Positions 1 to 64,000 of a stretch of DNA of 64,000 bases are shown one piece after another. The notes under the pieces are model-generated. The model saw only the letters and a program-made list of their open reading frames with translations, was not told the DNA's origin and ran no database searches. Position 1 is the stretch's first letter. The number at the start of each line of letters is the position of its first letter. The position numbers and the translations under genes are program-made. Source of the stretch: Humibacter albus DSM 18994 (lineage in GTDB: Bacteria > Actinomycetota > Actinomycetes > Actinomycetales > Microbacteriaceae); the NCBI RefSeq assembly GCF_000421825.1, contig NZ_ATXT01000011.1:186001-250000 (forward strand), given 5' to 3'.

Positions 1-606
<606 letters not shown>

Positions 607-662
607 GCGCGGCGCCGCGACGACTCCGGCGAGCCGCGAAGGACGACGTCGGTGGTCGGCCC

Positions 663-668
663 TAGCGT
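663..668 (+). promoter_or_regulatory. Putative -10 box (TAGCGT) of a leaderless promoter
   Basis: TAGCGT fits TANNNT and ends 7 nt before the ATG at 676, and no Shine-Dalgarno sequence is visible. The spacing places the transcription start at or next to the start codon. The same geometry recurs upstream of at least nine other genes in this window. Confidence 0.5.
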
Positions 669-675
669 GTCAGCC

Positions 676-1362
676 ATGAAGCAGTGGCACGACGAACTCG
701 GCGTATTCGACCTCGAGACGACGGGAGTGGATGTTCGCAACTCCCGCATCGTCTCCGCCCACGTCGGCGTGTTGGATGCTCGTGGTGCCGTCATCGAGCG
801 CCTGGACTGGCTCGTCGATCCCGGCGTGCCCATCCCGCCGGGCGCCACCGCCGTGCACGGCATCACCGACGAGCGCGTGCGTGCGGAGGGCAGGGCCGCG
901 CCCGAGGCGGTGCGGGAGATCGTCGCCGCCCTGCACACGCTGCTGAGCCGTGGCATCCCCATCGTGGCGTACAACGCGCCCTACGACCTCTCGCTGCTCG
1001 AGCACGAGGCCCGTCGCCACGGCGTGCCCTCGCTCGACGACCCGGCACCGATCATCGACCCGCTCGTCATCGACAAGGCGGTGGACAAGTACCGCCGAGG
1101 CAAGCGCACTCTCGAGTTCACGGCCGGGCATTACGGCGTGCAGCTGCTAGACGCACACGACGCCGGAGCGGACGCGATCGCCGCCGGCCGCGTGGCGCAG
1201 GCCATCGCCCGGGCATACCCCACCGAGCTCGGCATCGATGCGGCCGAGCTGCACCGACTGCAGGTGCGCTGGTGCCGCGAGCAGGCGGAAGACTTCCAGG
1301 CCTATATGCGGCGCGTCAAAGACCCCGCCTTCGTCGCCGAGGGCACCTGGCCCTGCCGCTGA
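676..1362 (+). CDS. DEDDh-type 3'-5' exonuclease (DNA polymerase III epsilon-like)
   Basis: Protein of 228 aa with a full DEDDh exonuclease core: exo I D12-L-E14-T-T-G, exo II Y99-NAPYD with D104, and exo III H161-DAGA-D166. Such proteins remove 3' nucleotides from DNA or RNA. The short length and lack of a BRCT or polymerase tail suggest a stand-alone nuclease rather than the replicative DnaQ subunit, so the substrate is not predictable. I chose ATG 676 over an in-frame GTG at 652 because the -10-like TAGCGT ends 7 nt before 676 and the protein core begins there. A strong hairpin follows the stop. Confidence 0.85.
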   Translation: MKQWHDELGVFDLETTGVDVRNSRIVSAHVGVLDARGAVIERLDWLVDPGVPIPPGATAVHGITDERVRAEGRAAPEAVREIVAALHTLLSRGIPIVAYNAPYDLSLLEHEARRHGVPSLDDPAPIIDPLVIDKAVDKYRRGKRTLEFTAGHYGVQLLDAHDAGADAIAAGRVAQAIARAYPTELGIDAAELHRLQVRWCREQAEDFQAYMRRVKDPAFVAEGTWPCR

Positions 1363-1388
1363 ACGCCACCCAGCCTGACGAGACGACG

Positions 1389-1416
1389 AACGGCCCCGCC
1401 AGGAGGCGGGGCCGTT
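1389..1416. terminator. Bidirectional hairpin terminator between convergent genes
   Basis: Perfect 12-bp stem AACGGCCCCGCC / GGCGGGGCCGTT with loop AGGA. It lies 26 nt after the exonuclease stop and 18 nt after the stop of the convergent L31 gene, so it can serve both. Confidence 0.75.
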
Positions 1417-1434
1417 CGCGCGGGCGAACTCGGC

Positions 1435-1692
1435 TTACGCCGACTTGCCGAAGTTCTTGAAGCGCTGGTTGAACTTCTCGACGCGGCCGGCGCTGTCGAG
1501 AATGCGCTGCTTGCCCGTGTAGAACGGGTGCGACTCGCTGGAGATCTCGACGTCGATCACGGGGTACGTGTTGCCGTCCTCCCACTCGATCGTCTTGTCG
1601 CTCGAGACGGTCGAACGGGTCAGGAACGTGGCGCCGGACGCGAGGTCGCGGAAGACCACCGGGGCGTAATCGGGGTGAATGTCAGACTTCAT
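1435..1692 (-). CDS. rpmE2: 50S ribosomal protein L31 type B (Cys-free)
   Basis: Protein of 85 aa that starts [16 protein letters not shown] and carries the type B signature around [14 protein letters not shown] and [10 protein letters not shown]. It is a component of the large ribosomal subunit at the subunit interface. It has no CXXC zinc ligands, so it is the zinc-independent paralogue that many bacteria express under zinc limitation through Zur. I could not find a convincing Zur box upstream. The start ATG at 1692 is preceded by GAGGAATCCTG, a good ribosome binding site. An in-frame start further upstream gives a non-conserved N-terminus. Confidence 0.95.
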
Positions 1693-1792
1693 CAGGATTC
1701 CTCGAAGGGATGGGGATCGAAACTCGACGCGCCTTATCGAAGCGGCGCGAAAGCTTGACGAGCCGCGGACAGGCATCCACGGCCAACGATCG

Positions 1793-1798
1793 AGTTTA
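1793..1798 (-). promoter_or_regulatory. Candidate -10 box (TAAACT) for the L31 gene
   Basis: TAAACT on the minus strand fits the -10 consensus. It would give a leader of about 95 nt before the L31 start. No clear -35 is visible, so this is tentative. Confidence 0.35.
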
Positions 1799-1849
1799 GC
1801 AGACGCCGGCCGTGCGCACGGCGGCCCAGCGAGAGTGCAGTGACACGAT

Positions 1850-2644
1850 CTACTCCTGCGGGCGTGCCCTGGCCGTGTATCGGCCGCCCTCGGACGAGAC
1901 GTCGATGGGCAGACCGAAGGTCTCGCTGAGGTTCTCCGAGGTCAGGGTGGCCGCGAGCTCTCCGGCGGCGACGATGGCGCCGTCGCGAAGCAGCATCGCG
2001 TGCGTGAACCCGATCGGGATCTCCTCGGCGTGGTGCGTGACGACGATCATGGCCGGGGATCGGGAATCGCTGGCGTAGCCGCCGAGGAGCGTGACGAGCT
2101 CTTCTCGCGAGCCGAGGTCGAGGCTCGCGGCCGGCTCGTCGAGGATGAGCAGCTCCGGGTCCGTCATCACCGAGCGGGCGATCTGCACACGCTTCTTCTC
2201 GCCGTCGCTGAGCGTGCCGAACGCCCGGTCAGCGAGGGAGTCGAGCTTCCACTCGGCCAGCACGCGCTTGGCGCGCCGCACGTCGATCTCTTCGTATTCC
2301 TCGTGCCAGCGGCCCGTGACGGCGTAGGCGGCGGTCATCACGACGTCGAGCACGGTCTCCCTCTTCGGGATCCGTCCCGCCAGAACGCTCGACGCGTAAC
2401 CAATGCGTGGTTTCAGCTCGGCGAGGTCGGCCTTTCCGACCTCCTCGTCGAGCACTGTCACGGTGCCGGACGTGGGGTGGCTCGCGGCCGCGGCCAGCTG
2501 CACGAGCGTCGTCTTGCCGGCGCCGTTCGCCCCCAGGATGACCCATCGCTGGTCGGCCGTGACGTTCCACTCCACCCCGTCGAGGATCGCGTTGCCGTCG
2601 CGCACGACCGACACGGAGTTGAACGAGAGGACGGTGTTCGACAT
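1850..2644 (-). CDS. Stand-alone ABC transporter ATP-binding protein
   Basis: Protein of 264 aa with one ABC nucleotide-binding domain: Walker [11 protein letters not shown] near residue 40, signature [14 protein letters not shown] near 145, and Walker [13 protein letters not shown] followed by the switch histidine in [10 protein letters not shown]. It resembles the YhiD/ModF-like cytoplasmic ATPases found without a permease. No membrane or binding-protein gene is adjacent, so the transported substrate, if any, is unknown. The start ATG 2644 is chosen because the family N-terminus begins there and a TAGGCT box ends 7 nt upstream, consistent with a leaderless mRNA. The stop lies 150 nt from the L31 gene. 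Confidence 0.85.
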
Positions 2645-2651
2645 GGCCTCT

Positions 2652-2657
2652 AGCCTA
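2652..2657 (-). promoter_or_regulatory. Putative leaderless -10 box (TAGGCT) of the ABC ATPase gene
   Basis: TAGGCT on the minus strand ends 7 nt before ATG 2644, the recurring leaderless geometry of this window. Confidence 0.5.
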
Positions 2658-2675
2658 GCGGGGCGCACTGCGGGC

Positions 2676-3863
2676 TCAGTGCGTGAGAAGCCTTCGGTAG
2701 AGCGCCAGCGTCTGCTCCGCGATCGAGGACCAGGAGAACTGCGTCTGCGCCCGTAAGCGGCCGGCGCTCCCCTGCGCCGCAGCGCGCTCGCGATCCGAGA
2801 CGGCCTCCGTGAGCGCCTCGGCCAGGTCGGCCACGAAGCGGTCCGGATCCAACGGTGTTCCGGTGCCGTCGGTGGCCTGCTCGAGCGGAACGAGTCTGCC
2901 GGTGACGCCGTTCTCCACGACCTCCGGGATGCCGCCGGTCGCCGTCGCCACCACGGGCAGTCCGCACGCCATCGCCTCGAGATTCACGATGCCGAGCGGT
3001 TCGTAGATCGACGGGCACACGAACACGGTCGCTGCACTGAGCAACGCGGCGAGCTCGTTCTGCGGGAGCATCCGATCGATCCAGACGACGCCGTCGCGGG
3101 TGGCCTGCAGATCCTGGACGAGTCCCTCGACCTCCGACATGATCTCGGTCGTGTCCGGCGCCCCCGCGCACAGCACGAGCTGTACATCGGGCGGCAGCGC
3201 CGCAGCCGCCCTGAGGAAGTACGGCAGTCCCTTCTGCCGGGTGATGCGGCCTACGAAGATGACGGTCGGGGCATCCGGGTCGACGCCGAGCGAGCGCACC
3301 AGGTCGGGCTCGTCCACGATGCGCCAGGTCTGCAAGTCGATCCCGTTGTAGATCACGTGGGTGCGGGCCGGATCTACCTGGGGGTACACACGCAGAATGT
3401 CGCGTCGCATTCCCTCGCTCACGGCGATCACGGCATCGGCGCTCTCGTAGGCTTCGCGCTCCACCCAGCTGGAGAGCCGGTACCCGCCGCCGAGCTGCTC
3501 GGCCTTCCACGGCCGCAGCGGCTCCAGGCTGTGTGCCGTGAGCACGTGCGGGATGCCGTGCAGCAGGCTCGCCAGCCGACCCCCGTTGTTCGCATACCAG
3601 GTGTGCGAGTGCACGAGGCCGGCGCCGGCGGTGTCCTGGGCGAACTGCAGGTCCACACCGAGCGTTGCGAGCGCCGGGTTGGCGCCGACGAGTTCGGCGG
3701 GAACGGCGTACCCCGTGGTGTCCGGCTCGTCCCGCGGTGAGCCGAAGCACCGCACCTGCACCTCGATGGATGCTCGCAGCGCGCGCACGAGTTCGCTCAC
3801 GTGCACGCCGGCCCCGCCGTAGACATCGGGCGGGTATTCCCGGGTGAGCAGATCGACGCGCAT
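2676..3863 (-). CDS. glgA: GT4 glycogen synthase / maltose-1-phosphate synthase (GlgA/GlgM type)
   Basis: Protein of 395 aa, a GT-B fold glycosyltransferase of family GT4. The N-terminal motif [21 protein letters not shown] forms the acceptor and phosphate site. The C-terminal E-X7-E motif is in [17 protein letters not shown] near residue 295. In actinobacteria this family transfers glucose from ADP-glucose, either to glucan or to glucose 1-phosphate to give maltose 1-phosphate for GlgE. The divergent neighbour glgC makes the ADP-glucose donor, and treS at the window start belongs to the same network. The sequence alone does not separate the GlgA and GlgM activities. The start ATG 3863 has TACCGT ending 7 nt upstream and no ribosome binding site. 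Confidence 0.9.
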
Positions 3864-3909
3864 GACGTTGACGGTAGTACAGCGCCCCCCTCGGCTCTAC
3901 TGTGTAGTC
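3864..3909. promoter_or_regulatory. Overlapping divergent leaderless promoters of glgA/glgM and glgC
   Basis: The 46-bp gap carries TACCGT at 3871-3876 on the minus strand, 7 nt before glgA/glgM, and TACTGT at 3898-3903 on the plus strand, 6 nt before glgC. With normal 17-nt spacing, the -35 region of each promoter falls on or beside the -10 of the other, so simultaneous polymerase occupancy looks unlikely. This is inferred from spacing only. Confidence 0.6.
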
Positions 3910-5151
3910 ATGAAGGGGACCAAGATCTTCGGAATAGTGTTGGCCGGCGGTGAGGGCAAGCGTCTGATGCCCCTGACGGCGGATCGCGCCAAACCCGCGG
4001 TGCCGTTCGGTGGGCAGTATCGATTGGTCGACTTCGCGCTGTCGAACCTGGTGAATTCCACGCTTCGGCAGATCGTCGTGCTCACGCAGTACAAGTCGCA
4101 CAGCCTCGACCGTCACGTGTCGCAGACCTGGCGCACGACGGGCATCTTCGGCTCGTACATCGCCTCCGTGCCTGCGCAGCAGAGACTCGGCAAGCGCTGG
4201 TTCTCGGGCTCGGCCGACGCCATTCTGCAGAGCCTCAACCTGATCGTCGACGAGAAGCCCGACATCGTCGTGGTGGTGGGCGCCGATCACGTCTATCGCA
4301 TGGACTTCACGCAGATGATCGACGCGCACATCGCCTCGGGGGCCGCGGCCACCGTCGCGGCCATCCGGCAGCCGATCTCCCTGGCCGACCAGTTCGGCGT
4401 GATCGAGGTGGACGCCTCCGATCCCGAACGCATCGCCGCCTTCCGCGAGAAGCCGAGCGATCCGGTGGGCCTGCCGGATTCGCCCGACGAGGTGCTGGCA
4501 TCCATGGGCAATTACGTGTTCGACGCTCAGGCGCTGATCGACGGAGTGCACCGCGACGGCGCCCGACCGGACTCGAACCACGACATGGGCGGCGACATCA
4601 TCCCGGACTTCGTCTCGCGCGGCGAGGCGGGGGTGTACGACTTTCAGCGCAACGATGTTCCCGGATCCACGGATCGCGACCGGTACTACTGGCGCGACGT
4701 GGGGACGATCGACTCGTTCTTCGAGGCGCACCAGGACCTGGTGTCGGCGCTGCCGATCTTCAACCTGTACAACAACCAGTGGCCGATCTTCAGCCAGCAG
4801 CTCAACTCGCCTCCGGCAAAACTGGTGCGCGACGTGCGCGGAGCGATCGGCACCACGATCGACTCGATCGTCTCGCTCGGATCGGTGATCAGCGGCGCCC
4901 ACCTCGAACGCAGCGTGCTCGGGGCGTGGGCGAAGGTGGAGTCCGGCGCCCACGTCGTCGACTCCGTCATCTTCGAGCGCGCCGTGATCGAGCCGAACGC
5001 GTTCGTGGGCCGGGCTATTCTCGACAAAGACGTCGTCGTGCGCGAGGGGGCGAAGATCGGCGTTGACCCGGAGCGCGACCGCGCCCGCGGTTTCACCGTC
5101 ACGTCGTCGGGCCTCACCGTCGTCGGCAAGGGAGTACACGTCGTTCCATGA
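3910..5151 (+). CDS. glgC: Glucose-1-phosphate adenylyltransferase
   Basis: Protein of 413 aa that makes ADP-glucose from ATP and glucose 1-phosphate, the committed step of glycogen and glucan synthesis. The N-terminal nucleotidyltransferase domain has [16 protein letters not shown] with the usual activator- and ATP-binding loop. It continues with [15 protein letters not shown] and the sugar-phosphate region around GSADAI. The C-terminal part is a left-handed beta-helix typical of the family, ending near residue 410. The start ATG 3910 matches the family N-terminus ([14 protein letters not shown]) and follows a TACTGT -10 box. Its last codons overlap serB by ATGA. Confidence 0.96.
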
Positions 5152-5807
5152 GCACTGCCGCCTCCGCGTCCGCCCGCTTTCTCGTGGTGCTCGACGTGGA
5201 CTCCACGCTCATCCACGACGAGGTCATCGAGTTGCTGGCCGAGCATGCCGGATCCGGTGAGCTCGTCGCCGACATCACCTCACGGGCCATGCGGGGAGAG
5301 CTCGACTTCGAGCAGAGTCTTCGGGAGCGAGTGGCGACGCTGCGCGGACTGGGCGACGATGTCTTCGGCGAGGTGGCCGAGCGCATCCGCGTGACAGACG
5401 GCGTTCCGGAGCTCGTCGAGGCCGTGCACGCTGCAGGCGGTCTTGTCGGCGTGGTGTCCGGAGGGTTTCACGAGCTCGTGGACGGACTGGCCGAGGGGCT
5501 CGGACTCGACCGCTGGCGGGCGAACCGTCTCGAGGTGGTCGGCGGCGTGCTCACCGGAGTGGTCGACGGCGCCGTGGTCGACGCGGCGGCGAAGGAGGAG
5601 TCGCTGCGTTCCTGGGCGGCGGATGCCGGTGTGCCGCTGCGACGCACCGTCGCCATCGGAGACGGGGCGAACGACCTGAAGATGATGGGCGCGGCGGCGT
5701 TGTCGGTGGCCTTCTGCGCCAAGCCCGCCGTGCGCGCGAAGGCGAACCTGGCCGTCGAAACGCGGGATCTCTCCCAAGTGCTGCCCCTGCTCGGCCTGCG
5801 CGGCTGA
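5148..5807 (+). CDS. serB: Phosphoserine phosphatase
   Basis: Protein of 219 aa of the HAD superfamily that hydrolyses phosphoserine in the last step of serine synthesis. Motif I is [16 protein letters not shown] near residue 15. Motif II is [10 protein letters not shown] with the conserved Ser-Gly-Gly, motif III is the Lys in [10 protein letters not shown], and motif IV is [12 protein letters not shown]. It has no ACT regulatory domain. The ATG overlaps the glgC stop (ATGA), so it is probably translated with glgC, a pairing that links it only by transcription. A different small phosphatase specificity cannot be excluded, but the [11 protein letters not shown] cap is SerB-like. Confidence 0.9.
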
Positions 5808-5860
5808 CGGCGTCGGTCACCGGCGACCTCTCCAGCAGCGCAGCCCCGACCCTGGCACCG

Positions 5861-7024
5861 TCAGCCTTGGTGCACCGGTCCGTTCTCACCGTCGGAAGGA
5901 TCGTTTTCACTGTCAGAGGGATCGTCGCCGGAGTCGCCGGAACTGTCGTCGACCTCGCCGCTGTCGTCGGTGCCGCGGAAAGCGTGCTGCTCGAGTCCGG
6001 CCCGCTCCCCCGGAGCCTGCAGCGCGGATCGCCGCTGCGCCGACTCTCCGGCCGCGAGCGAGGAGCGGCCTCCCCATCGCCCGAGCGGGACGAAGCCGTC
6101 CAGCGCTTCGTCCTCGATCTCCTCGTCGGTGAACCCGCGCCGCGACGTCTTGCGCACGCGCTCGGCTTCACGGGCCTGTTCTTCGGGATCGTCCGCGTTC
6201 AGACGACGGAACTCCCGGACCGTCGCGCGCCAGAGCAGGAAGAAGCCGATCAGCGCGAAAAGGATCCACTGGATCATGTACGAGTAGTGATAGCCGACGC
6301 CCTCGGCGGGTGCTGTCGCCTGCACTCGCTTCAGACCCTGAGATGTGGAGCTCGGGCTCACGATCACGCCGTACGCGGCCGAGTACACGGTGCCACCGAT
6401 GCGCGGCGCGAGCTCGGACAGGTCGACGGACACGATCTGGTCGTTCACGACGCCGCCCTCGCCCTTCTTCGGCTGGCTGCCCTGCAGTCGCGCGACCACG
6501 TCGACGGCGCCGCTCGGCGGTGCCGGCTTCTTCGAGGGCACGCTGCTCGATGCCGGCGAAGAGGCGACCCAGCCCCGATCGATGAGGATGGTGCCGCCCG
6601 TGCTGAGCTTCAACGCGGTGATCACGCGGAATCCGGTCTCACTGCTTCGTACGCTGTTGCGCAGGTAGTACTGGTGCGAGGCATCCCACGTTCCGCGCAT
6701 CGAGACGCGTCGCCACACCTGGCCTGGATCGTACGACGACGTCGTGGGCAGGGCTTTGGTCAGGGGCTCGACCGGGGCGGAGAAGTTCGTGTTCACGAGG
6801 GCGTTGTCGGCGCTGGCCTCGCGCCCGCGGTCGTACTGCCAGAGCGCGAGGGACGCGCAGACGAGGGCGAAGACGACCGCGATGGCGGCGTAACCCGCCC
6901 ACCGCCACGTGCGCAGGAACTGCCACCCGGTGAGTCCCTCGGTGACGGTGTCGTAGACGGCGGCCGGCTTCGCGACAGCGCCGGAGAGCGCCGGACGGTG
7001 AGCCAACTCGCCCGTCGTGCGCAC
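5861..7024 (-). CDS. SURF1-family cytochrome oxidase biogenesis protein
   Basis: SURF1 proteins are membrane factors that help assemble heme a-containing cytochrome c oxidase. The N-terminal segment WQFLRTWRWAG followed by a membrane helix and the signature LALWQYDRGREA mark the family. A large extracytoplasmic domain follows, then the closing block YHYSYMIQWILFALIGFFLLW with the second membrane helix. The last 110 residues are hydrophilic and end in a low-complexity Asp/Ser/Glu tail. GTG 7024 is used as start (387 aa). An ATG at 7168 is in frame but adds a non-conserved leader, and neither has a strong ribosome binding site. The heme A genes ctaB and ctaA lie elsewhere in this window. Confidence 0.8.
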   Translation of the reverse strand: MRTTGELAHRPALSGAVAKPAAVYDTVTEGLTGWQFLRTWRWAGYAAIAVVFALVCASLALWQYDRGREASADNALVNTNFSAPVEPLTKALPTTSSYDPGQVWRRVSMRGTWDASHQYYLRNSVRSSETGFRVITALKLSTGGTILIDRGWVASSPASSSVPSKKPAPPSGAVDVVARLQGSQPKKGEGGVVNDQIVSVDLSELAPRIGGTVYSAAYGVIVSPSSTSQGLKRVQATAPAEGVGYHYSYMIQWILFALIGFFLLWRATVREFRRLNADDPEEQAREAERVRKTSRRGFTDEEIEDEALDGFVPLGRWGGRSSLAAGESAQRRSALQAPGERAGLEQHAFRGTDDSGEVDDSSGDSGDDPSDSENDPSDGENGPVHQG

Positions 7025-7231
7025 GACGGCGTCACCCGGTTGCGTGTCGGTAGCCGTGCTCGTTCCTCTCCTCGGCCGTGGCGTTCCACGGCGCGTCGCG
7101 CAGGGGCGCGACCGGTTCTGCTCTCTCGAGGTTAATCCGGGCGGCTGTGGGATGCCTGCAGCGAGCATCCGTCGGCCGTCACCGCCTCGGGTCTCCCGCC
7201 TCCGCGCTGCGCACAGGGACGCGGAACAGGA

Positions 7232-7942
7232 TCAGTGACCCATCCCGAGGCCGCCGTCGACGGGGATCACGGCGCCGCTGATGTAGCCGGCGTCGTCGGA
7301 GGCCAGCCACGCGACGGTCTTCGCCACCTCCCGCGCCTGCCCGTAGCGCCCCGCCGGGATCGCCTTGCGGTACTCCTCTTGCTGCTCCTGCGGCAGCGCC
7401 GCGGTCATGTCGGTCTCGATGAAGCCGGGCGCGACCACGTTCGCCGTGATGCCGCGGGCGCCCAGCTCGCGCGTGAGCGAGCGGGCGACGCCCACCAGGC
7501 CGGCCTTGGACGCCGAATAGTTCACCTGGCCGGCGGAGCCGTAGAGGCCGACCACGCTGGAGATGAGCACGACGCGGCCGAAGCGGGCCTTGAGCATCCC
7601 CTTCGAGGCGCGCTTGACCACGCGGAACGCTCCGCCGAGATTGGTGTCGACCACGCTTTCGAAGTCCTCGTCGGTCATCCGTAGGAGAAGCGTGTCGCGG
7701 TTCGTGCCGGCGTTCGCCACGACCACCTCGACCGGGCCGAGCTCGGCCTCGACCGCCGTGAATGCGGCATCGACCTGACTCGAGTCGGTCACGTCGGCCT
7801 GCACGGTGAGGGTTCCGACCGGACCTTCGCCGGAGCGGGCGGTGACGGCGACCCGGTGCCCCTGGGCAACGAACTCCTCGGCGATGGCGCGGCCGATTCC
7901 GCGGTTGCCTCCGGTGATCAACACGGTGCGGGGGGTGGTCAT
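7232..7942 (-). CDS. fabG: 3-oxoacyl-ACP reductase FabG-like short-chain dehydrogenase
   Basis: Protein of 236 aa with a Rossmann fold: TGGNRGIGRAIA for NADP binding near residue 10, VVANAGTNRD, and the catalytic Ser in LISSVVG with Tyr-X3-Lys in NYSASKAGL. The PGFIETDM substrate-loop motif is that of FabG. It reduces beta-ketoacyl-ACP in fatty acid synthesis. The start ATG 7942 is preceded by GAGGACACCTTC, with the Shine-Dalgarno GAGGA at proper distance. A TAGACT -10 box lies at 7986-7991. The gene is divergent from the DUF3099 gene. Other SDR substrates are possible, because no other fab gene is nearby. Confidence 0.85.
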   Translation of the reverse strand: MTTPRTVLITGGNRGIGRAIAEEFVAQGHRVAVTARSGEGPVGTLTVQADVTDSSQVDAAFTAVEAELGPVEVVVANAGTNRDTLLLRMTDEDFESVVDTNLGGAFRVVKRASKGMLKARFGRVVLISSVVGLYGSAGQVNYSASKAGLVGVARSLTRELGARGITANVVAPGFIETDMTAALPQEQQEEYRKAIPAGRYGQAREVAKTVAWLASDDAGYISGAVIPVDGGLGMGH

Positions 7943-7985
7943 GAAGGTGTCCTCAGGGGTCGCAGTCGGCACGTGAACGGCATTC

Positions 7986-7991
7986 AGTCTA
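7986..7991 (-). promoter_or_regulatory. Candidate -10 box (TAGACT) of fabG
   Basis: TAGACT on the minus strand would start transcription about 36-38 nt before the fabG ATG, leaving room for the GAGGA ribosome binding site. The same hexamer is used upstream of ctaB. Confidence 0.45.
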
Positions 7992-8063
7992 GGGTGCGGC
8001 ACAGGCCCGGCCGAGCCGCCGGCTGCAGCGAAACCGACGGGGTCCCCGGCGTGGCAGGACACG

Positions 8064-8069
8064 TAGGCT
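8064..8069 (+). promoter_or_regulatory. Candidate -10 box (TAGGCT) of the DUF3099 gene
   Basis: TAGGCT lies 47 nt before the DUF3099 start in the 174-bp gap it shares with divergent fabG. No clear -35 is visible. Confidence 0.35.
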
Positions 8070-8116
8070 GGGGTGTGCGGAGCGGGTCGTCCACCGCCCT
8101 CGGGAGTCCAACCTTC

Positions 8117-8695
8117 ATGAAGCATCAGACGGTCACGTCTCTGCCGGCCGCACCCGCGGACGAGCGGCGGAATCGCATGCTCGAGTACACGATCATGATG
8201 TCGATCCGCGTGCTCTGCCTGATCTCCCTGATCTGGGTGCGCGGGTGGTGGCTCGTCATCCCGGCGGCGGGTGCGATCTTTTTGCCCTACTTCGCCGTCG
8301 TGGTCGCGAATGCCGCGCAGACCCGCACCCGCGCGCCGGAGCGGCCGGGGGCCATCGTGCGGGTCGGAGACGACTACTACGAGTCCTCCGCCGAGGGTGT
8401 CAGGGTCGACGGGGAGTCGGTGTACGACCCGGCCAACGCGCACGGCGCGCAGGGTGAGAACGCGGAAGGCGAAGGCCCGGACGGTGAAGGCCCGGACGGT
8501 GAAGGCACGGACGGTGACAGCGCGCCTGGCGCGCGTCCCGATCGGGCGGGCGCAGCCACCGACCGACCGGGCGACGTCCGGGCGGACGAGCAGGACTCGC
8601 GCGAGGGCAGGGCCGACGGCGTGACGACCGCAGGTTCTGCCGGTGCCGAGCCGCAGACATCCAGGGAACGTCGGGACGGGGACGACGCGCGGTGA
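8117..8695 (+). CDS. DUF3099 family small membrane protein with acidic repeat tail
   Basis: Protein of 192 aa of unknown function. The N-terminal 90 residues are DUF3099-like: a hydrophilic start, ERRNRMLEYTIMMSIRVLCL, and two membrane helices around SLIWVRGWWLVIP and AIFLPYFAVVVANAA. The remainder is a charged tail containing the unit EGPDG three times (residues 119-133) and rich in Asp, Gly and Arg, probably disordered and cytoplasmic. The start ATG 8117 has GGGAG upstream. It overlaps the next gene by GTGA, so the two are likely co-translated. DUF3099 is common in actinobacteria, and I know no established function for it. Confidence 0.8.
   Translation: MKHQTVTSLPAAPADERRNRMLEYTIMMSIRVLCLISLIWVRGWWLVIPAAGAIFLPYFAVVVANAAQTRTRAPERPGAIVRVGDDYYESSAEGVRVDGESVYDPANAHGAQGENAEGEGPDGEGPDGEGTDGDSAPGARPDRAGAATDRPGDVRADEQDSREGRADGVTTAGSAGAEPQTSRERRDGDDAR
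8471..8515 (+). repeat. Three 15-bp tandem repeats inside the DUF3099 gene
   Basis: Two exact copies of GAAGGCCCGGACGGT and a third with one change, all in frame, encode EGPDG-EGPDG-EGTDG. Slippage could add or remove units without breaking the frame. Confidence 0.85.
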
Positions 8696-8927
8696 CACTG
8701 CTGGACGCGCTCGCCGGCGGAACCGACACGCCCATCTGCTCTCGCGCCGGTTGCCGGGAGCGCGCGCTGTGGCGCATCGAATGGCGTAACCCGCGTATTC
8801 ACGCCGCGGACCGGCGCAAGACCTGGCTCGCGTGCGCCGAACACATCGACTACCTGCGGGAATTCCTCGCCGCCAGGGAGTTCCCGCTGCAGGTGCTGCC
8901 GCTCGACGAGGTGGCCGATTCGGCGGA

Positions 8928-8931
<4 letters not shown>
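8692..8931 (+). CDS. Small conserved-type Cys/His protein, unknown function
   Basis: Protein of 79 aa that I do not recognise by name. It carries CSRAGC (Cys-X4-Cys) near residue 16 and CAEH (Cys-X2-His) near residue 49, a spacing that could bind zinc. Between them is the aromatic and basic segment ALWRIEWRNPRIH. It has no signal peptide or membrane helix. GTG 8692 overlaps the DUF3099 stop (GTGA), which argues for an operon. Its TAG stop lies in the palindrome CTAG, which also supplies the stop of the convergent ABC-F gene. Confidence 0.7.
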
Positions 8932-10526
<1,595 letters not shown>

Positions 10527-10624
10527 AGGCGTGGTCCAGTTCTGTCGCAGGGTGGGAGTGAGTGCGCGAAGGCGCCTGTCCAGGGTATCCGACGTGACGG
10601 GGTGCACTGTCCGCTCTGGTCCTG

Positions 10625-10663
10625 TTAGGGTTGCCTTACCAATGTAAGGATTGCCTTACTTCG
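10625..10663 (+). promoter_or_regulatory. Tandem DtxR/IdeR-like iron boxes
   Basis: TTAGGGTTGCCTTACCAAT at 10625-10643 matches 14 of 19 positions of the classic iron box TTAGGTTAGCCTAACCTAA. A second copy at 10645-10663 matches about 12. Both share TTGCCTTAC, exactly 20 bp apart. They lie 109 nt before the siderophore-binding protein gene, as expected for Fe(II)-dependent repression of iron uptake. Confidence 0.7.
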
Positions 10664-10771
10664 AAGCGGGCCCGGTCCGGGCCCGCCCTGCACAGGGGTC
10701 GCCGACGTGGGTGCGCCGTACCGGCGATGCGCGTCTTCCCTGCGGCCCACAGCTGATGAATGGGAGATCAC

Positions 10772-11806
10772 GTGCCCCGACGCACAGTCCTCGCCGGCGC
10801 AGCGGCTGTCATGGCCGCCGCCGCTCTGCTCTTGACCGGATGCTCCGGCGCGTCCAACGCCGACATGTCCGATGCCGGCAAGTCGGCCTCCGACGCGGCG
10901 TTCCCCGTGACGATCAAGCACGTCTACGGATCGACCACGATCGAGAAGAAGCCGGAGCGCGTCGCGACCGTGGCCTGGTCGAACGGCGAGGTGCCGCTCG
11001 CCCTCGGGGTCGACCCGGTGGGCATGGCGAAGGCGACGTGGGGCGACGACGACAAGGACGGCGTGCTCCCGTGGGTCGAGGATCAGCTGAAGTCGCTCGA
11101 TGCGAAGACTCCGACCCTCTTCGACGAGACCGACGGCATCGACTTCGAAGCGGTGGCCGACACGCATCCCGATGTGATCCTGGCGGCGTACTCCGGCCTG
11201 ACCAAGTCGGACTACGAGACCCTGTCGAAGATCGCTCCGACCATCGCGTACCCGAAGGTCGCCTGGGGCACCTCCTACGAGGAGACGATTCGCATGGACT
11301 CGAAGGCGATCGGACTCGGCGACCAGGGCGAGAAGCTGATCGCGAAGCTGCACTCCGAGGTGAACGCGGCACTCGACAAGTACTCGGTGCTCAAGGGCAA
11401 GAAGATCCTGTTCTCCTACATCGATCCCAACGACCACAGCAAGATCGGCTTCTACACGAGCCACGACACGCGCCCCGGGTTCCTCGAATCGCTCGGTCTC
11501 CCTGCACCCGACGTGGTGAAGCAGGAGTCGAAGAAGACCGACGAGTTCTACACCACGGTCAGCGCCGAGCAGGCGGATCGTTTCGACGATGTCGACCTGT
11601 TCGTGACGTACGGCGACAACGCGAAGAGCATGATCAAGGATCTGCAGTCCGATCCGCTGCTCTCGAAGATCCCCGCCATCGCCGAGGGACACATCGCGGT
11701 GCTGAAGAACGACACTCCGCTGGCTGCGTCCGCCAACCCCTCCGCCCTCTCCATCGGCTGGGGCATCGACAAGTACTTCGCACTGCTGGCGAAGACACTG
11801 GGCTGA
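10772..11806 (+). CDS. Iron-siderophore ABC transporter substrate-binding lipoprotein
   Basis: Protein of 344 aa with a lipoprotein signal: an Arg-Arg start, a hydrophobic stretch and the lipobox LLTGC with Cys24 as the lipid anchor. The mature part is a two-lobed FepB/FecB-type binding protein with KKPERVATVAW and DTHPDVILAAYSG typical of PF01497. It captures ferric siderophore outside the cell. GTG 10772 is used because GGGAG lies 5-8 nt upstream; an ATG at 10760 is in frame but overlaps that site. It is the first gene of a five-gene operon with 7 nt to the permease gene. Confidence 0.9.
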   Translation: MPRRTVLAGAAAVMAAAALLLTGCSGASNADMSDAGKSASDAAFPVTIKHVYGSTTIEKKPERVATVAWSNGEVPLALGVDPVGMAKATWGDDDKDGVLPWVEDQLKSLDAKTPTLFDETDGIDFEAVADTHPDVILAAYSGLTKSDYETLSKIAPTIAYPKVAWGTSYEETIRMDSKAIGLGDQGEKLIAKLHSEVNAALDKYSVLKGKKILFSYIDPNDHSKIGFYTSHDTRPGFLESLGLPAPDVVKQESKKTDEFYTTVSAEQADRFDDVDLFVTYGDNAKSMIKDLQSDPLLSKIPAIAEGHIAVLKNDTPLAASANPSALSIGWGIDKYFALLAKTLG

Positions 11807-11813
11807 CGCCGAC

Positions 11814-12875
11814 GTGACCACCACCACCACCTCGGCTCCCGCGGTGCCCGCCGCGCTGCCGAGCGCCGCCTCGCTGCGGCGCTCGGCGGGCGTGCGCGCG
11901 TTCTGGATCGCCGCGATCCTCGCGGCGCTCGTTCTGCTGTTCGCGGCGTCGGTGGCGTTCGGCGTGCGCGCGGTCTCACCGCACGACATCGTCGCCGCGC
12001 TCGGCGGAGACACCAGCACCGTGGCACGGGCCGCCGTGGTGGCGCGCATCCCCCGCACCGTGCTCGCCCTCCTCGTCGGGGCCGCGTTGGCGATGTCGGG
12101 CACCAGCATGCAGGCGGTGACGCGGAATCCGCTGGCCGACCCGGGCATCCTCGGCGTCTCGGGCGGCGCGGCGCTGGCCGTCGTGATCGGTATCGCTTTC
12201 TTCGGCATGTCCTCGCCGTACGCCTACCTGGCGGTCGCGATCGGCGGCTCCGCGGTCGCCGCCGTCTTCGTGTACGGGGTCGGGTCACTCGGCTCGGGCG
12301 GCGCGACACCGCTGAAGCTCGCCCTGGCGGGGGCCGCCGCCACCGCCGCGTTCACCTCGCTGGTCAGTGCCATCCTGCTGCCGCGTGTGGACATCGTCGA
12401 GACGTTCCGGTTCTGGCAGATCGGCGGGGTGGGCGGCGCCACCTGGGATCGCATCGGCATCATGGCGCCGGTGCTCGTGGTGGGCGCGGTGATCTGCGTG
12501 CTGATGGCCCGAGGCATGAACTCGCTCGCGCTGGGAGACGATCTCGCGACCGGCCTCGGCGTGAACGTGCTGCGCACTCGCCTCGTCTCCGCACTCGGTG
12601 CGGTCGTGCTCTGCGGTGCCGCGACCGCCATCGCCGGCCCAATCGGGTTCGTCGGCCTGGTCGTGCCGCACGTTTGCCGCTTGCTGGTGGGGACCGACCA
12701 CCGTTGGCTCCTGCCGTTCAGTGCCGTCACCGGTGCCGCGCTGCTGGTCGCCGCCGACATCGTGGGCCGGCTCGTGGCACGCCCGTCCGAACTCGACGTC
12801 GGCATCGTGACCGCGATCATCGGAGCGCCGTTCTTCATCTGGATCGTGCGCCGGCAGAAGGTGCGTGCCCTGTGA
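11814..12875 (+). CDS. Iron-siderophore ABC transporter permease 1 (FecCD family)
   Basis: Protein of 353 aa with about nine to ten membrane helices. Family signatures are RIPRTVLALLVGAALAMSG, QAVTRNPLADPGILGVSGGA (coupling region) and GFVGLVVPHVCRLLVG near the C-terminus. It forms the transport channel with the second permease. A low-complexity Thr/Ala N-terminus precedes the first helix. The GTG start at 11814 follows the binding-protein stop by 7 nt. Its end overlaps the next gene by GTGA. Confidence 0.93.
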   Translation: MTTTTTSAPAVPAALPSAASLRRSAGVRAFWIAAILAALVLLFAASVAFGVRAVSPHDIVAALGGDTSTVARAAVVARIPRTVLALLVGAALAMSGTSMQAVTRNPLADPGILGVSGGAALAVVIGIAFFGMSSPYAYLAVAIGGSAVAAVFVYGVGSLGSGGATPLKLALAGAAATAAFTSLVSAILLPRVDIVETFRFWQIGGVGGATWDRIGIMAPVLVVGAVICVLMARGMNSLALGDDLATGLGVNVLRTRLVSALGAVVLCGAATAIAGPIGFVGLVVPHVCRLLVGTDHRWLLPFSAVTGAALLVAADIVGRLVARPSELDVGIVTAIIGAPFFIWIVRRQKVRAL

Positions 12876-13930
12876 CGGTCATGGATGCCCCGCCCACCTC
12901 CGCGCCGGACGTGCGTGACCTCGTGGTCGGCCGCCGCCGGCGCCGGCGCCACCGTCTCGTCGTCACGATAGTGCTCGCCGCGGCCGTCGTCGCGGTCTTC
13001 GCCGGCACGCTCATGGTCGGAGAGTCGTTCTACGGACCGGTCGACGTGATCAAGGTGATCTTCGGGCAGACGGTGCCCGGGGCATCCTTCACCGTCGGAG
13101 ACCTGCGGCTTCCCCGGGCGAGCCTCGGTCTTCTCGCGGGCTTCGCGTTCGGCATCGCCGGAGTGACTTTTCAGACGATGCTGCGCAATCCGCTCGCTTC
13201 TCCCGACGTCATCGGAATCAGTTCCGGTGCCAGTGCCGCCGCCGTGTTCGGGATCGTCGTGCTCTCGCTCGACGGCCCGGCGGTGTCTCTGCTCGCGCTG
13301 GTCGGCGCGCTCGTCACCGCGATGGCCATCTATCTGCTCTCCGATCGCGGCGGTTTCGCGGGAACGCGGCTCATCCTGATCGGGATCGGAGTCGCGGCCA
13401 TGCTGGAGAGCGTCGTCTCGTACGTGTTGTCCAAGGCGGCGTCGTGGGACCTGCAGACGGCGATGAGGTGGCTCACGGGGAGCCTGAACGGCGCAGACTG
13501 GGCGAGCGTCGTACCGGTCGCCATCGCGTGCGCGGTGCTGGTCCCCGTGCTGCTGGCCCAGCAGCGTGGGCTCGGGGCCATGCGACTGGGCGACGACCTG
13601 GCGACGGGGCTCGGAGTTCGGGTGCCTCGCACGAGGGTGTTGTCGCTGCTCGCCGCGGTCGCGCTGCTGGCGATCGCCACGGCGGGCGCGGGGCCGATCG
13701 CATTCGTGGCCTTCATGTCCGGTCCCATCGCCGTCCGGCTCGTCGGCCCTGGTGCCTCCCCGCTTCTTCCCGCCGGGCTGGTCGGTTCGCTGCTCGTCAT
13801 GCTCTCCGACCTCGTCGGGCAGTTCGCCCTCGACGGCCGGTACCCGGTCGGCGTGATCACGGGCGTGCTCGGCGCGCCGTACCTCATCTTCTTGCTCACC
13901 CGTATGAACCGCTCAGGGGGCTCCCTTTGA
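12872..13930 (+). CDS. Iron-siderophore ABC transporter permease 2 (FecCD family)
   Basis: Protein of 352 aa, the FepG-like partner of the preceding permease. It starts VTVMDAPPTSAP, has a basic cytoplasmic segment GRRRRRRHR near residue 25, then nine to ten helices with LRLPRASLGLLAG, QTMLRNPLASPDVIGISSGAS and GPIAFVAFMSGPIAVRL. GTG 12872 overlaps the first permease stop, and ATG 12881 is an alternative. Its stop overlaps the ATPase start (TTGA). The strict overlap series fixes the two permeases at similar levels. Confidence 0.92.
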   Translation: MTVMDAPPTSAPDVRDLVVGRRRRRRHRLVVTIVLAAAVVAVFAGTLMVGESFYGPVDVIKVIFGQTVPGASFTVGDLRLPRASLGLLAGFAFGIAGVTFQTMLRNPLASPDVIGISSGASAAAVFGIVVLSLDGPAVSLLALVGALVTAMAIYLLSDRGGFAGTRLILIGIGVAAMLESVVSYVLSKAASWDLQTAMRWLTGSLNGADWASVVPVAIACAVLVPVLLAQQRGLGAMRLGDDLATGLGVRVPRTRVLSLLAAVALLAIATAGAGPIAFVAFMSGPIAVRLVGPGASPLLPAGLVGSLLVMLSDLVGQFALDGRYPVGVITGVLGAPYLIFLLTRMNRSGGSL

Positions 13931-14838
13931 CCGAATCGCACACTCTCGCTGCGCAGTCGCTGACGCTCGCGTACGGCGAACGCATCATCGTCGACGGGCT
14001 CGACCTCGTGGTGCCGCCGGGGCGGATCACCGCGATCATCGGCGCGAACGGTTGCGGAAAGTCGACCCTGCTGCGCGCGCTGGCCCGCATCCTCGTTCCA
14101 AGATCCGGGCAGGTCGTCCTGGACGGCAAGGCGCTCCACGCCAGGCCCGCCAAGGAGATCGCCCGCACTCTCGGGCTGCTGCCCCAGTCGCCGACCGCAC
14201 CGGAGGGGATCGTCGTGGCCGATCTCGTGGGCCGGGGGCGGCATCCGCATCAGAAGCTGTTGTCGCGATGGAGCGAGCGAGACTACGAGAAGGTGGCCGA
14301 GGCGTTGGCGGCGACGGGCATCACGGACCTCGCGGACCGATCGGTCGACGAACTCTCCGGCGGGCAGCGACAGCGGGTCTGGATCGCAATGGCGCTCGCT
14401 CAGGAGACCGACGTGCTGCTGTTGGATGAGCCGACAACCTTCCTCGACGTCGCCCACCAGATCGAGGTGCTCGACCTGCTCGCCGATCTGAACCGTGACC
14501 GCGGGACGACGATCGTCATGGTGCTGCACGACATGAACCTGGCGGCCCGTTATGCCGACCACATGTTCGCCCTGCGCGACGGGCACCTGATTGCCGGGGG
14601 GCGCCCCAGCGAGGTCGTCACGGACGAGCTGATCCGCACGGTGTTCCGGCTCGAGTCGACGGTGATCGCCGACCCGGTGTCGGGCGCTCCCCTCGTGCTG
14701 CCCCGTGGCAGGCACCACTCCCCCGAGCCTGAGCACGAACGCGGATCCGGGCCCGATTCGATGCACCAGCTGGAGCATCGCGTCGAACAGGTGGCCGAGC
14801 TCGAGCTCTCCTATTCCGGAGGCCGTGATGAGCACTGA
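13927..14838 (+). CDS. Iron-siderophore ABC transporter ATP-binding protein
   Basis: Protein of 303 aa that powers ferric siderophore import. Walker A is GANGCGKST at residues 39-47. The signature ELSGGQRQRVWIAMALAQ and Walker B VLLLDEPTTFLDVAHQ are those of FepC/FecE. The last 45 residues after the ABC fold are a hydrophilic His/Glu-rich extension. The TTG start at 13927 overlaps the permease stop and has AGGGGG about 10 nt upstream; no better start is in frame near the domain. The 3' end overlaps the reductase gene by 11 bp. Confidence 0.92.
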   Translation: MTESHTLAAQSLTLAYGERIIVDGLDLVVPPGRITAIIGANGCGKSTLLRALARILVPRSGQVVLDGKALHARPAKEIARTLGLLPQSPTAPEGIVVADLVGRGRHPHQKLLSRWSERDYEKVAEALAATGITDLADRSVDELSGGQRQRVWIAMALAQETDVLLLDEPTTFLDVAHQIEVLDLLADLNRDRGTTIVMVLHDMNLAARYADHMFALRDGHLIAGGRPSEVVTDELIRTVFRLESTVIADPVSGAPLVLPRGRHHSPEPEHERGSGPDSMHQLEHRVEQVAELELSYSGGRDEH

Positions 14839-15721
14839 CGAGTACCGGTTCTTCCGTGCGCCGGTGACAGCCATCCAGGACCTCACGCCGAGCTTCCGCC
14901 GGTTCACTTTCGGTGGCGATGACCTCGCCGAGTACGGCGATCCGGGATTCGACCAGCGCGTCAAGGTCGTGTTCCCGACGGCACACGTCGGGCTGGACTC
15001 GATGCCGCGCGGCGCGGACTGGTACAGCCGCTGGCGCGAGCTGCCCGAGCACGCGCGCGCTCCCTTCCGCACCTATACGACGCGTGCAGTGCGCAACGAT
15101 AAGCGCGAAGTCGAAATCGACATGGTCTCCCACGACGTGCTCGGCCCGGCGTCCGCGTGGATCGAGGGCGCCTGCGTCGGCGACGAGGTCTTGATCTACG
15201 CGCCGACCACGCATGCGACCGGAGTCAGCATGGGCGTCGACTTCGTGCCGCCGCGGCACACGGAGTCGTTCCTGTTGGCCGGTGACGAGACGTCGGCGCC
15301 GGCGATCGCCGTCATTCTCGAGCAACTGCCTCCGGATGCCCGTGGTGTGGTCGTGTTGGAAGTCCCCCACGCGCGCGACGCCGCCTACCTGCCCCGGCAT
15401 GACGGCTTCGAGTACCGGGTCGCGGCGCGCACCGGTCACGGGCGGCACGCCCACCTCATCGCGGCAGTGCGGCAGGCTGCGGCAGAGCTGGTCCCGGCCG
15501 GACGGGGCGCCGAGGTCGAGGAGCTCGACGACCTGGTCTGGGAGGTACCCCGCACGGCGAAGGGCGGAGCCGCGCTGAAGAGTGCGCCGCTCTACGCCTG
15601 GCTGGCTGGCGAGTCGGCGGGGATCAAGACACTGCGGCGAGAACTCGTGACCGGACACGGCGTGGACCGCCGTGCCGTGGCGTTCATGGGCTACTGGCGC
15701 GAGGGCAGAGCCGAGAACTGA
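14828..15721 (+). CDS. Siderophore-interacting FAD-dependent reductase (SIP family)
   Basis: Protein of 297 aa that reduces ferric siderophore in the cytoplasm to free Fe(II) after import. The N-terminal FAD-binding barrel contains SFRRFTFGGDDL and the flavin motif RTYTTRAVR near residue 80. The C-terminal part has FLLAGDETSAPAIAVILEQLP for nucleotide binding. The closing block GVDRRAVAFMGYWREG, also typical of SIPs, ends the protein. ATG 14828 is preceded by GGAGGCCGTG. It is the last gene of the uptake operon, and its stop lies inside the arm of a hairpin terminator. Confidence 0.93.
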   Translation: MSTDEYRFFRAPVTAIQDLTPSFRRFTFGGDDLAEYGDPGFDQRVKVVFPTAHVGLDSMPRGADWYSRWRELPEHARAPFRTYTTRAVRNDKREVEIDMVSHDVLGPASAWIEGACVGDEVLIYAPTTHATGVSMGVDFVPPRHTESFLLAGDETSAPAIAVILEQLPPDARGVVVLEVPHARDAAYLPRHDGFEYRVAARTGHGRHAHLIAAVRQAAAELVPAGRGAEVEELDDLVWEVPRTAKGGAALKSAPLYAWLAGESAGIKTLRRELVTGHGVDRRAVAFMGYWREGRAEN

Positions 15722-15763
15722 AGAAGGGGTTCCGCGCGCTGTGTGCGGCCCCCCATCTTCAGT
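15717..15763 (+). terminator. Hairpin at the end of the siderophore operon
   Basis: ACTGAAGA at 15717-15724 pairs with TCTTCAGT at 15756-15763. An adjoining AGGGG / CCCCC pairing extends the stem. It includes the reductase stop codon. Confidence 0.5.
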
Positions 15764-15787
15764 GCAACGTGACGCGAGCCGACTGCG

Positions 15788-15813
15788 GTGCGCGGGTTGG
15801 GGTGCCCGCGCAC
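15788..15813 (-). terminator. Hairpin after the DUF59/suf operon
   Basis: Perfect 9-bp stem GTGCGCGGG / CCCGCGCAC with an 8-nt loop, 4 nt beyond the stop of the minus-strand DUF59 gene. No T-run follows, which is usual in this genome. Confidence 0.6.
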
Positions 15814-15817
15814 AGAA

Positions 15818-16147
15818 CTAAATCGCGAAGCCGAGCGCTCTCATCATGTCGCGGCCATCTTCGGTGATGCGTTCGGGACCCCACGGCGGCATCCACACCC
15901 AGTTGATGCGGAACCGCTCGACGACACCGTCCAGTGCCTGGGCGATCTCGTCCTCGATGATGTCGGTGAGGGGGCATCCGGCACTGGTCAGCGTCATGGA
16001 GATGACGAGCGCGTCGTTCTCGTCGTCCCAGGACAGGTCGTAGATGAGACCGAGGTCGACGATGTTCACGCCGAGCTCCGGGTCCATCACATCCTTCAGC
16101 GCGTCTTCGACCTGGTCGTAGAGCGCGGGCGCGAGCGTGGCTGCCAT
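15818..16147 (-). CDS. DUF59 / SufT-like iron-sulfur assembly protein
   Basis: Protein of 109 aa of the MIP18/PaaD family. Its hallmark is DPELGVNIVDLGLIYDL near residue 22. The conserved Cys lies in TSAGCPLTD, and an aromatic C-terminal WVWMPPWGPERIT follows. Members help insert or transfer Fe-S clusters. It is the last gene of the suf operon, 5 nt after sufC with no strong ribosome binding site, so translational coupling is likely. Confidence 0.92.
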   Translation of the reverse strand: MAATLAPALYDQVEDALKDVMDPELGVNIVDLGLIYDLSWDDENDALVISMTLTSAGCPLTDIIEDEIAQALDGVVERFRINWVWMPPWGPERITEDGRDMMRALGFAI

Positions 16148-16152
16148 GATCG

Positions 16153-16959
16153 TCAGCCTACGCTCGCGGTCTCGTCGTCGGTCAGGACGGCGTCGGTGTC
16201 GGCTTCGCCCTCGGAGACGAAGCGCACGTAGCCTTCCTCTTCGAGCTGCTCGGCGAGCTCGGGGCCGCCCTCTTCGGCCACGCGGCCGGCGACGAACACG
16301 TGCACGAAGTCCGGCTTGATGTAGCGCAGGATGCGCGTGTAGTGCGTGATCAGCAGGACGCCGAGGTTGGTGTTGTCGTGGGCCCGGTTGACGCCCTCCG
16401 ACACGATCTTGAGCGCGTCGATGTCGAGCCCGGAATCCGTTTCGTCGAGCACGGCGAACTTGGGCTTGAGAAGCTCGAGCTGGAGGATCTCGTTGCGCTT
16501 CTTCTCTCCGCCGGAGAAGCCCTCGTTGACGTTGCGGGAGGCGAAGGACGAGTCCATCTTGAGGTTGGACATGGCCGTCTTGACGTCTTTGGTCCAGCTG
16601 CGGATGGACGGCGACTCGCCGTCGATGGCCGTCTTGGCGGTGCGCAGGAAGTTCGTGTTGGTCACGCCCGGGATCTCGACCGGGTACTGCATGGCCAGGA
16701 ACAGGCCGCGTCGGGCGCGCTCATCGACGGTGAGCGAGAGCACGTCCTCGCCGTCGAGCTCGATGGTGCCCTGGGTCACGGTGTATTTCGGGTGACCGGC
16801 GATCGTGTAGGCGAGGGTCGACTTGCCTGAGCCGTTCGGGCCCATGATGGCGTGGATCTCACCGGTCTTGATCGTCAGGTCGACACCGCGGAGGATCTCC
16901 TTGGTGCCCTGATCGGTCTCGACGGTGACGTGGAGGTCGCGGATGGCGAGTGTGGACAT
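16153..16959 (-). CDS. sufC: Fe-S cluster assembly ATPase SufC
   Basis: Protein of 268 aa, a cytoplasmic ABC-type ATPase that works with SufB and SufD. Walker A is [18 protein letters not shown] near residue 40. The SufC-specific signature [13 protein letters not shown] and Walker [16 protein letters not shown] are present. The C-terminus carries a 20-residue acidic extension rich in Glu and Thr. It lies 8 nt downstream of the Rieske ferredoxin gene in the suf operon. Confidence 0.97.
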
Positions 16960-16967
16960 GATGAGTC

Positions 16968-17294
16968 TCAGACGGCTTTCGTGATTGTCGGGTCGATGAA
17001 GATGTCTCCGTCGATGATCTCGACGGTGAAAACGGGAACCGGCTCATAGGCCGGCAGATTCAGCGGCTTGCCCGTGGTGAGCGAGAACCGTGAACCGTGC
17101 GCCCAGCACTCGAGGGAATCGTCTTCCACGAACCCCTCGCTCAGCGAGATCTCGCCGTGCGTGCAGGTGTCGCCGATCGCATGGATGTCGCCGGCCGAGT
17201 CCTTCACGAGGGCGATCGGCACGCCGCTCAGAACGACGCGTCGCGCCTCGTTCGCGACGAGCTCCGCCGCCGTGCAGACGCGCTCTGCGCTCAC
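16968..17294 (-). CDS. Rieske-type [2Fe-2S] ferredoxin in the suf operon
   Basis: Protein of 108 aa with both Rieske cluster boxes: [11 protein letters not shown] (Cys-X-His) and [10 protein letters not shown] (Cys-X2-His), here spaced as in non-heme oxygenase ferredoxins of the NirD/BphF type. It probably carries electrons for Fe-S assembly or a linked oxygenase; no oxygenase gene is adjacent. The GTG start at 17294 overlaps the sufD stop (GTGA). The N-terminus [13 protein letters not shown] is typical. Its place between sufD and sufC is common in actinobacteria. Confidence 0.9.
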
Positions 17295-18442
17295 CGTGCA
17301 CCGCCGTCGGCGGTGGTTGCGAGCTCGGCCTCGATCGCCGCCTGCAGGTGCTCCTCCAGTTCTGGCGAGCGGATCTGCTGCACGATCTCCACGAGGAAGC
17401 CACGCACGACGAGGCGTCGGGCCTCGTCCTCGGTGATGCCCCGCGACTGCAGGTAGAACAGCTGCTCGTCGTCGAAGCGACCGGTAGCACTGGCGTGCCC
17501 GGCTCCGACGATGTCGCCGATCTCGATCTCGAGGTTCGGCACCGAGTCGGCCTGTGCACCTTCGGTGAGCACGAGGTTCCGGTTCTGTTCGTAGCTGTCG
17601 GTACCCACGGCGTTCTGCCCGATCAGCACGTCGCCGATCCAGACCGTGTGAGCGCTCTTGCCCTGCAGTGCGCCCTTGTAGGTCACTCGGCTGCGCTGGT
17701 GCGGCGCGTCGTGGAACACGTACACCTGGTGCTCGATGTGCTGTCCGGAGTCGGAGAAGTACGCGCCGAACAACTCGGTGCCCGCGCCCGCACCGGCGAG
17801 GTGGATCGACGGGTTCAGCCGGACGAGACGTCCGCCGAGCGTGACGGAGATGTGCTTGAGCGTGGCATCCCGCTGCACCTGTGCGAAGTGCGTCGCGATG
17901 TGCAGCGCGTCGTCGTCCCATTCCTGAACGGTCACCACGGTGAGGCGTGCGCCGTCTTCGACGATGAACTCGATGTTCTCCGCGAGCTTCGCCTGGCCGC
18001 TGTTACGCAGGATCAGGGTCGCGACGGTGTTCGGCATGGCGCGCACGACCGTGTGGGCGGCGCGAGCCTCTGCTCCGAGCCCATCGCGGGTGAGCACGAC
18101 CTCACGGTCGAGCTCACCGTCGAGCGTGAGAAGCAGGGCCTCCTGGGTTCCCGACCAGGCGGCGGCGGATGCGCGGTCCTCGGGCAGCCCCGCACGAGCG
18201 ACGAGATCGTCGTGCATGGCGATCCAGCGGGCGCTCACACCGTCGACGTCGGTGAGGGTGTACTCGTAGTGCGCACCGTTCAGGCCGTTGTCGACCAGAT
18301 CGTTGATCGGGGCGGCCGGCGTGTAGCGCCATTCGACCTCGCGACCGGTCACGGCCGGGAAGTCGGTGACGTCGCTGGACTTGAAACGCTCGGAGCGGGT
18401 CTGGACGGGGATGAACTTCGGTTCGGTCTCGGTGATCGTCAT
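17291..18442 (-). CDS. sufD: Fe-S cluster assembly protein SufD
   Basis: Protein of 383 aa, a beta-helix scaffold that pairs with SufB and SufC. The C-terminal block GAGHASATGRFDDEQLFYLQSRGI followed by EARRLVVRGFL is the SufB/SufD hallmark, and the central region with HIEHQVYVFHDAPHQRS holds the conserved His. It starts MTITETEPKFIP. The ATG 18442 is 37 nt after the sufB stop with no strong ribosome binding site. Confidence 0.96.
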   Translation of the reverse strand: MTITETEPKFIPVQTRSERFKSSDVTDFPAVTGREVEWRYTPAAPINDLVDNGLNGAHYEYTLTDVDGVSARWIAMHDDLVARAGLPEDRASAAAWSGTQEALLLTLDGELDREVVLTRDGLGAEARAAHTVVRAMPNTVATLILRNSGQAKLAENIEFIVEDGARLTVVTVQEWDDDALHIATHFAQVQRDATLKHISVTLGGRLVRLNPSIHLAGAGAGTELFGAYFSDSGQHIEHQVYVFHDAPHQRSRVTYKGALQGKSAHTVWIGDVLIGQNAVGTDSYEQNRNLVLTEGAQADSVPNLEIEIGDIVGAGHASATGRFDDEQLFYLQSRGITEDEARRLVVRGFLVEIVQQIRSPELEEHLQAAIEAELATTADGGAR

Positions 18443-18479
18443 CCTCAGCGCACTCGCCTTTCAATCGTGACTGAGAGGT

Positions 18480-19898
18480 TCAACCCACACTGCCTTCCAT
18501 GCCCATTTCGATCAGCTTGTTGAGTTCGAGCGCATATTCCATCGGCAGTTCGCGCGCGATCGGCTCGATGAAGCCACGCACGATCATCGCCATGGCCTCG
18601 GCTTCTTCCATGCCCCGGGACATCAGGTAGAAGAGCTGCTCCTCGCTCACCTTGGAGACGGTCGCCTCGTGGCCGAGCTGCACATCATCGACACGGATGT
18701 CGATGGCCGGGTAGGTGTCGCTGCGGGAGATCGTGTCGACCAGCAACGCGTCGCAGCGCACCGTGTTTGCCGCATGGTGGGCCTTCGGATCGACGCGCAC
18801 CTCACCGCGATAGCCGGCGCGGCCGCCGCCGCGGGCGATCGACTTGGACACGATGGAGGACTGCGTGTAGGGCGCCATGTGGATCATCTTGGCGCCGGCA
18901 TCCTGGTGCTGTCCGGGACCCGCGAACGCCACCGAGAGGGTCTCGCCCTTGGCGTGCTCCCCCATCAGGTAGATCGACGGGTACTTCATGGTCACGCGGG
19001 ATCCGATGTTGCCGTCGACCCATTCCATGGTGGCGCCCTCGGCGGCCGTCGCACGCTTGGTGACCAGGTTGTACACGTTGTTCGACCAGTTCTGAATGGT
19101 CGTGTACCGCACGCGGGCGTTCTTCTTCACGACGATCTCGACGACCGCGGAGTGCAACGAGTCCGACTTGTAGATCGGCGCCGTGCAGCCTTCGATGTAG
19201 TGCACGTAGCTGCCCTCGTCGGCGATGATCAGCGTGCGCTCGAACTGGCCCATGTTCTCCGTGTTGATGCGGAAGTAGGCCTGGAGCGGGATCTTGACGT
19301 GCACGCCCGGCGGCACGTAGACGAACGAGCCGCCGCTCCACACCGCGGTGTTCAGCGCAGCGAACTTGTTGTCGCCGGCGGGGATGATCGTGCCGAAGTG
19401 CTCCTCGAAGAACTCGGGGTGCTCACGCAGGGCGGTGTCGGTGTCGGTGAAGATGACGCCCTGCGCCGCGAGGTCTTCGCGGATCTGGTGGTACACCACC
19501 TCGGACTCGTACTGGGCGGTGACGCCCGCCACGAGACGCGAGCGTTCCGCCTCGGGGATGCCGATGCGCTCGTACGTGTTCTTGATGTCGTCGGGCAGGT
19601 CTTCCCAACTCTGAGCCTGCTTCTCCGTGGAGCGCACGAAGTACTTGATGTTGTCGAAGTCGATCTCGGAGAGGTCGGCTCCCCAGTTCGGCATCGGTTT
19701 GCGCTGGAAGAGCTGCAGCCCCTTGAGGCGGCGCTGGAGCATCCACTCCGGCTCATTCTTCAGCGCGGAGATGTCGCGGACCACCTCTTCGGAGAGGCCA
19801 CGACGGGCGCTCGCCCCCGCTGCGTCTGAATCGGCCCACCCGAACTCGTACTGGCCGAGGCCGTCGAGTTCTGGACGGTCGATGAGAACGTCTGACAT
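18480..19898 (-). CDS. sufB: Fe-S cluster assembly protein SufB
   Basis: Protein of 472 aa, the main scaffold subunit on which Fe-S clusters form. Diagnostic blocks are [17 protein letters not shown], the Cys in [32 protein letters not shown] and the end [21 protein letters not shown]. The start ATG 19898 is preceded by CGAGGTAATCACA, with GAGG as ribosome binding site; a longer in-frame start at 20132 is not conserved. It opens the operon. No sufR regulator lies upstream, and sufS and sufU are absent from the window. Confidence 0.97.
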
Positions 19899-20043
19899 TG
19901 TGATTACCTCGTTTTTCTGCCGTCCGTCACCGGTTTCAGACCGGCTCCGACCCCGTGCGTGCGCCATCGCGGGTCGATGACACCGACGTCGGATTGTGCG
20001 GACGGCTGGCGAGCGCGAACGGTGCGCTCGGTGAACGCACACG

Positions 20044-20049
20044 ATTCTA
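20044..20049 (-). promoter_or_regulatory. Candidate -10 box (TAGAAT) of the suf operon
   Basis: TAGAAT on the minus strand lies 145 nt before sufB and would give a long leader. No good -35 is visible. The rest of the 270-bp gap 19899-20168 shows no ORF, hairpin or repeat that I can support. Confidence 0.35.
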
Positions 20050-20168
20050 CAGGGCGAGCCTGGTGCACGTGTGGAATGCCCGGCAACCTCACGGGCCTCG
20101 CCGCTCCGGCGGACGGAATTCGCCCGGCACATCGAAGCCCCGGCGGGAACGCTTCGGGCGACGGCGCG

Positions 20169-20945
20169 TCAGCGATCCGCGAGCGAGCCGGCGATGCCGC
20201 CGACCGCGAAGAACCGGTGCAGCAGACCGAAAAGCAGGAGGGGTGGCAGCACGATGACGAGAATCAGTCCGGGCGTGCGCGCGGATTGCAGGCCGATCGG
20301 CAGCGTGTAGAGCGCGTTCGACTTGATGAAGACCAGCGCGACCAGATAGTCGTTCCAGGTGAGCAGGAAGCAGTAGATGGCGGTGGAGACGATGCCGGGC
20401 CAGCACGCGGGGAGCACGACGCGCACGAACGAGCCGAACACGGAGCATCCGTCGAGCCAGGCCGACTCCTCGAGCCGCACCGGGACGGTGTCGATGTAGG
20501 CGGTGAGCATCCACACCGCCACGGCGACGGCCAGCCCGATGTAGACGAGCGTGAGACCGCCGAGTGAGTCCACGAGGCCGACGCGTGCGAACAGCACGAA
20601 GAGCGGAATGACGAGCACGATCACCGGGAGCGACTGCACCACGAACAGCACGAGCGAGAAGCCCGCCACCAGGCGTCCGCGGGCTCGGGAGAGCGCGTAC
20701 GCGGCGGGAGCGGCCACCGCGATCGCCACGACGGTGGTGGTCATGGCCACGAAGAGGCTGTTGCCCAGCCAGGTGAGCGCGGGAGTGTACTGGAGCGTGG
20801 CGAGGATGCCCGCGAGCGGCCCGCCCGGTGCACCGGGACGACCCGGCGAGAAGGCGGCCGCCACCGTGGGCCACAGCGGTGCGGTGACGAGGGCGACGAT
20901 CAGAGCGATCGCGAGGGTGCGTGCCGTCGTCGCGAGCGCTTTCAT
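20169..20945 (-). CDS. Orphan sugar-type ABC transporter permease (MalG-like)
   Basis: Protein of 258 aa with six predicted membrane helices, the first at residues 8-30. The cytoplasmic coupling loop EESAWLDGCSVFGSFVRVVLPACWPG matches the EAA motif of MalG-type permeases, and the C-terminus LLHRFFAVGGIAGS matches the family end. No partner permease, binding protein or ATPase is nearby, so substrate and function are unknown. It is shorter than usual (270-300 aa), with small gaps before the last helix, and may be decaying. ATG 20945 is chosen to start just before helix 1; the upstream frame to 21083 looks non-coding. Confidence 0.7.
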   Translation of the reverse strand: MKALATTARTLAIALIVALVTAPLWPTVAAAFSPGRPGAPGGPLAGILATLQYTPALTWLGNSLFVAMTTTVVAIAVAAPAAYALSRARGRLVAGFSLVLFVVQSLPVIVLVIPLFVLFARVGLVDSLGGLTLVYIGLAVAVAVWMLTAYIDTVPVRLEESAWLDGCSVFGSFVRVVLPACWPGIVSTAIYCFLLTWNDYLVALVFIKSNALYTLPIGLQSARTPGLILVIVLPPLLLFGLLHRFFAVGGIAGSLADR

Positions 20946-21138
20946 GATGCGGTGCCCACGGCGGGTGGTGTGTCGCGTGGTGCGAGTACCGCGTGGGCCG
21001 TCCGTGAGTCCGTCGGCCCTCGTCATGTCTCGTGGCCCATCGTGCGCCGGGGCATCGCCGGTCAACGCTCCCCCTGGATGCATCGCGACTGCTGGACTGC
21101 TGCGCTCAGAGAACCTGCGAACGGGAATGCACAGCGCT

Positions 21139-22137
21139 TCAGCCGGCGCGCCCGGCGAGCTGCTCAGTACGCGAGGGCGTCGGCTCTGACTCCTCAGCGG
21201 CCGCGTGCACCGACGGGAACAGACCGGGATTCACGTCGAGGACGACGCGCAACGCTCCGACCCAGACGAGGGCGGCGAATACCACGTGCACCGCTACGAG
21301 CAGCTCGGGCAGCGCGGTGAGCGCCTGCACCAGGCCGATGGCCGCCTGCACCACGACCACGGCGAGGAAGGTCGCCACGCGCAGCAGCGGCACCGTGGCG
21401 CGCGAGCGCCACAGCACCACGGCCAGTGCGATCGCGACCACCAGGGTCAGCGTTCCGAGCACGCCGTGCACGACGGTGATGTCGATCCAGTCGAATTGCA
21501 TGCGATTCAACGCGTTTGGATCGCCCGAATGCGGTCCGGAGCCCGAGACCAGCGTGCCCACGACGATGAGCACCGCCGTGAGGCCGGCGAGCAACCAGCT
21601 CAGGATGCGAGCCGGTGACGTGAGTCGGGCTCGGGCATCCGCGGCCACGGCGCGCTCGTGCACCCGGTGCCAGGTGAGCGTCGTGGTCGTGAGGAGACCC
21701 ATCGCCATGACGAAGTGGAAGGCCACGACGTACGGGTTGAGGCCCGTCCAGACGCTGATGCCGCCGGCGACGGCGTTGACGACGACGAGCCAGAACTGCG
21801 ACCACGCCAGACGCGTGATGCTGCGCACGCGGGGCTTCTGGAGGCGGGCCGCGATGATCGTCCAGGCGACGGCGAAACACAGCAGCACGGTGATCATGCG
21901 ATTCGAGAACTCGATGACCGCGTGGATGCCCATGGCAGGCGTCGGTGTGACGGACGTGGCGTTGCAGGTCGGCCACGTGGGGCATCCGAGACCGGACCCG
22001 GTGACACGGACGATGCCACCGCCGAGCACGATGAGGATGCTGACCACCAGCGATGCCGTGGTTGCCCAGCGCAGCGAACGGGGTGAGAGCGTGTAACGGT
22101 CGGCCAGCCAGCCGAGCGGGGTCTTGAGCGTCGACAC
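21139..22137 (-). CDS. ctaA: Heme A synthase
   Basis: Protein of 332 aa with eight membrane helices that oxidises heme O to heme A for cytochrome c oxidase. Evidence is GGIVRVTGSGLGCPTWPTC near residue 45, with the paired Cys of the family, and four helix histidines, for example in IHAVIEFSNRM, AFHFVMAM and VVHGVLGTL. GTG 22137 lies 2 nt after the ctaB stop. ctaB supplies its substrate, so the operon forms the heme O to heme A route. A hydrophilic C-terminal tail follows the last helix. Confidence 0.93.
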   Translation of the reverse strand: MSTLKTPLGWLADRYTLSPRSLRWATTASLVVSILIVLGGGIVRVTGSGLGCPTWPTCNATSVTPTPAMGIHAVIEFSNRMITVLLCFAVAWTIIAARLQKPRVRSITRLAWSQFWLVVVNAVAGGISVWTGLNPYVVAFHFVMAMGLLTTTTLTWHRVHERAVAADARARLTSPARILSWLLAGLTAVLIVVGTLVSGSGPHSGDPNALNRMQFDWIDITVVHGVLGTLTLVVAIALAVVLWRSRATVPLLRVATFLAVVVVQAAIGLVQALTALPELLVAVHVVFAALVWVGALRVVLDVNPGLFPSVHAAAEESEPTPSRTEQLAGRAG

Positions 22138-22139
22138 GA

Positions 22140-23060
22140 TCAGAACGGAAGGATCGGGTCGATCGCGATGGCCAGGAACAGCACCGTGAGGTACGTGATC
22201 GAGCCGTGGAAGACGCGCATCGGCGACGGGTTCTCGTGCCGGATCGCGAGTGCGTACAGACGATGCGTCTCGTAGACGAACCAGATGCCCGAGGCGAGCG
22301 CCGTGACCGTGTAGACGAGGCCCATGTGCGCCACGGGGATGAGCAGCAGCGAGCACGCGACCGTCGCCCAGGCGTACAGGATGACCTGGAGCCCGACGGC
22401 GGCTCGGCCGCGGGTGACGCCGAGCATCGGCACGCCCACCGACTTGTAGTCGTCACGGTATTTCATCGACAACGGCCAGTAATGCGGTGGAGTCCAGAGG
22501 AAGACGACTCCGAACAGGATGAACGGCGCCCAATCGAGGGACCCGGTGACCGCAGCCCAACCGATGAGCACGGGGAAGCATCCGGCGATACCGCCCCAGA
22601 TGATGTTCTGCTGCGTTCGACGCTTGAGCCACAGCGTGTAGAGGAGCACGTAGAACAGGATCGCGGCGACGGATAAGGCCGCGGCGAGCCAGTTCGTGGT
22701 GAAGTACAGCCACACCGTGGATGCCACCGCCAACGCCCACGAGAACACGTACGCCTCGCGCGGCGTCAGTTCACCGGTGACGAGCGGCCGGTTCTTCGTA
22801 CGCGCCATGATTTTGTCGATGTCGCGATCGATGTAGCAGTTGAACGCTGCCGCCGACCCGGCGCTCATCGCACCTCCGATGACCGTCGCGACGACGAGCC
22901 ACAGGTTCGGCACGCCCTGAGCGGCAAGGAACATCACCGGAATCGTCGTCACGAGCAGGAGCTCCATGACGCGCGGTTTCGTCAGAGCCACATACGCCTG
23001 GAACTTGCGTCGGAAACCGATCCGTGCCGGGGGGACCCGGCTCTCGACCACTACGCCCAT
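22140..23060 (-). CDS. ctaB: Protoheme IX farnesyltransferase (heme O synthase)
   Basis: Protein of 306 aa, a UbiA-type membrane prenyltransferase that attaches farnesyl to heme B. The first Asp-rich motif [20 protein letters not shown] (near residue 75) and the later [13 protein letters not shown] block identify CtaB. Nine helices are predicted. ATG 23060 is preceded by GAGGAGCG, an excellent ribosome binding site. It is divergent from tkt and followed by ctaA. Confidence 0.96.
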
Positions 23061-23092
23061 CGCTCCTCTATCACGTGAAAGCTGCGCATTCG

Positions 23093-23098
23093 AGTCTA
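23093..23098 (-). promoter_or_regulatory. Candidate -10 box (TAGACT) of ctaB-ctaA
   Basis: TAGACT on the minus strand would start transcription about 26 nt before ctaB, leaving the GAGGAGCG ribosome binding site in the leader. Confidence 0.45.
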
Positions 23099-23230
23099 GG
23101 TCATCGTGAGCACCGGGTTCTCCGAGCGCCCTGTGGTGGACGGGCCCGACATGCTACGCGGCGCCGGGACGTTGTGGGAAGCCCACATCTCGCGACAGCC
23201 GAAAGCGGGCGGCGTTATTGGCAATCTCCC

Positions 23231-23236
23231 TATACT
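23231..23236 (+). promoter_or_regulatory. -10 box (TATACT) of the pentose phosphate operon
   Basis: TATACT is the best -10 match in the gap. The start would be near 23243, giving a leader of about 165 nt before tkt. The -35 is weak. Confidence 0.5.
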
Positions 23237-23353
23237 TGTCAGTGCTCGCCTATCGATGCATTGCTCTTTTTCGCGCGCCCGTGCGGGCGCGTGTGACGGT
23301 GTCTGCATGGGTGCCGAAGAAGTCTGGGGCGCGCGCACTACCTCCACCGGTGC

Positions 23354-23377
23354 GGGTCCGTTCGACGGGCCCCTTTT
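23354..23377 (+). terminator. Terminator-like hairpin in the tkt leader
   Basis: GGGTCCG / CGGGCCC form a 7-bp stem (one G-U) with loop TTCGA, and C then TTTT follow at 23373-23377. It sits inside the leader, 32 nt before the tkt start, so it could attenuate transcription rather than end an upstream gene. Confidence 0.45.
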
Positions 23378-23409
23378 CGCACCGACGAACAAAGAAGGGT
23401 CAGTCTCAA

Positions 23410-25503
23410 GTGGCAGCTCTGCAGTGGGATCCCATTGACAACAAGGCGGTCGACACCGCGCGCGTCCTCGCGGCGGACGCCGTGGAGAAAGTGGGCAACG
23501 GGCATCCCGGCACCGCGATGAGCCTCGCTCCCGCCGCCTACCTCCTGTTCCAGCGCGTGATGCGCCGTGACCCGAAGGACCAGCACTGGCTCGGCCGCGA
23601 CCGCTTCGTCCTCTCGGCCGGCCACAGCTCGCTGACCCAGTACGTGCAGCTCTATCTCGGCGGTTACGGCCTCGAGCTGGACGACCTCAAGGCGCTGCGC
23701 ACCTGGGGCTCACTCACACCCGGCCACCCGGAGTACGGGCACACGGACGGCGTCGAGATCACCACCGGCCCGCTCGGTCAGGGACTGTCCTCCGCCGTCG
23801 GCTTCGCCTATGCGAGCCGCTTCGAGCGCGGCCTGTTCGATCCCGACGCCGCGCCCGGAACAAGCCCGTTCGACCACTTCGTCTACGTGATCGCCAGCGA
23901 CGGCGATCTCGAAGAGGGCATCACCTCCGAGGCATCCTCGCTCGCCGGCCACCAGGAGCTGGGCAATCTCGTCGTCTTCTACGACAGCAACCAGATCTCC
24001 ATCGAGGACGACACGAACATCGCCTTCACCGAAGACGTGAAGGAGCGTTACGAGGCCTACCACTGGCACGTGCAGGTCGTGGACTGGAAGAAGACCGGCC
24101 AGTACGTCGAGGACGTGCAGGAGCTCTTCGACGCGATCGAGACGGCGAAGGCGGTCAGCGACCGGCCGTCGCTGATCATCCTCAAGACCATCATCGGCTG
24201 GCCGAGTCCGAAGAAGCAGAACACCGGCAAGATCCACGGGTCCGCACTCGGCGCCGACGAGTTGCGCGCCGTGAAGGAGGTGCTCGGTTTCGACCCCGAG
24301 CAGACGTTCGAGGTCGCCGACGAGGTGCTCGAGCACACACGCAAGGCGATCGAGCGGGGCGCTGACCAGCGCGCGCAGTGGCAGGTCGGATTCGACGCGT
24401 GGGCCGAGGCCAATCCGGAGCGCAAGGCGCTGCTCGACCGGCTCCTCAGCGGCGAGCTGCCGGAAGGCGTGGCCGAGGCGCTGCCGGTGTTCGAGCCGGG
24501 CAAGGATGTCTCCACCCGCGCCGCCAGCGGCAAGGTGCTGAATGCGCTCGCGCCGGTCGTCCCCGAGCTGTGGGGCGGCTCGGCCGACCTCGCAGAGTCG
24601 AACAACACGACCATCTCGGACGCGGCATCCTTCGTCCCCGCCGAGCGCTCCACCCACGAGTGGGCGGGCAACCCGTACGGTCGAGTGCTGCACTTCGGCA
24701 TTCGCGAGCACGCGATGGCGGCCATCCTGAACGGCATCGTCCTGCACGGTCCTACGCGCCCGTTCGGCGGTACCTTCCTCATCTTCAGCGACTACCAGCG
24801 CCCCGCGCTCCGCCTGGCCGCCCTGATGAACGTGCCCTCCATCTTCGTCTGGACCCATGACTCCGTGGCCCTCGGAGAAGACGGCCCGACGCACCAGCCG
24901 ATCGAGCAGCTGACGACGCTGCGGCTCATTCCGAACTTCACCGTGGTGCGCCCTGGCGACGCGAACGAGGTCGCATACGCGTGGCTCGAGCTGCTCAAGC
25001 GGCGCGGCGCGCCCGCCGGCATCGCGCTGACCCGCCAGAACATCCCGGTGTTCGAGCGCGGCGACGGCGAAGCATCCGGTGACACGTTCGCATCGGCGGC
25101 GAACGTCGCCAAGGGCGCCTACGTGCTCGCGGAGGCCCCGAACGGCACCCCCGACGTGATCATCATCGCCACGGGTTCGGAAGTGCAGTTGGCGGTCGAC
25201 GCGCGCGAGGCGCTCAAGGCCGATGGCGTCAACGCCCGCGTGGTCTCCGCACCGAGCCTCGAGTGGTTCGAGGAGCAGACCGACGAGTACAAGGAGTCGG
25301 TGCTGCCCGCATCCGTGACCGCACGCGTCTCGGTCGAGGCAGGTCGCGCGCTCGGCTGGCTCCCGTACGTCGGAGACAAGGGGCGCAGCGTCTCGATCGA
25401 GCACTTCGGCGCGTCGGCCGACTACAAGACCCTGTTCCAGAAGTTCGGCATCACCACCGACGCCGTGGTCGCCGCAGCCAAGGAGACGCTCGCCGCCCAG
25501 TAG
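23410..25503 (+). CDS. tkt: Transketolase
   Basis: Protein of 697 aa that moves C2 units between sugar phosphates in the pentose phosphate pathway, using thiamine diphosphate. It shows the N-terminal [19 protein letters not shown], the ThDP motif [19 protein letters not shown] (here SDGDLEEG) near residue 155, and the Pyr-domain block [17 protein letters not shown] 23410 gives the family start [15 protein letters not shown] and follows GAAGGG; longer frames to 23218 extend into the leader. It heads a six-gene operon. Confidence 0.97.
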
Positions 25504-25549
25504 GGCCGAGCGAGCAGAACGTAGAAGTAGAGAAGAAGAGGCGAAAGCA

Positions 25550-26677
25550 ATGACCGAATCCAGCACCGCACGACTCGCGGCCGAAGGCGTCAGCATCTGG
25601 CTCGACGACCTGTCGCGCGAGCGCATCACTTCCGGTGGCCTGCAGCGGCTGATCGACACGCGCAACGTCGTCGGCGTGACGACGAACCCGACCATCTTCG
25701 CGACCGCCCTGTCCAAGGGCGAGGCGTACGACGAGCAGGTGCGCGAGCTCGCGGCTGCGGGCAAGGACGTGCACGAGGCGGTCTTCGAGATCACCACGAC
25801 GGATGTGCGTAACGCGTCCGACGTGTTCGCTCCGGTTTACGAGGCGTCAGGCGGCAAGGACGGCCGTGTCTCCATCGAGGTCGAGCCGGGACTCGCACAC
25901 GATGCGGCCGGCACGATCGCCCAGGCCAAGCAGCTGTGGGAGAAGGTCGGCAAGAAGAACGCGATGGTCAAGATTCCGGCCACCGTCGAGGGCCTGGAGG
26001 CCATCACGGAGGCGACCGCGGCCGGCATCAGCGTGAACGTGACCCTGATCTTCAGCCTGGAACGTCACCGCCAGGTGATCAACGCGTACCTGAGCGGGCT
26101 CGAGCAGGCGAAGGCCGCGGGCATCGACCTGTCGACGATCCGTTCCGTCGCCTCGTTCTTCGTCTCGCGCGTCGACTCCGAGATCGACAAGCGACTGTCG
26201 GCGATCGGTACCCCCGAGGCGGAGTCTCTGAAGGGCAAGGCCGCCGTCGCGAACGCGCGCCTCGCCTATCAGGTGTTCGAGCAGGCCTTCGACTCGGAGC
26301 GGGCGAAGGTGCTGCTGGCGGCCGGCGCGAACAAGCAGCGGCCGCTGTGGGCATCAACGGGGGTCAAGGATCCGGCCTACTCCGACACGCTGTATGTGAC
26401 GAGCCTGGTCGCACCCGACGAGGTCAACACAATGCCGGAGAAGACGCTCGAGGCCACGTTCGACCACGGTGAGATCACCGGCAATACGATCGCCGGAACG
26501 TACGACGAGGCCAACGAGGTCCTGAACAAGATCGCCGCTCTCGGCATCTCGTACGACGACGTCACCAAGACGCTCGAGGACGAGGGCGTCGAGAAGTTCA
26601 TCGTGTCGTGGGGCGAGCTCCTCGACACCGTCGCTGCCGCGCTGAAGGACGCCGGCGCAAAGGCGACCGTTCAGTGA
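25550..26677 (+). CDS. tal: Transaldolase
   Basis: Protein of 375 aa that transfers dihydroxyacetone units between sugar phosphates. The actinobacterial long form is recognised from [27 protein letters not shown] and [12 protein letters not shown]. The Schiff-base Lys lies in [13 protein letters not shown], and [13 protein letters not shown] follows. The start ATG 25550 has AGAGGCG upstream, 46 nt after tkt. Its stop overlaps pgi (GTGA). Confidence 0.97.
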
Positions 26678-28287
26678 GCTTCAAGATTCACGTCAGCGGC
26701 GGGGCGGAGGCTGCGGTAGCGCGGCACGTCCCGTCGCTCGTGAACGACCTGGTGGCATCCGGGATCACCGCCCAGGATGCCGCGCTCTGGGGTGCCGATG
26801 CGGAGGCCGAGGCGGGCATCCGCCTGGGCTGGACCGAAGCGGTCGCGATCTCGCGCCCGCTGGTCCCCCGCATCGTCGAGCTGCGCGAGAAGTTCCTCTC
26901 CGCCGGGCTCGACCACGTCGTGCTCAGTGGTATGGGCGGATCTTCCCTCGCTCCGGAGGTGATCGCGCGCACCGGCAATCTGGAGTTGACCGTGCTGGAC
27001 ACGACAGACCCGGGGCAGGTGATCGCGGCGGTGGACGACCGGCTGGGGAAGACGGTGCTCGTCGTCTCGTCGAAGTCGGGGTCCACTGTGGAGACCGACA
27101 GTCACCGTCGCGCGTACGAGAAGGCATTCCGCGACGCAGGGATCGATCCCGCCGAGCGCATCGTCGTGGTCACCGATCCCGGCTCGCCGCTGGACGCCTC
27201 CGCTCGCGAAGCGGGATACGCCGTGTTCAACGCGGACCCGAACGTCGGAGGCCGGTACTCGGCGTTGACGGCGTTCGGGCTGGTCCCCGCCGGACTGGCG
27301 GGCTTCGACATCGAAGAGCTCCTCGAAGAAGCCGAGACCATCGCGCTCGAACTCGCGATCGATGACCCGACCAACCCCGGCCTCATCCTGGGAGCGGCCA
27401 TCGCCGGCACGCAGCCGCTGCGCGACAAGCTCGGCATCCTCGCCGATGGCACGCACATCGTCGGATTCGCCGACTGGGCCGAGCAGCTCGTCGCCGAGTC
27501 CACGGGCAAGCAGGGCAAGGGTCTTCTTCCCGTCGTGCTCGACGTGGTCTCTCCGGAGCTCGGCGAAAACCTCCCCGACCTGCAGATCGTGCGACTGGTG
27601 GACAACGCCGCGATGCACCACCTGTTCCCCGCCGACCGCCACGACGGCGAGATCCTCGTCTCGGGCAGCCTGGGCGCCATGTTCCTGGTCTGGGAGTACG
27701 CGGTCGCGGTCGCCGGCCGTCTGCTCGGCATCAACCCGTTCGACCAGCCCGATGTGGAGTCGGCGAAAGCGGCTGCGCGCAGCATGCTGGACTCCCGCCC
27801 CGCCCCGGCGTCACCGATTTTCGTCGACGACGGCATCGAGGTGCGCGCCGACGCCGCACTGCTGGACGGCGCGAGCACGGTCGACGCGGCGATCAGCGCA
27901 CTGCTCGCGCAGTTGCCGGCCGACGGGTACGTGGCAGTCCAGGCCTACGCGGATCGTGATGCGCTGCCGCAGCTGGCGGGCATCCGCGACCTGCTCGCCG
28001 CTCGTGCGAAGCGCCCCGTGACATTCGGCTGGGGACCGCGCTTCCTGCACTCCACCGGTCAGTTCCACAAGGGTGGACCCGCCGTCGGCGTGTTCCTGCA
28101 GATCCTCACCGACGAGTCGTCGGACCTGCAGGTTCCCGGCCGGCCCTTCACGTTCGGCCAGCTCATCACTGCGCAGGCCGACGGGGATGCCTCCGTGCTC
28201 CGCGAACACGGACGTCCCGTACTCACGCTCACACTCACCGACACGTCCACGAACATCGAGACGTTGTTCGGCGACGTGAACGCCTGA
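26674..28287 (+). CDS. pgi: Glucose-6-phosphate isomerase
   Basis: Protein of 537 aa that interconverts glucose and fructose 6-phosphate. Two SIS-type domains are visible: [14 protein letters not shown] and [22 protein letters not shown] near residue 130. The C-terminal [15 protein letters not shown] holds the catalytic His and Lys region of this short actinobacterial form. GTG 26674 overlaps the tal stop. Its place in the pentose phosphate operon lets fructose 6-phosphate be recycled to glucose 6-phosphate for Zwf. Confidence 0.93.
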
Positions 28288-28305
28288 ATCGACACGAGGA
28301 GATCC

Positions 28306-29844
28306 ATGTCACCGGTGGAGATCACCGCGCACTCCAACCCCTTGCGGGTTCCGACCGATCGACGATTGAACCGCATCGCCGGTCCGAGCAGTCTCATCAT
28401 CTTCGGGGTGACGGGTGACCTGTCGCGCAAGAAGCTGATGCCTGCTGTCTACGACCTGGCGAATCGCGGCTTGCTGCCCCCTGGCTTCGCGCTGGTCGGC
28501 TTCGCTCGGCGCGATTGGGAGAACGAAGACTTCGAGAAGGTCGTGTACGAAGCGGTCAAGCAGCATGCGCGTACGGAGTTCCGTGACGAGGTCTGGCGTC
28601 AGTTGGCCCAGGGCATCCGTTTCGTCTCCGGCGAGTTCGATGATGACGCCGCGTTCGAGCGGTTGAAGGACACCGTCGACGCGCTCGACCGCGAACGCGG
28701 CACGATGGGCAACCACGCGTTCTACCTCTCCATCCCGCCGAAGGCGTTCCCGCTCGTGACCGAGCAGCTGCGGCGCTCCGGTCTCGCGGAGCAGTCGAAG
28801 GGATGGCGCCGGGTTGTCATCGAGAAGCCGTTCGGAAGCGACCTGAAGACTGCTCGGGAGTTGAACGATGTCGTCGAGACCGTGTTCCCGCCGGACTCGG
28901 TGTTCCGCATCGATCATTACCTCGGCAAGGAGACGGTGCAGAACATCCTCGCGCTGCGCTTCGCCAACGAGCTGTACGAGCCGATCTGGAACGCGAACTA
29001 CGTCGATCATGTGCAGATCACGATGGCCGAGGACATCGGTGTTGGCGGCCGTGCCGGGTACTACGACGGCATCGGCGCGGCGCGTGACGTCATCCAGAAC
29101 CACCTGCTGCAGCTGTTGGCTCTCACCGCGATGGAGGAGCCGGTGTCGTTCGATGCCGCCGACTTGCGGGCCGAGAAGGAGAAGGTGCTCAAGGCGGTGC
29201 GTCTGCCCCGAGACCTGTCCACCGCCACGGCGCGCGGACAGTACTCGAGTGGTTGGCAGGGCGGCGAGAAGGTCGTCGGCTTCCTGCAAGAAGACGGCAT
29301 GAACCCGCAGTCGACCACTGAGACGTACGCTGCGATCAAGCTCGACATCGGTACTCGTCGGTGGGCGGGTGTTCCGTTCTATCTTCGGGCGGGCAAGCGG
29401 CTCGGTCGTCGGGTGACGGAGATCGCGGTGGTGTTCAAGCGTGCACCGCAGCAGCTGTTCGCGGAGTCGCAGACGTCGGCTCTGGGCCAGAACGCGCTGG
29501 TGATCCGGGTGCAGCCCGACGAGGGTGTGACGATCCGGTTCGGGTCCAAGGTTCCCGGCGCCGGCATGCAGGTGCGGGACGTGAGCATGGACTTCGGTTA
29601 CGGCCATGCGTTCACCGAGGCCAGCCCGGAGGCGTACGAGCGGCTCATCCTCGATGTGCTGCTCGGGGATCCGCCGCTGTTCCCGCGCCACGAAGAGGTC
29701 GAGCTCTCGTGGAAGATCCTCGACCCGATCGAGGAGTACTGGGCTTCCCACGGTGCCCCGGAGCAGTATCGGCCGGGAACGTGGGGTCCGGCATCCTCTG
29801 ATGAACTTCTCGCCCGTGACGGCCGCACCTGGAGGCGCCCATGA
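28306..29844 (+). CDS. zwf: Glucose-6-phosphate 1-dehydrogenase
   Basis: Protein of 512 aa, first enzyme of the oxidative pentose phosphate pathway, making NADPH and 6-phosphogluconolactone. The nucleotide site IIFGVTGDLSRKKLMPA is near residue 30. The substrate-binding signature RIDHYLGKETVQN with catalytic His follows near residue 205, and EKPFG is present. The start ATG 28306 has CACGAGGAGATCC upstream. It overlaps opcA by ATGA. Confidence 0.98.
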   Translation: MSPVEITAHSNPLRVPTDRRLNRIAGPSSLIIFGVTGDLSRKKLMPAVYDLANRGLLPPGFALVGFARRDWENEDFEKVVYEAVKQHARTEFRDEVWRQLAQGIRFVSGEFDDDAAFERLKDTVDALDRERGTMGNHAFYLSIPPKAFPLVTEQLRRSGLAEQSKGWRRVVIEKPFGSDLKTARELNDVVETVFPPDSVFRIDHYLGKETVQNILALRFANELYEPIWNANYVDHVQITMAEDIGVGGRAGYYDGIGAARDVIQNHLLQLLALTAMEEPVSFDAADLRAEKEKVLKAVRLPRDLSTATARGQYSSGWQGGEKVVGFLQEDGMNPQSTTETYAAIKLDIGTRRWAGVPFYLRAGKRLGRRVTEIAVVFKRAPQQLFAESQTSALGQNALVIRVQPDEGVTIRFGSKVPGAGMQVRDVSMDFGYGHAFTEASPEAYERLILDVLLGDPPLFPRHEEVELSWKILDPIEEYWASHGAPEQYRPGTWGPASSDELLARDGRTWRRP

Positions 29845-30806
29845 TCGTCGATCTGCCCGACACCACGACCAGCAATGTCTCGAAGACGCTGATCAAGATC
29901 CGCGAAGAGGGCGGTGCGGTCGCTCTCGGCCGTGTGCTCACACTGATCATCGCCACCCGGCTCGGCCAGGAGGAAGAGGTCATCGAGGCAGCGAACGAGG
30001 CGTCGCGCGAGCATCCGATGCGTGTCATCGTGGTCTCCACCGCCGACCCCGACCACCCGCACGCCGACGCGGAGAGCCGACTGGACGCGCAGATCCGCGT
30101 GGGCGGCGACGCCGGCGCGAGTGAGGTCATCGTGCTGCGCGCCTACGGCGAGACCGCCAGTGACGAGGAAGGCCTGGTCACCGCGCTCCTGCTGCCCGAC
30201 GCTCCGGTCGTGGTCTGGTGGCCGGGAACCGCCCCCGACGTCGTCTCCACCTCCGCGCTCGGCCGCATCGCCACCAGCCGCATCACGGACTCCTCCTCTG
30301 CCGGTGACCCGCACGCGGCCCTGCTGCATCTGGCCGACACGTACGCCCCCGGCGACACGGACTTCGCGTGGACCCGCCTGACGCTGTGGCGAGCCCAGCT
30401 CGCCGCCGTGCTCGACCAGCCGCCGTACGAGCCGATCGAGTCCGTCGAGGTCTCCGGTGCCCCCGACTCGCCGTCGACGGTGCTGCTCGCCGCGTGGCTG
30501 CGCCTGCAGTTGGATGCTCCGGTGCAGCACGACCTGACCGCTCGCCAGCGCGGGCTCAGCGGCATCCACGGCGTGCAGCTGCGGCGCGCCTCCGGCACCA
30601 TCGAGCTGGTGCGCGACATGCCCGACCTGGCCACGCTCACCCAGCCCGGCCAGCCGACGCACGACCTGGCACTCCCGCGCCGCAACCTGCGTGACTGCCT
30701 CGCCGAGGAACTGCGACGCCTCGACCCGGACGAGCTGTACGGTGAGGTCCTGACGAAGGGTCTGCCTCTGCTGGAGGCGGAGGAACAGGGAGTCGCTGCA
30801 CGATGA
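29841..30806 (+). CDS. opcA: Glucose-6-phosphate dehydrogenase assembly/activator protein OpcA
   Basis: Protein of 321 aa that binds and activates Zwf in actinobacteria and cyanobacteria. It starts MIVDLPDTTTSNVSKTL, the usual N-terminus, and has VALGRVLTLIIAT and the motif APVVVWWPGTAPD. It lacks membrane segments. The ATG overlaps the zwf stop and its end overlaps pgl (both ATGA), giving strict zwf-opcA-pgl coupling. Confidence 0.95.
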   Translation: MIVDLPDTTTSNVSKTLIKIREEGGAVALGRVLTLIIATRLGQEEEVIEAANEASREHPMRVIVVSTADPDHPHADAESRLDAQIRVGGDAGASEVIVLRAYGETASDEEGLVTALLLPDAPVVVWWPGTAPDVVSTSALGRIATSRITDSSSAGDPHAALLHLADTYAPGDTDFAWTRLTLWRAQLAAVLDQPPYEPIESVEVSGAPDSPSTVLLAAWLRLQLDAPVQHDLTARQRGLSGIHGVQLRRASGTIELVRDMPDLATLTQPGQPTHDLALPRRNLRDCLAEELRRLDPDELYGEVLTKGLPLLEAEEQGVAAR

Positions 30807-31573
30807 CCAACGAACGGCGGGTGCTGGTCCACCCCGACAAGGACGCACTCGTCGCGGCGGTCGCGGCGCGGTTCCTGACCAAGACGGCAGATCTGCTCGA
30901 CGAGCTCGACCGGGTGCACATCTGTCTGACCGGCGGGAGCGTCGGCATCGGCGTGCTGGCCGCCATCGCCGACTCGCACGCGGTCCGCACGGTCGATTGG
31001 TCGCGCGTGCACTTCTGGTGGGGCGATGAGCGGTGGGTGGAAGCCGCATCCGACGACCGCAACGAGAAGCAGGCGCGTGAGGCGCTGCTGTCGCGCATCG
31101 AGGTTCCCGAAGAGAACGTGCACCCGTTCCCGGCAGCGGACTCCGGTCTCGGACTGGACGAAGCAGCGGATGCCTACGCTCGCGACCTCGCGATCTTCGG
31201 CGACTCGACGGCCGTCTTCCCGCGCTTCGACATCACCTTCCTCGGCGTCGGGCCGGACGGGCACATCGCGTCGCTGTTCCCGGATCGGGACGGCATCCGC
31301 GAGACCGAGCGCACGGTCATCTCCGTGCGGAACTCGCCGAAGCCCCCGCCGGAGAGGCTGAGCCTCACCCGGCCGGTGCTGAACGCGTCGGCGCGAATCT
31401 GGCTCGTGCTCGCGGGCTCGGACAAGGCATCCGCCCTGGGGCTGGCACTGGCCGGTGCGAGCTACACGGAAGTGCCCGCTGCCGGCGCGAAGGGACGCAA
31501 GCGCACCGTGTTCTTCGTGGACAGGGAGGCGGCGGCGGAGGTTCCGGAGAACCTCATCGCGCCGGAGTACTGA
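30803..31573 (+). CDS. pgl: 6-phosphogluconolactonase
   Basis: Protein of 256 aa of the glucosamine-6-phosphate isomerase/6-phosphogluconolactonase family. It hydrolyses the lactone made by Zwf. Visible are LTGGSVGIGVLAAI near residue 38, HFWWGDERWVEAAS, and FLGVGPDGHIASLFPD with the catalytic His. It is the last gene of the operon and is followed 16 nt later by a very strong hairpin. Confidence 0.95.
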   Translation: MTNERRVLVHPDKDALVAAVAARFLTKTADLLDELDRVHICLTGGSVGIGVLAAIADSHAVRTVDWSRVHFWWGDERWVEAASDDRNEKQAREALLSRIEVPEENVHPFPAADSGLGLDEAADAYARDLAIFGDSTAVFPRFDITFLGVGPDGHIASLFPDRDGIRETERTVISVRNSPKPPPERLSLTRPVLNASARIWLVLAGSDKASALGLALAGASYTEVPAAGAKGRKRTVFFVDREAAAEVPENLIAPEY

Positions 31574-31589
31574 CGAACCGCCTCACCCA

Positions 31590-31640
31590 CGCGAAAGGCG
31601 GGGTCACGAAACCTCACGGTTCGTGACCCCGCCTTTCGCG
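31590..31640. terminator. 21-bp perfect-stem terminator between pgl and rbpA
   Basis: CGCGAAAGGCGGGGTCACGAA pairs with its exact complement at 31620-31640 around a 9-nt loop. It sits between convergent genes and can act in both directions. Confidence 0.85.
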
Positions 31641-31703
31641 TTGTCTCCTCGCGGCGTCGCCGCAGGGGTGTCGTCTCAGGAGTGTTGTCTCAGGGGCGCT
31701 GCG

Positions 31704-32072
31704 TCACTTGGTCGGTGTCAGCCGACCGCGACGCGCACGAAGCTGCTGAAGCGCGTCTTCGAGGAGCTGCTCGGCCTCTTCTTCGGTGCGACGCTCTTTC
31801 ACGTAGGCCAGGTGCGTCTTGTACGGCTCCAGCTTCGCCAGCGCCGGCGGGTTCTCCTTGTCACGTCCGGCAGGAAGGCCCGACGTGGGGCAGTCGATGG
31901 TGTCGGGGATCTCTTCTGCCGGAAGGTTCGCGGCGAAGTAGCGAACCGTCTCGTTGCCGAGGGCGTCCCAGTACCGCACGGCGACGCGCTCGGCGTGGTA
32001 ACCGTGGTCCTGCTCCCCCATCGGGCCCGATCCGACCCGGGATCCCCTGATCGCGCTGCCGCCTGCTGCCAT
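31704..32072 (-). CDS. rbpA: RNA polymerase-binding protein RbpA
   Basis: Protein of 122 aa that binds RNA polymerase and group 1/2 sigma factors and stabilises the open complex. The N-terminal SAIRGSRVGSGPMGE and the C-terminal basic and sigma-interaction helix (HLAYVKERRTEEEAEQLLEDAL) are clear. In the central zinc-ribbon position only one Cys remains: YWDALGNET has Asp and Asn where zinc-type RbpA has Cys and His, and the CXXC is CPTS. It is therefore probably a zinc-free form, as in Mycobacterium. ATG 32072 follows AAGGAGG, the strongest ribosome binding site in the region. Confidence 0.95.
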   Translation of the reverse strand: MAAGGSAIRGSRVGSGPMGEQDHGYHAERVAVRYWDALGNETVRYFAANLPAEEIPDTIDCPTSGLPAGRDKENPPALAKLEPYKTHLAYVKERRTEEEAEQLLEDALQQLRARRGRLTPTK

Positions 32073-32111
32073 GAATCCTCCTTGATCGCGAGCGCGTGCC
32101 GATCGTGGCGG

Positions 32112-32357
32112 TTACGCGCTGAACTTGGTGATGAGCCCCAGGACGACGATGCACGCGATCCACACCAGAGCGAGAATCACGGTGATGCGGTTCAGGTTGC
32201 GCTCTGCGACGCCGGAGGCGCCCAGGTTGGACGTCATGCCGCCGCCGAACATGTCGGACAGGCCGCCGCCGCGTCCCTTGTGCAGCAGGATGAGGAGGGT
32301 CAGCAGGAGGCTCGTGATGCCGAGCAGAACCTGGAGCACGACCGTGAGAATCTGCAC
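32112..32357 (-). CDS. secG: Preprotein translocase subunit SecG
   Basis: Protein of 81 aa with two membrane helices: residues 3-25 (TVVLQVLLGITSLLLTLLIL) and 57-77. Between them is the cytoplasmic loop HKGRGGGLSDMFGGG, the SecG signature. It is the small stimulating subunit of the SecYEG channel. It lies downstream of tpiA in the usual pgk-tpiA-secG order, with GAAAGGCG before the ATG. Confidence 0.95.
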   Translation of the reverse strand: MQILTVVLQVLLGITSLLLTLLILLHKGRGGGLSDMFGGGMTSNLGASGVAERNLNRITVILALVWIACIVVLGLITKFSA

Positions 32358-32383
32358 GAAGTAACGCCTTTCGGATGGGGGCC

Positions 32384-32471
32384 GGTCCCGCGACAGAGTC
32401 GCGAGGCCGAGGACAAGTATATCGGTCTTCGGCCCCGCGACAGTGGTTCGGTCCCGCGACAGTGGTCGGTT
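32384..32471 (-). repeat. Short direct repeats between tpiA and secG
   Basis: GGTCCCGCGACAG occurs at 32384-32396, and near-copies followed by TGG(T)TCGG occur at 32431-32449 and 32451-32471. The outer copies also form an imperfect inverted repeat around GGCCGA/TCGGCC that may terminate part of the tpiA transcript. Confidence 0.55.
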
Positions 32472-32474
32472 CGG

Positions 32475-33290
32475 CTACACGCCCACGTGCTTTTGGTACC
32501 GGACGATAGCCGAGAAGCCATCGACGTCGAGGCTCGCGCCTCCGACGAGTGCGCCGTCGACGTCGGGCTGCCGCATGAAGCCGGCGATGTTCTCCGCCTT
32601 CACGGAACCGCCGTAGAGGATGCGTGTGGCCGAGGCCGCCTCGTCGCCCTTGCGATCGGCGATCGCCGTGCGCAGCGCGGCGGCGACCTGTTGCGCCTGG
32701 TCCGGAGTCGCCGCCTGGCCGGAGCCGATGGCCCAGACCGGCTCGTACGCGACGACGAAGTCGGTGCCGGCGGGGATCGCGTCGAGTACGGCGTTCAGCT
32801 GCGCCACCGGAACAGCGCTGGCTCCGTGCTGCTCGAGGTCGTCGGCCGTCTCGCCGACGCAGATCAGCGGGGTGAGACCGGATGCCACGGCCGCGGCAGT
32901 CTTCGCCGCCACGATCTCGTCGGTGTCGCCGAACAGCGTGCGCCGCTCGGAGTGGCCGATGATCGCGTAGGTGCAATCGAGCTGGGCGAGGAACGCAGCC
33001 GCGATGTCACCGGTGTAGGCCCCGGGAGCGTACTGCGAGACATCCTGTGAGCCGTAGACGATCGGCAGCTTGTCGGCCGACACGAGCGTCTGCACGCTGC
33101 GCAGGTCGGTGAACGGCGGGAAGACCGCCACCTCGACGGCGCCGAAGTCGTGGCCGGCATCCTTGAGGCTCCAGGCCAACTTCTGCACGAACGCGATCGC
33201 CTGCAAGTGGTCGAAGTTCATCTTCCAGTTGCCGGCGATGAGCGGCGTTCGACCGCTCTGCTGCACCTGGCCCGTTGTCACGCTTGCCAT
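32475..33290 (-). CDS. tpiA: Triosephosphate isomerase
   Basis: Protein of 271 aa that interconverts dihydroxyacetone phosphate and glyceraldehyde 3-phosphate. GNWKMN holds the catalytic Lys, IIGHSERR the His, and VVAYEPVWAIGSG the Glu. ILYGGSVKAEN closes the phosphate site. It has a 15-residue extra N-terminus with Gln/Ser before PLIAGNWKMN; a start closer to the core is possible. Its ATG lies inside the end of pgk (13-bp overlap). Confidence 0.97.
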   Translation of the reverse strand: MASVTTGQVQQSGRTPLIAGNWKMNFDHLQAIAFVQKLAWSLKDAGHDFGAVEVAVFPPFTDLRSVQTLVSADKLPIVYGSQDVSQYAPGAYTGDIAAAFLAQLDCTYAIIGHSERRTLFGDTDEIVAAKTAAAVASGLTPLICVGETADDLEQHGASAVPVAQLNAVLDAIPAGTDFVVAYEPVWAIGSGQAATPDQAQQVAAALRTAIADRKGDEAASATRILYGGSVKAENIAGFMRQPDVDGALVGGASLDVDGFSAIVRYQKHVGV

Positions 33291-34495
33291 CCGAGAACCT
33301 CCAGACCGGGCAGCGACTTGCCCTCCAAGAACTCCAGGCTCGCGCCGCCTCCGGTGGAGATGTGGCCGAACTGCTCATCGTCGAAACCGAGAGCACGGAC
33401 GGCGGCCGCGGAGTCTCCCCCGCCAACGACGCTGAGGCCGCGCGTCTGCGTGAGCGCCTGCGCCACCTCGCGGGTGCCGGCCGCGAAGGGCTCGAGCTCG
33501 AAGACGCCCATCGGGCCGTTCCAGAACACGGTGACCGATTCGCGGATGATCTCGGCGAACTTCGACGCGGTCTCCGGTCCGATGTCGAGGCCGAGGCCGG
33601 AGGCGCCCCACGGCGTCTCCTCCAGCGACTGCACCGGACGCACTTCGTGCTCGGCGTCGGCACCGAACTTCGAGGCCACCACGATGTCGGTCGGCAGGAT
33701 GAGCTCCACACCGAGTTCCTGGGCCTGTGCCAGGTACCCGCGCACCGTCTCGATCTGGTCTTCTTCGAGAAGGCTGGAGCCCACCTTGAATCCCTGGGCG
33801 GCGAGGAACGTGAACAGCATGCCGCCACCGATCAGCAGCGTGTTCACGCGCGGAAGCAGATGGCCGATGACACCGAGCTTGTCGGAGACCTTCGACCCGC
33901 CGAGAACGACGGTGTAGGGCCGCTCGGGCGTTCCGGTGAGACGGTCGAGCACGTCGAGCTCGGCGGCGATGAGCAGGCCGGCTGCGCTGGGCAGCGCCTG
34001 GGCGAGCTCGTAGACGCTGGCCTGCTTGCGGTGCACCACGCCGAACCCGTCGGAGACGAACGCGTCACCGAACGAGGCGATCTTGCCGGCGAACGCCGCC
34101 CTCTCGTCGGCGGACTTGCTCGTCTCCTCCGGGTTGAATCGGAGGTTCTCGAGCACCGCGACGTCACCGTCGGTGAGGGACGCGACGGTATTCTTCGCGG
34201 AGTCGCCGACGGTGTCGGAGGCGAACGCCACCGGCTTGCCGAGGAGCTCGCCGAGCCGCTTCGCGACCGGAGCGAGGCTGTACTTCGCGTCGGGGGCACC
34301 GTCGGGTCGCCCGAGGTGCGAGACGACGATGGTACGGGCGCCCTGGGAGATGAGCGCGTTCAAGGTGGGCAGCGACGCACGGACACGGCCGTCGTCGGTG
34401 ATCTCCCCGTCTTTCAACGGGACATTGAGATCACAACGGACGACGACCGTGCGACCGGCGAGCGAACCCAGTGAGTCGAGTGTTCGGAGCGTCAC
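33278..34495 (-). CDS. pgk: Phosphoglycerate kinase
   Basis: Protein of 405 aa that makes ATP from 1,3-bisphosphoglycerate. RTVVVRCDLNVPLKDGEI near residue 18 is the family signature; SHLGRPDG follows, and VVGGGDSAAAVRALG is the ATP-site block near the C-terminus. GTG 34495 gives VTLRTLDSLGSLAG; the frame upstream to 34573 does not look conserved. It lies 20 nt after gap and overlaps tpiA. Confidence 0.96.
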   Translation of the reverse strand: MTLRTLDSLGSLAGRTVVVRCDLNVPLKDGEITDDGRVRASLPTLNALISQGARTIVVSHLGRPDGAPDAKYSLAPVAKRLGELLGKPVAFASDTVGDSAKNTVASLTDGDVAVLENLRFNPEETSKSADERAAFAGKIASFGDAFVSDGFGVVHRKQASVYELAQALPSAAGLLIAAELDVLDRLTGTPERPYTVVLGGSKVSDKLGVIGHLLPRVNTLLIGGGMLFTFLAAQGFKVGSSLLEEDQIETVRGYLAQAQELGVELILPTDIVVASKFGADAEHEVRPVQSLEETPWGASGLGLDIGPETASKFAEIIRESVTVFWNGPMGVFELEPFAAGTREVAQALTQTRGLSVVGGGDSAAAVRALGFDDEQFGHISTGGGASLEFLEGKSLPGLEVLGWQA

Positions 34496-34515
34496 GCGAG
34501 TTCCTCGTGCGGCGA

Positions 34516-36257
<1,742 letters not shown>

Positions 36258-36332
36258 TCACTCTCTCCTCGTGTTCGCGTGATATTTCCCACCGAGGGGC
36301 GTGTCGACACCCACGGTGAGAGCAACTCTCTC

Positions 36333-36338
36333 AGTTTA
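36333..36338 (-). promoter_or_regulatory. Candidate -10 box (TAAACT) of sodA
   Basis: TAAACT on the minus strand gives a leader of about 70 nt before sodA. Just downstream are the small inverted repeat GAGAG-AGTTG-CTCTC and the palindrome GTGTCGACAC (36301-36310), possible operator sites. Confidence 0.45.
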
Positions 36339-36371
36339 GTGACGGCTGCCCCGACCCCGTCGGGCGCGAGA

Positions 36372-37373
36372 TCAGTCCAGGTCTGCGGGGAGATTCGCCT
36401 CGGTGCCGGGGATGCCGATCTCCACTGCCCGTTTGTCGGCCATCGCGAGCAGGCGGCGGATTCGGCCGGCGACGGCATCCTTCGTCATCGGCGGATCCGC
36501 GTGGTGGCCGAGCTCGTCGAGACTCGCGTCCCGGTGAGCGAGACGCAGCTCGCCCGCGTACTTGAGGTGGTCGGGGATGGTGGGTCCGAGGATCTCCATG
36601 GCGCGCTCGACCCGAGCGCAGGCAGCGACGGCGGCCTGCGCGGAGCGGCGCAGGTTGGCGTCGTCGAAGTTGACCAGGCGGTTGGCCGTGGCGCGCACCT
36701 CACGCCGCTGGCGCAGCTCTTCCCAGGTGCGCACCGTCTCGGTCGCCCCGATGCGCGTGAGCATGGCACTGATCGCCTCACCGTCGCGGATGACGACCCG
36801 GTGCACGCCCCGCACCTCGCGTGCCTTCGCCGAGATGCCCAGGCGGCCGGCCGCGCCGACGAGCGCCATCGCGGACTCGTTCCCGGGACAGGTGACCTCG
36901 AGTGCGGCCGAGCGGCCCGGATCGGTCAGCGACCCGTGAGCGAGGAACGCACCGCGCCAGACAGCGGCGAGCTCGTCCTTGGCCCCCGTGGTCAGCCGAT
37001 TCGGCAGACCGCGGATGGGGCGGCGGTGCTGGTCGAGCAGGCCCGTCTGACGGGCGAGCGTCTCTCCCCCGTCGAGCACGCGCACCGTGTACACGGTGTT
37101 CTTGCGGATGCCGCCTGCCGAGGTCACCGAGACCTCGCTGCGCACTCCGTACAGTTCGGCGAGTGCTTTGCGCACGTGGCGGGCCAGCTGCGGGGAGTCG
37201 AGCTCCGCCTCCACGGCGATACGGCCGGAGATGAGGTGGAGGCCTCCCGCCAGGCGCAGGATGGTGGCCAGCTCGGCCGCCCGCACGGTGTTCTTGCCCG
37301 CCTCGACGCCGAGGAGTTCTTCTTTGACGTCAGCGGTCAGTGCCAATCGTGTGGGTCCGTTCTGTGAGTGCAT
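36372..37373 (-). CDS. whiA: DNA-binding protein WhiA
   Basis: Protein of 333 aa of the WhiA family: an N-terminal LAGLIDADG-like domain with [12 protein letters not shown] near residue 140 and a C-terminal HTH with [15 protein letters not shown]. In streptomycetes WhiA controls sporulation and division genes; elsewhere it affects cell division and metabolism. ATG 37373 is used; a TTG at 37346, nearer the conserved [10 protein letters not shown], is an alternative. It follows rapZ by 36 nt. No yvcK gene lies between, unlike the usual rapZ-yvcK-whiA order. Confidence 0.93.
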
Positions 37374-37409
37374 GGCTGCCGGTACGGGCAGGGAGGCCGT
37401 GACGATGCG

Positions 37410-38300
37410 TCATTCCCGGCCGAGATCACGGTGCTTGATCGCCACCGCGACGCCGGGAGCATCGCGCAGGCGCGCTGCCAGCGCTTCCGCGATGGCCACC
37501 GAGCGATGCTTGCCCCCCGTGCAGCCTACCGCGATCGTGGCGTGCCGCTTGTTCTCTCTGCGGTACCCGGCGAGCACCGGGTGCAATGCCGAGGCGTAGC
37601 CGTCGACGAATTCCAGCGCGCCCTGCTGCTCGAGCACGTACTCGCGCACGTCGGTATCGAGTCCGGTGTGCGCCCTCAGGTCGGGCTGCCAGAACGGGTT
37701 GGGCAGGAAGCGGGCGTCGGCTACCAGATCGGCGTCGGGCGGGAGACCGTACTTGAACCCGAAGCTCATGATCGTCAGTTGGATGTCTGCGGCGTCGCTG
37801 GCGGCGAAGATCTGGTTGATCTCGACCGCGAGCTGGTGGATGTTGAGGTCCGACGTGTCGATGATGATGTCGGCCGATTCCCGCAACTCGCGAACGCGGG
37901 CGCGTTCGGCGCTGATGCCGTCCAGGATCGTCCCGGTGCCCTGCAGCGGATGCGGGCGGCGCACGGACTCGAAGCGGCGCACGAGGGCCGCGTCGGTGGC
38001 ATCCAGAAAGAGAACGCGCACCTGGGCTCTGCCCCGCAGCGACTGGACCATCTCCTGCAGGTCGGAGAAGAAGTCCCGGCCGCGAACGTCGACGACGGCC
38101 GCGATGCGAGGCAGCGTGTCTCCGGCGCGACCCGCGAGATCGATGAGCGGACGCAGCATCTGCGGCGGCAGGTTGTCGACCACGTACCAGTCGAGGTCTT
38201 CGAGCGCGTTCGCCACCGTGGAGCGGCCCGCACCCGACATGCCGGTGACGATCAGCAACTCCTGGTGCTGCTCGCTTTCAGGGGTCTGATCCTCGGTCAT
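37410..38300 (-). CDS. rapZ: RNase adapter RapZ-like nucleotide-binding protein
   Basis: Protein of 296 aa. The P-loop is GMSGAGRST near residue 20 (Arg in place of the usual Lys, as in many actinobacterial members), then [12 protein letters not shown]. The C-terminal domain has [19 protein letters not shown] and [15 protein letters not shown]. The family binds nucleotides and in some bacteria small RNA or amino-sugar metabolites; its role in actinobacteria is less clear. ATG 38300 follows GAAGG. It lies between uvrC and whiA. Confidence 0.92.
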
Positions 38301-38338
38301 CCTTCGCCTCGGGTCGTGGAATTGACGGTCTGACCAGC

Positions 38339-40345
38339 CTAGGCGGTCGGGGCGGATTCCGTCGCGTCGTGCGCGAGGACCTGCTCATCAGTGGATTCCA
38401 CGGCCGCTCCGCGGTCGTCGGACGCGCCGGCCGTCTCTGCCGTGTGCAGTGCGTCGTGGATCGTCGCAGCCAGGCCAGGCCCGATCCCCTTCACCTCGGT
38501 GATCAGGTCTGGCGTGGCCGAGCGCAAGCGGGAAACGGAGCCGAAGTGTCTCAGCAGCTCTCGTACTCTCGACGGCCCGAGCCCCGGGATCTCGGCGAGC
38601 GTCGATGAGATGTCCCGTTTGCGCTTGGCGCGTTGGAACGTGATCGCGAAGCGGTGCGCCTCGTCACGAATGCGCTGCACGAGGAAGAGGGCGTCGCTGT
38701 TGCGTGGCAGGATCACGGGGTAGTCGGAATCGGGCAGCCAGAGCTCTTCGAGCCGCTTCGCGATGCCGGCGAGCTGGATGCCGCTCACGCCGGATTCCTC
38801 CAGTGCGCGTTTCGCGGCGGCGACCTGCGGCTGACCGCCATCGACGAGCAGCAACTGGGGTGGATAGGAGAACTTGCGGGGTCGGCGCGCGCCCTCCTCC
38901 TCCGGCTCACCGTCATCGTCGGCGCCGGGGCGCAGGTACGCGAGACGCCTCGTGAGCACCTGGTAGATGGACTCGGTGTCATCCGTGGACGCGGGGATGC
39001 TGAATCTGCGGTACTGGTCTTTGCGCGGGAGCCCGTCCTCGAACACGACCATGGAGGCGACGATGTTCGTGCCCTGCAGGTGCGAGACGTCGTAGCACTC
39101 CATGCGCAGCGGGGCCTCGGCCATGCCCAGCCCGTCACGGATGTCTTCCAGCGCTTGCGAGCGGGCCACGAAGTCCGCACTCCTCCGCGTCTTGTAGAGC
39201 ATGAGCGCGTTCTTCGCGTTGAGTTCCGCGGTCTGCGCGAGGGCGGCCTTCTCGCCGCGATGGGCGACGTGCAACCGTACCTTCGACGGCATGGCTCCTC
39301 TGCTGTGCGACGCCTCGGCGGCTTCGGCACGCCGGAGGCCGAGCCAGCGTTCCAGCTCGGTGGAGTCCTCGGGCAGCACCGGCACGAGGATCTCCTTCGG
39401 CGGCGCGAACTCGCTGTCGTATGCGTTCTCGAGCACAGTTTCGACGAGCTGCTCGAGCTCGACGTCGAGCTCTTTGTCGACCACCCAGCTTCGCGTGCCG
39501 CGGATGCGTCCGCCGCGCACGATGAACTGGAGCACGGCCGCGGCGAGCTCGTCGTCGGCGAGTCCGAACACGTCGGCGTCGACGTCGTCGGAGAACACCA
39601 CGGCGGTCTTCTCCATCACGGCGCGCATAGCCTGGATGCTGTCACGGTAGCGAGCGGCGGCCTCGTACTCCTGGTTCTCGGCCGCCTGGCGCATCTTCTG
39701 CTCGAGCGCGCGCACGAAGCGGGTGTCGTTGCCGGCCATGAACGAGACGAAGTCGTCGGCGACCTCCCGGTGCTCCTCGACGGTGACCCGGCCGACGCAC
39801 GGCGCGACGCACTTGCCGATGTCTCCGAGGAGGCACGGCCTGCCAGTGAGCTCCGCTCTGCGATACACCCCCGGCGAGCAGCTGCGCATCGGAAATGCCT
39901 TGAGCATGAGGTCGAGGGTCTCTCGGATCGCCCACACCTTCGTGTAAGGGCCGAAGTAGCGGGCGCCCTTGATGCCGCGGTTGCGCGTGACCATGGCACG
40001 CGGCACCTCGTCGGCGAGCGTGACGGCGAGATACGGGTAGGTCTTGTCGTCGCGGAACTGCACGTTGAACGGAGGGTTGAACTCCTTGATCCACGTGTAC
40101 TCGAGCTGCAGCGCCTCGAACTCGTTCGCGACGACGGTCCACTCCACACTGGAAGCCGTCGTCACCATGCGGCGGGTGCGTTCGTGCAGATTGCGCAAGG
40201 GCTGGAAGTAGTTGCTCAGCCGGGCGCGCAGGTTCTTCGCCTTGCCGACGTACAGGACGCGCCGGTGGGCATCCCGGAACCGGTAGACGCCGGGCTGAGT
40301 CGGGATCTCACTCGGTTTCGGACGGTAGGCGACGGTGTCGGCCAT
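38339..40345 (-). CDS. uvrC: Excinuclease ABC subunit C
   Basis: Protein of 668 aa that makes both incisions in nucleotide excision repair. The N-terminal GIY-YIG nuclease reads [21 protein letters not shown]. The UVR motif [13 protein letters not shown] is near residue 225. The RNase H-like half has [24 protein letters not shown] and [10 protein letters not shown], and HhH repeats [13 protein letters not shown] close it. ATG 40345 lies 7 nt after the uvrA stop without its own ribosome binding site, so coupling to uvrA is likely. Confidence 0.97.
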
Positions 40346-40352
40346 CGCGCGC

Positions 40353-43238
<2,886 letters not shown>

Positions 43239-43244
43239 CCCAGA

Positions 43245-43250
43245 ATTCTA
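43245..43250 (-). promoter_or_regulatory. Leaderless -10 box (TAGAAT) of uvrA
   Basis: TAGAAT on the minus strand ends 6 nt before GTG 43238. I see no LexA-type box (GAAC-N4-GTTC) nearby. Confidence 0.6.
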
Positions 43251-43268
43251 GGTAACACGTCTGACAAA

Positions 43269-43375
43269 CGAGTGAGGTGAGAGCAGAGCGAGCTTGCTCG
43301 CTCTGCCGAAGCGATTGAGTTTGTCGAGCCGCGTAGCGGCGACACATGTCGAGTGAGGTGAGAGCAGAGCGAGCT
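43269..43375. repeat. 26-bp direct repeat pair with hairpin arms upstream of uvrA
   Basis: An identical 26-bp unit (starting CGAGTGAGGTGAGAG, ending GCGAGCT) occurs at 43269-43294 and 43350-43375, 81 bp apart. The first copy continues into the perfect 11-bp hairpin GCAGAGCGAGC-TT-GCTCGCTCTGC (43283-43306). The second continues into palindrome GAGCGAGCTCGCTC. It lies downstream of the 188-aa membrane gene and may include its terminator. Confidence 0.8.
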
Positions 43376-43378
43376 CGC

Positions 43379-43945
43379 TCAGCGGCGCCGGACGATCGCT
43401 GCCACGAATGCCACTATCGCCGCCACGGCGACGAGCGCGACGACGCCGGCGACGGGTGCGACGACGAGCGCGTGTCGTCCTGCCCAGCGCGTGGCGGCGT
43501 CGCCCGCTCCCCCGGAACCGAAGACATCGGATGCCACGAGCACGATCGCGAGGACGACCTGTGCCGGCACCTGGATCGCCAGCCACCGTCGCAGCGGCCG
43601 CCACAGGGCGGCGAGTTGCAGAGCGCCGCTCGGTTCCACGACCGTCGCCAGTGCGCCGAGCACGGGCAGCAGGTGCACGGTCGCGAGTGCGGCGTACGCG
43701 CGCCAGTCGAGGGCATCCGGGGCCCGGCCGAGCTGGGCCAGCGCCAGCACCAGAGCACAACCCCACGCGCCGAGCATGACGGGGAACAGCGCTCCGGCCA
43801 CGGCGAGTGCTGCGGCGATGAAGGAGAACGGCGCGGGCGCGAGGAGAAACGCCGCGACGGCACCCATGATCGCGACCGCGGCGCGCGGGAGGAACCCGGG
43901 CACGATCGCACCGGCGTCGACGCGGGTGTGCAGGCGTTCGCTCAT
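43379..43945 (-). CDS. Unknown membrane protein, end of MoxR cluster
   Basis: Protein of 188 aa that I do not recognise. It begins MSERLHTRVDAG and has about five hydrophobic helices: residues 16-36, 38-60, 75-95, 112-135 and 155-180. It ends in Arg residues. It is rich in Ala and Val, with no catalytic motif. The ATG overlaps the DUF58 stop (ATGA), so it is the last gene of the MoxR cluster. Its position resembles that of small membrane partners in Bat-like operons, but homology is not evident by eye. Confidence 0.65.
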   Translation of the reverse strand: MSERLHTRVDAGAIVPGFLPRAAVAIMGAVAAFLLAPAPFSFIAAALAVAGALFPVMLGAWGCALVLALAQLGRAPDALDWRAYAALATVHLLPVLGALATVVEPSGALQLAALWRPLRRWLAIQVPAQVVLAIVLVASDVFGSGGAGDAATRWAGRHALVVAPVAGVVALVAVAAIVAFVAAIVRRR

Positions 43946-45246
43946 CGGCGCCTCGGTCGGCTCAGCACGCGCAGCCCCGCGGCGAGGGCCGCCGCGTCGC
44001 CGTGCCAGTGCACCACATCGGCTCCGATGGAGCGCAACTCGTGCATGCGCTCCTCGCGTAGTGCCAGCACGACGCGCAGGGCGAGCCGCTGGCGCTTGTC
44101 GAGGCCGCCCGTGTTCGGGACGGGCAGGGTGTCGACGACGAGCACGCGATGCCCTGCGGCACGCCACAACCCCGCGAGTCGCACGGGATCGCTGTCGAGC
44201 ACGGTGGTGAGCAGCAGCACCTGCGCACCGGAGGCGACGAGCGGCGTCCGTGCTCGTGAGAGCAGACGCGAGTGCGGGCTCGTGCGGGCGATGGCCGCGC
44301 CGAGACGTTCGCGGTGACGGCCTCCGGTGCCGCGTGGGATCGCTCCGCCTGCTCGGGAGAGCACCTGGAACGACACGGCATCGCCCTGCTCGCCGAACGC
44401 GGAGGCGAGCGACCATGCGGCCGAGCGCGCGACATCCATCGACGTCACACCGCTGATCGTGGGATCGCCGAGAGCCCAGTCGGCGACGGACTCTCCGACG
44501 TCGTCGGCGTCGTCGAGCACGATCGCCACGTCGAGGTCGCTGGTGGCGTTGGTACGCCGCACGAAGAGGTCGCCGGGGCGTCGGCCGAGGCGCGCCGTCG
44601 CCTTCCAGTCGATGCGCCGCAACCGGTCGCCGGGAGCGAACGGGTGGATGTCGCGGAACTCGCCTCCGTCGCCGGGCCTTCCCGACGCGTGAGCTCCGGT
44701 GAGCCCGCGCAGCCGCAGCGGAACGGGCAGCGACGCGACGCTCGTGAGCACCGGCTCGACGACGGCGCGGTGGGATGCCCGTGGCTCGGCTTCGGAGATG
44801 AAGGCCGCGTCGGTCGCGACGCCGCGCACCTGAACGGCCACGAGCTCCTGCTCGCCGGAGTGCGCCAGTGGCACGTGCGCGCGGAGGATCGCCGGTGGTG
44901 CAACGGCGAACCGCTGCGTCTCGAACCCGAGCGAGGTGACGCGCACCAGCACGAGTGGCACGTCGGGATCCGCCTCGATGACGATGTCGACGTCGGCGTG
45001 GTCGCTCTGCCTGCCCGTCGCAGGCTCGCCGTCGCTCCCGTCGCGATCGGTGTCGAGTCCAGAGGACCGTAGCGTCACGCGCGCCGACTCGTCCTCGCGT
45101 GGCCGGCGCAGGGCGAGCACCGCGGCGACGAGCAGCACCACCGCGATCACGGCCCCGTCCGGGCGGCCGAGCACGACAGAGACGACCGCGACGACGAGCG
45201 CGGTCACGGTGGTCGCGGCAGGAACCGCCGTGCGGCGCCAGGTCAT
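43942..45246 (-). CDS. DUF58 domain protein (MoxR-associated)
   Basis: Protein of 434 aa with two N-terminal membrane helices (residues 8-45) followed by a beta-rich region. The DUF58 signature GEFRDIHPFAPGDRLRRIDWKATARL lies near residue 215, and a vWA-like fold with IVLDDADDVGE follows. DUF58 proteins accompany MoxR ATPases in complexes linked to envelope or protein-complex maturation; their function is mostly unclear. ATG 45246 overlaps the moxR stop (ATGA), and its own stop overlaps the next gene. Confidence 0.88.
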   Translation of the reverse strand: MTWRRTAVPAATTVTALVVAVVSVVLGRPDGAVIAVVLLVAAVLALRRPREDESARVTLRSSGLDTDRDGSDGEPATGRQSDHADVDIVIEADPDVPLVLVRVTSLGFETQRFAVAPPAILRAHVPLAHSGEQELVAVQVRGVATDAAFISEAEPRASHRAVVEPVLTSVASLPVPLRLRGLTGAHASGRPGDGGEFRDIHPFAPGDRLRRIDWKATARLGRRPGDLFVRRTNATSDLDVAIVLDDADDVGESVADWALGDPTISGVTSMDVARSAAWSLASAFGEQGDAVSFQVLSRAGGAIPRGTGGRHRERLGAAIARTSPHSRLLSRARTPLVASGAQVLLLTTVLDSDPVRLAGLWRAAGHRVLVVDTLPVPNTGGLDKRQRLALRVVLALREERMHELRSIGADVVHWHGDAAALAAGLRVLSRPRRR

Positions 45247-46280
45247 CAGACTCCCGCGCCGCGGGCGGCGACCGGCGGCCCCGGAACGGCCTCCACGAGC
45301 CCGGCCACGATGCGCACCGGGTCGGTGCCCGCCGCCCACGCGGCCGGCGTGAGCGTCAGACGATGCGCGAGTGCGGGCACAGCCACTCGCTTGACGTCGT
45401 CCGGCGTCACGAAGTCCCGTCCGTCGATCACCGCGAGGGCACGCGAGACGAGCATGAGCGCCTGCGATCCCCGCGGCGAGGCACCCACCTCGACCGCGCG
45501 ATCGCGCCGGGTCGCGGCGGCCAGGTCGACGCAGTAGTGCACGATGTCGGGGTCGACGTGCACGAGTTCGACGCCGGCCTGCATGGCGCGCAGCCCCGTG
45601 GCATCCGTCACCGGGTCGACGTGCGCCACCTCGGTGCGCCGGGCGATGCGTCCGGTGAGCACTCGCTCCTCCTCGGCGCGGTCCGGATACCCGACGCTGA
45701 GCCGCACCAGGAACCTGTCGAGCTGCGCCTCGGGCAGCGCGTACGTGCCCTCGTATTCGATCGGGTTCGCCGTGGCGATGACGTGGAACGGGCTCGGCAG
45801 ACCGAAGCTGGTGCCCTCGACGGTGACCTGTCCCTCGGCCATCGCTTCCAGCAGTGCGGACTGGGTCTTCGGCGCCGTGCGGTTGAGCTCGTCGGCGAGC
45901 AGCAGGCCGGTGAACACCGGTCCGGGACGGAACACGAACTCGCCTGTGCCCGGTGCGTACACGTACGAGCCGGTGATGTCTGCCGGGAGCAGGTCGGGCG
46001 TGCATTGCAGGCGGCGGAACGGCAGTCCCATCGCCTGCGCGAGGCTGCGGGCGGCGAGCGTCTTGCCGAGGCCCGGCACGTCCTCGAACAGCACGTGACC
46101 CTTGGCCAGGATGCTCGCCAGCGCCACGCGCAGCGGCTCGCTCTGGCCGATCACCACCTCTTCGACGGCGTCGAGCACCGCGGCGGACCGCTTCGCGATC
46201 GTCGTGATGTCGGCGGGGCGGACCTCGGAGGGCTCGTCCGGATGCTCGGCGGCCCGAGCTTCGGGGTGTGTGTCGGTCAC
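45246..46280 (-). CDS. MoxR-family AAA+ ATPase
   Basis: Protein of 344 aa, a chaperone-like AAA+ ATPase. Walker A is EDVPGLGKTLAARSLA near residue 65. Walker B is GLLLADELNRTAPKTQSALLEAM, and the sensor region HVIATANPIEYEGTYALPEAQLDRF is typical of MoxR. The C-terminal lid domain is complete. GTG 46280 overlaps the preceding gene stop (GTGA); a longer frame to 46370 lies inside that gene. With DUF4129, DUF58 and two membrane proteins it forms a five-gene unit. Confidence 0.93.
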   Translation of the reverse strand: MTDTHPEARAAEHPDEPSEVRPADITTIAKRSAAVLDAVEEVVIGQSEPLRVALASILAKGHVLFEDVPGLGKTLAARSLAQAMGLPFRRLQCTPDLLPADITGSYVYAPGTGEFVFRPGPVFTGLLLADELNRTAPKTQSALLEAMAEGQVTVEGTSFGLPSPFHVIATANPIEYEGTYALPEAQLDRFLVRLSVGYPDRAEEERVLTGRIARRTEVAHVDPVTDATGLRAMQAGVELVHVDPDIVHYCVDLAAATRRDRAVEVGASPRGSQALMLVSRALAVIDGRDFVTPDDVKRVAVPALAHRLTLTPAAWAAGTDPVRIVAGLVEAVPGPPVAARGAGV

Positions 46281-46825
46281 GGTGTCGGATGTCCTGTTCT
46301 CTTCGAGGGGGTTCCGAGTTTCTTCGTGGGGATACCGAGGCGATCCAGCGCGTCCAGCGCGTCGAGGCACGCGCTCAGTGCGGCCGCGGACGGAAGGATG
46401 CCTCCGGGCGCCACGAGAGCGTCGTAGGCGGCCGATCCGATGGTCGCGACGATCTTGTCACGGTCGGCCTCGGCGGCGAGGTCGAGGCCGTGGCGCGCCA
46501 GTCGCCGGGAGGCGAGCTCGCGCACGGCCCGGATCGCGGGCTCCCTTACCGAGCCGCGGTGGGTCCGGAAAGCCCACGCCAGTCGTGCGACGTCCGACCG
46601 GGTGCCGGCCGTGGGCGCTTGCTCGGTGACGGGCCAGGGCACCGTGGCGGAGCCGCGGAAGGCCGCCCAGACGAGGCAGAGCGCCACGATGAGCATCCCG
46701 AGCGCGATCGAGAAGTACACCTCGACGCCGAGGTACCAGAGCAGCGCGGCAACCGCGGCGCCGGCGATCGCAGACCAGACGACACCGGCGACGCTGAACG
46801 TGTGACGCGGAACGGGTTCGCTCAT
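46277..46825 (-). CDS. Unknown membrane protein in MoxR cluster
   Basis: Protein of 182 aa with two helices near residues 12-30 and 33-52 and a cytoplasmic region with many Ala and Arg. It has no motif that I recognise; genes of this type between DUF4129 and MoxR are common in actinobacteria. ATG 46825 overlaps the DUF4129 gene (ATGA) and its stop overlaps moxR (GTGA). Confidence 0.65.
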   Translation of the reverse strand: MSEPVPRHTFSVAGVVWSAIAGAAVAALLWYLGVEVYFSIALGMLIVALCLVWAAFRGSATVPWPVTEQAPTAGTRSDVARLAWAFRTHRGSVREPAIRAVRELASRRLARHGLDLAAEADRDKIVATIGSAAYDALVAPGGILPSAAALSACLDALDALDRLGIPTKKLGTPSKRTGHPTP

Positions 46826-47577
46826 GGCGCAGCTCCGCCGGAACCGGCGCGGTCGTGCCAGGAGGCACGCAGGCGCACAAGGCATTCGCGGGCCTGCGCC
46901 ACCGTGGATGCGTCGGCGGCGTGTCCGCCGAATCGCACCTCTTGATACAGGCGCAGCAGCGTGTCTGCGGCGTCGTGGTCGGTGTCGAGGCGCGCAATGA
47001 TGCGGGAGGTGTACTCGGCCGGGGTCTCGGCGGGGCGACGTCGCACGCCTGAGGCGGCAGCGGCATCCTGCAGGCCGAGCCAGGCACGCTCGATGGCGTC
47101 GTGCGGATCACGGGCATCGTCGAGGAGCTCGATCGCCCGCGCGATGCCGGTCACCACCGCCGGCGCGGCCACGTCGTCGTCGGGAGTCGACGGCGTCGGC
47201 GTCGTGATCGGCAGAACCGCGGCCGGACGCGTCTCGGTGAGCATGGCGGGCCGTCGCAGCAGACGCCGCAGGAGGTAGACGAGCACAAGCGCGAGCACGA
47301 TGGCCGCCACGATCGCCGCGACGAGCCACGGATGCCACTGCACTCCCGACTCCGCGTGTCGGGCCCCCTCGTTCGGTGCCGTGGTCTGCTGCGGTCCCGA
47401 GAACGTGCGCTGGGGGGCGATCGAGGCCGGGGTCGGGATCCAGCGCGGCTGCCCGGTGCGGACGGGGCCGGCGACCAGCACGCCAGCGACGACGATCACC
47501 CCGAGCGCGACGACTCCGGCCACGGCGCCGGCGCGCCCGAGGCGCGGCCTCGTCACCCTGTCGCGTCCGTTGCTCAC
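46822..47577 (-). CDS. DUF4129 domain membrane protein
   Basis: Protein of 251 aa. An N-terminal helix (residues 16-36) precedes an extracytoplasmic Thr/Gln/Pro-rich stretch, a second helix lies at residues 83-107, and the DUF4129-like C-terminus has AIERAWLGLQDAA, RPAETPAEYTSRI and LLRLYQEVRFGG. Such domains follow transglutaminase modules in other bacteria, but none is present here. GTG 47577 has TAGCGT ending 6 nt upstream, which suggests that it starts the MoxR operon as a leaderless message. Confidence 0.8.
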   Translation of the reverse strand: MSNGRDRVTRPRLGRAGAVAGVVALGVIVVAGVLVAGPVRTGQPRWIPTPASIAPQRTFSGPQQTTAPNEGARHAESGVQWHPWLVAAIVAAIVLALVLVYLLRRLLRRPAMLTETRPAAVLPITTPTPSTPDDDVAAPAVVTGIARAIELLDDARDPHDAIERAWLGLQDAAAASGVRRRPAETPAEYTSRIIARLDTDHDAADTLLRLYQEVRFGGHAADASTVAQARECLVRLRASWHDRAGSGGAAP

Positions 47578-47583
47578 GCGTTC

Positions 47584-47589
47584 ACGCTA
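47584..47589 (-). promoter_or_regulatory. Leaderless -10 box (TAGCGT) of the MoxR/DUF4129 operon
   Basis: TAGCGT on the minus strand ends 6 nt before GTG 47577. Confidence 0.5.
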
Positions 47590-47640
47590 GCGCGCTCGGC
47601 TTCGCCCCTTCACCGTCTGCCCGGCCGGGGCGCTCGGCGC

Positions 47641-49737
47641 TCACGCGTGCCCGGCCTTCTCCATCTGGCGCAGGTCGCGCTTCAGATCGCCCAGCTCGTC
47701 GCGCAGGCGGGCGGCCAGCTCGAACTTGAGCTCGCCGGCGGCCGCGAGCATCTGGTCGTTGAGATCGGCTATGAGCGACTCCAGCTCTTCCGCGCCCTCG
47801 GCAGCGATGCCCTCGCGCCGCAGGTTCGGTGTCGGTGCCTTGCGGCCGCCTCCCCCGCCGTCCTTCGTCTTCTTGCCGCCCTTGCTTCGCGAGGCGAGCA
47901 GCTTCTCGGTGTCGGCCTCCTCGCGCGCCAGCACGTCGGTGATGTCGGCGATGCGCTTGCGCAGCGGCTGCGGGTCGATGCCGTTCACGCGGTTGTACTC
48001 GACCTGCTTCTCGCGGCGCCGGTTCGTCTCCTCGATGGCCTGCTTCATCGAATCGGTGAGCACGTCGGCGTACATGTGCACCTCGCCCGAGACGTTGCGG
48101 GCGGCGCGGCCGATGGTCTGGATGAGCGAGGTCGATGAGCGCAGGAAGCCCTCCTTGTCGGCGTCCAGGATGGCCACGAGCGACACCTCGGGCAGGTCCA
48201 ACCCCTCCCGCAGCAGGTTGATGCCCACTAGCACGTCATAGACGCCCTGGCGCAGCTCGGTGAGGAGCTCCACGCGGCGCAGGGTGTCGACATCCGAGTG
48301 CAGGTAGCGCACCCGCACGCCCGCCTCGGCGAGGTAGTCGGTGAGTTCCTCCGCCATCTTCTTCGTCAGCGTCGTAACGAGCACGCGTTCGTCGCGTTCG
48401 ACCCGCAGGCGGATCTCCTCCAGCAGGTCGTCGATCTGTCCCTTCGTCGGCTTGACGACGATCTCGGGATCGACGAGCCCGGTCGGGCGGATGATCTGCT
48501 CCACGATGCCGTCGGCGATGCCGAGCTCGTACCGGCCCGGCGTGGCCGACATGTAGACGGTCTGTCCGATGCGCTGCGTGAACTCCTCCCACTTCAGAGG
48601 GCGGTTGTCGAGGGCGCTCGGGAGCCGGAAGCCGTGGTCGACGAGCGTGCGCTTGCGCGAGGCGTCCCCTTCGTACATGGCGCCGATCTGCGGCACGGTC
48701 ACGTGGGATTCGTCGATGATGAGAAGGAAGTCCTCGGGAAAGTAGTCGAGCAGGCAGTGCGGGGCCTCCCCGGGCTGCCTGCCGTCGATGTGCCGCGAAT
48801 AGTTCTCGATGCCGGAGCAGAACCCGATCTGCTCCATCATCTCCAGGTCGAAGCCCGTTCGCATGCGCAGCCGCTGAGCCTCGAGCAGTTTGCCCTGTCG
48901 CTCGAGCTCCTGCAGGCGTTCGGCGAGTTCGATCTTGATCGTGCCGATGGCGCGCTGCATGGTCTCGGGGCTGGCGGCGTAGTGGGTCGCCGGGAAGACG
49001 GACACGGCATCCAGCTGCTTGATCACCTCACCGGTGAGCGGATGCAGTGAGTACAGCGCCTCGATCTCGTCGCCGAACAGCTCGATGCGGATCGCGTGCT
49101 CCTCGTACATCGGGATGATCTCGATGGTGTCGCCGCGCACGCGGAACTTGCCGCGCGAGAAGTCGATGTCGTTGCGCTGGTACTGCATGTTGACGAACAT
49201 GCGGATGATGGCATCCCGCCCGATGTTCTGGCCCACCTGAAGAGCGGCCATGGCGTCGAGGTACTCCTCGGCGGCGCCGAGACCGTAGATGCAGGACACG
49301 GTGGAGACCACCACCACGTCGCGCCGGCTGAGCAGCGAGTTGGTCGTGGAGTGCCGCAGCCGTTCCACTTCGGCGTTGACCGACGAGTCCTTCTCGATGA
49401 AGGTGTCGGTCTGCGGGACGTAGGCCTCGGGCTGGTAGTAGTCGTAGTACGAGACGAAGTACTCCACCGCGTTGTGCGGCATGAGGTCGCGGAACTCGTT
49501 CGCGAGCTGCGCGGCCAGCGTCTTGTTGTGCGACAGCACGAGCGTCGGACGCTGCACCTGCTCGATGAGCCAGGCCGCTGTCGCCGACTTGCCGGTGCCG
49601 GTCGCGCCGAGCAGCACGACGTCGGTCTCGCCGGCGTTGATGCGGCCCGCGAGCTCGCGGATCGCCTGCGGCTGGTCGCCGCTCGGGGCGTACTCGCTGA
49701 CGACCTCGAACGGGCGGACGGCGCGAGTGGCTTGCAT
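47641..49737 (-). CDS. uvrB: Excinuclease ABC subunit B
   Basis: Protein of 698 aa, the damage-verifying helicase of excision repair. It contains [13 protein letters not shown] (Walker A) near residue 42, the beta-hairpin region [17 protein letters not shown], the DEAD-like DESHV, helicase block [16 protein letters not shown] and QTIGRAARN. The UVR domain with [14 protein letters not shown] is at the C-terminus. ATG 49737 gives [14 protein letters not shown] and fits a TAGGAT box 7 nt upstream; ATG 49746 in the same frame would overlap that box. Confidence 0.97.
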
Positions 49738-49744
49738 GGATTCC

Positions 49745-49750
49745 ATCCTA
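49745..49750 (-). promoter_or_regulatory. Leaderless -10 box (TAGGAT) of uvrB
   Basis: TAGGAT on the minus strand ends 7 nt before ATG 49737, the same arrangement as uvrA. Confidence 0.55.
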
Positions 49751-49787
49751 GAAAGGACGACCGACACTCGCTCCGGCCCCGGGCGAA

Positions 49788-49803
49788 CGCCGGTGACCCG
49801 GCG
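49788..49803 (-). terminator. Short GC hairpin after the MFS gene
   Basis: Perfect 6-bp stem CGCCGG-TGAC-CCGGCG, 15 nt past the MFS stop and before uvrB. The stem is short and no T-run follows. Confidence 0.35.
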
Positions 49804-49818
49804 CACGTGGACAGCGAG

Positions 49819-51141
49819 TCACGCGCTCTCGATGGTGCCGGTGTCGCCGGACGAGGACTTCGGCCGCACGGCCTTCGGGCGCATCGCACCCGCGAGCACC
49901 GTGGCGGCCAGCAGGATGCCGATCGAGACACCGAACGGCCACGCGAAGCCGCCCGTGGCGTCGACTAGGGCACCCACGATGATCGGTGAGACGATGCCCG
50001 CGATGCCGAAACCGGTGTTCATCATGCCGCTGGCGGTCCCCGACCACAGCGGCGCGACATCCATCGGGATCGCCCAGAGCTGCGCGTTCGTCAACTCGAG
50101 GAAGAAGAACGAGAGCGCCAGCGCCACGACCGTGACGGTGAGAGGCGGCGTGAACACGAGCGGGACGAGGCAGAGCCCTGAGCCGATGAAGCCGATCAGC
50201 AGGAGCGTGCGACGGGATGCCTGCGCCCGCCATCCGCGCCGGATCAGCAGGTCGCTGAGCACGCCGCCCAGCGTGTCGCCCACCACGCCGCCGATCAGCA
50301 CGAGCGAGGTGAGCAGGCCGTACTTCGCGATGTCCTGGTGGTAGACGTCGGAGAGCAGTGTGGGAATCCAGGTGAAGAACACCCAGGCGACCCAGCCGTA
50401 GGCGAAATCGACGAGTGTGACGGGCAGGATGGTGCGGATCAAGCGACGCCACGGCACGGGCGGCAGGTCGGCCGCCTTCGGCGCCTCCGGCACCTCGGTG
50501 AGCTCCTGCTTCGTGATGCCCTTCATCTCTTTCGGGCGATCGCGGAACATGGCGTACCAGAGCAGCGCCCACAGCATGCTCAGGATGCCGATGAAGATGA
50601 ACGAGGACCGCCAGCCGGAGAAGACGATCAGCGCCGCCACCACGATCGGCGCCACCGCCGTGCCGAGGCGGGATGCGGAGTGCACGACGCCCTGCACCAG
50701 CCCGTTGCGGTCCGGCGGCACCCAGCGGCTCATCGCCTGGGTGGCCGTGGGGAACGTCGCCGATTCGCTGAATCCGAGGATCGCGCGCGCGATGAGCAGT
50801 GTGACGAGGCCGACGGCGAGGCCGGTGAACAGGGTGGAGAGACCCCAGAGCAGACCGAGGATCAGCAACGCTCTGCGCGGGCCGATCTTCTCGCCGACCC
50901 ACCCGCCGAAGATCTGCAGCACCGCGTAGAAGAGGGCGAACACGGAGGCGGCGAGCCCGAACTCGGCGTTGGTGAGGTGGAACTCCTTGATGATGCTCGG
51001 GCCGGCCGTGGCGATGTTGTTCCGGTCGAAGTACGCGATGAAGTACATGACGCAGAGCAGCACCACGACGCGGCCGCGTCGGCGATGCACGAGAAGAGGC
51101 GTTGCGCGCGTCGCCCCGCGTTTCGGTCCCGTCGCCGTCAT
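49819..51141 (-). CDS. MFS transporter (anion:cation symporter type)
   Basis: Protein of 440 aa with 12 predicted helices. The first helix MYFIAYFDRNNIATAGPSI and the loop WVGEKIGPRRALL (MFS motif A) match the ACS group that imports organic acid anions such as sugar acids or aromatic acids. A basic 20-residue N-terminus precedes helix 1. The substrate is not predictable. It lies 43 nt after the acyltransferase gene and probably belongs to the same transcript. Confidence 0.85.
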   Translation of the reverse strand: MTATGPKRGATRATPLLVHRRRGRVVVLLCVMYFIAYFDRNNIATAGPSIIKEFHLTNAEFGLAASVFALFYAVLQIFGGWVGEKIGPRRALLILGLLWGLSTLFTGLAVGLVTLLIARAILGFSESATFPTATQAMSRWVPPDRNGLVQGVVHSASRLGTAVAPIVVAALIVFSGWRSSFIFIGILSMLWALLWYAMFRDRPKEMKGITKQELTEVPEAPKAADLPPVPWRRLIRTILPVTLVDFAYGWVAWVFFTWIPTLLSDVYHQDIAKYGLLTSLVLIGGVVGDTLGGVLSDLLIRRGWRAQASRRTLLLIGFIGSGLCLVPLVFTPPLTVTVVALALSFFFLELTNAQLWAIPMDVAPLWSGTASGMMNTGFGIAGIVSPIIVGALVDATGGFAWPFGVSIGILLAATVLAGAMRPKAVRPKSSSGDTGTIESA

Positions 51142-51184
51142 CGGCTCAGCCCGTCGGCATCGGTTCTCGACAGAGTCGGCCGTG

Positions 51185-52420
51185 TCATCCCGGAGGCACC
51201 TCGAGCTGCTTCGCCCGGTGCCTGCGCGAGGAGAAGCGGCGCCCGGTGAGTGCCAGGCTGAGCGGCGTACGGCGCGCGGCCTCCGTCACGAGCACGGCGC
51301 CGAGAATGACGAGGATGTAGGTCACGAGCGTGAGCCACGGCGTCGGCACCGTGCGCTCCAGCCAGTCGTCGCCGACCCAGAGCAGGACCCAGATGAACAT
51401 CGGGTGCGCCAGGAAGATACCGAACGATCGGTCGGACGCCGTGTCGACGAAGCGTGCCGTCAGCGAGCCGATGCGGCGTCGGTCGGCCCACCAGGTGCCG
51501 ACGGCGAGGAAGCCGAGCGAGACGGCGACGCCCCACACGATGACGGCCGGCTGCATCGGGGTGCCGGCGCCGTAGAGGCTCGCGCCACGGAGCCGCTCGA
51601 CACCGTAACCGGCGAGCATGATCCCGGCGGCACCGAGCACGATCCAGCCGATCAGACCGCGTCGTGCCCGGACCCAGGCCAAAAAGGCCGTGTGGTGGTC
51701 CGCGGCGACGGCACCGGCGAGGATGAAGAACGAATAGGTGAAAACGATCTGTTTCGCCCAGTGGCCGTACCACCCGGTGGTGTGCGGCGCGTAGTGGTAC
51801 CACGACATGAGTCCGGCCTGCACGACGAGCCCCGCGAGCAGCAGCATCCAGTGCCGGCCCCGGGTGCGGCGCACGAGCCAGATGATCACGGGTACGAGCA
51901 GATAGACCTGCATCGTCACGAGAAGGAAGTACAGGTGGTACCACGCGCTGCCGGTCAGGGTGGCGAACACGAACTTCACCAGAAGGTCCCACAGTGAACC
52001 ACTCGGAGTGTGCAGGTAGCCGGCGACCACGTAAATCGCCGACCACACCACGTAAGGCACTCCGACCAGCAGGAAGCGCTTCGGCCAGAACTTGCGCATC
52101 GAGACCGGCCTGGCCTCGTAGGAGTAGAGCAGCACGAACGCGGTGAGCGCGAAGAACACCTCGCGCGTGAAGTGCAGCAGGTCCAGCACCAGATAGAGCG
52201 CCACGTCATCGGAAGCGATGGTGTGGCTCGTGGTGTGCACGGCGATCACGCAGAGGAACGTGAGGATGCGCACGATGTCGATCGCGTAGAGGTGACCGCC
52301 GTGCGGCCTCGACGATGCCCCGGCATCGTCGGTGTTCCTGTTCGAGCCTCGAACTGTCGGGTCTCGCACTGTCCGGCTCCGCGCGCTCCGGTCGTCATCT
52401 CCGCCGAAAGCCGCGCTCAT
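51185..52420 (-). CDS. Acyltransferase-3 family membrane protein
   Basis: Protein of 411 aa with about ten helices. The family begins with LYAIDIVRILTFLCVIAVHTTSH, which holds the conserved Arg and catalytic His of acyltransferase-3. SAWYHLYFLLVTMQVYLLVP is the next typical block, and FGIFLAHPMFIWVLL is near the end. It would transfer acyl groups to a sugar or lipid at the membrane. The first 40 residues are hydrophilic and may include extra length. ATG 52420 overlaps the ligase stop (ATGA), so acyl donor activation and transfer may be linked. Confidence 0.88.
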   Translation of the reverse strand: MSAAFGGDDDRSARSRTVRDPTVRGSNRNTDDAGASSRPHGGHLYAIDIVRILTFLCVIAVHTTSHTIASDDVALYLVLDLLHFTREVFFALTAFVLLYSYEARPVSMRKFWPKRFLLVGVPYVVWSAIYVVAGYLHTPSGSLWDLLVKFVFATLTGSAWYHLYFLLVTMQVYLLVPVIIWLVRRTRGRHWMLLLAGLVVQAGLMSWYHYAPHTTGWYGHWAKQIVFTYSFFILAGAVAADHHTAFLAWVRARRGLIGWIVLGAAGIMLAGYGVERLRGASLYGAGTPMQPAVIVWGVAVSLGFLAVGTWWADRRRIGSLTARFVDTASDRSFGIFLAHPMFIWVLLWVGDDWLERTVPTPWLTLVTYILVILGAVLVTEAARRTPLSLALTGRRFSSRRHRAKQLEVPPG

Positions 52421-53913
52421 TCGGTCCCGTCCGCCGGCTCGGCGACGGCGGCGCGCAGCCTCACGCGCTGCACCTTCCCGGTGGCGGCGCGCGGCACATC
52501 GTCGACGACCGTGATGGTGCGGGGGCGCTTGAAGCGCGGCAGACGCTGTTCGGCCACCAACCGGAGCCGGTCGACGAGCGCGTCATCATCCTCAGCGCTG
52601 CGGATGCTCTCGGCCGGGATCACGAACGCGACGGGCACCGACCCGAGCACCTCGTCGGGAGCACCGACCACCACCACCTCGCGCACCGCGGGATCGGTGA
52701 GCAGAGCCTCCTCGACCTCGAGCGGATAGACCTTTTCGCCGCCACGATTGATCACGTCGTCGACGCGACCGGCGAGCGTGATGTAGCCGTCGGCATCCCG
52801 CGACCCGAGATCGCCGGTGCGCAGCCACCCCTCCGTGTCGAAGCGGTCGGCTGCGGCGCCCGCGAAGTAGGAGCGCACGACGCCGCGGCCACGGATCCAC
52901 AGCTCGGCCACCGTGCCGTCGGGCACGACTCCTGCGCCGTCGCGCACCTGCACCTCGGTGCCCACGGGGATGCCGACAGTGCCCGCGCGCGGTGCGTCGA
53001 CCGGTGTGGCCGTGATCTGGCTGGATGCCTCGGTCATGCCATAGCTGACGACGAGCGGGATGGCGATGAACGCGTCGGCGACAGGTCCGGGCAGCGGTGC
53101 CGATGCCGTGCGGATGAGCCGCAGGCCCGGCGGCGGCACGATCGGCTCGGTGGCGAGCACCGCGAGGATGGCGGGGACGGCGTTGATCCAGGTGATGCGG
53201 CGCTGCGCCATCAACGGCCAGAAGTCGGTGCGGTGGAATCGCCGGTCGAGGACGAGCGTCGCCCCGGCGTTCAGGGTGGCGAGCAGCCCCACCACCTCGG
53301 CGTTGATGTGGAACAGCGGGAGCGGGTTGTAGCCGCGGTCGCTCTCGGTGAGCCGCAGGTGCCGCCCGACCGCGGAGCCCACGAAGGCGAGCCGGTCGGC
53401 GGTGAGCTCGACGCCTTTGGGCTTGCCGGTCGATCCCGAGGTGAAGAGCATGGCGGAGCCGCCGTCGCGGAACAGGCTGGATGCATCCACCTCGGCGCGA
53501 TGTTCGCGCTGCGGGTCCGGCACGGGTAACGGTCGCAGCCCGGCTTCGGCTGCCCGCTCCGGGTCGTCGGCGACGAGCGCTTTCGGTCCATCGACGAGCC
53601 CTGCCAGGCGCCGGATGTCCGCCACGCCGAGTGCCGGATCCATCGGGACCGAACGGTGCCCGGCGGCCACGAGCGCCAGGTGTGCGAGCGCGAACGCGAG
53701 TGGGTCGGCGATCTGCACGAAGACCGTGGTCGGCTCCCCCAGCGCCGCCGCCCGGAGGAAATCCGTGACCCCGGCAAGCAGGTCGGCATACGTCAGCGCG
53801 CGATCGCTCCTGGCGTCTTCGAGGTAGTGCCGCTGGCCGTTCTCGGCGGCACGGCGCACGATCAACTCCCCGATCGTGGGGAAATCCGTCTCGTCGATCC
53901 GCTCGCGTGCCAC
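52417..53913 (-). CDS. AMP-dependent acyl-CoA ligase (ANL superfamily)
   Basis: Protein of 498 aa that activates a carboxylic acid with ATP and joins it to CoA or another thiol. Motifs are complete: LFTSGSTGKPKGVEL (P-loop) near residue 155, YGMTEASS, WLRTGDLG, VDDVINRGGEKVYPLEVEE and the catalytic Lys in RAATGKVQR. The acid is not predictable. GTG 53913 has TACCAT ending 6 nt upstream, so it probably opens a leaderless operon with the acyltransferase and MFS genes. Confidence 0.9.
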   Translation of the reverse strand: MARERIDETDFPTIGELIVRRAAENGQRHYLEDARSDRALTYADLLAGVTDFLRAAALGEPTTVFVQIADPLAFALAHLALVAAGHRSVPMDPALGVADIRRLAGLVDGPKALVADDPERAAEAGLRPLPVPDPQREHRAEVDASSLFRDGGSAMLFTSGSTGKPKGVELTADRLAFVGSAVGRHLRLTESDRGYNPLPLFHINAEVVGLLATLNAGATLVLDRRFHRTDFWPLMAQRRITWINAVPAILAVLATEPIVPPPGLRLIRTASAPLPGPVADAFIAIPLVVSYGMTEASSQITATPVDAPRAGTVGIPVGTEVQVRDGAGVVPDGTVAELWIRGRGVVRSYFAGAAADRFDTEGWLRTGDLGSRDADGYITLAGRVDDVINRGGEKVYPLEVEEALLTDPAVREVVVVGAPDEVLGSVPVAFVIPAESIRSAEDDDALVDRLRLVAEQRLPRFKRPRTITVVDDVPRAATGKVQRVRLRAAVAEPADGTE

Positions 53914-53919
53914 CTTTCG

Positions 53920-53925
53920 ATGGTA
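53920..53925 (-). promoter_or_regulatory. Leaderless -10 box (TACCAT) of the ligase operon
   Basis: TACCAT on the minus strand ends 6 nt before GTG 53913. AAAGG lies just before the start codon and could instead serve as a weak ribosome binding site. Confidence 0.5.
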
Positions 53926-53976
53926 CCGAGGGCGGCTATGCGTCGCCCGTGCGGAGCCTCTGCCCCTCCCTTGGCC

Positions 53977-56900
53977 TCACGCGGCACGCGCGGCAGCAGC
54001 GACCGAGGAGATGGCGCGGCCGCCCACGGCCGGTCCGCCCAGGTCGAGCACACGGTCGGCGTCGCGCACCTGGGCGGCGTCGTGCGTGACGAGCACGGCC
54101 AGCCGGTCGCGCAGCGCCCAGCGCAGGTCGCTCATCAACGCGTCGGATGCCTGCTCGTCCAGGTGCGCCGTCGGCTCGTCGATGAGCACAACGTCTCCTC
54201 GCGTCAGCAAGGTGCGTGCGACGGCCACTCGCTGTCGCTGGCCGCCGGAGAGCCGGCTGCCCGCCGCGCCGATCCGGGTGTCGAGGCCGTGCGGAAGGGC
54301 GGCGACGAGCGGGGCGAGACCGACGCGCTCGAGCGCATCCAGGAGCTCGGCATCGTCGGGTGCGTCGTCGCGGCTGCGTGCGATGACCAGGTTCGCGCGC
54401 AGCGTGGAGTCGAAGAGGTGGCCCTCCTGCGGACACCAGGCGATGCGGGTGCGCAGCGACGCGGGCCTCAGCGTGCGGGCGTCGGCGCTCACGCCGCGGC
54501 CGCGCAACAGGTAGCTGCCCGAGGTGGGGTCGGCGAACCGCAGCAACAGGGCGAGGAGCGTCGACTTGCCCGATCCGCTCGGTCCGGTCACGGCCAGCCA
54601 TTGACCGCGCACGGCACGGGTGGAGGCAGCGGAGAAGGCGTCTCGAGCGGCACCGGGGTACCGGTACGAGACGGAGTCGAGTCGGATGCCGTCGACTGCG
54701 TCGAGCAGACCGCCGGCAGCCGGATCGTCGACGACGCCGGGCGTCAGCGCCGTCACAGCACGCACATCGGCCAGCACGCGAGCGAGGCCGGGTGCGCGCG
54801 ATGCCGAGGCGACGGCATCCAGGAGCGGTTCGACCAGACCGAGTGGCACGAGCGCGAGGATCGCCACGAGTTCGGGACGGAGCGCTCCTGATGCGACGGC
54901 GTCGGCAGAAAGCGGAAGCATCGCGATCGCTGCGGCGCAGCACGCGAACACGCTGAGAGCGGATGCCGCGCCCTCGGCGCGCGCAGCCGACTGTTCGGCC
55001 CGAGCCTCGGCGGCGCTGGCGTCCGCGAGGCGGTGGCGGAGTCTGCGGGCCGCGCGCGGGGTGAGGTCGTCGCGGGCGCCGAGCAGTTCGGTGAAGCCGC
55101 CGAGCACTGCCGCGCGAGCGGCTTCTCCGCGCCGGGCCGACGCGCGGGAGCCCGCGCAGGCGAGCAGACCTGCACCGAACAGGCCGACCGCGGCAAGCGC
55201 GACGATCACCGCCGCCGAGGGGCCGAAGACGACACCGAGCGTCACGCCGGCGCCGGCCAGCACGACGACAGCGGCGATCGGGGGTTGGACGACGCGCGGC
55301 ACGAGGTCGCGCACGCGGTCGGCGGCGCCGATCAGAGAGGAGAGCGCTGCGACGGGCGACAGCGCCGTGCGGCCGGCCGGGCCGGCGGCGGCGAGGGCTC
55401 CCCAGAGCCGCACGCGCAGAGCGGTCACGGCGCGGAACACGGCGTCGTGCGTGAGCAGCCGTTCGGCGTACCGCAGCACCGATCGGCCGATGCCGAAGAA
55501 GCGCACGCCGACGATCGCGACGAGCAGGTACATGATGGCGGGCTCCTGGCTGGCGCGCACGATGAGCCAGCCGGAGACGGCCGTGAGCGCGATCGCGAAG
55601 CAGGTGGACAGCACGCCGACCAGCACCGCGGCCAGCATGCGGAGACGAACGGGGCGCACGATCGCCCGCAGCTCGCTCAGCGATGCTGTGCCGCGCGCTC
55701 GCGGTGCGGCCGGGGCGTCGTGCGTCGGCGGAATGCTCGTCGCCGGGATGGCCGTGGACGGCACATCTCCGTCCACGAGGTCGGAGGAGGGCTGAACGTG
55801 ATCCACCGGCCGGGGCGGGGTCGCTCGCCCGTTCACGGTGACCACCACGTCGGCGAGCGGGCGCACCGCCGGATCGTGCGAGGCGACGACGACTGTGGTA
55901 CGGCCGCGGAGCGCCGACAACTCGTGGCGGACGAGGGCGGCCGAGTGCGAGTCGAGGTGCGCCGTCGGCTCGTCGAGCAGCACGAGCGCCGCACCGGCGT
56001 CGACCGCCGCGAGCACCCGCGCGAACGACAGCCGTCGCGCCTCGCCCGGGCTGAGCGACGCCGGGTCGTCGTCCGCGACAGCGAGCAGTCCGACACGGAC
56101 GAGCAGGGCATCCGCGGGCACGGCGTCACCGACCGCGTCGCTCCCGGCTTCCACGGCGACAGAGCAGTCGACTGCGTACAGGGCGACCTCGTCGCGCACG
56201 CGGCGGGCGGCGAAGTGCGGGTGCTGCGGCATCCAGGCGATCCGATCGGCCGGCGGAGCGGTGATGACACCGGTGCAGCTGGAGCCGTCGTCGAGGAGGG
56301 CGCCGCGACCGGCCAGCACCGCGAGCACGCTCGACTTGCCGCACCCGCTGTCTCCGGCCAGGAGAGTGACGCCGTTCTCGACGGCACGGAAGCCGAGGCC
56401 CGCGATCGTCGGCGTCGTGCGGCCGGCATGCCTGATCGTGAGATCCTGCACGGCCAGGGCACCGCGCGTCCGCACGAGCCCGGAGGGATTCGCGGTGCGC
56501 GCCAGTGTGGCACGCACCCGGCGCAGTGCTTCCCTGCCGGTGTCGGAGGCATGGAATGCCGCGCCGATGTCGCGCAGCGGTGCGTAACACTCCGGCGCGA
56601 GGATGAGCGCCACGAGCCCCGCCTGCAGCGTCAGCTCTCCGCTCAGCAGCCGCACACCGATGAACACCGCCACGACGGCCACGGAGATGGTGGCGATCAT
56701 GTCGAGAGCGAGAGAGGAGAGGAACGCCGTGCGCAGCGCGGTCATGCTGCGGCGACGGTGCTCGTCCGAGATGTCGGCCAGGGCAGCCGTCTGCTCCCGG
56801 TCTCGGGCGAGGCCCACGAGCACCGGCAGCCCGCGGGCGAGTTCGACGAGGTGGTCGGAGAGTCGGCCGAGGGCGTCCAGGGACGCGGCGACCCTGTCTC

Positions 56901-57444
56901 GGGTGTGCAGGCCGATGAGCGCCATGAACAACGGGACCAGCGGCACCGTGATGACGATGACGAGCGCGCTCACCCAGTCCGCCGCGAGGATGCGCGCGCC
57001 CACCAGCAGGGGAACTGTCGCCGCACCGACCAGAGACGGCAGGTACTGCGTGTAATAGGCGTCGAGCTCGTCGAGGCCCGATGCCGCCAGCGTGGCATCG
57101 GCACCGACGCCACCGTCCGTCCGCGACAGGTACGCCTTCGCGAGGCGAGAGCGCAGCCGGTTCTTCACGCCGGAGGACGCGGACTGCGAGGCGACGCGCA
57201 GTCCCCACACCGAAGCCGCTCTCAGCAGCGCGCCGGCGAGCCCCTCGAGCACCACGGGCAGCACCTCGCCGCGGGCGATGACGGTGACGACGCCGGTCGC
57301 GATCGCATCGGCCAGCAGCACGAGGCCGAGCGCCTTGAGCGCTCCGAGCGCGCCGAGGATCAGCAGGCGGCGACGGCCGACCTCGTCGATACCTTCCCAC
57401 GGTCCCCGTGACGTTCGCGGAGCGCGCTCGCCGGGTGACGTCAT
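53977..57444 (-). CDS. cydDC: Fused CydD-CydC ABC exporter for cytochrome bd assembly
   Basis: Protein of 1155 aa, a single chain with two transmembrane-plus-ABC halves. Half 1 (about 1-560) is CydD-like with LLAGDSGCGKSSVLA and LSPGEARRLSFARVL. Half 2 (about 600-1155) is CydC-like with VTGPSGSGKSTLLALLL and LSGGQRQRVAVARTL. CydDC exports thiols and is needed to assemble the bd oxidase. An acidic Pro/Thr linker joins the halves. Fused CydDC is known in other actinobacteria. ATG 57444 overlaps the cydB stop (ATGA). Confidence 0.93.
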   Translation of the reverse strand: MTSPGERAPRTSRGPWEGIDEVGRRRLLILGALGALKALGLVLLADAIATGVVTVIARGEVLPVVLEGLAGALLRAASVWGLRVASQSASSGVKNRLRSRLAKAYLSRTDGGVGADATLAASGLDELDAYYTQYLPSLVGAATVPLLVGARILAADWVSALVIVITVPLVPLFMALIGLHTRDRVAASLDALGRLSDHLVELARGLPVLVGLARDREQTAALADISDEHRRRSMTALRTAFLSSLALDMIATISVAVVAVFIGVRLLSGELTLQAGLVALILAPECYAPLRDIGAAFHASDTGREALRRVRATLARTANPSGLVRTRGALAVQDLTIRHAGRTTPTIAGLGFRAVENGVTLLAGDSGCGKSSVLAVLAGRGALLDDGSSCTGVITAPPADRIAWMPQHPHFAARRVRDEVALYAVDCSVAVEAGSDAVGDAVPADALLVRVGLLAVADDDPASLSPGEARRLSFARVLAAVDAGAALVLLDEPTAHLDSHSAALVRHELSALRGRTTVVVASHDPAVRPLADVVVTVNGRATPPRPVDHVQPSSDLVDGDVPSTAIPATSIPPTHDAPAAPRARGTASLSELRAIVRPVRLRMLAAVLVGVLSTCFAIALTAVSGWLIVRASQEPAIMYLLVAIVGVRFFGIGRSVLRYAERLLTHDAVFRAVTALRVRLWGALAAAGPAGRTALSPVAALSSLIGAADRVRDLVPRVVQPPIAAVVVLAGAGVTLGVVFGPSAAVIVALAAVGLFGAGLLACAGSRASARRGEAARAAVLGGFTELLGARDDLTPRAARRLRHRLADASAAEARAEQSAARAEGAASALSVFACCAAAIAMLPLSADAVASGALRPELVAILALVPLGLVEPLLDAVASASRAPGLARVLADVRAVTALTPGVVDDPAAGGLLDAVDGIRLDSVSYRYPGAARDAFSAASTRAVRGQWLAVTGPSGSGKSTLLALLLRFADPTSGSYLLRGRGVSADARTLRPASLRTRIAWCPQEGHLFDSTLRANLVIARSRDDAPDDAELLDALERVGLAPLVAALPHGLDTRIGAAGSRLSGGQRQRVAVARTLLTRGDVVLIDEPTAHLDEQASDALMSDLRWALRDRLAVLVTHDAAQVRDADRVLDLGGPAVGGRAISSVAAAARAA

Positions 57445-58472
57445 CGGGGCTTCACCGCCGCACGGACCGGCTTGACCTCGGGGATGCTCGTGCCCGCCAC
57501 CCGCTTGCGGAACACCCAGTAGGTCCAGCCCTGGTAGACCAGCACGAGCGGGACGCCGAAGGCGGCGACCACACTCATCACGCCCAGCGTGTACGCGGAG
57601 CTGGCGGCGTTCGACACGGTCAGGTCGTACGCGGCGCTCACCGTGGACGGCAGTACGTTCGGGAACACGTTCGCGAAGATCGACGCCGCTCCGAAGACGA
57701 GGAACGCGGCCATGCCCGCGAAAGCGCGTCCTTCGCTCCCCCGCCTGGCCCACCGCCAGGCGATCACGGCCGCCACGACGGCAGCAGCGACGAGGATCCA
57801 GGTGTACGCCTTGCCGTTCATGAACTGCACCGCAAGGACCCAGAGCGCGATCGGGATCAGCAGCGCCGGCATCCACCGCACGGCGAACCGGCGAGAGCGC
57901 ACCCGAACGTCGCCGTCGGTCTTCAGCGCGAGGAACACCGCCGCGTGCACGAGGCAGAAGCCCACTACGGCGAGACCGCCGAGCACGGCCCAGCCGTTCA
58001 GCCACCCGAACGGACCGCCGACGCCGTCGCCGTTCGAGTCGATCGGCAGTCCCGTGGTGGTCAGCACGAGCATGACGCCCACGCCGAAGGCCGAGACGAA
58101 CGACCCGAGTCCGAGGGCGAGATCCCATCCGTGCGTCCATCTAGTGGTGTGTCCCTTGCCGCGGTACTCGATGGCGACGGCACGGAAGATGAGGCCCAGC
58201 AGCACGAACACCAGCGGCACGTACAGCGTGGAGAAGAGCGATGCATACCAGAACGGGAATGCGGCGAACGTGGCGCCGCCGGCGGTGATCAGCCACACCT
58301 CGTTGCCGTCCCAGACCGGGCCGATCGAGTTGAGCATCACACGTCGGTCGTTGTCATTGCGGGCGGACAGCAGCATGTGCATGCCCACGCCGAGATCGAA
58401 GCCCTCGAGAAAGAGGTAGCCGATCCACAGCACGGCGATGATCACGAACCACAGTGTGGGGAGGAAGTCCAT
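57441..58472 (-). CDS. cydB: Cytochrome bd oxidase subunit II
   Basis: Protein of 343 aa with eight or nine helices. The N-terminal MDFLPTLWFVIIAVLWIGYLF and LEGFDLGVGM, then SIGPVWDGNEVWLITAGGATFAAFP, are the CydB signatures. It is the smaller core subunit of the high-affinity quinol oxidase in the membrane. It lies 29 nt after cydA with GAGAAGGG upstream and overlaps cydDC. Confidence 0.97.
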   Translation of the reverse strand: MDFLPTLWFVIIAVLWIGYLFLEGFDLGVGMHMLLSARNDNDRRVMLNSIGPVWDGNEVWLITAGGATFAAFPFWYASLFSTLYVPLVFVLLGLIFRAVAIEYRGKGHTTRWTHGWDLALGLGSFVSAFGVGVMLVLTTTGLPIDSNGDGVGGPFGWLNGWAVLGGLAVVGFCLVHAAVFLALKTDGDVRVRSRRFAVRWMPALLIPIALWVLAVQFMNGKAYTWILVAAAVVAAVIAWRWARRGSEGRAFAGMAAFLVFGAASIFANVFPNVLPSTVSAAYDLTVSNAASSAYTLGVMSVVAAFGVPLVLVYQGWTYWVFRKRVAGTSIPEVKPVRAAVKPR

Positions 58473-58501
58473 GGGGGTTAGATATCCCTTCTCGTCGACG
58501 G

Positions 58502-60088
58502 TCAGTAGGCGAACGCGAGCACGTCGTCGTCAGCGGGGGCGTCAGGATCCTTCGGCTTCTCGCCGAGCTCCGGTATGGCGGCCGCCACCCCGCCGCGGAT
58601 GTACTTCACGAGCAGTCGCACCTCGAACACCATCAGCACCGCGTAGACGATCGTGAACGAGACGAGCGAGAACGCGATCTCCCCGAATGTCACCCCCGGA
58701 GAGACGGCCGCAGCGGTGAACATGAACACTCCGTCGACGCCGCCGGGCGTCGGGTTGGGCGCGACCACGAACGGCTGGCGCCCCATCTCGGTGAAGATCC
58801 ACCCCGCCGAGTTCGCGGCGAACGGCGCGAAGATGCCCGATACGGCCAACCACATCAGCCAACGGGGCTGCGGCACCGTCCCCTTTCGGGTGAGCCAGAG
58901 CGCGACGACGGAGGCGAACGCGGCGAGTGCGCCGAACAGGATCATCAGCCGGAAGCCCCAGTAGGTCACGGCCATCACCGGAACATAGTTGATCTTCGAG
59001 CCCGCTCGGTCGCCGAGCTTCGCGTCGTCGGGAAGATGCGTTCCGTACTTCTGCTGGTAGCTGGGCACCAGTTCGTTCACACCCTTGACCGGCTCGTTGA
59101 AGTCGCCGTTGGCGAGGAAACCGAGCACGCCGGGAACCTCGATCACGTTGACCACGCCCGCGCAGTCCTTCGAGCCGATGTCGCCGAACGCCAGCAGCGA
59201 GAAGCTCGTGCCGGTGTGGCAGGCCGCTTCGGCCGACGCCATCTTCATCGGCTGCTGCACGAACATCAGGCGAGCCTGCGCGTCGCCGGTGATCGTGACG
59301 CCGGCGAACGCGATGATCGCCGTCACCGCGCCGATGCGCAGCGAGGTGAGCCAGACCCTGTGGTCGGACTTGTCACGCCCGGGCACGTCGGGCGCCTCGC
59401 CCACGATGACGCGCTGGTCGGGCCCGACCGTGTCGATGCCGTCGCGCCGACGCTGCCAGAGGTGATACCAGCCGACGCCGAGCAGCATGGCGCCGCCCAC
59501 CGCCAGCGCGCCGAAGATGGTGTGCGTGAACGCGGCCACCGCGGTGTTGTTGCCGAGGATGGCCCCGATGTCGTTCATCACGGGCCGACCGTGCACGAGC
59601 GTCACGCCGACAGGGTGTTGCATCCACGAGTTGGCCGCGATGATGAAGTAGGCCGAGACGACGGAGCCGGCGACGGCGAGCCAGAGGCACGCGAGATGGA
59701 TGCGCCGCGGCAGCTTGCCCCACCCGAAGATCCACAGGCCGAGGAACGTCGACTCGACGAAGAAGGCCAGCAGCGCCTCCATCGCCAGTGGGGCGCCGAA
59801 CACGTCGCCGACGAAACGGCTGTATTCGCTCCAGGCGAGGCCGAACTGGAACTCCTGCACGAGCCCGGTGGCCACGCCCATGATGAAGTTGATCAGGTAG
59901 ATCTTTCCCCAGAACTTCGTCATGCGGTAATAGCGGTCGTTGCCCGTGCGCATCCAGAGCGTCTGCATGAGAGCGACCAGCGGTCCCAGGCCGATCGTGA
60001 GGGGCACCATCCAGAAGTGGTAGACGGTGACGATGCCGAACTGCCAGCGTGCGATCAGAAGGGGATCCAGCTCGGTGGTGAAGTGCAC
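58502..60088 (-). CDS. cydA: Cytochrome bd oxidase subunit I
   Basis: Protein of 528 aa with about nine helices, the quinol-oxidising, heme b558/b595/d-binding subunit. RWQFGIVTVYHFWMVPLTIGL holds the first conserved His region. FWGKIYLINFIMGVATGLVQEFQFG and EALLAFFVESTFLGLWIFGW follow, and WIFTEMGRQPFVV is the family hallmark next to the Q-loop end. GTG 60088 has CGAGGAGAC upstream. Its promoter region carries three palindromic operators shared with the divergent BlaI-like gene. Confidence 0.97.
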   Translation of the reverse strand: MHFTTELDPLLIARWQFGIVTVYHFWMVPLTIGLGPLVALMQTLWMRTGNDRYYRMTKFWGKIYLINFIMGVATGLVQEFQFGLAWSEYSRFVGDVFGAPLAMEALLAFFVESTFLGLWIFGWGKLPRRIHLACLWLAVAGSVVSAYFIIAANSWMQHPVGVTLVHGRPVMNDIGAILGNNTAVAAFTHTIFGALAVGGAMLLGVGWYHLWQRRRDGIDTVGPDQRVIVGEAPDVPGRDKSDHRVWLTSLRIGAVTAIIAFAGVTITGDAQARLMFVQQPMKMASAEAACHTGTSFSLLAFGDIGSKDCAGVVNVIEVPGVLGFLANGDFNEPVKGVNELVPSYQQKYGTHLPDDAKLGDRAGSKINYVPVMAVTYWGFRLMILFGALAAFASVVALWLTRKGTVPQPRWLMWLAVSGIFAPFAANSAGWIFTEMGRQPFVVAPNPTPGGVDGVFMFTAAAVSPGVTFGEIAFSLVSFTIVYAVLMVFEVRLLVKYIRGGVAAAIPELGEKPKDPDAPADDDVLAFAY

Positions 60089-60107
60089 GTCTCCTCGATT
60101 CGATGTT

Positions 60108-60124
60108 TTCTACGTGCCGTAGAA
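60108..60124. promoter_or_regulatory. Palindromic operator 1, TTCTAC-GTGCC-GTAGAA
   Basis: Perfect 6-bp inverted repeat with a 5-bp spacer, 20 bp upstream of cydA. It matches the TAC/GTA arm type bound by BlaI/MecI/CopY repressors. It abuts operator 2 with no gap. Confidence 0.8.
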
Positions 60125-60141
60125 TTCTACGCGCTGTAGAA
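60125..60141. promoter_or_regulatory. Palindromic operator 2, TTCTAC-GCGCT-GTAGAA
   Basis: Identical arms and spacer length to operators 1 and 3. The junction with operator 1 creates TAGAAT on the minus strand (60124-60129), a plausible cydA -10 box about 36 nt before cydA. Confidence 0.8.
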
Positions 60142-60165
60142 GTTGTACCACCGTCGCCGGAACTT

Positions 60166-60182
60166 TTCTACACGCGGTAGAA
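60166..60182. promoter_or_regulatory. Palindromic operator 3, TTCTAC-ACGCG-GTAGAA, with embedded -10 box
   Basis: Third copy of the palindrome. Its right arm is part of TAGAAT at 60178-60183, which ends 6 nt before ATG 60190 of the BlaI-like gene. A bound repressor would cover the -10 of its own leaderless promoter, a simple autorepression layout. Confidence 0.8.
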
Positions 60183-60189
60183 TCGAGAC

Positions 60190-60564
60190 ATGGCAACTCG
60201 CACTGTGGTCAATCTCGGAGAGCTGGAACGCGCGATCATGGACGTCATCTGGGACGCCACCGCGCCGCTCGCCGCCACCGACCTGCGCGAGCAGTTGAAG
60301 GCATCCGCGCCCGGCGGCAAGGAGCCGGCGATCACCACGGTGATGACCGTGCTGTCCCGGCTGGAGGCCAAGGGCTTCGTCGTGCGGGACAGGGATGCCA
60401 GGCCGCACCTCTACAGCGCAACCATGACCCGCGAAGACCACGTCGCCGAGCTGATGCACGAGGTGCTCGGCTCCGCATCCGATCGGGATGCCGTGCTCGC
60501 CCGTTTCGTCGGCCAGGTCACGCCGCACGAAGCGGAGCGCCTGCGCAGGCTGCTGGACGCGTAA
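60190..60564 (+). CDS. BlaI/MecI/CopY-family transcriptional repressor
   Basis: Protein of 124 aa with the winged-helix fold of the family. Diagnostic pieces are LGELERAIMDVIWD near residue 10, the recognition region EPAITTVMTVLSRLEAKGFVVR near 50, and RPHLYSATMTREDHVAELM. The C-terminal helices form the dimer. Classical members repress beta-lactamase or copper genes and are cut by BlaR1. Here the neighbours are a BlaR1-like protease gene 5 nt downstream and the divergent cyd operon, so cytochrome bd is the likely target. ATG 60190 follows TAGAAT by 6 nt. Confidence 0.92.
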   Translation: MATRTVVNLGELERAIMDVIWDATAPLAATDLREQLKASAPGGKEPAITTVMTVLSRLEAKGFVVRDRDARPHLYSATMTREDHVAELMHEVLGSASDRDAVLARFVGQVTPHEAERLRRLLDA

Positions 60565-60569
60565 CGGCC

Positions 60570-61634
60570 GTGCTCACCGTCGCTGTCGCGCTGGCGCTCT
60601 TCGCATTCGCCCTCGCCTGGCCCGTGCCCGTGGCGCTGGCGCGGGCGGCCTGGCCGCGCCGCATGCCTGGCGCCGCGCTCGTGCTGTGGCAGGCGATCGC
60701 GCTCGCAGGCGGCCTGTCGATGATCGGCTCCCTGCTCGTGTTCGGGCTCATCCCGTTCGGCGCCGACCTGCCCGACGCCGCCGGCGCGTTCGGCTCCGAC
60801 CTTTTCGCCGGCCGCCTCCCGCACGACGCGAACTTCTTCCAGATGTTCGCGCTCGCCGGCGCAGTGCTGCTCGGCGTGCACCTGCTGCTCAACCTCGTGC
60901 GCACGGCGTGGCGCGCGGAGCGACAGCGCCGCCATCATGTGCAGTTGCTGCACCTGCTCAGCGACCCGATGCCGGACTCCCCCGGCACGCGCGTGATCGA
61001 CCATGCAACCCCGATCGCGTACTGCCTGCCGGGCGCGCCGCGCGCCGTCACCGTGCTCTCGGCCGGCCTGCTCGAGCTGCTGAGCGACGAGGAGCTCGCC
61101 GCCGTGGTGGCGCACGAACGCGCGCACGTGACACAGCACCACAACATCCTGCTGGTCGCGTTCAGCGCCTGGCGGAGCGCGCTTCCGTGGTTCCCGATCG
61201 CGACCCGCGCGCACGAGGCCGTCGGGCTCCTCATCGAGTTGCTCGCCGACGATCAGGCGCGTCGTACCGTCTCCGGCCGCGACCTCTCCCGGGCTGTCGC
61301 GCGCGTGGCGCTGGCCGCCGCGCCGCAGACGGATACCGGCACAGGTGTCGGTTCGCGCGGTTCGGGTGCTCGAGCAGGCGTCAAACCCGTCGGTGCTGCC
61401 GTCGGGGCCGGCGCCTCTGCTACGGCGCGGGGCGCGGTGTCGTCTCCGCGCTTCGGCGATCCCGGCTTCGGCGCGGCCCCAGCGGCACCCACCGAGTGGG
61501 CGGATGCCCGGATCGCCCGGCTGACGCAGCTCCCGATCGCGCACGTGCCGGCGTTGCGCCTGTCGGTGCTCGCAGCGTCGATCGCCCTCGTCGCCCTGCC
61601 GACGCTGATGCTGCTCAGTCCCGCCGTGCGCTGA
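60570..61634 (+). CDS. BlaR1-like M56 family membrane metalloprotease
   Basis: Protein of 354 aa with three N-terminal helices (about 1-22, 36-62, 92-112) and a last helix at 330-350. The cytoplasmic protease domain has the zinc motif HERAH (H182, E183, H186) and the third ligand region ELLADD (E223). In BlaR1 and MecR1 this protease removes the repressor after a signal. The extracellular penicillin-sensing domain that follows the last helix in BlaR1 is missing, so the signal is unknown. GTG 60570 lies 5 nt after the repressor stop. The Gly/Ala/Ser-rich stretch 252-305 is low complexity. Confidence 0.88.
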   Translation: MLTVAVALALFAFALAWPVPVALARAAWPRRMPGAALVLWQAIALAGGLSMIGSLLVFGLIPFGADLPDAAGAFGSDLFAGRLPHDANFFQMFALAGAVLLGVHLLLNLVRTAWRAERQRRHHVQLLHLLSDPMPDSPGTRVIDHATPIAYCLPGAPRAVTVLSAGLLELLSDEELAAVVAHERAHVTQHHNILLVAFSAWRSALPWFPIATRAHEAVGLLIELLADDQARRTVSGRDLSRAVARVALAAAPQTDTGTGVGSRGSGARAGVKPVGAAVGAGASATARGAVSSPRFGDPGFGAAPAAPTEWADARIARLTQLPIAHVPALRLSVLAASIALVALPTLMLLSPAVR

Positions 61635-61646
61635 CCCGGTCGCCGA

Positions 61647-62276
61647 TCAGCGCCGCCGCGCTGAGCCCGTCGCAGCCTCGCTCACCTGGGTCCACAACGC
61701 ATCCACGCGGCGCAGCAGCTCGTCTTTGCCGCCGTTGTTGTCGATGACGACGTCCGCCACGGCACGGCGTTGTTCGTCGTCGGCCTGCGCGTCAATACGA
61801 CGGCGGGCGTCCTCGTGGTCCATGCCGCGGTCTTCGACGAGGCGTCGCACCCGTTCCTCACGATCGGCCTCGACGACGACGACGCGGTCGAAACGCAACG
61901 GGCGATCCGCCGAGGCCTCCACGAGCAGCGGCACGTCGTACACGACGACGCCGTCGGGATCGGATGCCCGGGCTTGCCCGAACCTCTCCAGCGCGGCCCG
62001 CCAGACGGCCGGGTGTGTGATCGCGTTGAGGTCCGCCAGTGCATCGGGATCGGCGAACACCAGGCGTCCGAGCGCCATCCGGTCCAGGGAGCCGTCCGCG
62101 GCGACGACCCCGTCGCCGAATCGCTCCCGGATCGCGGCCAGCCCCGGCGTGCCCGGCTCGACGACTTCGCGAGCCAGGCGGTCGGCATCCACGATCACCG
62201 CGCCGTGCTCGGCCAGCCGGGCCGACACCGTGGACTTGCCGGACGCGATGCCGCCGGTGAGCGCGATGATCTGCAC
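61647..62276 (-). CDS. coaE: Dephospho-CoA kinase
   Basis: Protein of 209 aa that phosphorylates dephospho-CoA in the last step of CoA synthesis. The P-loop is ALTGGIASGKSTVSARLAE near residue 5. VIVDADRLAREVVEPGTPGL and VVYDVPLLVEA are the CoaE blocks. It ends after a short basic tail. GTG 62276 has TAGCAT ending 7 nt upstream; the frame to 62354 is not conserved. It is convergent with the M56 gene. Confidence 0.95.
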   Translation of the reverse strand: MQIIALTGGIASGKSTVSARLAEHGAVIVDADRLAREVVEPGTPGLAAIRERFGDGVVAADGSLDRMALGRLVFADPDALADLNAITHPAVWRAALERFGQARASDPDGVVVYDVPLLVEASADRPLRFDRVVVVEADREERVRRLVEDRGMDHEDARRRIDAQADDEQRRAVADVVIDNNGGKDELLRRVDALWTQVSEAATGSARRR

Positions 62277-62283
62277 GCGCTCG

Positions 62284-62289
62284 ATGCTA
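62284..62289 (-). promoter_or_regulatory. Leaderless -10 box (TAGCAT) of coaE
   Basis: TAGCAT on the minus strand ends 7 nt before GTG 62276, and no ribosome binding site is visible. Confidence 0.5.
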
Positions 62290-62325
62290 TCGGCACGGCG
62301 TCGCGGGGACGGTCGCCCAGAGCGT

Positions 62326-62931
62326 CTACACCGGCTCGAGCGGCACCGGCTCACCGGCCGGGAGCTCGACGACGATCGGGTCGCCCGAGCGCACGACGCC
62401 GCCGGCGAGCACGACCGACATGACGCCCGCCTTGCGCACCACGGTGCCGTCGTCGAGCCGAGTGACCATCTCCTTCATCAGCTGCGGTGCGAGCCAGTTG
62501 ATCTTGTAGCACGGATTCCGCAGCCCGGTGAGCATGACCTTCGCCTCGGCGCCGAGGTGCAGCACAGTGCCCGTCGGAAGCGTGAGCAGGTCGAGGCCGG
62601 CGGTCGTGACGTTCTCCCCCATCTCGCCCGGCCGCACGCTGTAACCCTGCTGTGCGACGTCGCCGAACAGCTCGGCGTGCAACAGATGGACCTGCCGCAG
62701 GTTGGGCTGCGTCGGGTCCCGCTCCATGCGGGAGAGGTGCTGCACAGTCGTTCCCGCATGGGCGTCGCCTTCGACGCCCCAACCCTCGATCAGCCGGATC
62801 TCGTCGACGACTGGCTTGCTGAACCGGTGGCCGTCGTCACGGCTGACCGTGAGCACGCGAGGCGTCGCGGCGGCGACGGGGATGTCTGTGGCGGGCTCAG
62901 CGGTCGAGTCGGCGGTCGGTGCGGAAGTCAT
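62326..62931 (-). CDS. MOSC domain-containing protein
   Basis: Protein of 201 aa of the MOSC family, linked to molybdenum cofactor sulfuration. The motif GVEGDAHAG near residue 52 and LRQVHLLHAELF are typical. GEMGENVTTAGLDL follows, and the conserved Cys lies in GLRNPCYKIN. About 25 Ala/Thr-rich residues precede the domain. Stand-alone MOSC proteins in actinobacteria may act in sulfur-related resistance or Moco sulfuration; the function is not settled. ATG 62931 has CAGAAT 6 nt upstream, a weak leaderless box. Confidence 0.9.
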   Translation of the reverse strand: MTSAPTADSTAEPATDIPVAAATPRVLTVSRDDGHRFSKPVVDEIRLIEGWGVEGDAHAGTTVQHLSRMERDPTQPNLRQVHLLHAELFGDVAQQGYSVRPGEMGENVTTAGLDLLTLPTGTVLHLGAEAKVMLTGLRNPCYKINWLAPQLMKEMVTRLDDGTVVRKAGVMSVVLAGGVVRSGDPIVVELPAGEPVPLEPV

Positions 62932-63009
62932 GCATCCATTCTGCAGAACCGGACGGGCGTGCGGCGCGCGGTGCGTGATTCGAGACCGTGCAGGCATCCC
63001 CCGACGACG

Positions 63010-63041
63010 AAGCGGCCGGGCCCCGAAGGACCCGGCCGCTT
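63010..63041 (-). terminator. Hairpin terminator after rpsA
   Basis: Perfect 11-bp stem AAGCGGCCGGG / CCCGGCCGCTT with a 10-nt loop, 15 nt past the rpsA stop. Confidence 0.75.
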
Positions 63042-63056
63042 CTCGCGTGTGAGCGA

Positions 63057-64000
63057 TCAGTTGCTGCTCGAAAGCTTCTCGCGCAGAGCCGCGAGAGAAG
63101 CGTCGTCGGCCAGAGTGCCACCGGCGCCCTGGTCGCTCGAGTAGGTGGCACCGCTGCGGGCGGTGTCGGCCTGAGCGGCCTCCTCCTCGATGCCCTTGGC
63201 GACCTGGCGCTTGTGCGCCTCCCAGCGGGACTGAGCTTCGGCGTACTCCTGCTCCCACTTCTCGCGCTGAGCGTCGGAGCCTTCCTTCCACTCGCCCGTC
63301 TCGGGGTCGAAGCCCTCCGGGTACTTGTAGTTGCCCTGCTCGTCGTACTCCGTGAGCATGCCGTAGAGCGCCGGGTCGAACTCGGTGCTCTCCGGGTCCA
63401 CGCCCTCGTTCGCCTGCTTGAGCGACAGCGAGATGCGGCGGCGCTCCAGGTCGATGTCGATGACCTTGACGAAGACCTCCTCGCCGACCGACACGACCTG
63501 CTCGGCGAGCTCGACGTGCTTTCCGGACAGCTCGGAGATGTGCACGAGGCCCTCGATGCCGTCCGCGACGCGCACGAACGCACCGAACGGAACCAGCTTC
63601 GTGACCTTGCCGGGTGCGAACTGGCCGATGGCGTGCGTACGGGCGAAGACCTGCCACGGGTCTTCCTGAGTTGCCTTGAGAGACAGGGAGACGCGCTCGC
63701 GGTCGAGCTCGACGGAGAGCACCTCGACGGTGACCTCCTGGCCGACCTCGACGACCTCGCTGGCGTGCTCGATGTGCTTCCACGACAGCTCGGAGACGTG
63801 CACGAGGCCGTCCACACCGCCGAGGTCGACGAACGCACCGAAGTTGACGATCGACGAGACGATGCCCTTGCGCACCTGACCCGGGTGGAGGTTGGCGAGG
63901 AACTGCGAGCGGCTCTCCGACTGCGTCTGCTCGAGCAGGGCGCGGCGGGACAGGACCACATTGTTGCGGTTCTTGTCGAGCTCCAGGATCTTCGCCTCGA
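63057..64000 (-). CDS. rpsA: 30S ribosomal protein S1, C-terminal part
   Basis: The gene is cut by the right window edge; about 314 codons of the 3' part remain and the frame continues to base 64000. Two and a half S1 RNA-binding repeats are visible: KGIVSSIVNFGAFVDLGG with GLVHVSELSWKHI, then GKVTKLVPFGAFVRVADG with GLVHISELSGKHV. S1 binds mRNA on the small ribosomal subunit. The last 110 residues are an acidic, charged tail rich in Glu, Gln and Ala, common in actinobacterial S1. Nothing suggests a frameshift. Confidence 0.95.
   Translation of the reverse strand, partial: EAKILELDKNRNNVVLSRRALLEQTQSESRSQFLANLHPGQVRKGIVSSIVNFGAFVDLGGVDGLVHVSELSWKHIEHASEVVEVGQEVTVEVLSVELDRERVSLSLKATQEDPWQVFARTHAIGQFAPGKVTKLVPFGAFVRVADGIEGLVHISELSGKHVELAEQVVSVGEEVFVKVIDIDLERRRISLSLKQANEGVDPESTEFDPALYGMLTEYDEQGNYKYPEGFDPETGEWKEGSDAQREKWEQEYAEAQSRWEAHKRQVAKGIEEEAAQADTARSGATYSSDQGAGGTLADDASLAALREKLSSSN

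Follow-up and report, generated by a model that had tools for sequence, protein, structure and literature searches.

The question raised by this locus is what a repressor/protease pair, of a kind familiar mainly from the textbook switch of penicillin resistance, controls beside the genes of a stress-time respiratory oxidase. Within the window (the whole 64,000-nucleotide stretch of Humibacter albus DSM 18994 DNA that was analysed), a blaI-type repressor gene (60190..60564, + strand; 124 aa, winged helix) is followed directly by a membrane metalloprotease gene (60570..61634, + strand; 354 aa). A 101-bp intergenic gap separates blaI from the divergently oriented cydA (58502..60088, − strand; GTG start), which encodes subunit I of cytochrome bd oxidase. 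Family searches identified cydA and gave a clear match for cydB (57441..58472, − strand; subunit II), while the gene for the ABC transporter for bd assembly (about 53977..57444, − strand; product of 1155 aa, counted from the likeliest start) was named by eye from its translation. The divergent layout given in the preliminary description was upheld, cydDC being a single fused gene.

The gap contains the three copies of TTCTAC-N5-GTAGAA claimed at the outset, all found by pattern matching, with identical arms and 5-bp spacers: (i) operator 1, TTCTACGTGCCGTAGAA (60108..60124), separated by 19 bp from the cydA start codon, (ii) operator 2, TTCTACGCGCTGTAGAA (60125..60141), directly adjoining operator 1, and (iii) operator 3, TTCTACACGCGGTAGAA (60166..60182), located 7 bp from the blaI ATG. 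With up to two mismatches allowed, the window gave three palindrome matches, compared with an average of 0.19 in 100 shuffles, none of which gave three. Exact copies numbered three in the whole 3.69-Mb genome, all in the cydA-blaI gap; 0.02 per genome would be expected from base composition alone, and the pattern read backwards (control) occurred nowhere in the genome. Chance or a general surplus of palindromes was rejected as an explanation: a scrambled palindrome gave no matches in 16 genomes, compared with 57 for the real one.

The arrangement is widespread among actinobacteria. Relatives were picked by BlaI similarity alone, and the best 80 from named genomes were kept as the named set. 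In all of these best 80 loci blaI is divergent from cydA and the protease gene lies behind blaI; at least one exact palindrome is present in 77/80, and in 56 of these 77 the nearest exact site is no more than 25 bp from the cydA start. Among near relatives, an operator was detected at 18 of the 19 cydA genes adjoining blaI (15 of TTC type, 3 of TAC type) and at one of the 36 other cydA loci. Absence of the operators from close relatives with the same gene order would have told against the preliminary description, but the two counts (18/19 and 77/80) speak for it; this order is kept without an exact site in G041, L203 and L214. Judged at the sequence level, the BlaI-type pair very probably controls the adjoining bd oxidase genes.

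The suggestion that only the pair itself and the bd oxidase operon stand under the operators proved too narrow, both for this genome and for its relatives. Two TTCTAC-N5-GTCGAA sites, with one mismatch each, are present upstream of the genome's own atpB, and BlaI probably also binds these weaker sites. In relatives, atp sites were found in 5/19 linked and 0/20 unlinked genomes (39 of 58 genomes examined); in two of the five the site is located about 900 bp upstream. Exact sites occur at 44 further places in relatives, of which 16 adjoin genes clearly tied to respiration, heme, NO or nitrate (hmp and hemQ, six each; plus qcrC, ctaC, ctaD and narK) and 28 adjoin genes whose function is unclear or lies outside respiration. 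Since the reversed pattern gave 10 matches in the same 16 named genomes as were used for the scrambled palindrome, compared with 25 extra real sites, some single extra sites may be due to chance.

Analysis of the repressor showed that the Penicillinase_R domain (PF03965) spans the whole protein (82.2 bits; Pfam cut-off, 22.6), and blaI at 60190..60564 was the sole member of this family detected in the genome. A profile search matched 2g9w, MecI and BlaI. The best solved relative, 2g9w (Mycobacterium tuberculosis BlaI/Rv1846c), places the repressor close to the mycobacterial BlaI-BlaR system (Rv1846c-Rv1845c). Residue F106 aligns with the Phe of MecI near the cleavage site and is invariant in 18 sequences; in S. 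aureus the cleavage site is N101-F102.

The second protein had been described as a BlaR1-like M56 protease. This holds as a likeness but not as a family assignment, the Pfam score being below the cut-off for Peptidase_M56 (23.1 against 31 bits) and above it for Peptidase_M48 (39.3 against 20.3 bits). The protein has four hydrophobic segments (1-27, 34-67, 87-113 and 321-354), with a zinc site composed of HEXXH at 182-186 (H182-E183-H186) and the invariant E223 between the third and fourth; HEXXH is present in the protease of 78 of the 80 named loci. No penicillin-binding or other sensor domain was found by Pfam, and the protein ends with the fourth segment. For the predicted structure (mean pLDDT 86), the top Foldseek match was S. 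aureus BlaR1, with a probability of 1.00 but weak (E 0.01, TM 0.34); Ste24p was among the best folds, with a low TM score, and there was no fold match at E ≤ 0.001. A profile search against solved sequences matched Ste24p and HtpX weakly, BlaR1 being absent from the matches. Judging from the alignment, proteases of about 250 aa seem to be without the fourth membrane segment.

The best reading of the locus, which we regard as likely, is that of a repressor of respiratory genes that controls its own expression and is relieved by the protease. BlaI, presumably as a dimer, would bind the TTCTAC-N5-GTAGAA palindromes (relaxed half-site TTC[T/G]AC) next to the cydA and blaI start codons and would repress both the bd oxidase operon and its own. 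The protease, whose zinc site would lie on the cytoplasmic side of the membrane, would become active upon disturbance of the respiratory chain or of the membrane state and may then cut BlaI at the conserved Phe in its C-terminal part (between R105 and F106 by alignment); once cut, the repressor would come off the operators, leading to induction of cyd and of the switch itself. Dimer binding, repression rather than activation, and the orientation and action of the protease are inferred from the family, and to take the respiratory state, and not beta-lactams, as the signal is a guess. Since the same wiring is found in many actinobacteria, the pair would seem to be a switch for respiration and not a sensor of antibiotics.

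It is improbable that the pair instead senses beta-lactams or wall stress, as in staphylococci, with cyd being induced because a damaged wall makes another oxidase necessary. Wall stress, one of the two signals suggested in the preliminary description, gained no support from these analyses. The pair shares with staphylococcal BlaI/BlaR1 and MecI/MecR1 the repressor family (PF03965) and a HEXXH membrane protease encoded alongside. However, BlaR1 and MecR1 have a C-terminal extracellular penicillin-binding domain, which is absent here; no beta-lactamase gene adjoins the genome's five sites (the three exact ones at cydA/blaI and the two one-mismatch ones at atpB), and neither a beta-lactamase nor a PBP2a gene stands under these five as in staphylococcal bla/mec, the predicted targets being respiratory genes. 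The idea of a BlaI/protease switch wired to cyd is supported, with a protease that lacks the beta-lactam sensor domain. No obvious wall gene is present among the nameable genes at the sites of relatives, several other genes there being unnamed. Gene order differs as well, the protease gene lying behind the repressor gene here, whereas the staphylococcal order is other than repressor-then-protease. So do the operators, which are TACA-N2-TGTA in staphylococci, according to PMC7253601, and TAC-N5-GTA (in full, TTCTAC-N5-GTAGAA) here.

The mycobacterial BlaI work, in which atp is shown and cyd is given by citation, is a real precedent. The abstract of Sala 2009, on the mycobacterial BlaI regulon, is said to name atp, not cydAB. 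In PMC5473688 and PMC12565901, mycobacterial BlaI is a regulator of the ATP-synthase operon, and the latter shows that it binds and represses the atp operon; the former also states, citing Sala 2009, that the promoter of cytochrome bd is likewise bound by BlaI. The preliminary description had held that no clear description of such a circuit was known. This has to be qualified by the published role at the ATP-synthase operon, but among the papers listed from the open-licence literature, which covers few subscription papers, there was no description of a BlaI gene divergent from cydA or of a wider regulon. The beta-lactam alternative is favoured by PMC5473688, where blaR-blaI and cydAB rise jointly under a beta-lactam plus inhibitor, though mycobacterial BlaR, like the protease found here, is without a sensor domain. 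In those data beta-lactam lowers expression of the atp genes and raises that of blaI-blaR and cydAB, so that simple relief of BlaI at atp is an insufficient explanation. In mycobacteria the targets include a beta-lactamase gene, blaC (PMC5473688), whereas no such gene adjoins the sites here. The predicted operators at cyd (exact) and atpB (one mismatch) resemble a mycobacterial-type respiratory regulon, and operators for the same repressor at cyd and atp offer a testable reason for the joint response of beta-lactam and respiration genes in mycobacteria.

That another regulator, e.g. of redox or oxygen response, reads the palindromes, with blaI as one of its targets, is very unlikely. Rex, HrrSA and CRP/DevR control bd oxidase genes in actinobacteria by redox, heme or hypoxia; these are regulator families unrelated to BlaI, with no protease step. 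Such a regulator might be considered, as BlaI binding at this locus is itself predicted from sequence, but cydA genes tend to carry the operator where a BlaI gene is nearby, and the operator arms largely covary with the BlaI recognition helix. In a set of 208 loci, Y/H and D/Q/N occupy the recognition helix wherever the operators are of TAC type (46/46), whereas the 105 loci with TTC-type operators have a residue other than Y/H in 102 cases and S/T at the second helix place in 100. One family (f34) departs from simple covariation, with helix Y and E and TTC-type, often imperfect operators.

A mycobacteria-like family (f22) shares the TAC-N5-GTA geometry and the sites at cydA and atp. It differs in having TAC rather than TTC arms and in its gene order: blaI is apart from cydA (best BlaI beside cydA in 0/16 genomes), and not its divergent neighbour as here. 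A TAC-type operator is nevertheless present in 16/16 genomes no more than 50 bp from the cydA start as estimated, and in 11/16 at 120–265 bp before atpI-atp (ATP synthase); the same operator type precedes the distant blaI in 13/16, which also argues against a separate regulator. The total of 82 sites, compared with 52 for the reversed-pattern control (both strands, 16 genomes), is a moderate excess; the evidence lies in the placement of the sites, not in their total number. BlaI as predicted reader of the operator, with cyd as its core target, is strongly supported.

There is equally little to recommend direct sensing of a metal or ligand by BlaI, as of copper by CopY, with another job for the protease: CopY/TcrY copper repressors belong to the same wide family, and CopY_TcrY is the sole NCBIfam match of the repressor, far below the cut-off (32.1 against 121.95 bits), but the 124-aa repressor sequence contains no cysteine and hence lacks a CopY-like Cys-X-Cys tail (tail as described in PMC7253601), the operator is different, no copper export genes adjoin, the protease gene lies behind blaI throughout the best 80 named loci, and the Phe aligned with that of MecI near the cleavage site is invariant.

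The autoregulated, protease-relieved repressor may belong to a wider picture, to which, taken as one joint claim, we give slightly less than an even chance. BlaI and the membrane protease would form an old, class-wide actinobacterial sensor of respiratory-chain state, with cydABDC as core and with lineage-specific additions from among the atp, bc1/aa3, heme-synthesis and NO-detoxification genes; the protease, devoid of an outer domain, would read a within-membrane signal, e.g. quinol redox state or membrane potential, and mycobacterial beta-lactamase control and the beta-lactam response would be side branches, not the origin. For many actinobacteria, a textbook antibiotic-resistance switch becomes a candidate switch of respiration. 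With the operator code named, further genomes are open to scanning, and a sharp question is raised: what does a BlaR1-like protease without a sensor domain sense?

Several minor observations concern individual sites. Together with the next base, the right arm of operator 3 gives TAGAAT, which by eye could be the −10 box of blaI; as a general rule this was rejected, since T follows in only 8/77 named relatives, though it fits the window. In G052, with the sole operator-bearing cydA among the 36 mentioned above, a BlaI gene is located about 4.5 kb from cydA. The site of L101 (G005) lies on the 3′ side of yceI and is therefore not taken as a promoter site of that gene; the gene to which it is 5′ has no match in Pfam or NCBIfam. 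The L103 site is on the 3′ side of a radical-SAM gene, the gene adjoining ppa in L347 is tilS, and the L348 site lies 5′ of ctaD.

Pattern search located three exact copies of the palindrome TTCTAC-N5-GTAGAA (at 60108, 60125 and 60166) in the 101-bp gap between cydA (58502–60088, minus strand) and the divergent blaI gene (60190–60564, plus strand); cydB and cydDC lie beyond cydA, and the protease gene (60570–61634, plus strand) lies behind blaI. The identical arms reported in the preliminary description were confirmed, and these are the sole exact copies in the 3.69-Mb source genome (20 contigs), for which base composition alone predicts 0.02. The window has a G+C content of 68.5% over 64 kb, and one PF03965 gene was found in the genome.

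Four lines of sequence evidence (linkage, co-occurrence, covariation and an unlinked test) point to BlaI as the reader of this operator. For linkage, genome contigs of relatives were ranked by BlaI similarity alone and the best 80 of 575 confirmed relatives were analysed. A divergent cydA and a protease gene behind blaI are present in all 80 loci, and one to three exact palindromes in 77, so that the proposed association of BlaI, protease, cyd and palindrome was recovered in other actinobacteria. The remaining loci contain two sites with one mismatch (L219), three copies with a 6-bp spacer (L214), or imperfect or 6-bp-spacer copies (L203). The genera include Humibacter, Leifsonia, Cryobacterium, Agromyces, Microbacterium, Salinibacterium, Arthrobacter, Pseudarthrobacter, Kocuria and Agrococcus; the closest BlaI among the matches listed, from which records very near the window may have been excluded, comes from Humibacter sp. 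RRB41 (80% identity), so that the source genome probably belongs to the Microbacteriaceae, near Humibacter.

Co-occurrence was examined in 59 near genomes, each judged on its best BlaI. In the 19 genomes with blaI divergent from cydA, the operator proved to be retained in 18: 15 carry the exact TTC palindrome at cydA and three (G010, G042, G049) its TAC variant, whose arms are TAC[T/G]AC; G041 has neither. Two near genomes (G009, G017) lack cydA and contain one isolated exact copy each. The near genomes hold 55 cydA loci, second copies counted; of the 36 not beside blaI, one carries the operator (G052), and there a BlaI gene lies approximately 4.5 kb away.

The covariation set comprised 208 loci, with a few genomes represented twice and few independent switches beneath; the arms are TTC[T/G]AC in 105, TAC[T/G]AC in 46 and neither in 57. 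All 46 TAC-arm loci encode the recognition helix A-Y/H-TT...D/Q/N-RL. In TTC-arm loci, V, T, A, L, I, P or S replaces Y/H in 102/105, S or T replaces D/Q/N in 100/105, and the three loci without the Y/H replacement have Y...E. The family f34 overall combines a Y...E helix with TTC-type, often imperfect operators (e.g. TTCTAC-N5-GTAGGA), which argues against a simple arm–helix rule.

The unlinked test concerns f22, a family that appears to resemble Mycobacteriaceae, as judged by an AtpI-like protein and by the Y/Q helix common to f22 and 2g9w, the best solved relative of the window BlaI. Here blaI is beside cydA in none of 16 genomes. A TAC-type operator precedes blaI in 13/16, and TACTAC-N5-GTMGTA occurs no more than 50 bp from the estimated cydA start in 16/16 and 120–265 bp before atpI in 11/16. 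The overall number of such sites exceeds the reversed-pattern control only moderately (82 vs 52, counting both strands of the 16 genomes); what matters is where the sites lie.

In a class-level survey, 128 of 196 genomes had a BlaI match, and the best match was retrieved for 110; among these, blaI is divergent from cydA in 45 and followed by a protease gene in 95. Divergence was found in 9/9 genomes of the own family (source genome counted), 16/16 of f36, 8/10 of f41, 9/16 of f34 and 1/1 each of f6, f43 and f52, and in none of the fetched matches from f2, f18, f22, f31, f32, f33, f35, f45 and f48. Six of the nine f34 cases are less sure, because the gap is 576–826 bp, the locus end truncates the cydA match and the identity of that match is approximately 28% where printed. 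The operators of f36 and f41 are mostly of the TAC type. In the blaI-cyd locus of G010 (L015), a genome of the own family, BlaI has 44% and cydA 41% identity and the operators are of the TAC type, as if the module had been swapped whole with a distant actinobacterium.

Further candidate targets were found in relatives. Four genomes (G005, G011 and the congeneric G040 and G058) contain a further 21 exact sites, spread over 19 places: at hmp in three genomes; in both G040 and G058 at yceI, hemQ, a small membrane protein gene and the gene of a Pyridox_ox_2 flavin protein; once each at narK|molybdopterin gene, pta and ctaC; and at five places of unclear assignment (L101, L103, L106, L107, L108). 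Sixteen genomes hand-picked from the best 80 of 575 BlaI relatives have 57 exact sites (32 at cyd, 25 elsewhere), compared with 10 matches for the reversed pattern and none for the scrambled palindrome. The 25 are at hemQ (4), a small membrane protein gene (4), a DUF1254 protein gene (4, each in a Leifsonia), hmp (3), yceI and/or a His-phosphatase gene (3), unclear places (2) and, once each, Pyridox_ox_2, qcrC, ctaD, pyrophosphatase|tilS and the L361 small membrane protein gene. The His-phosphatase gene would be the first of a cytochrome c biogenesis operon. Of the 44 extra places (19 + 25), 16 are at genes clearly tied to respiration, heme, NO or nitrate. HemQ, QcrC, CtaC and CtaD pass their NCBIfam cut-offs, NarK and the flavohemoprotein score below theirs, and the remaining names were assigned by Pfam or similarity.

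L361-type proteins (115–121 aa) are encoded behind a BlaI-type operator in Arthrobacter gandavensis, f36 (3 genomes) and f22 (2 genomes), the last two as distant relatives (32–36% identity) (L361:1378-1725, L367:1546-1908, L382, L384, L410, L420). The L361 protein gave no Pfam match; this type is a possible partner of the BlaI switch. A second small membrane protein gene follows an exact operator in six genomes (L343, L353, L360, L362, L110, L118), four of them Arthrobacter or Pseudarthrobacter; neither L343 nor L353 gave a Pfam match. The four Leifsonia loci with a DUF1254/DUF1214 gene behind an exact operator are L337, L350, L351 and L352 (Pfam assignment for L350).

The claim that the operators serve only the blaI-protease pair and cyd fits the exact copies in the source genome, but not two TTCTAC-N5-GTCGAA sites, 22 bp apart, before atpB (0.08 copies expected per genome), which make atpB a probable further target. 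They are among six places with one mismatch; of the other four, three fall inside predicted reading frames and the last is next to an unremarkable gene. Their TTCGAC half-site is the counterpart of TACGAC in f22, f33 and f36. Among 39 of 58 atpB-bearing relatives examined, atp sites occur in 5/19 linked (two approximately 900 bp upstream) and 0/20 unlinked genomes. The source-genome atpB (G000:C18:201138-202007, outside the window, L120), the same copy that bears the two sites, is 60–75% identical to that of 24 other family genomes and only 49–53% to that of its four congeners, which looks like an exchange of the atp operon.

PMC5473688 describes a mycobacterial BlaR without a sensor domain and, citing Sala 2009, binding of mycobacterial BlaI to cytochrome bd and ATP-synthase promoters; PMC5874750 names BlaI as an atp regulator. 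The respiratory side of BlaI has thus been published for mycobacteria, contrary to the earlier impression of an undescribed circuit, which stands for the divergent blaI-cyd locus, TTC operator and wider regulon, no description of which was found in open-licence literature. The classical family operator is given as TACA/TGTA in PMC7253601. There is a real chance that the respiratory role of BlaI is its primary one.

In the protease, a short loop joins the second of four hydrophobic segments to the third. HEXXH is at 182, an invariant Glu 223 lies between the third and fourth segments, and residues 264–302 are disordered. By fold the protein comes closest to S. aureus BlaR1 and Ste24p, at low TM scores. 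Direct beta-lactam sensing is disfavoured, since the protease lacks a sensor domain. In mycobacteria under a beta-lactam plus inhibitor, blaI-blaR and cydAB rise and several atp genes fall, as reported in PMC5473688; the fall is not what simple relief of BlaI at atp would give. Our guess, favoured by the target list, is a respiratory or membrane-energetic signal, which would have to act via the membrane segments, short loops or a partner, as nothing remains for penicillin binding.

While operator positions, genes and conservation are read directly from the DNA, the switch itself is modelled on the family: BlaI would bind as a dimer and repress, and cleavage at a conserved Phe would relieve repression. 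As the protease gene follows blaI and shares its operators, the switch should boost itself when on and be reset by fresh BlaI when off; the classical system is likewise self-boosting and reset through new BlaI. In two of the best 80 loci (L197, L206), the protease frame is interrupted (171 and 166 aa), by sequencing error or decay.
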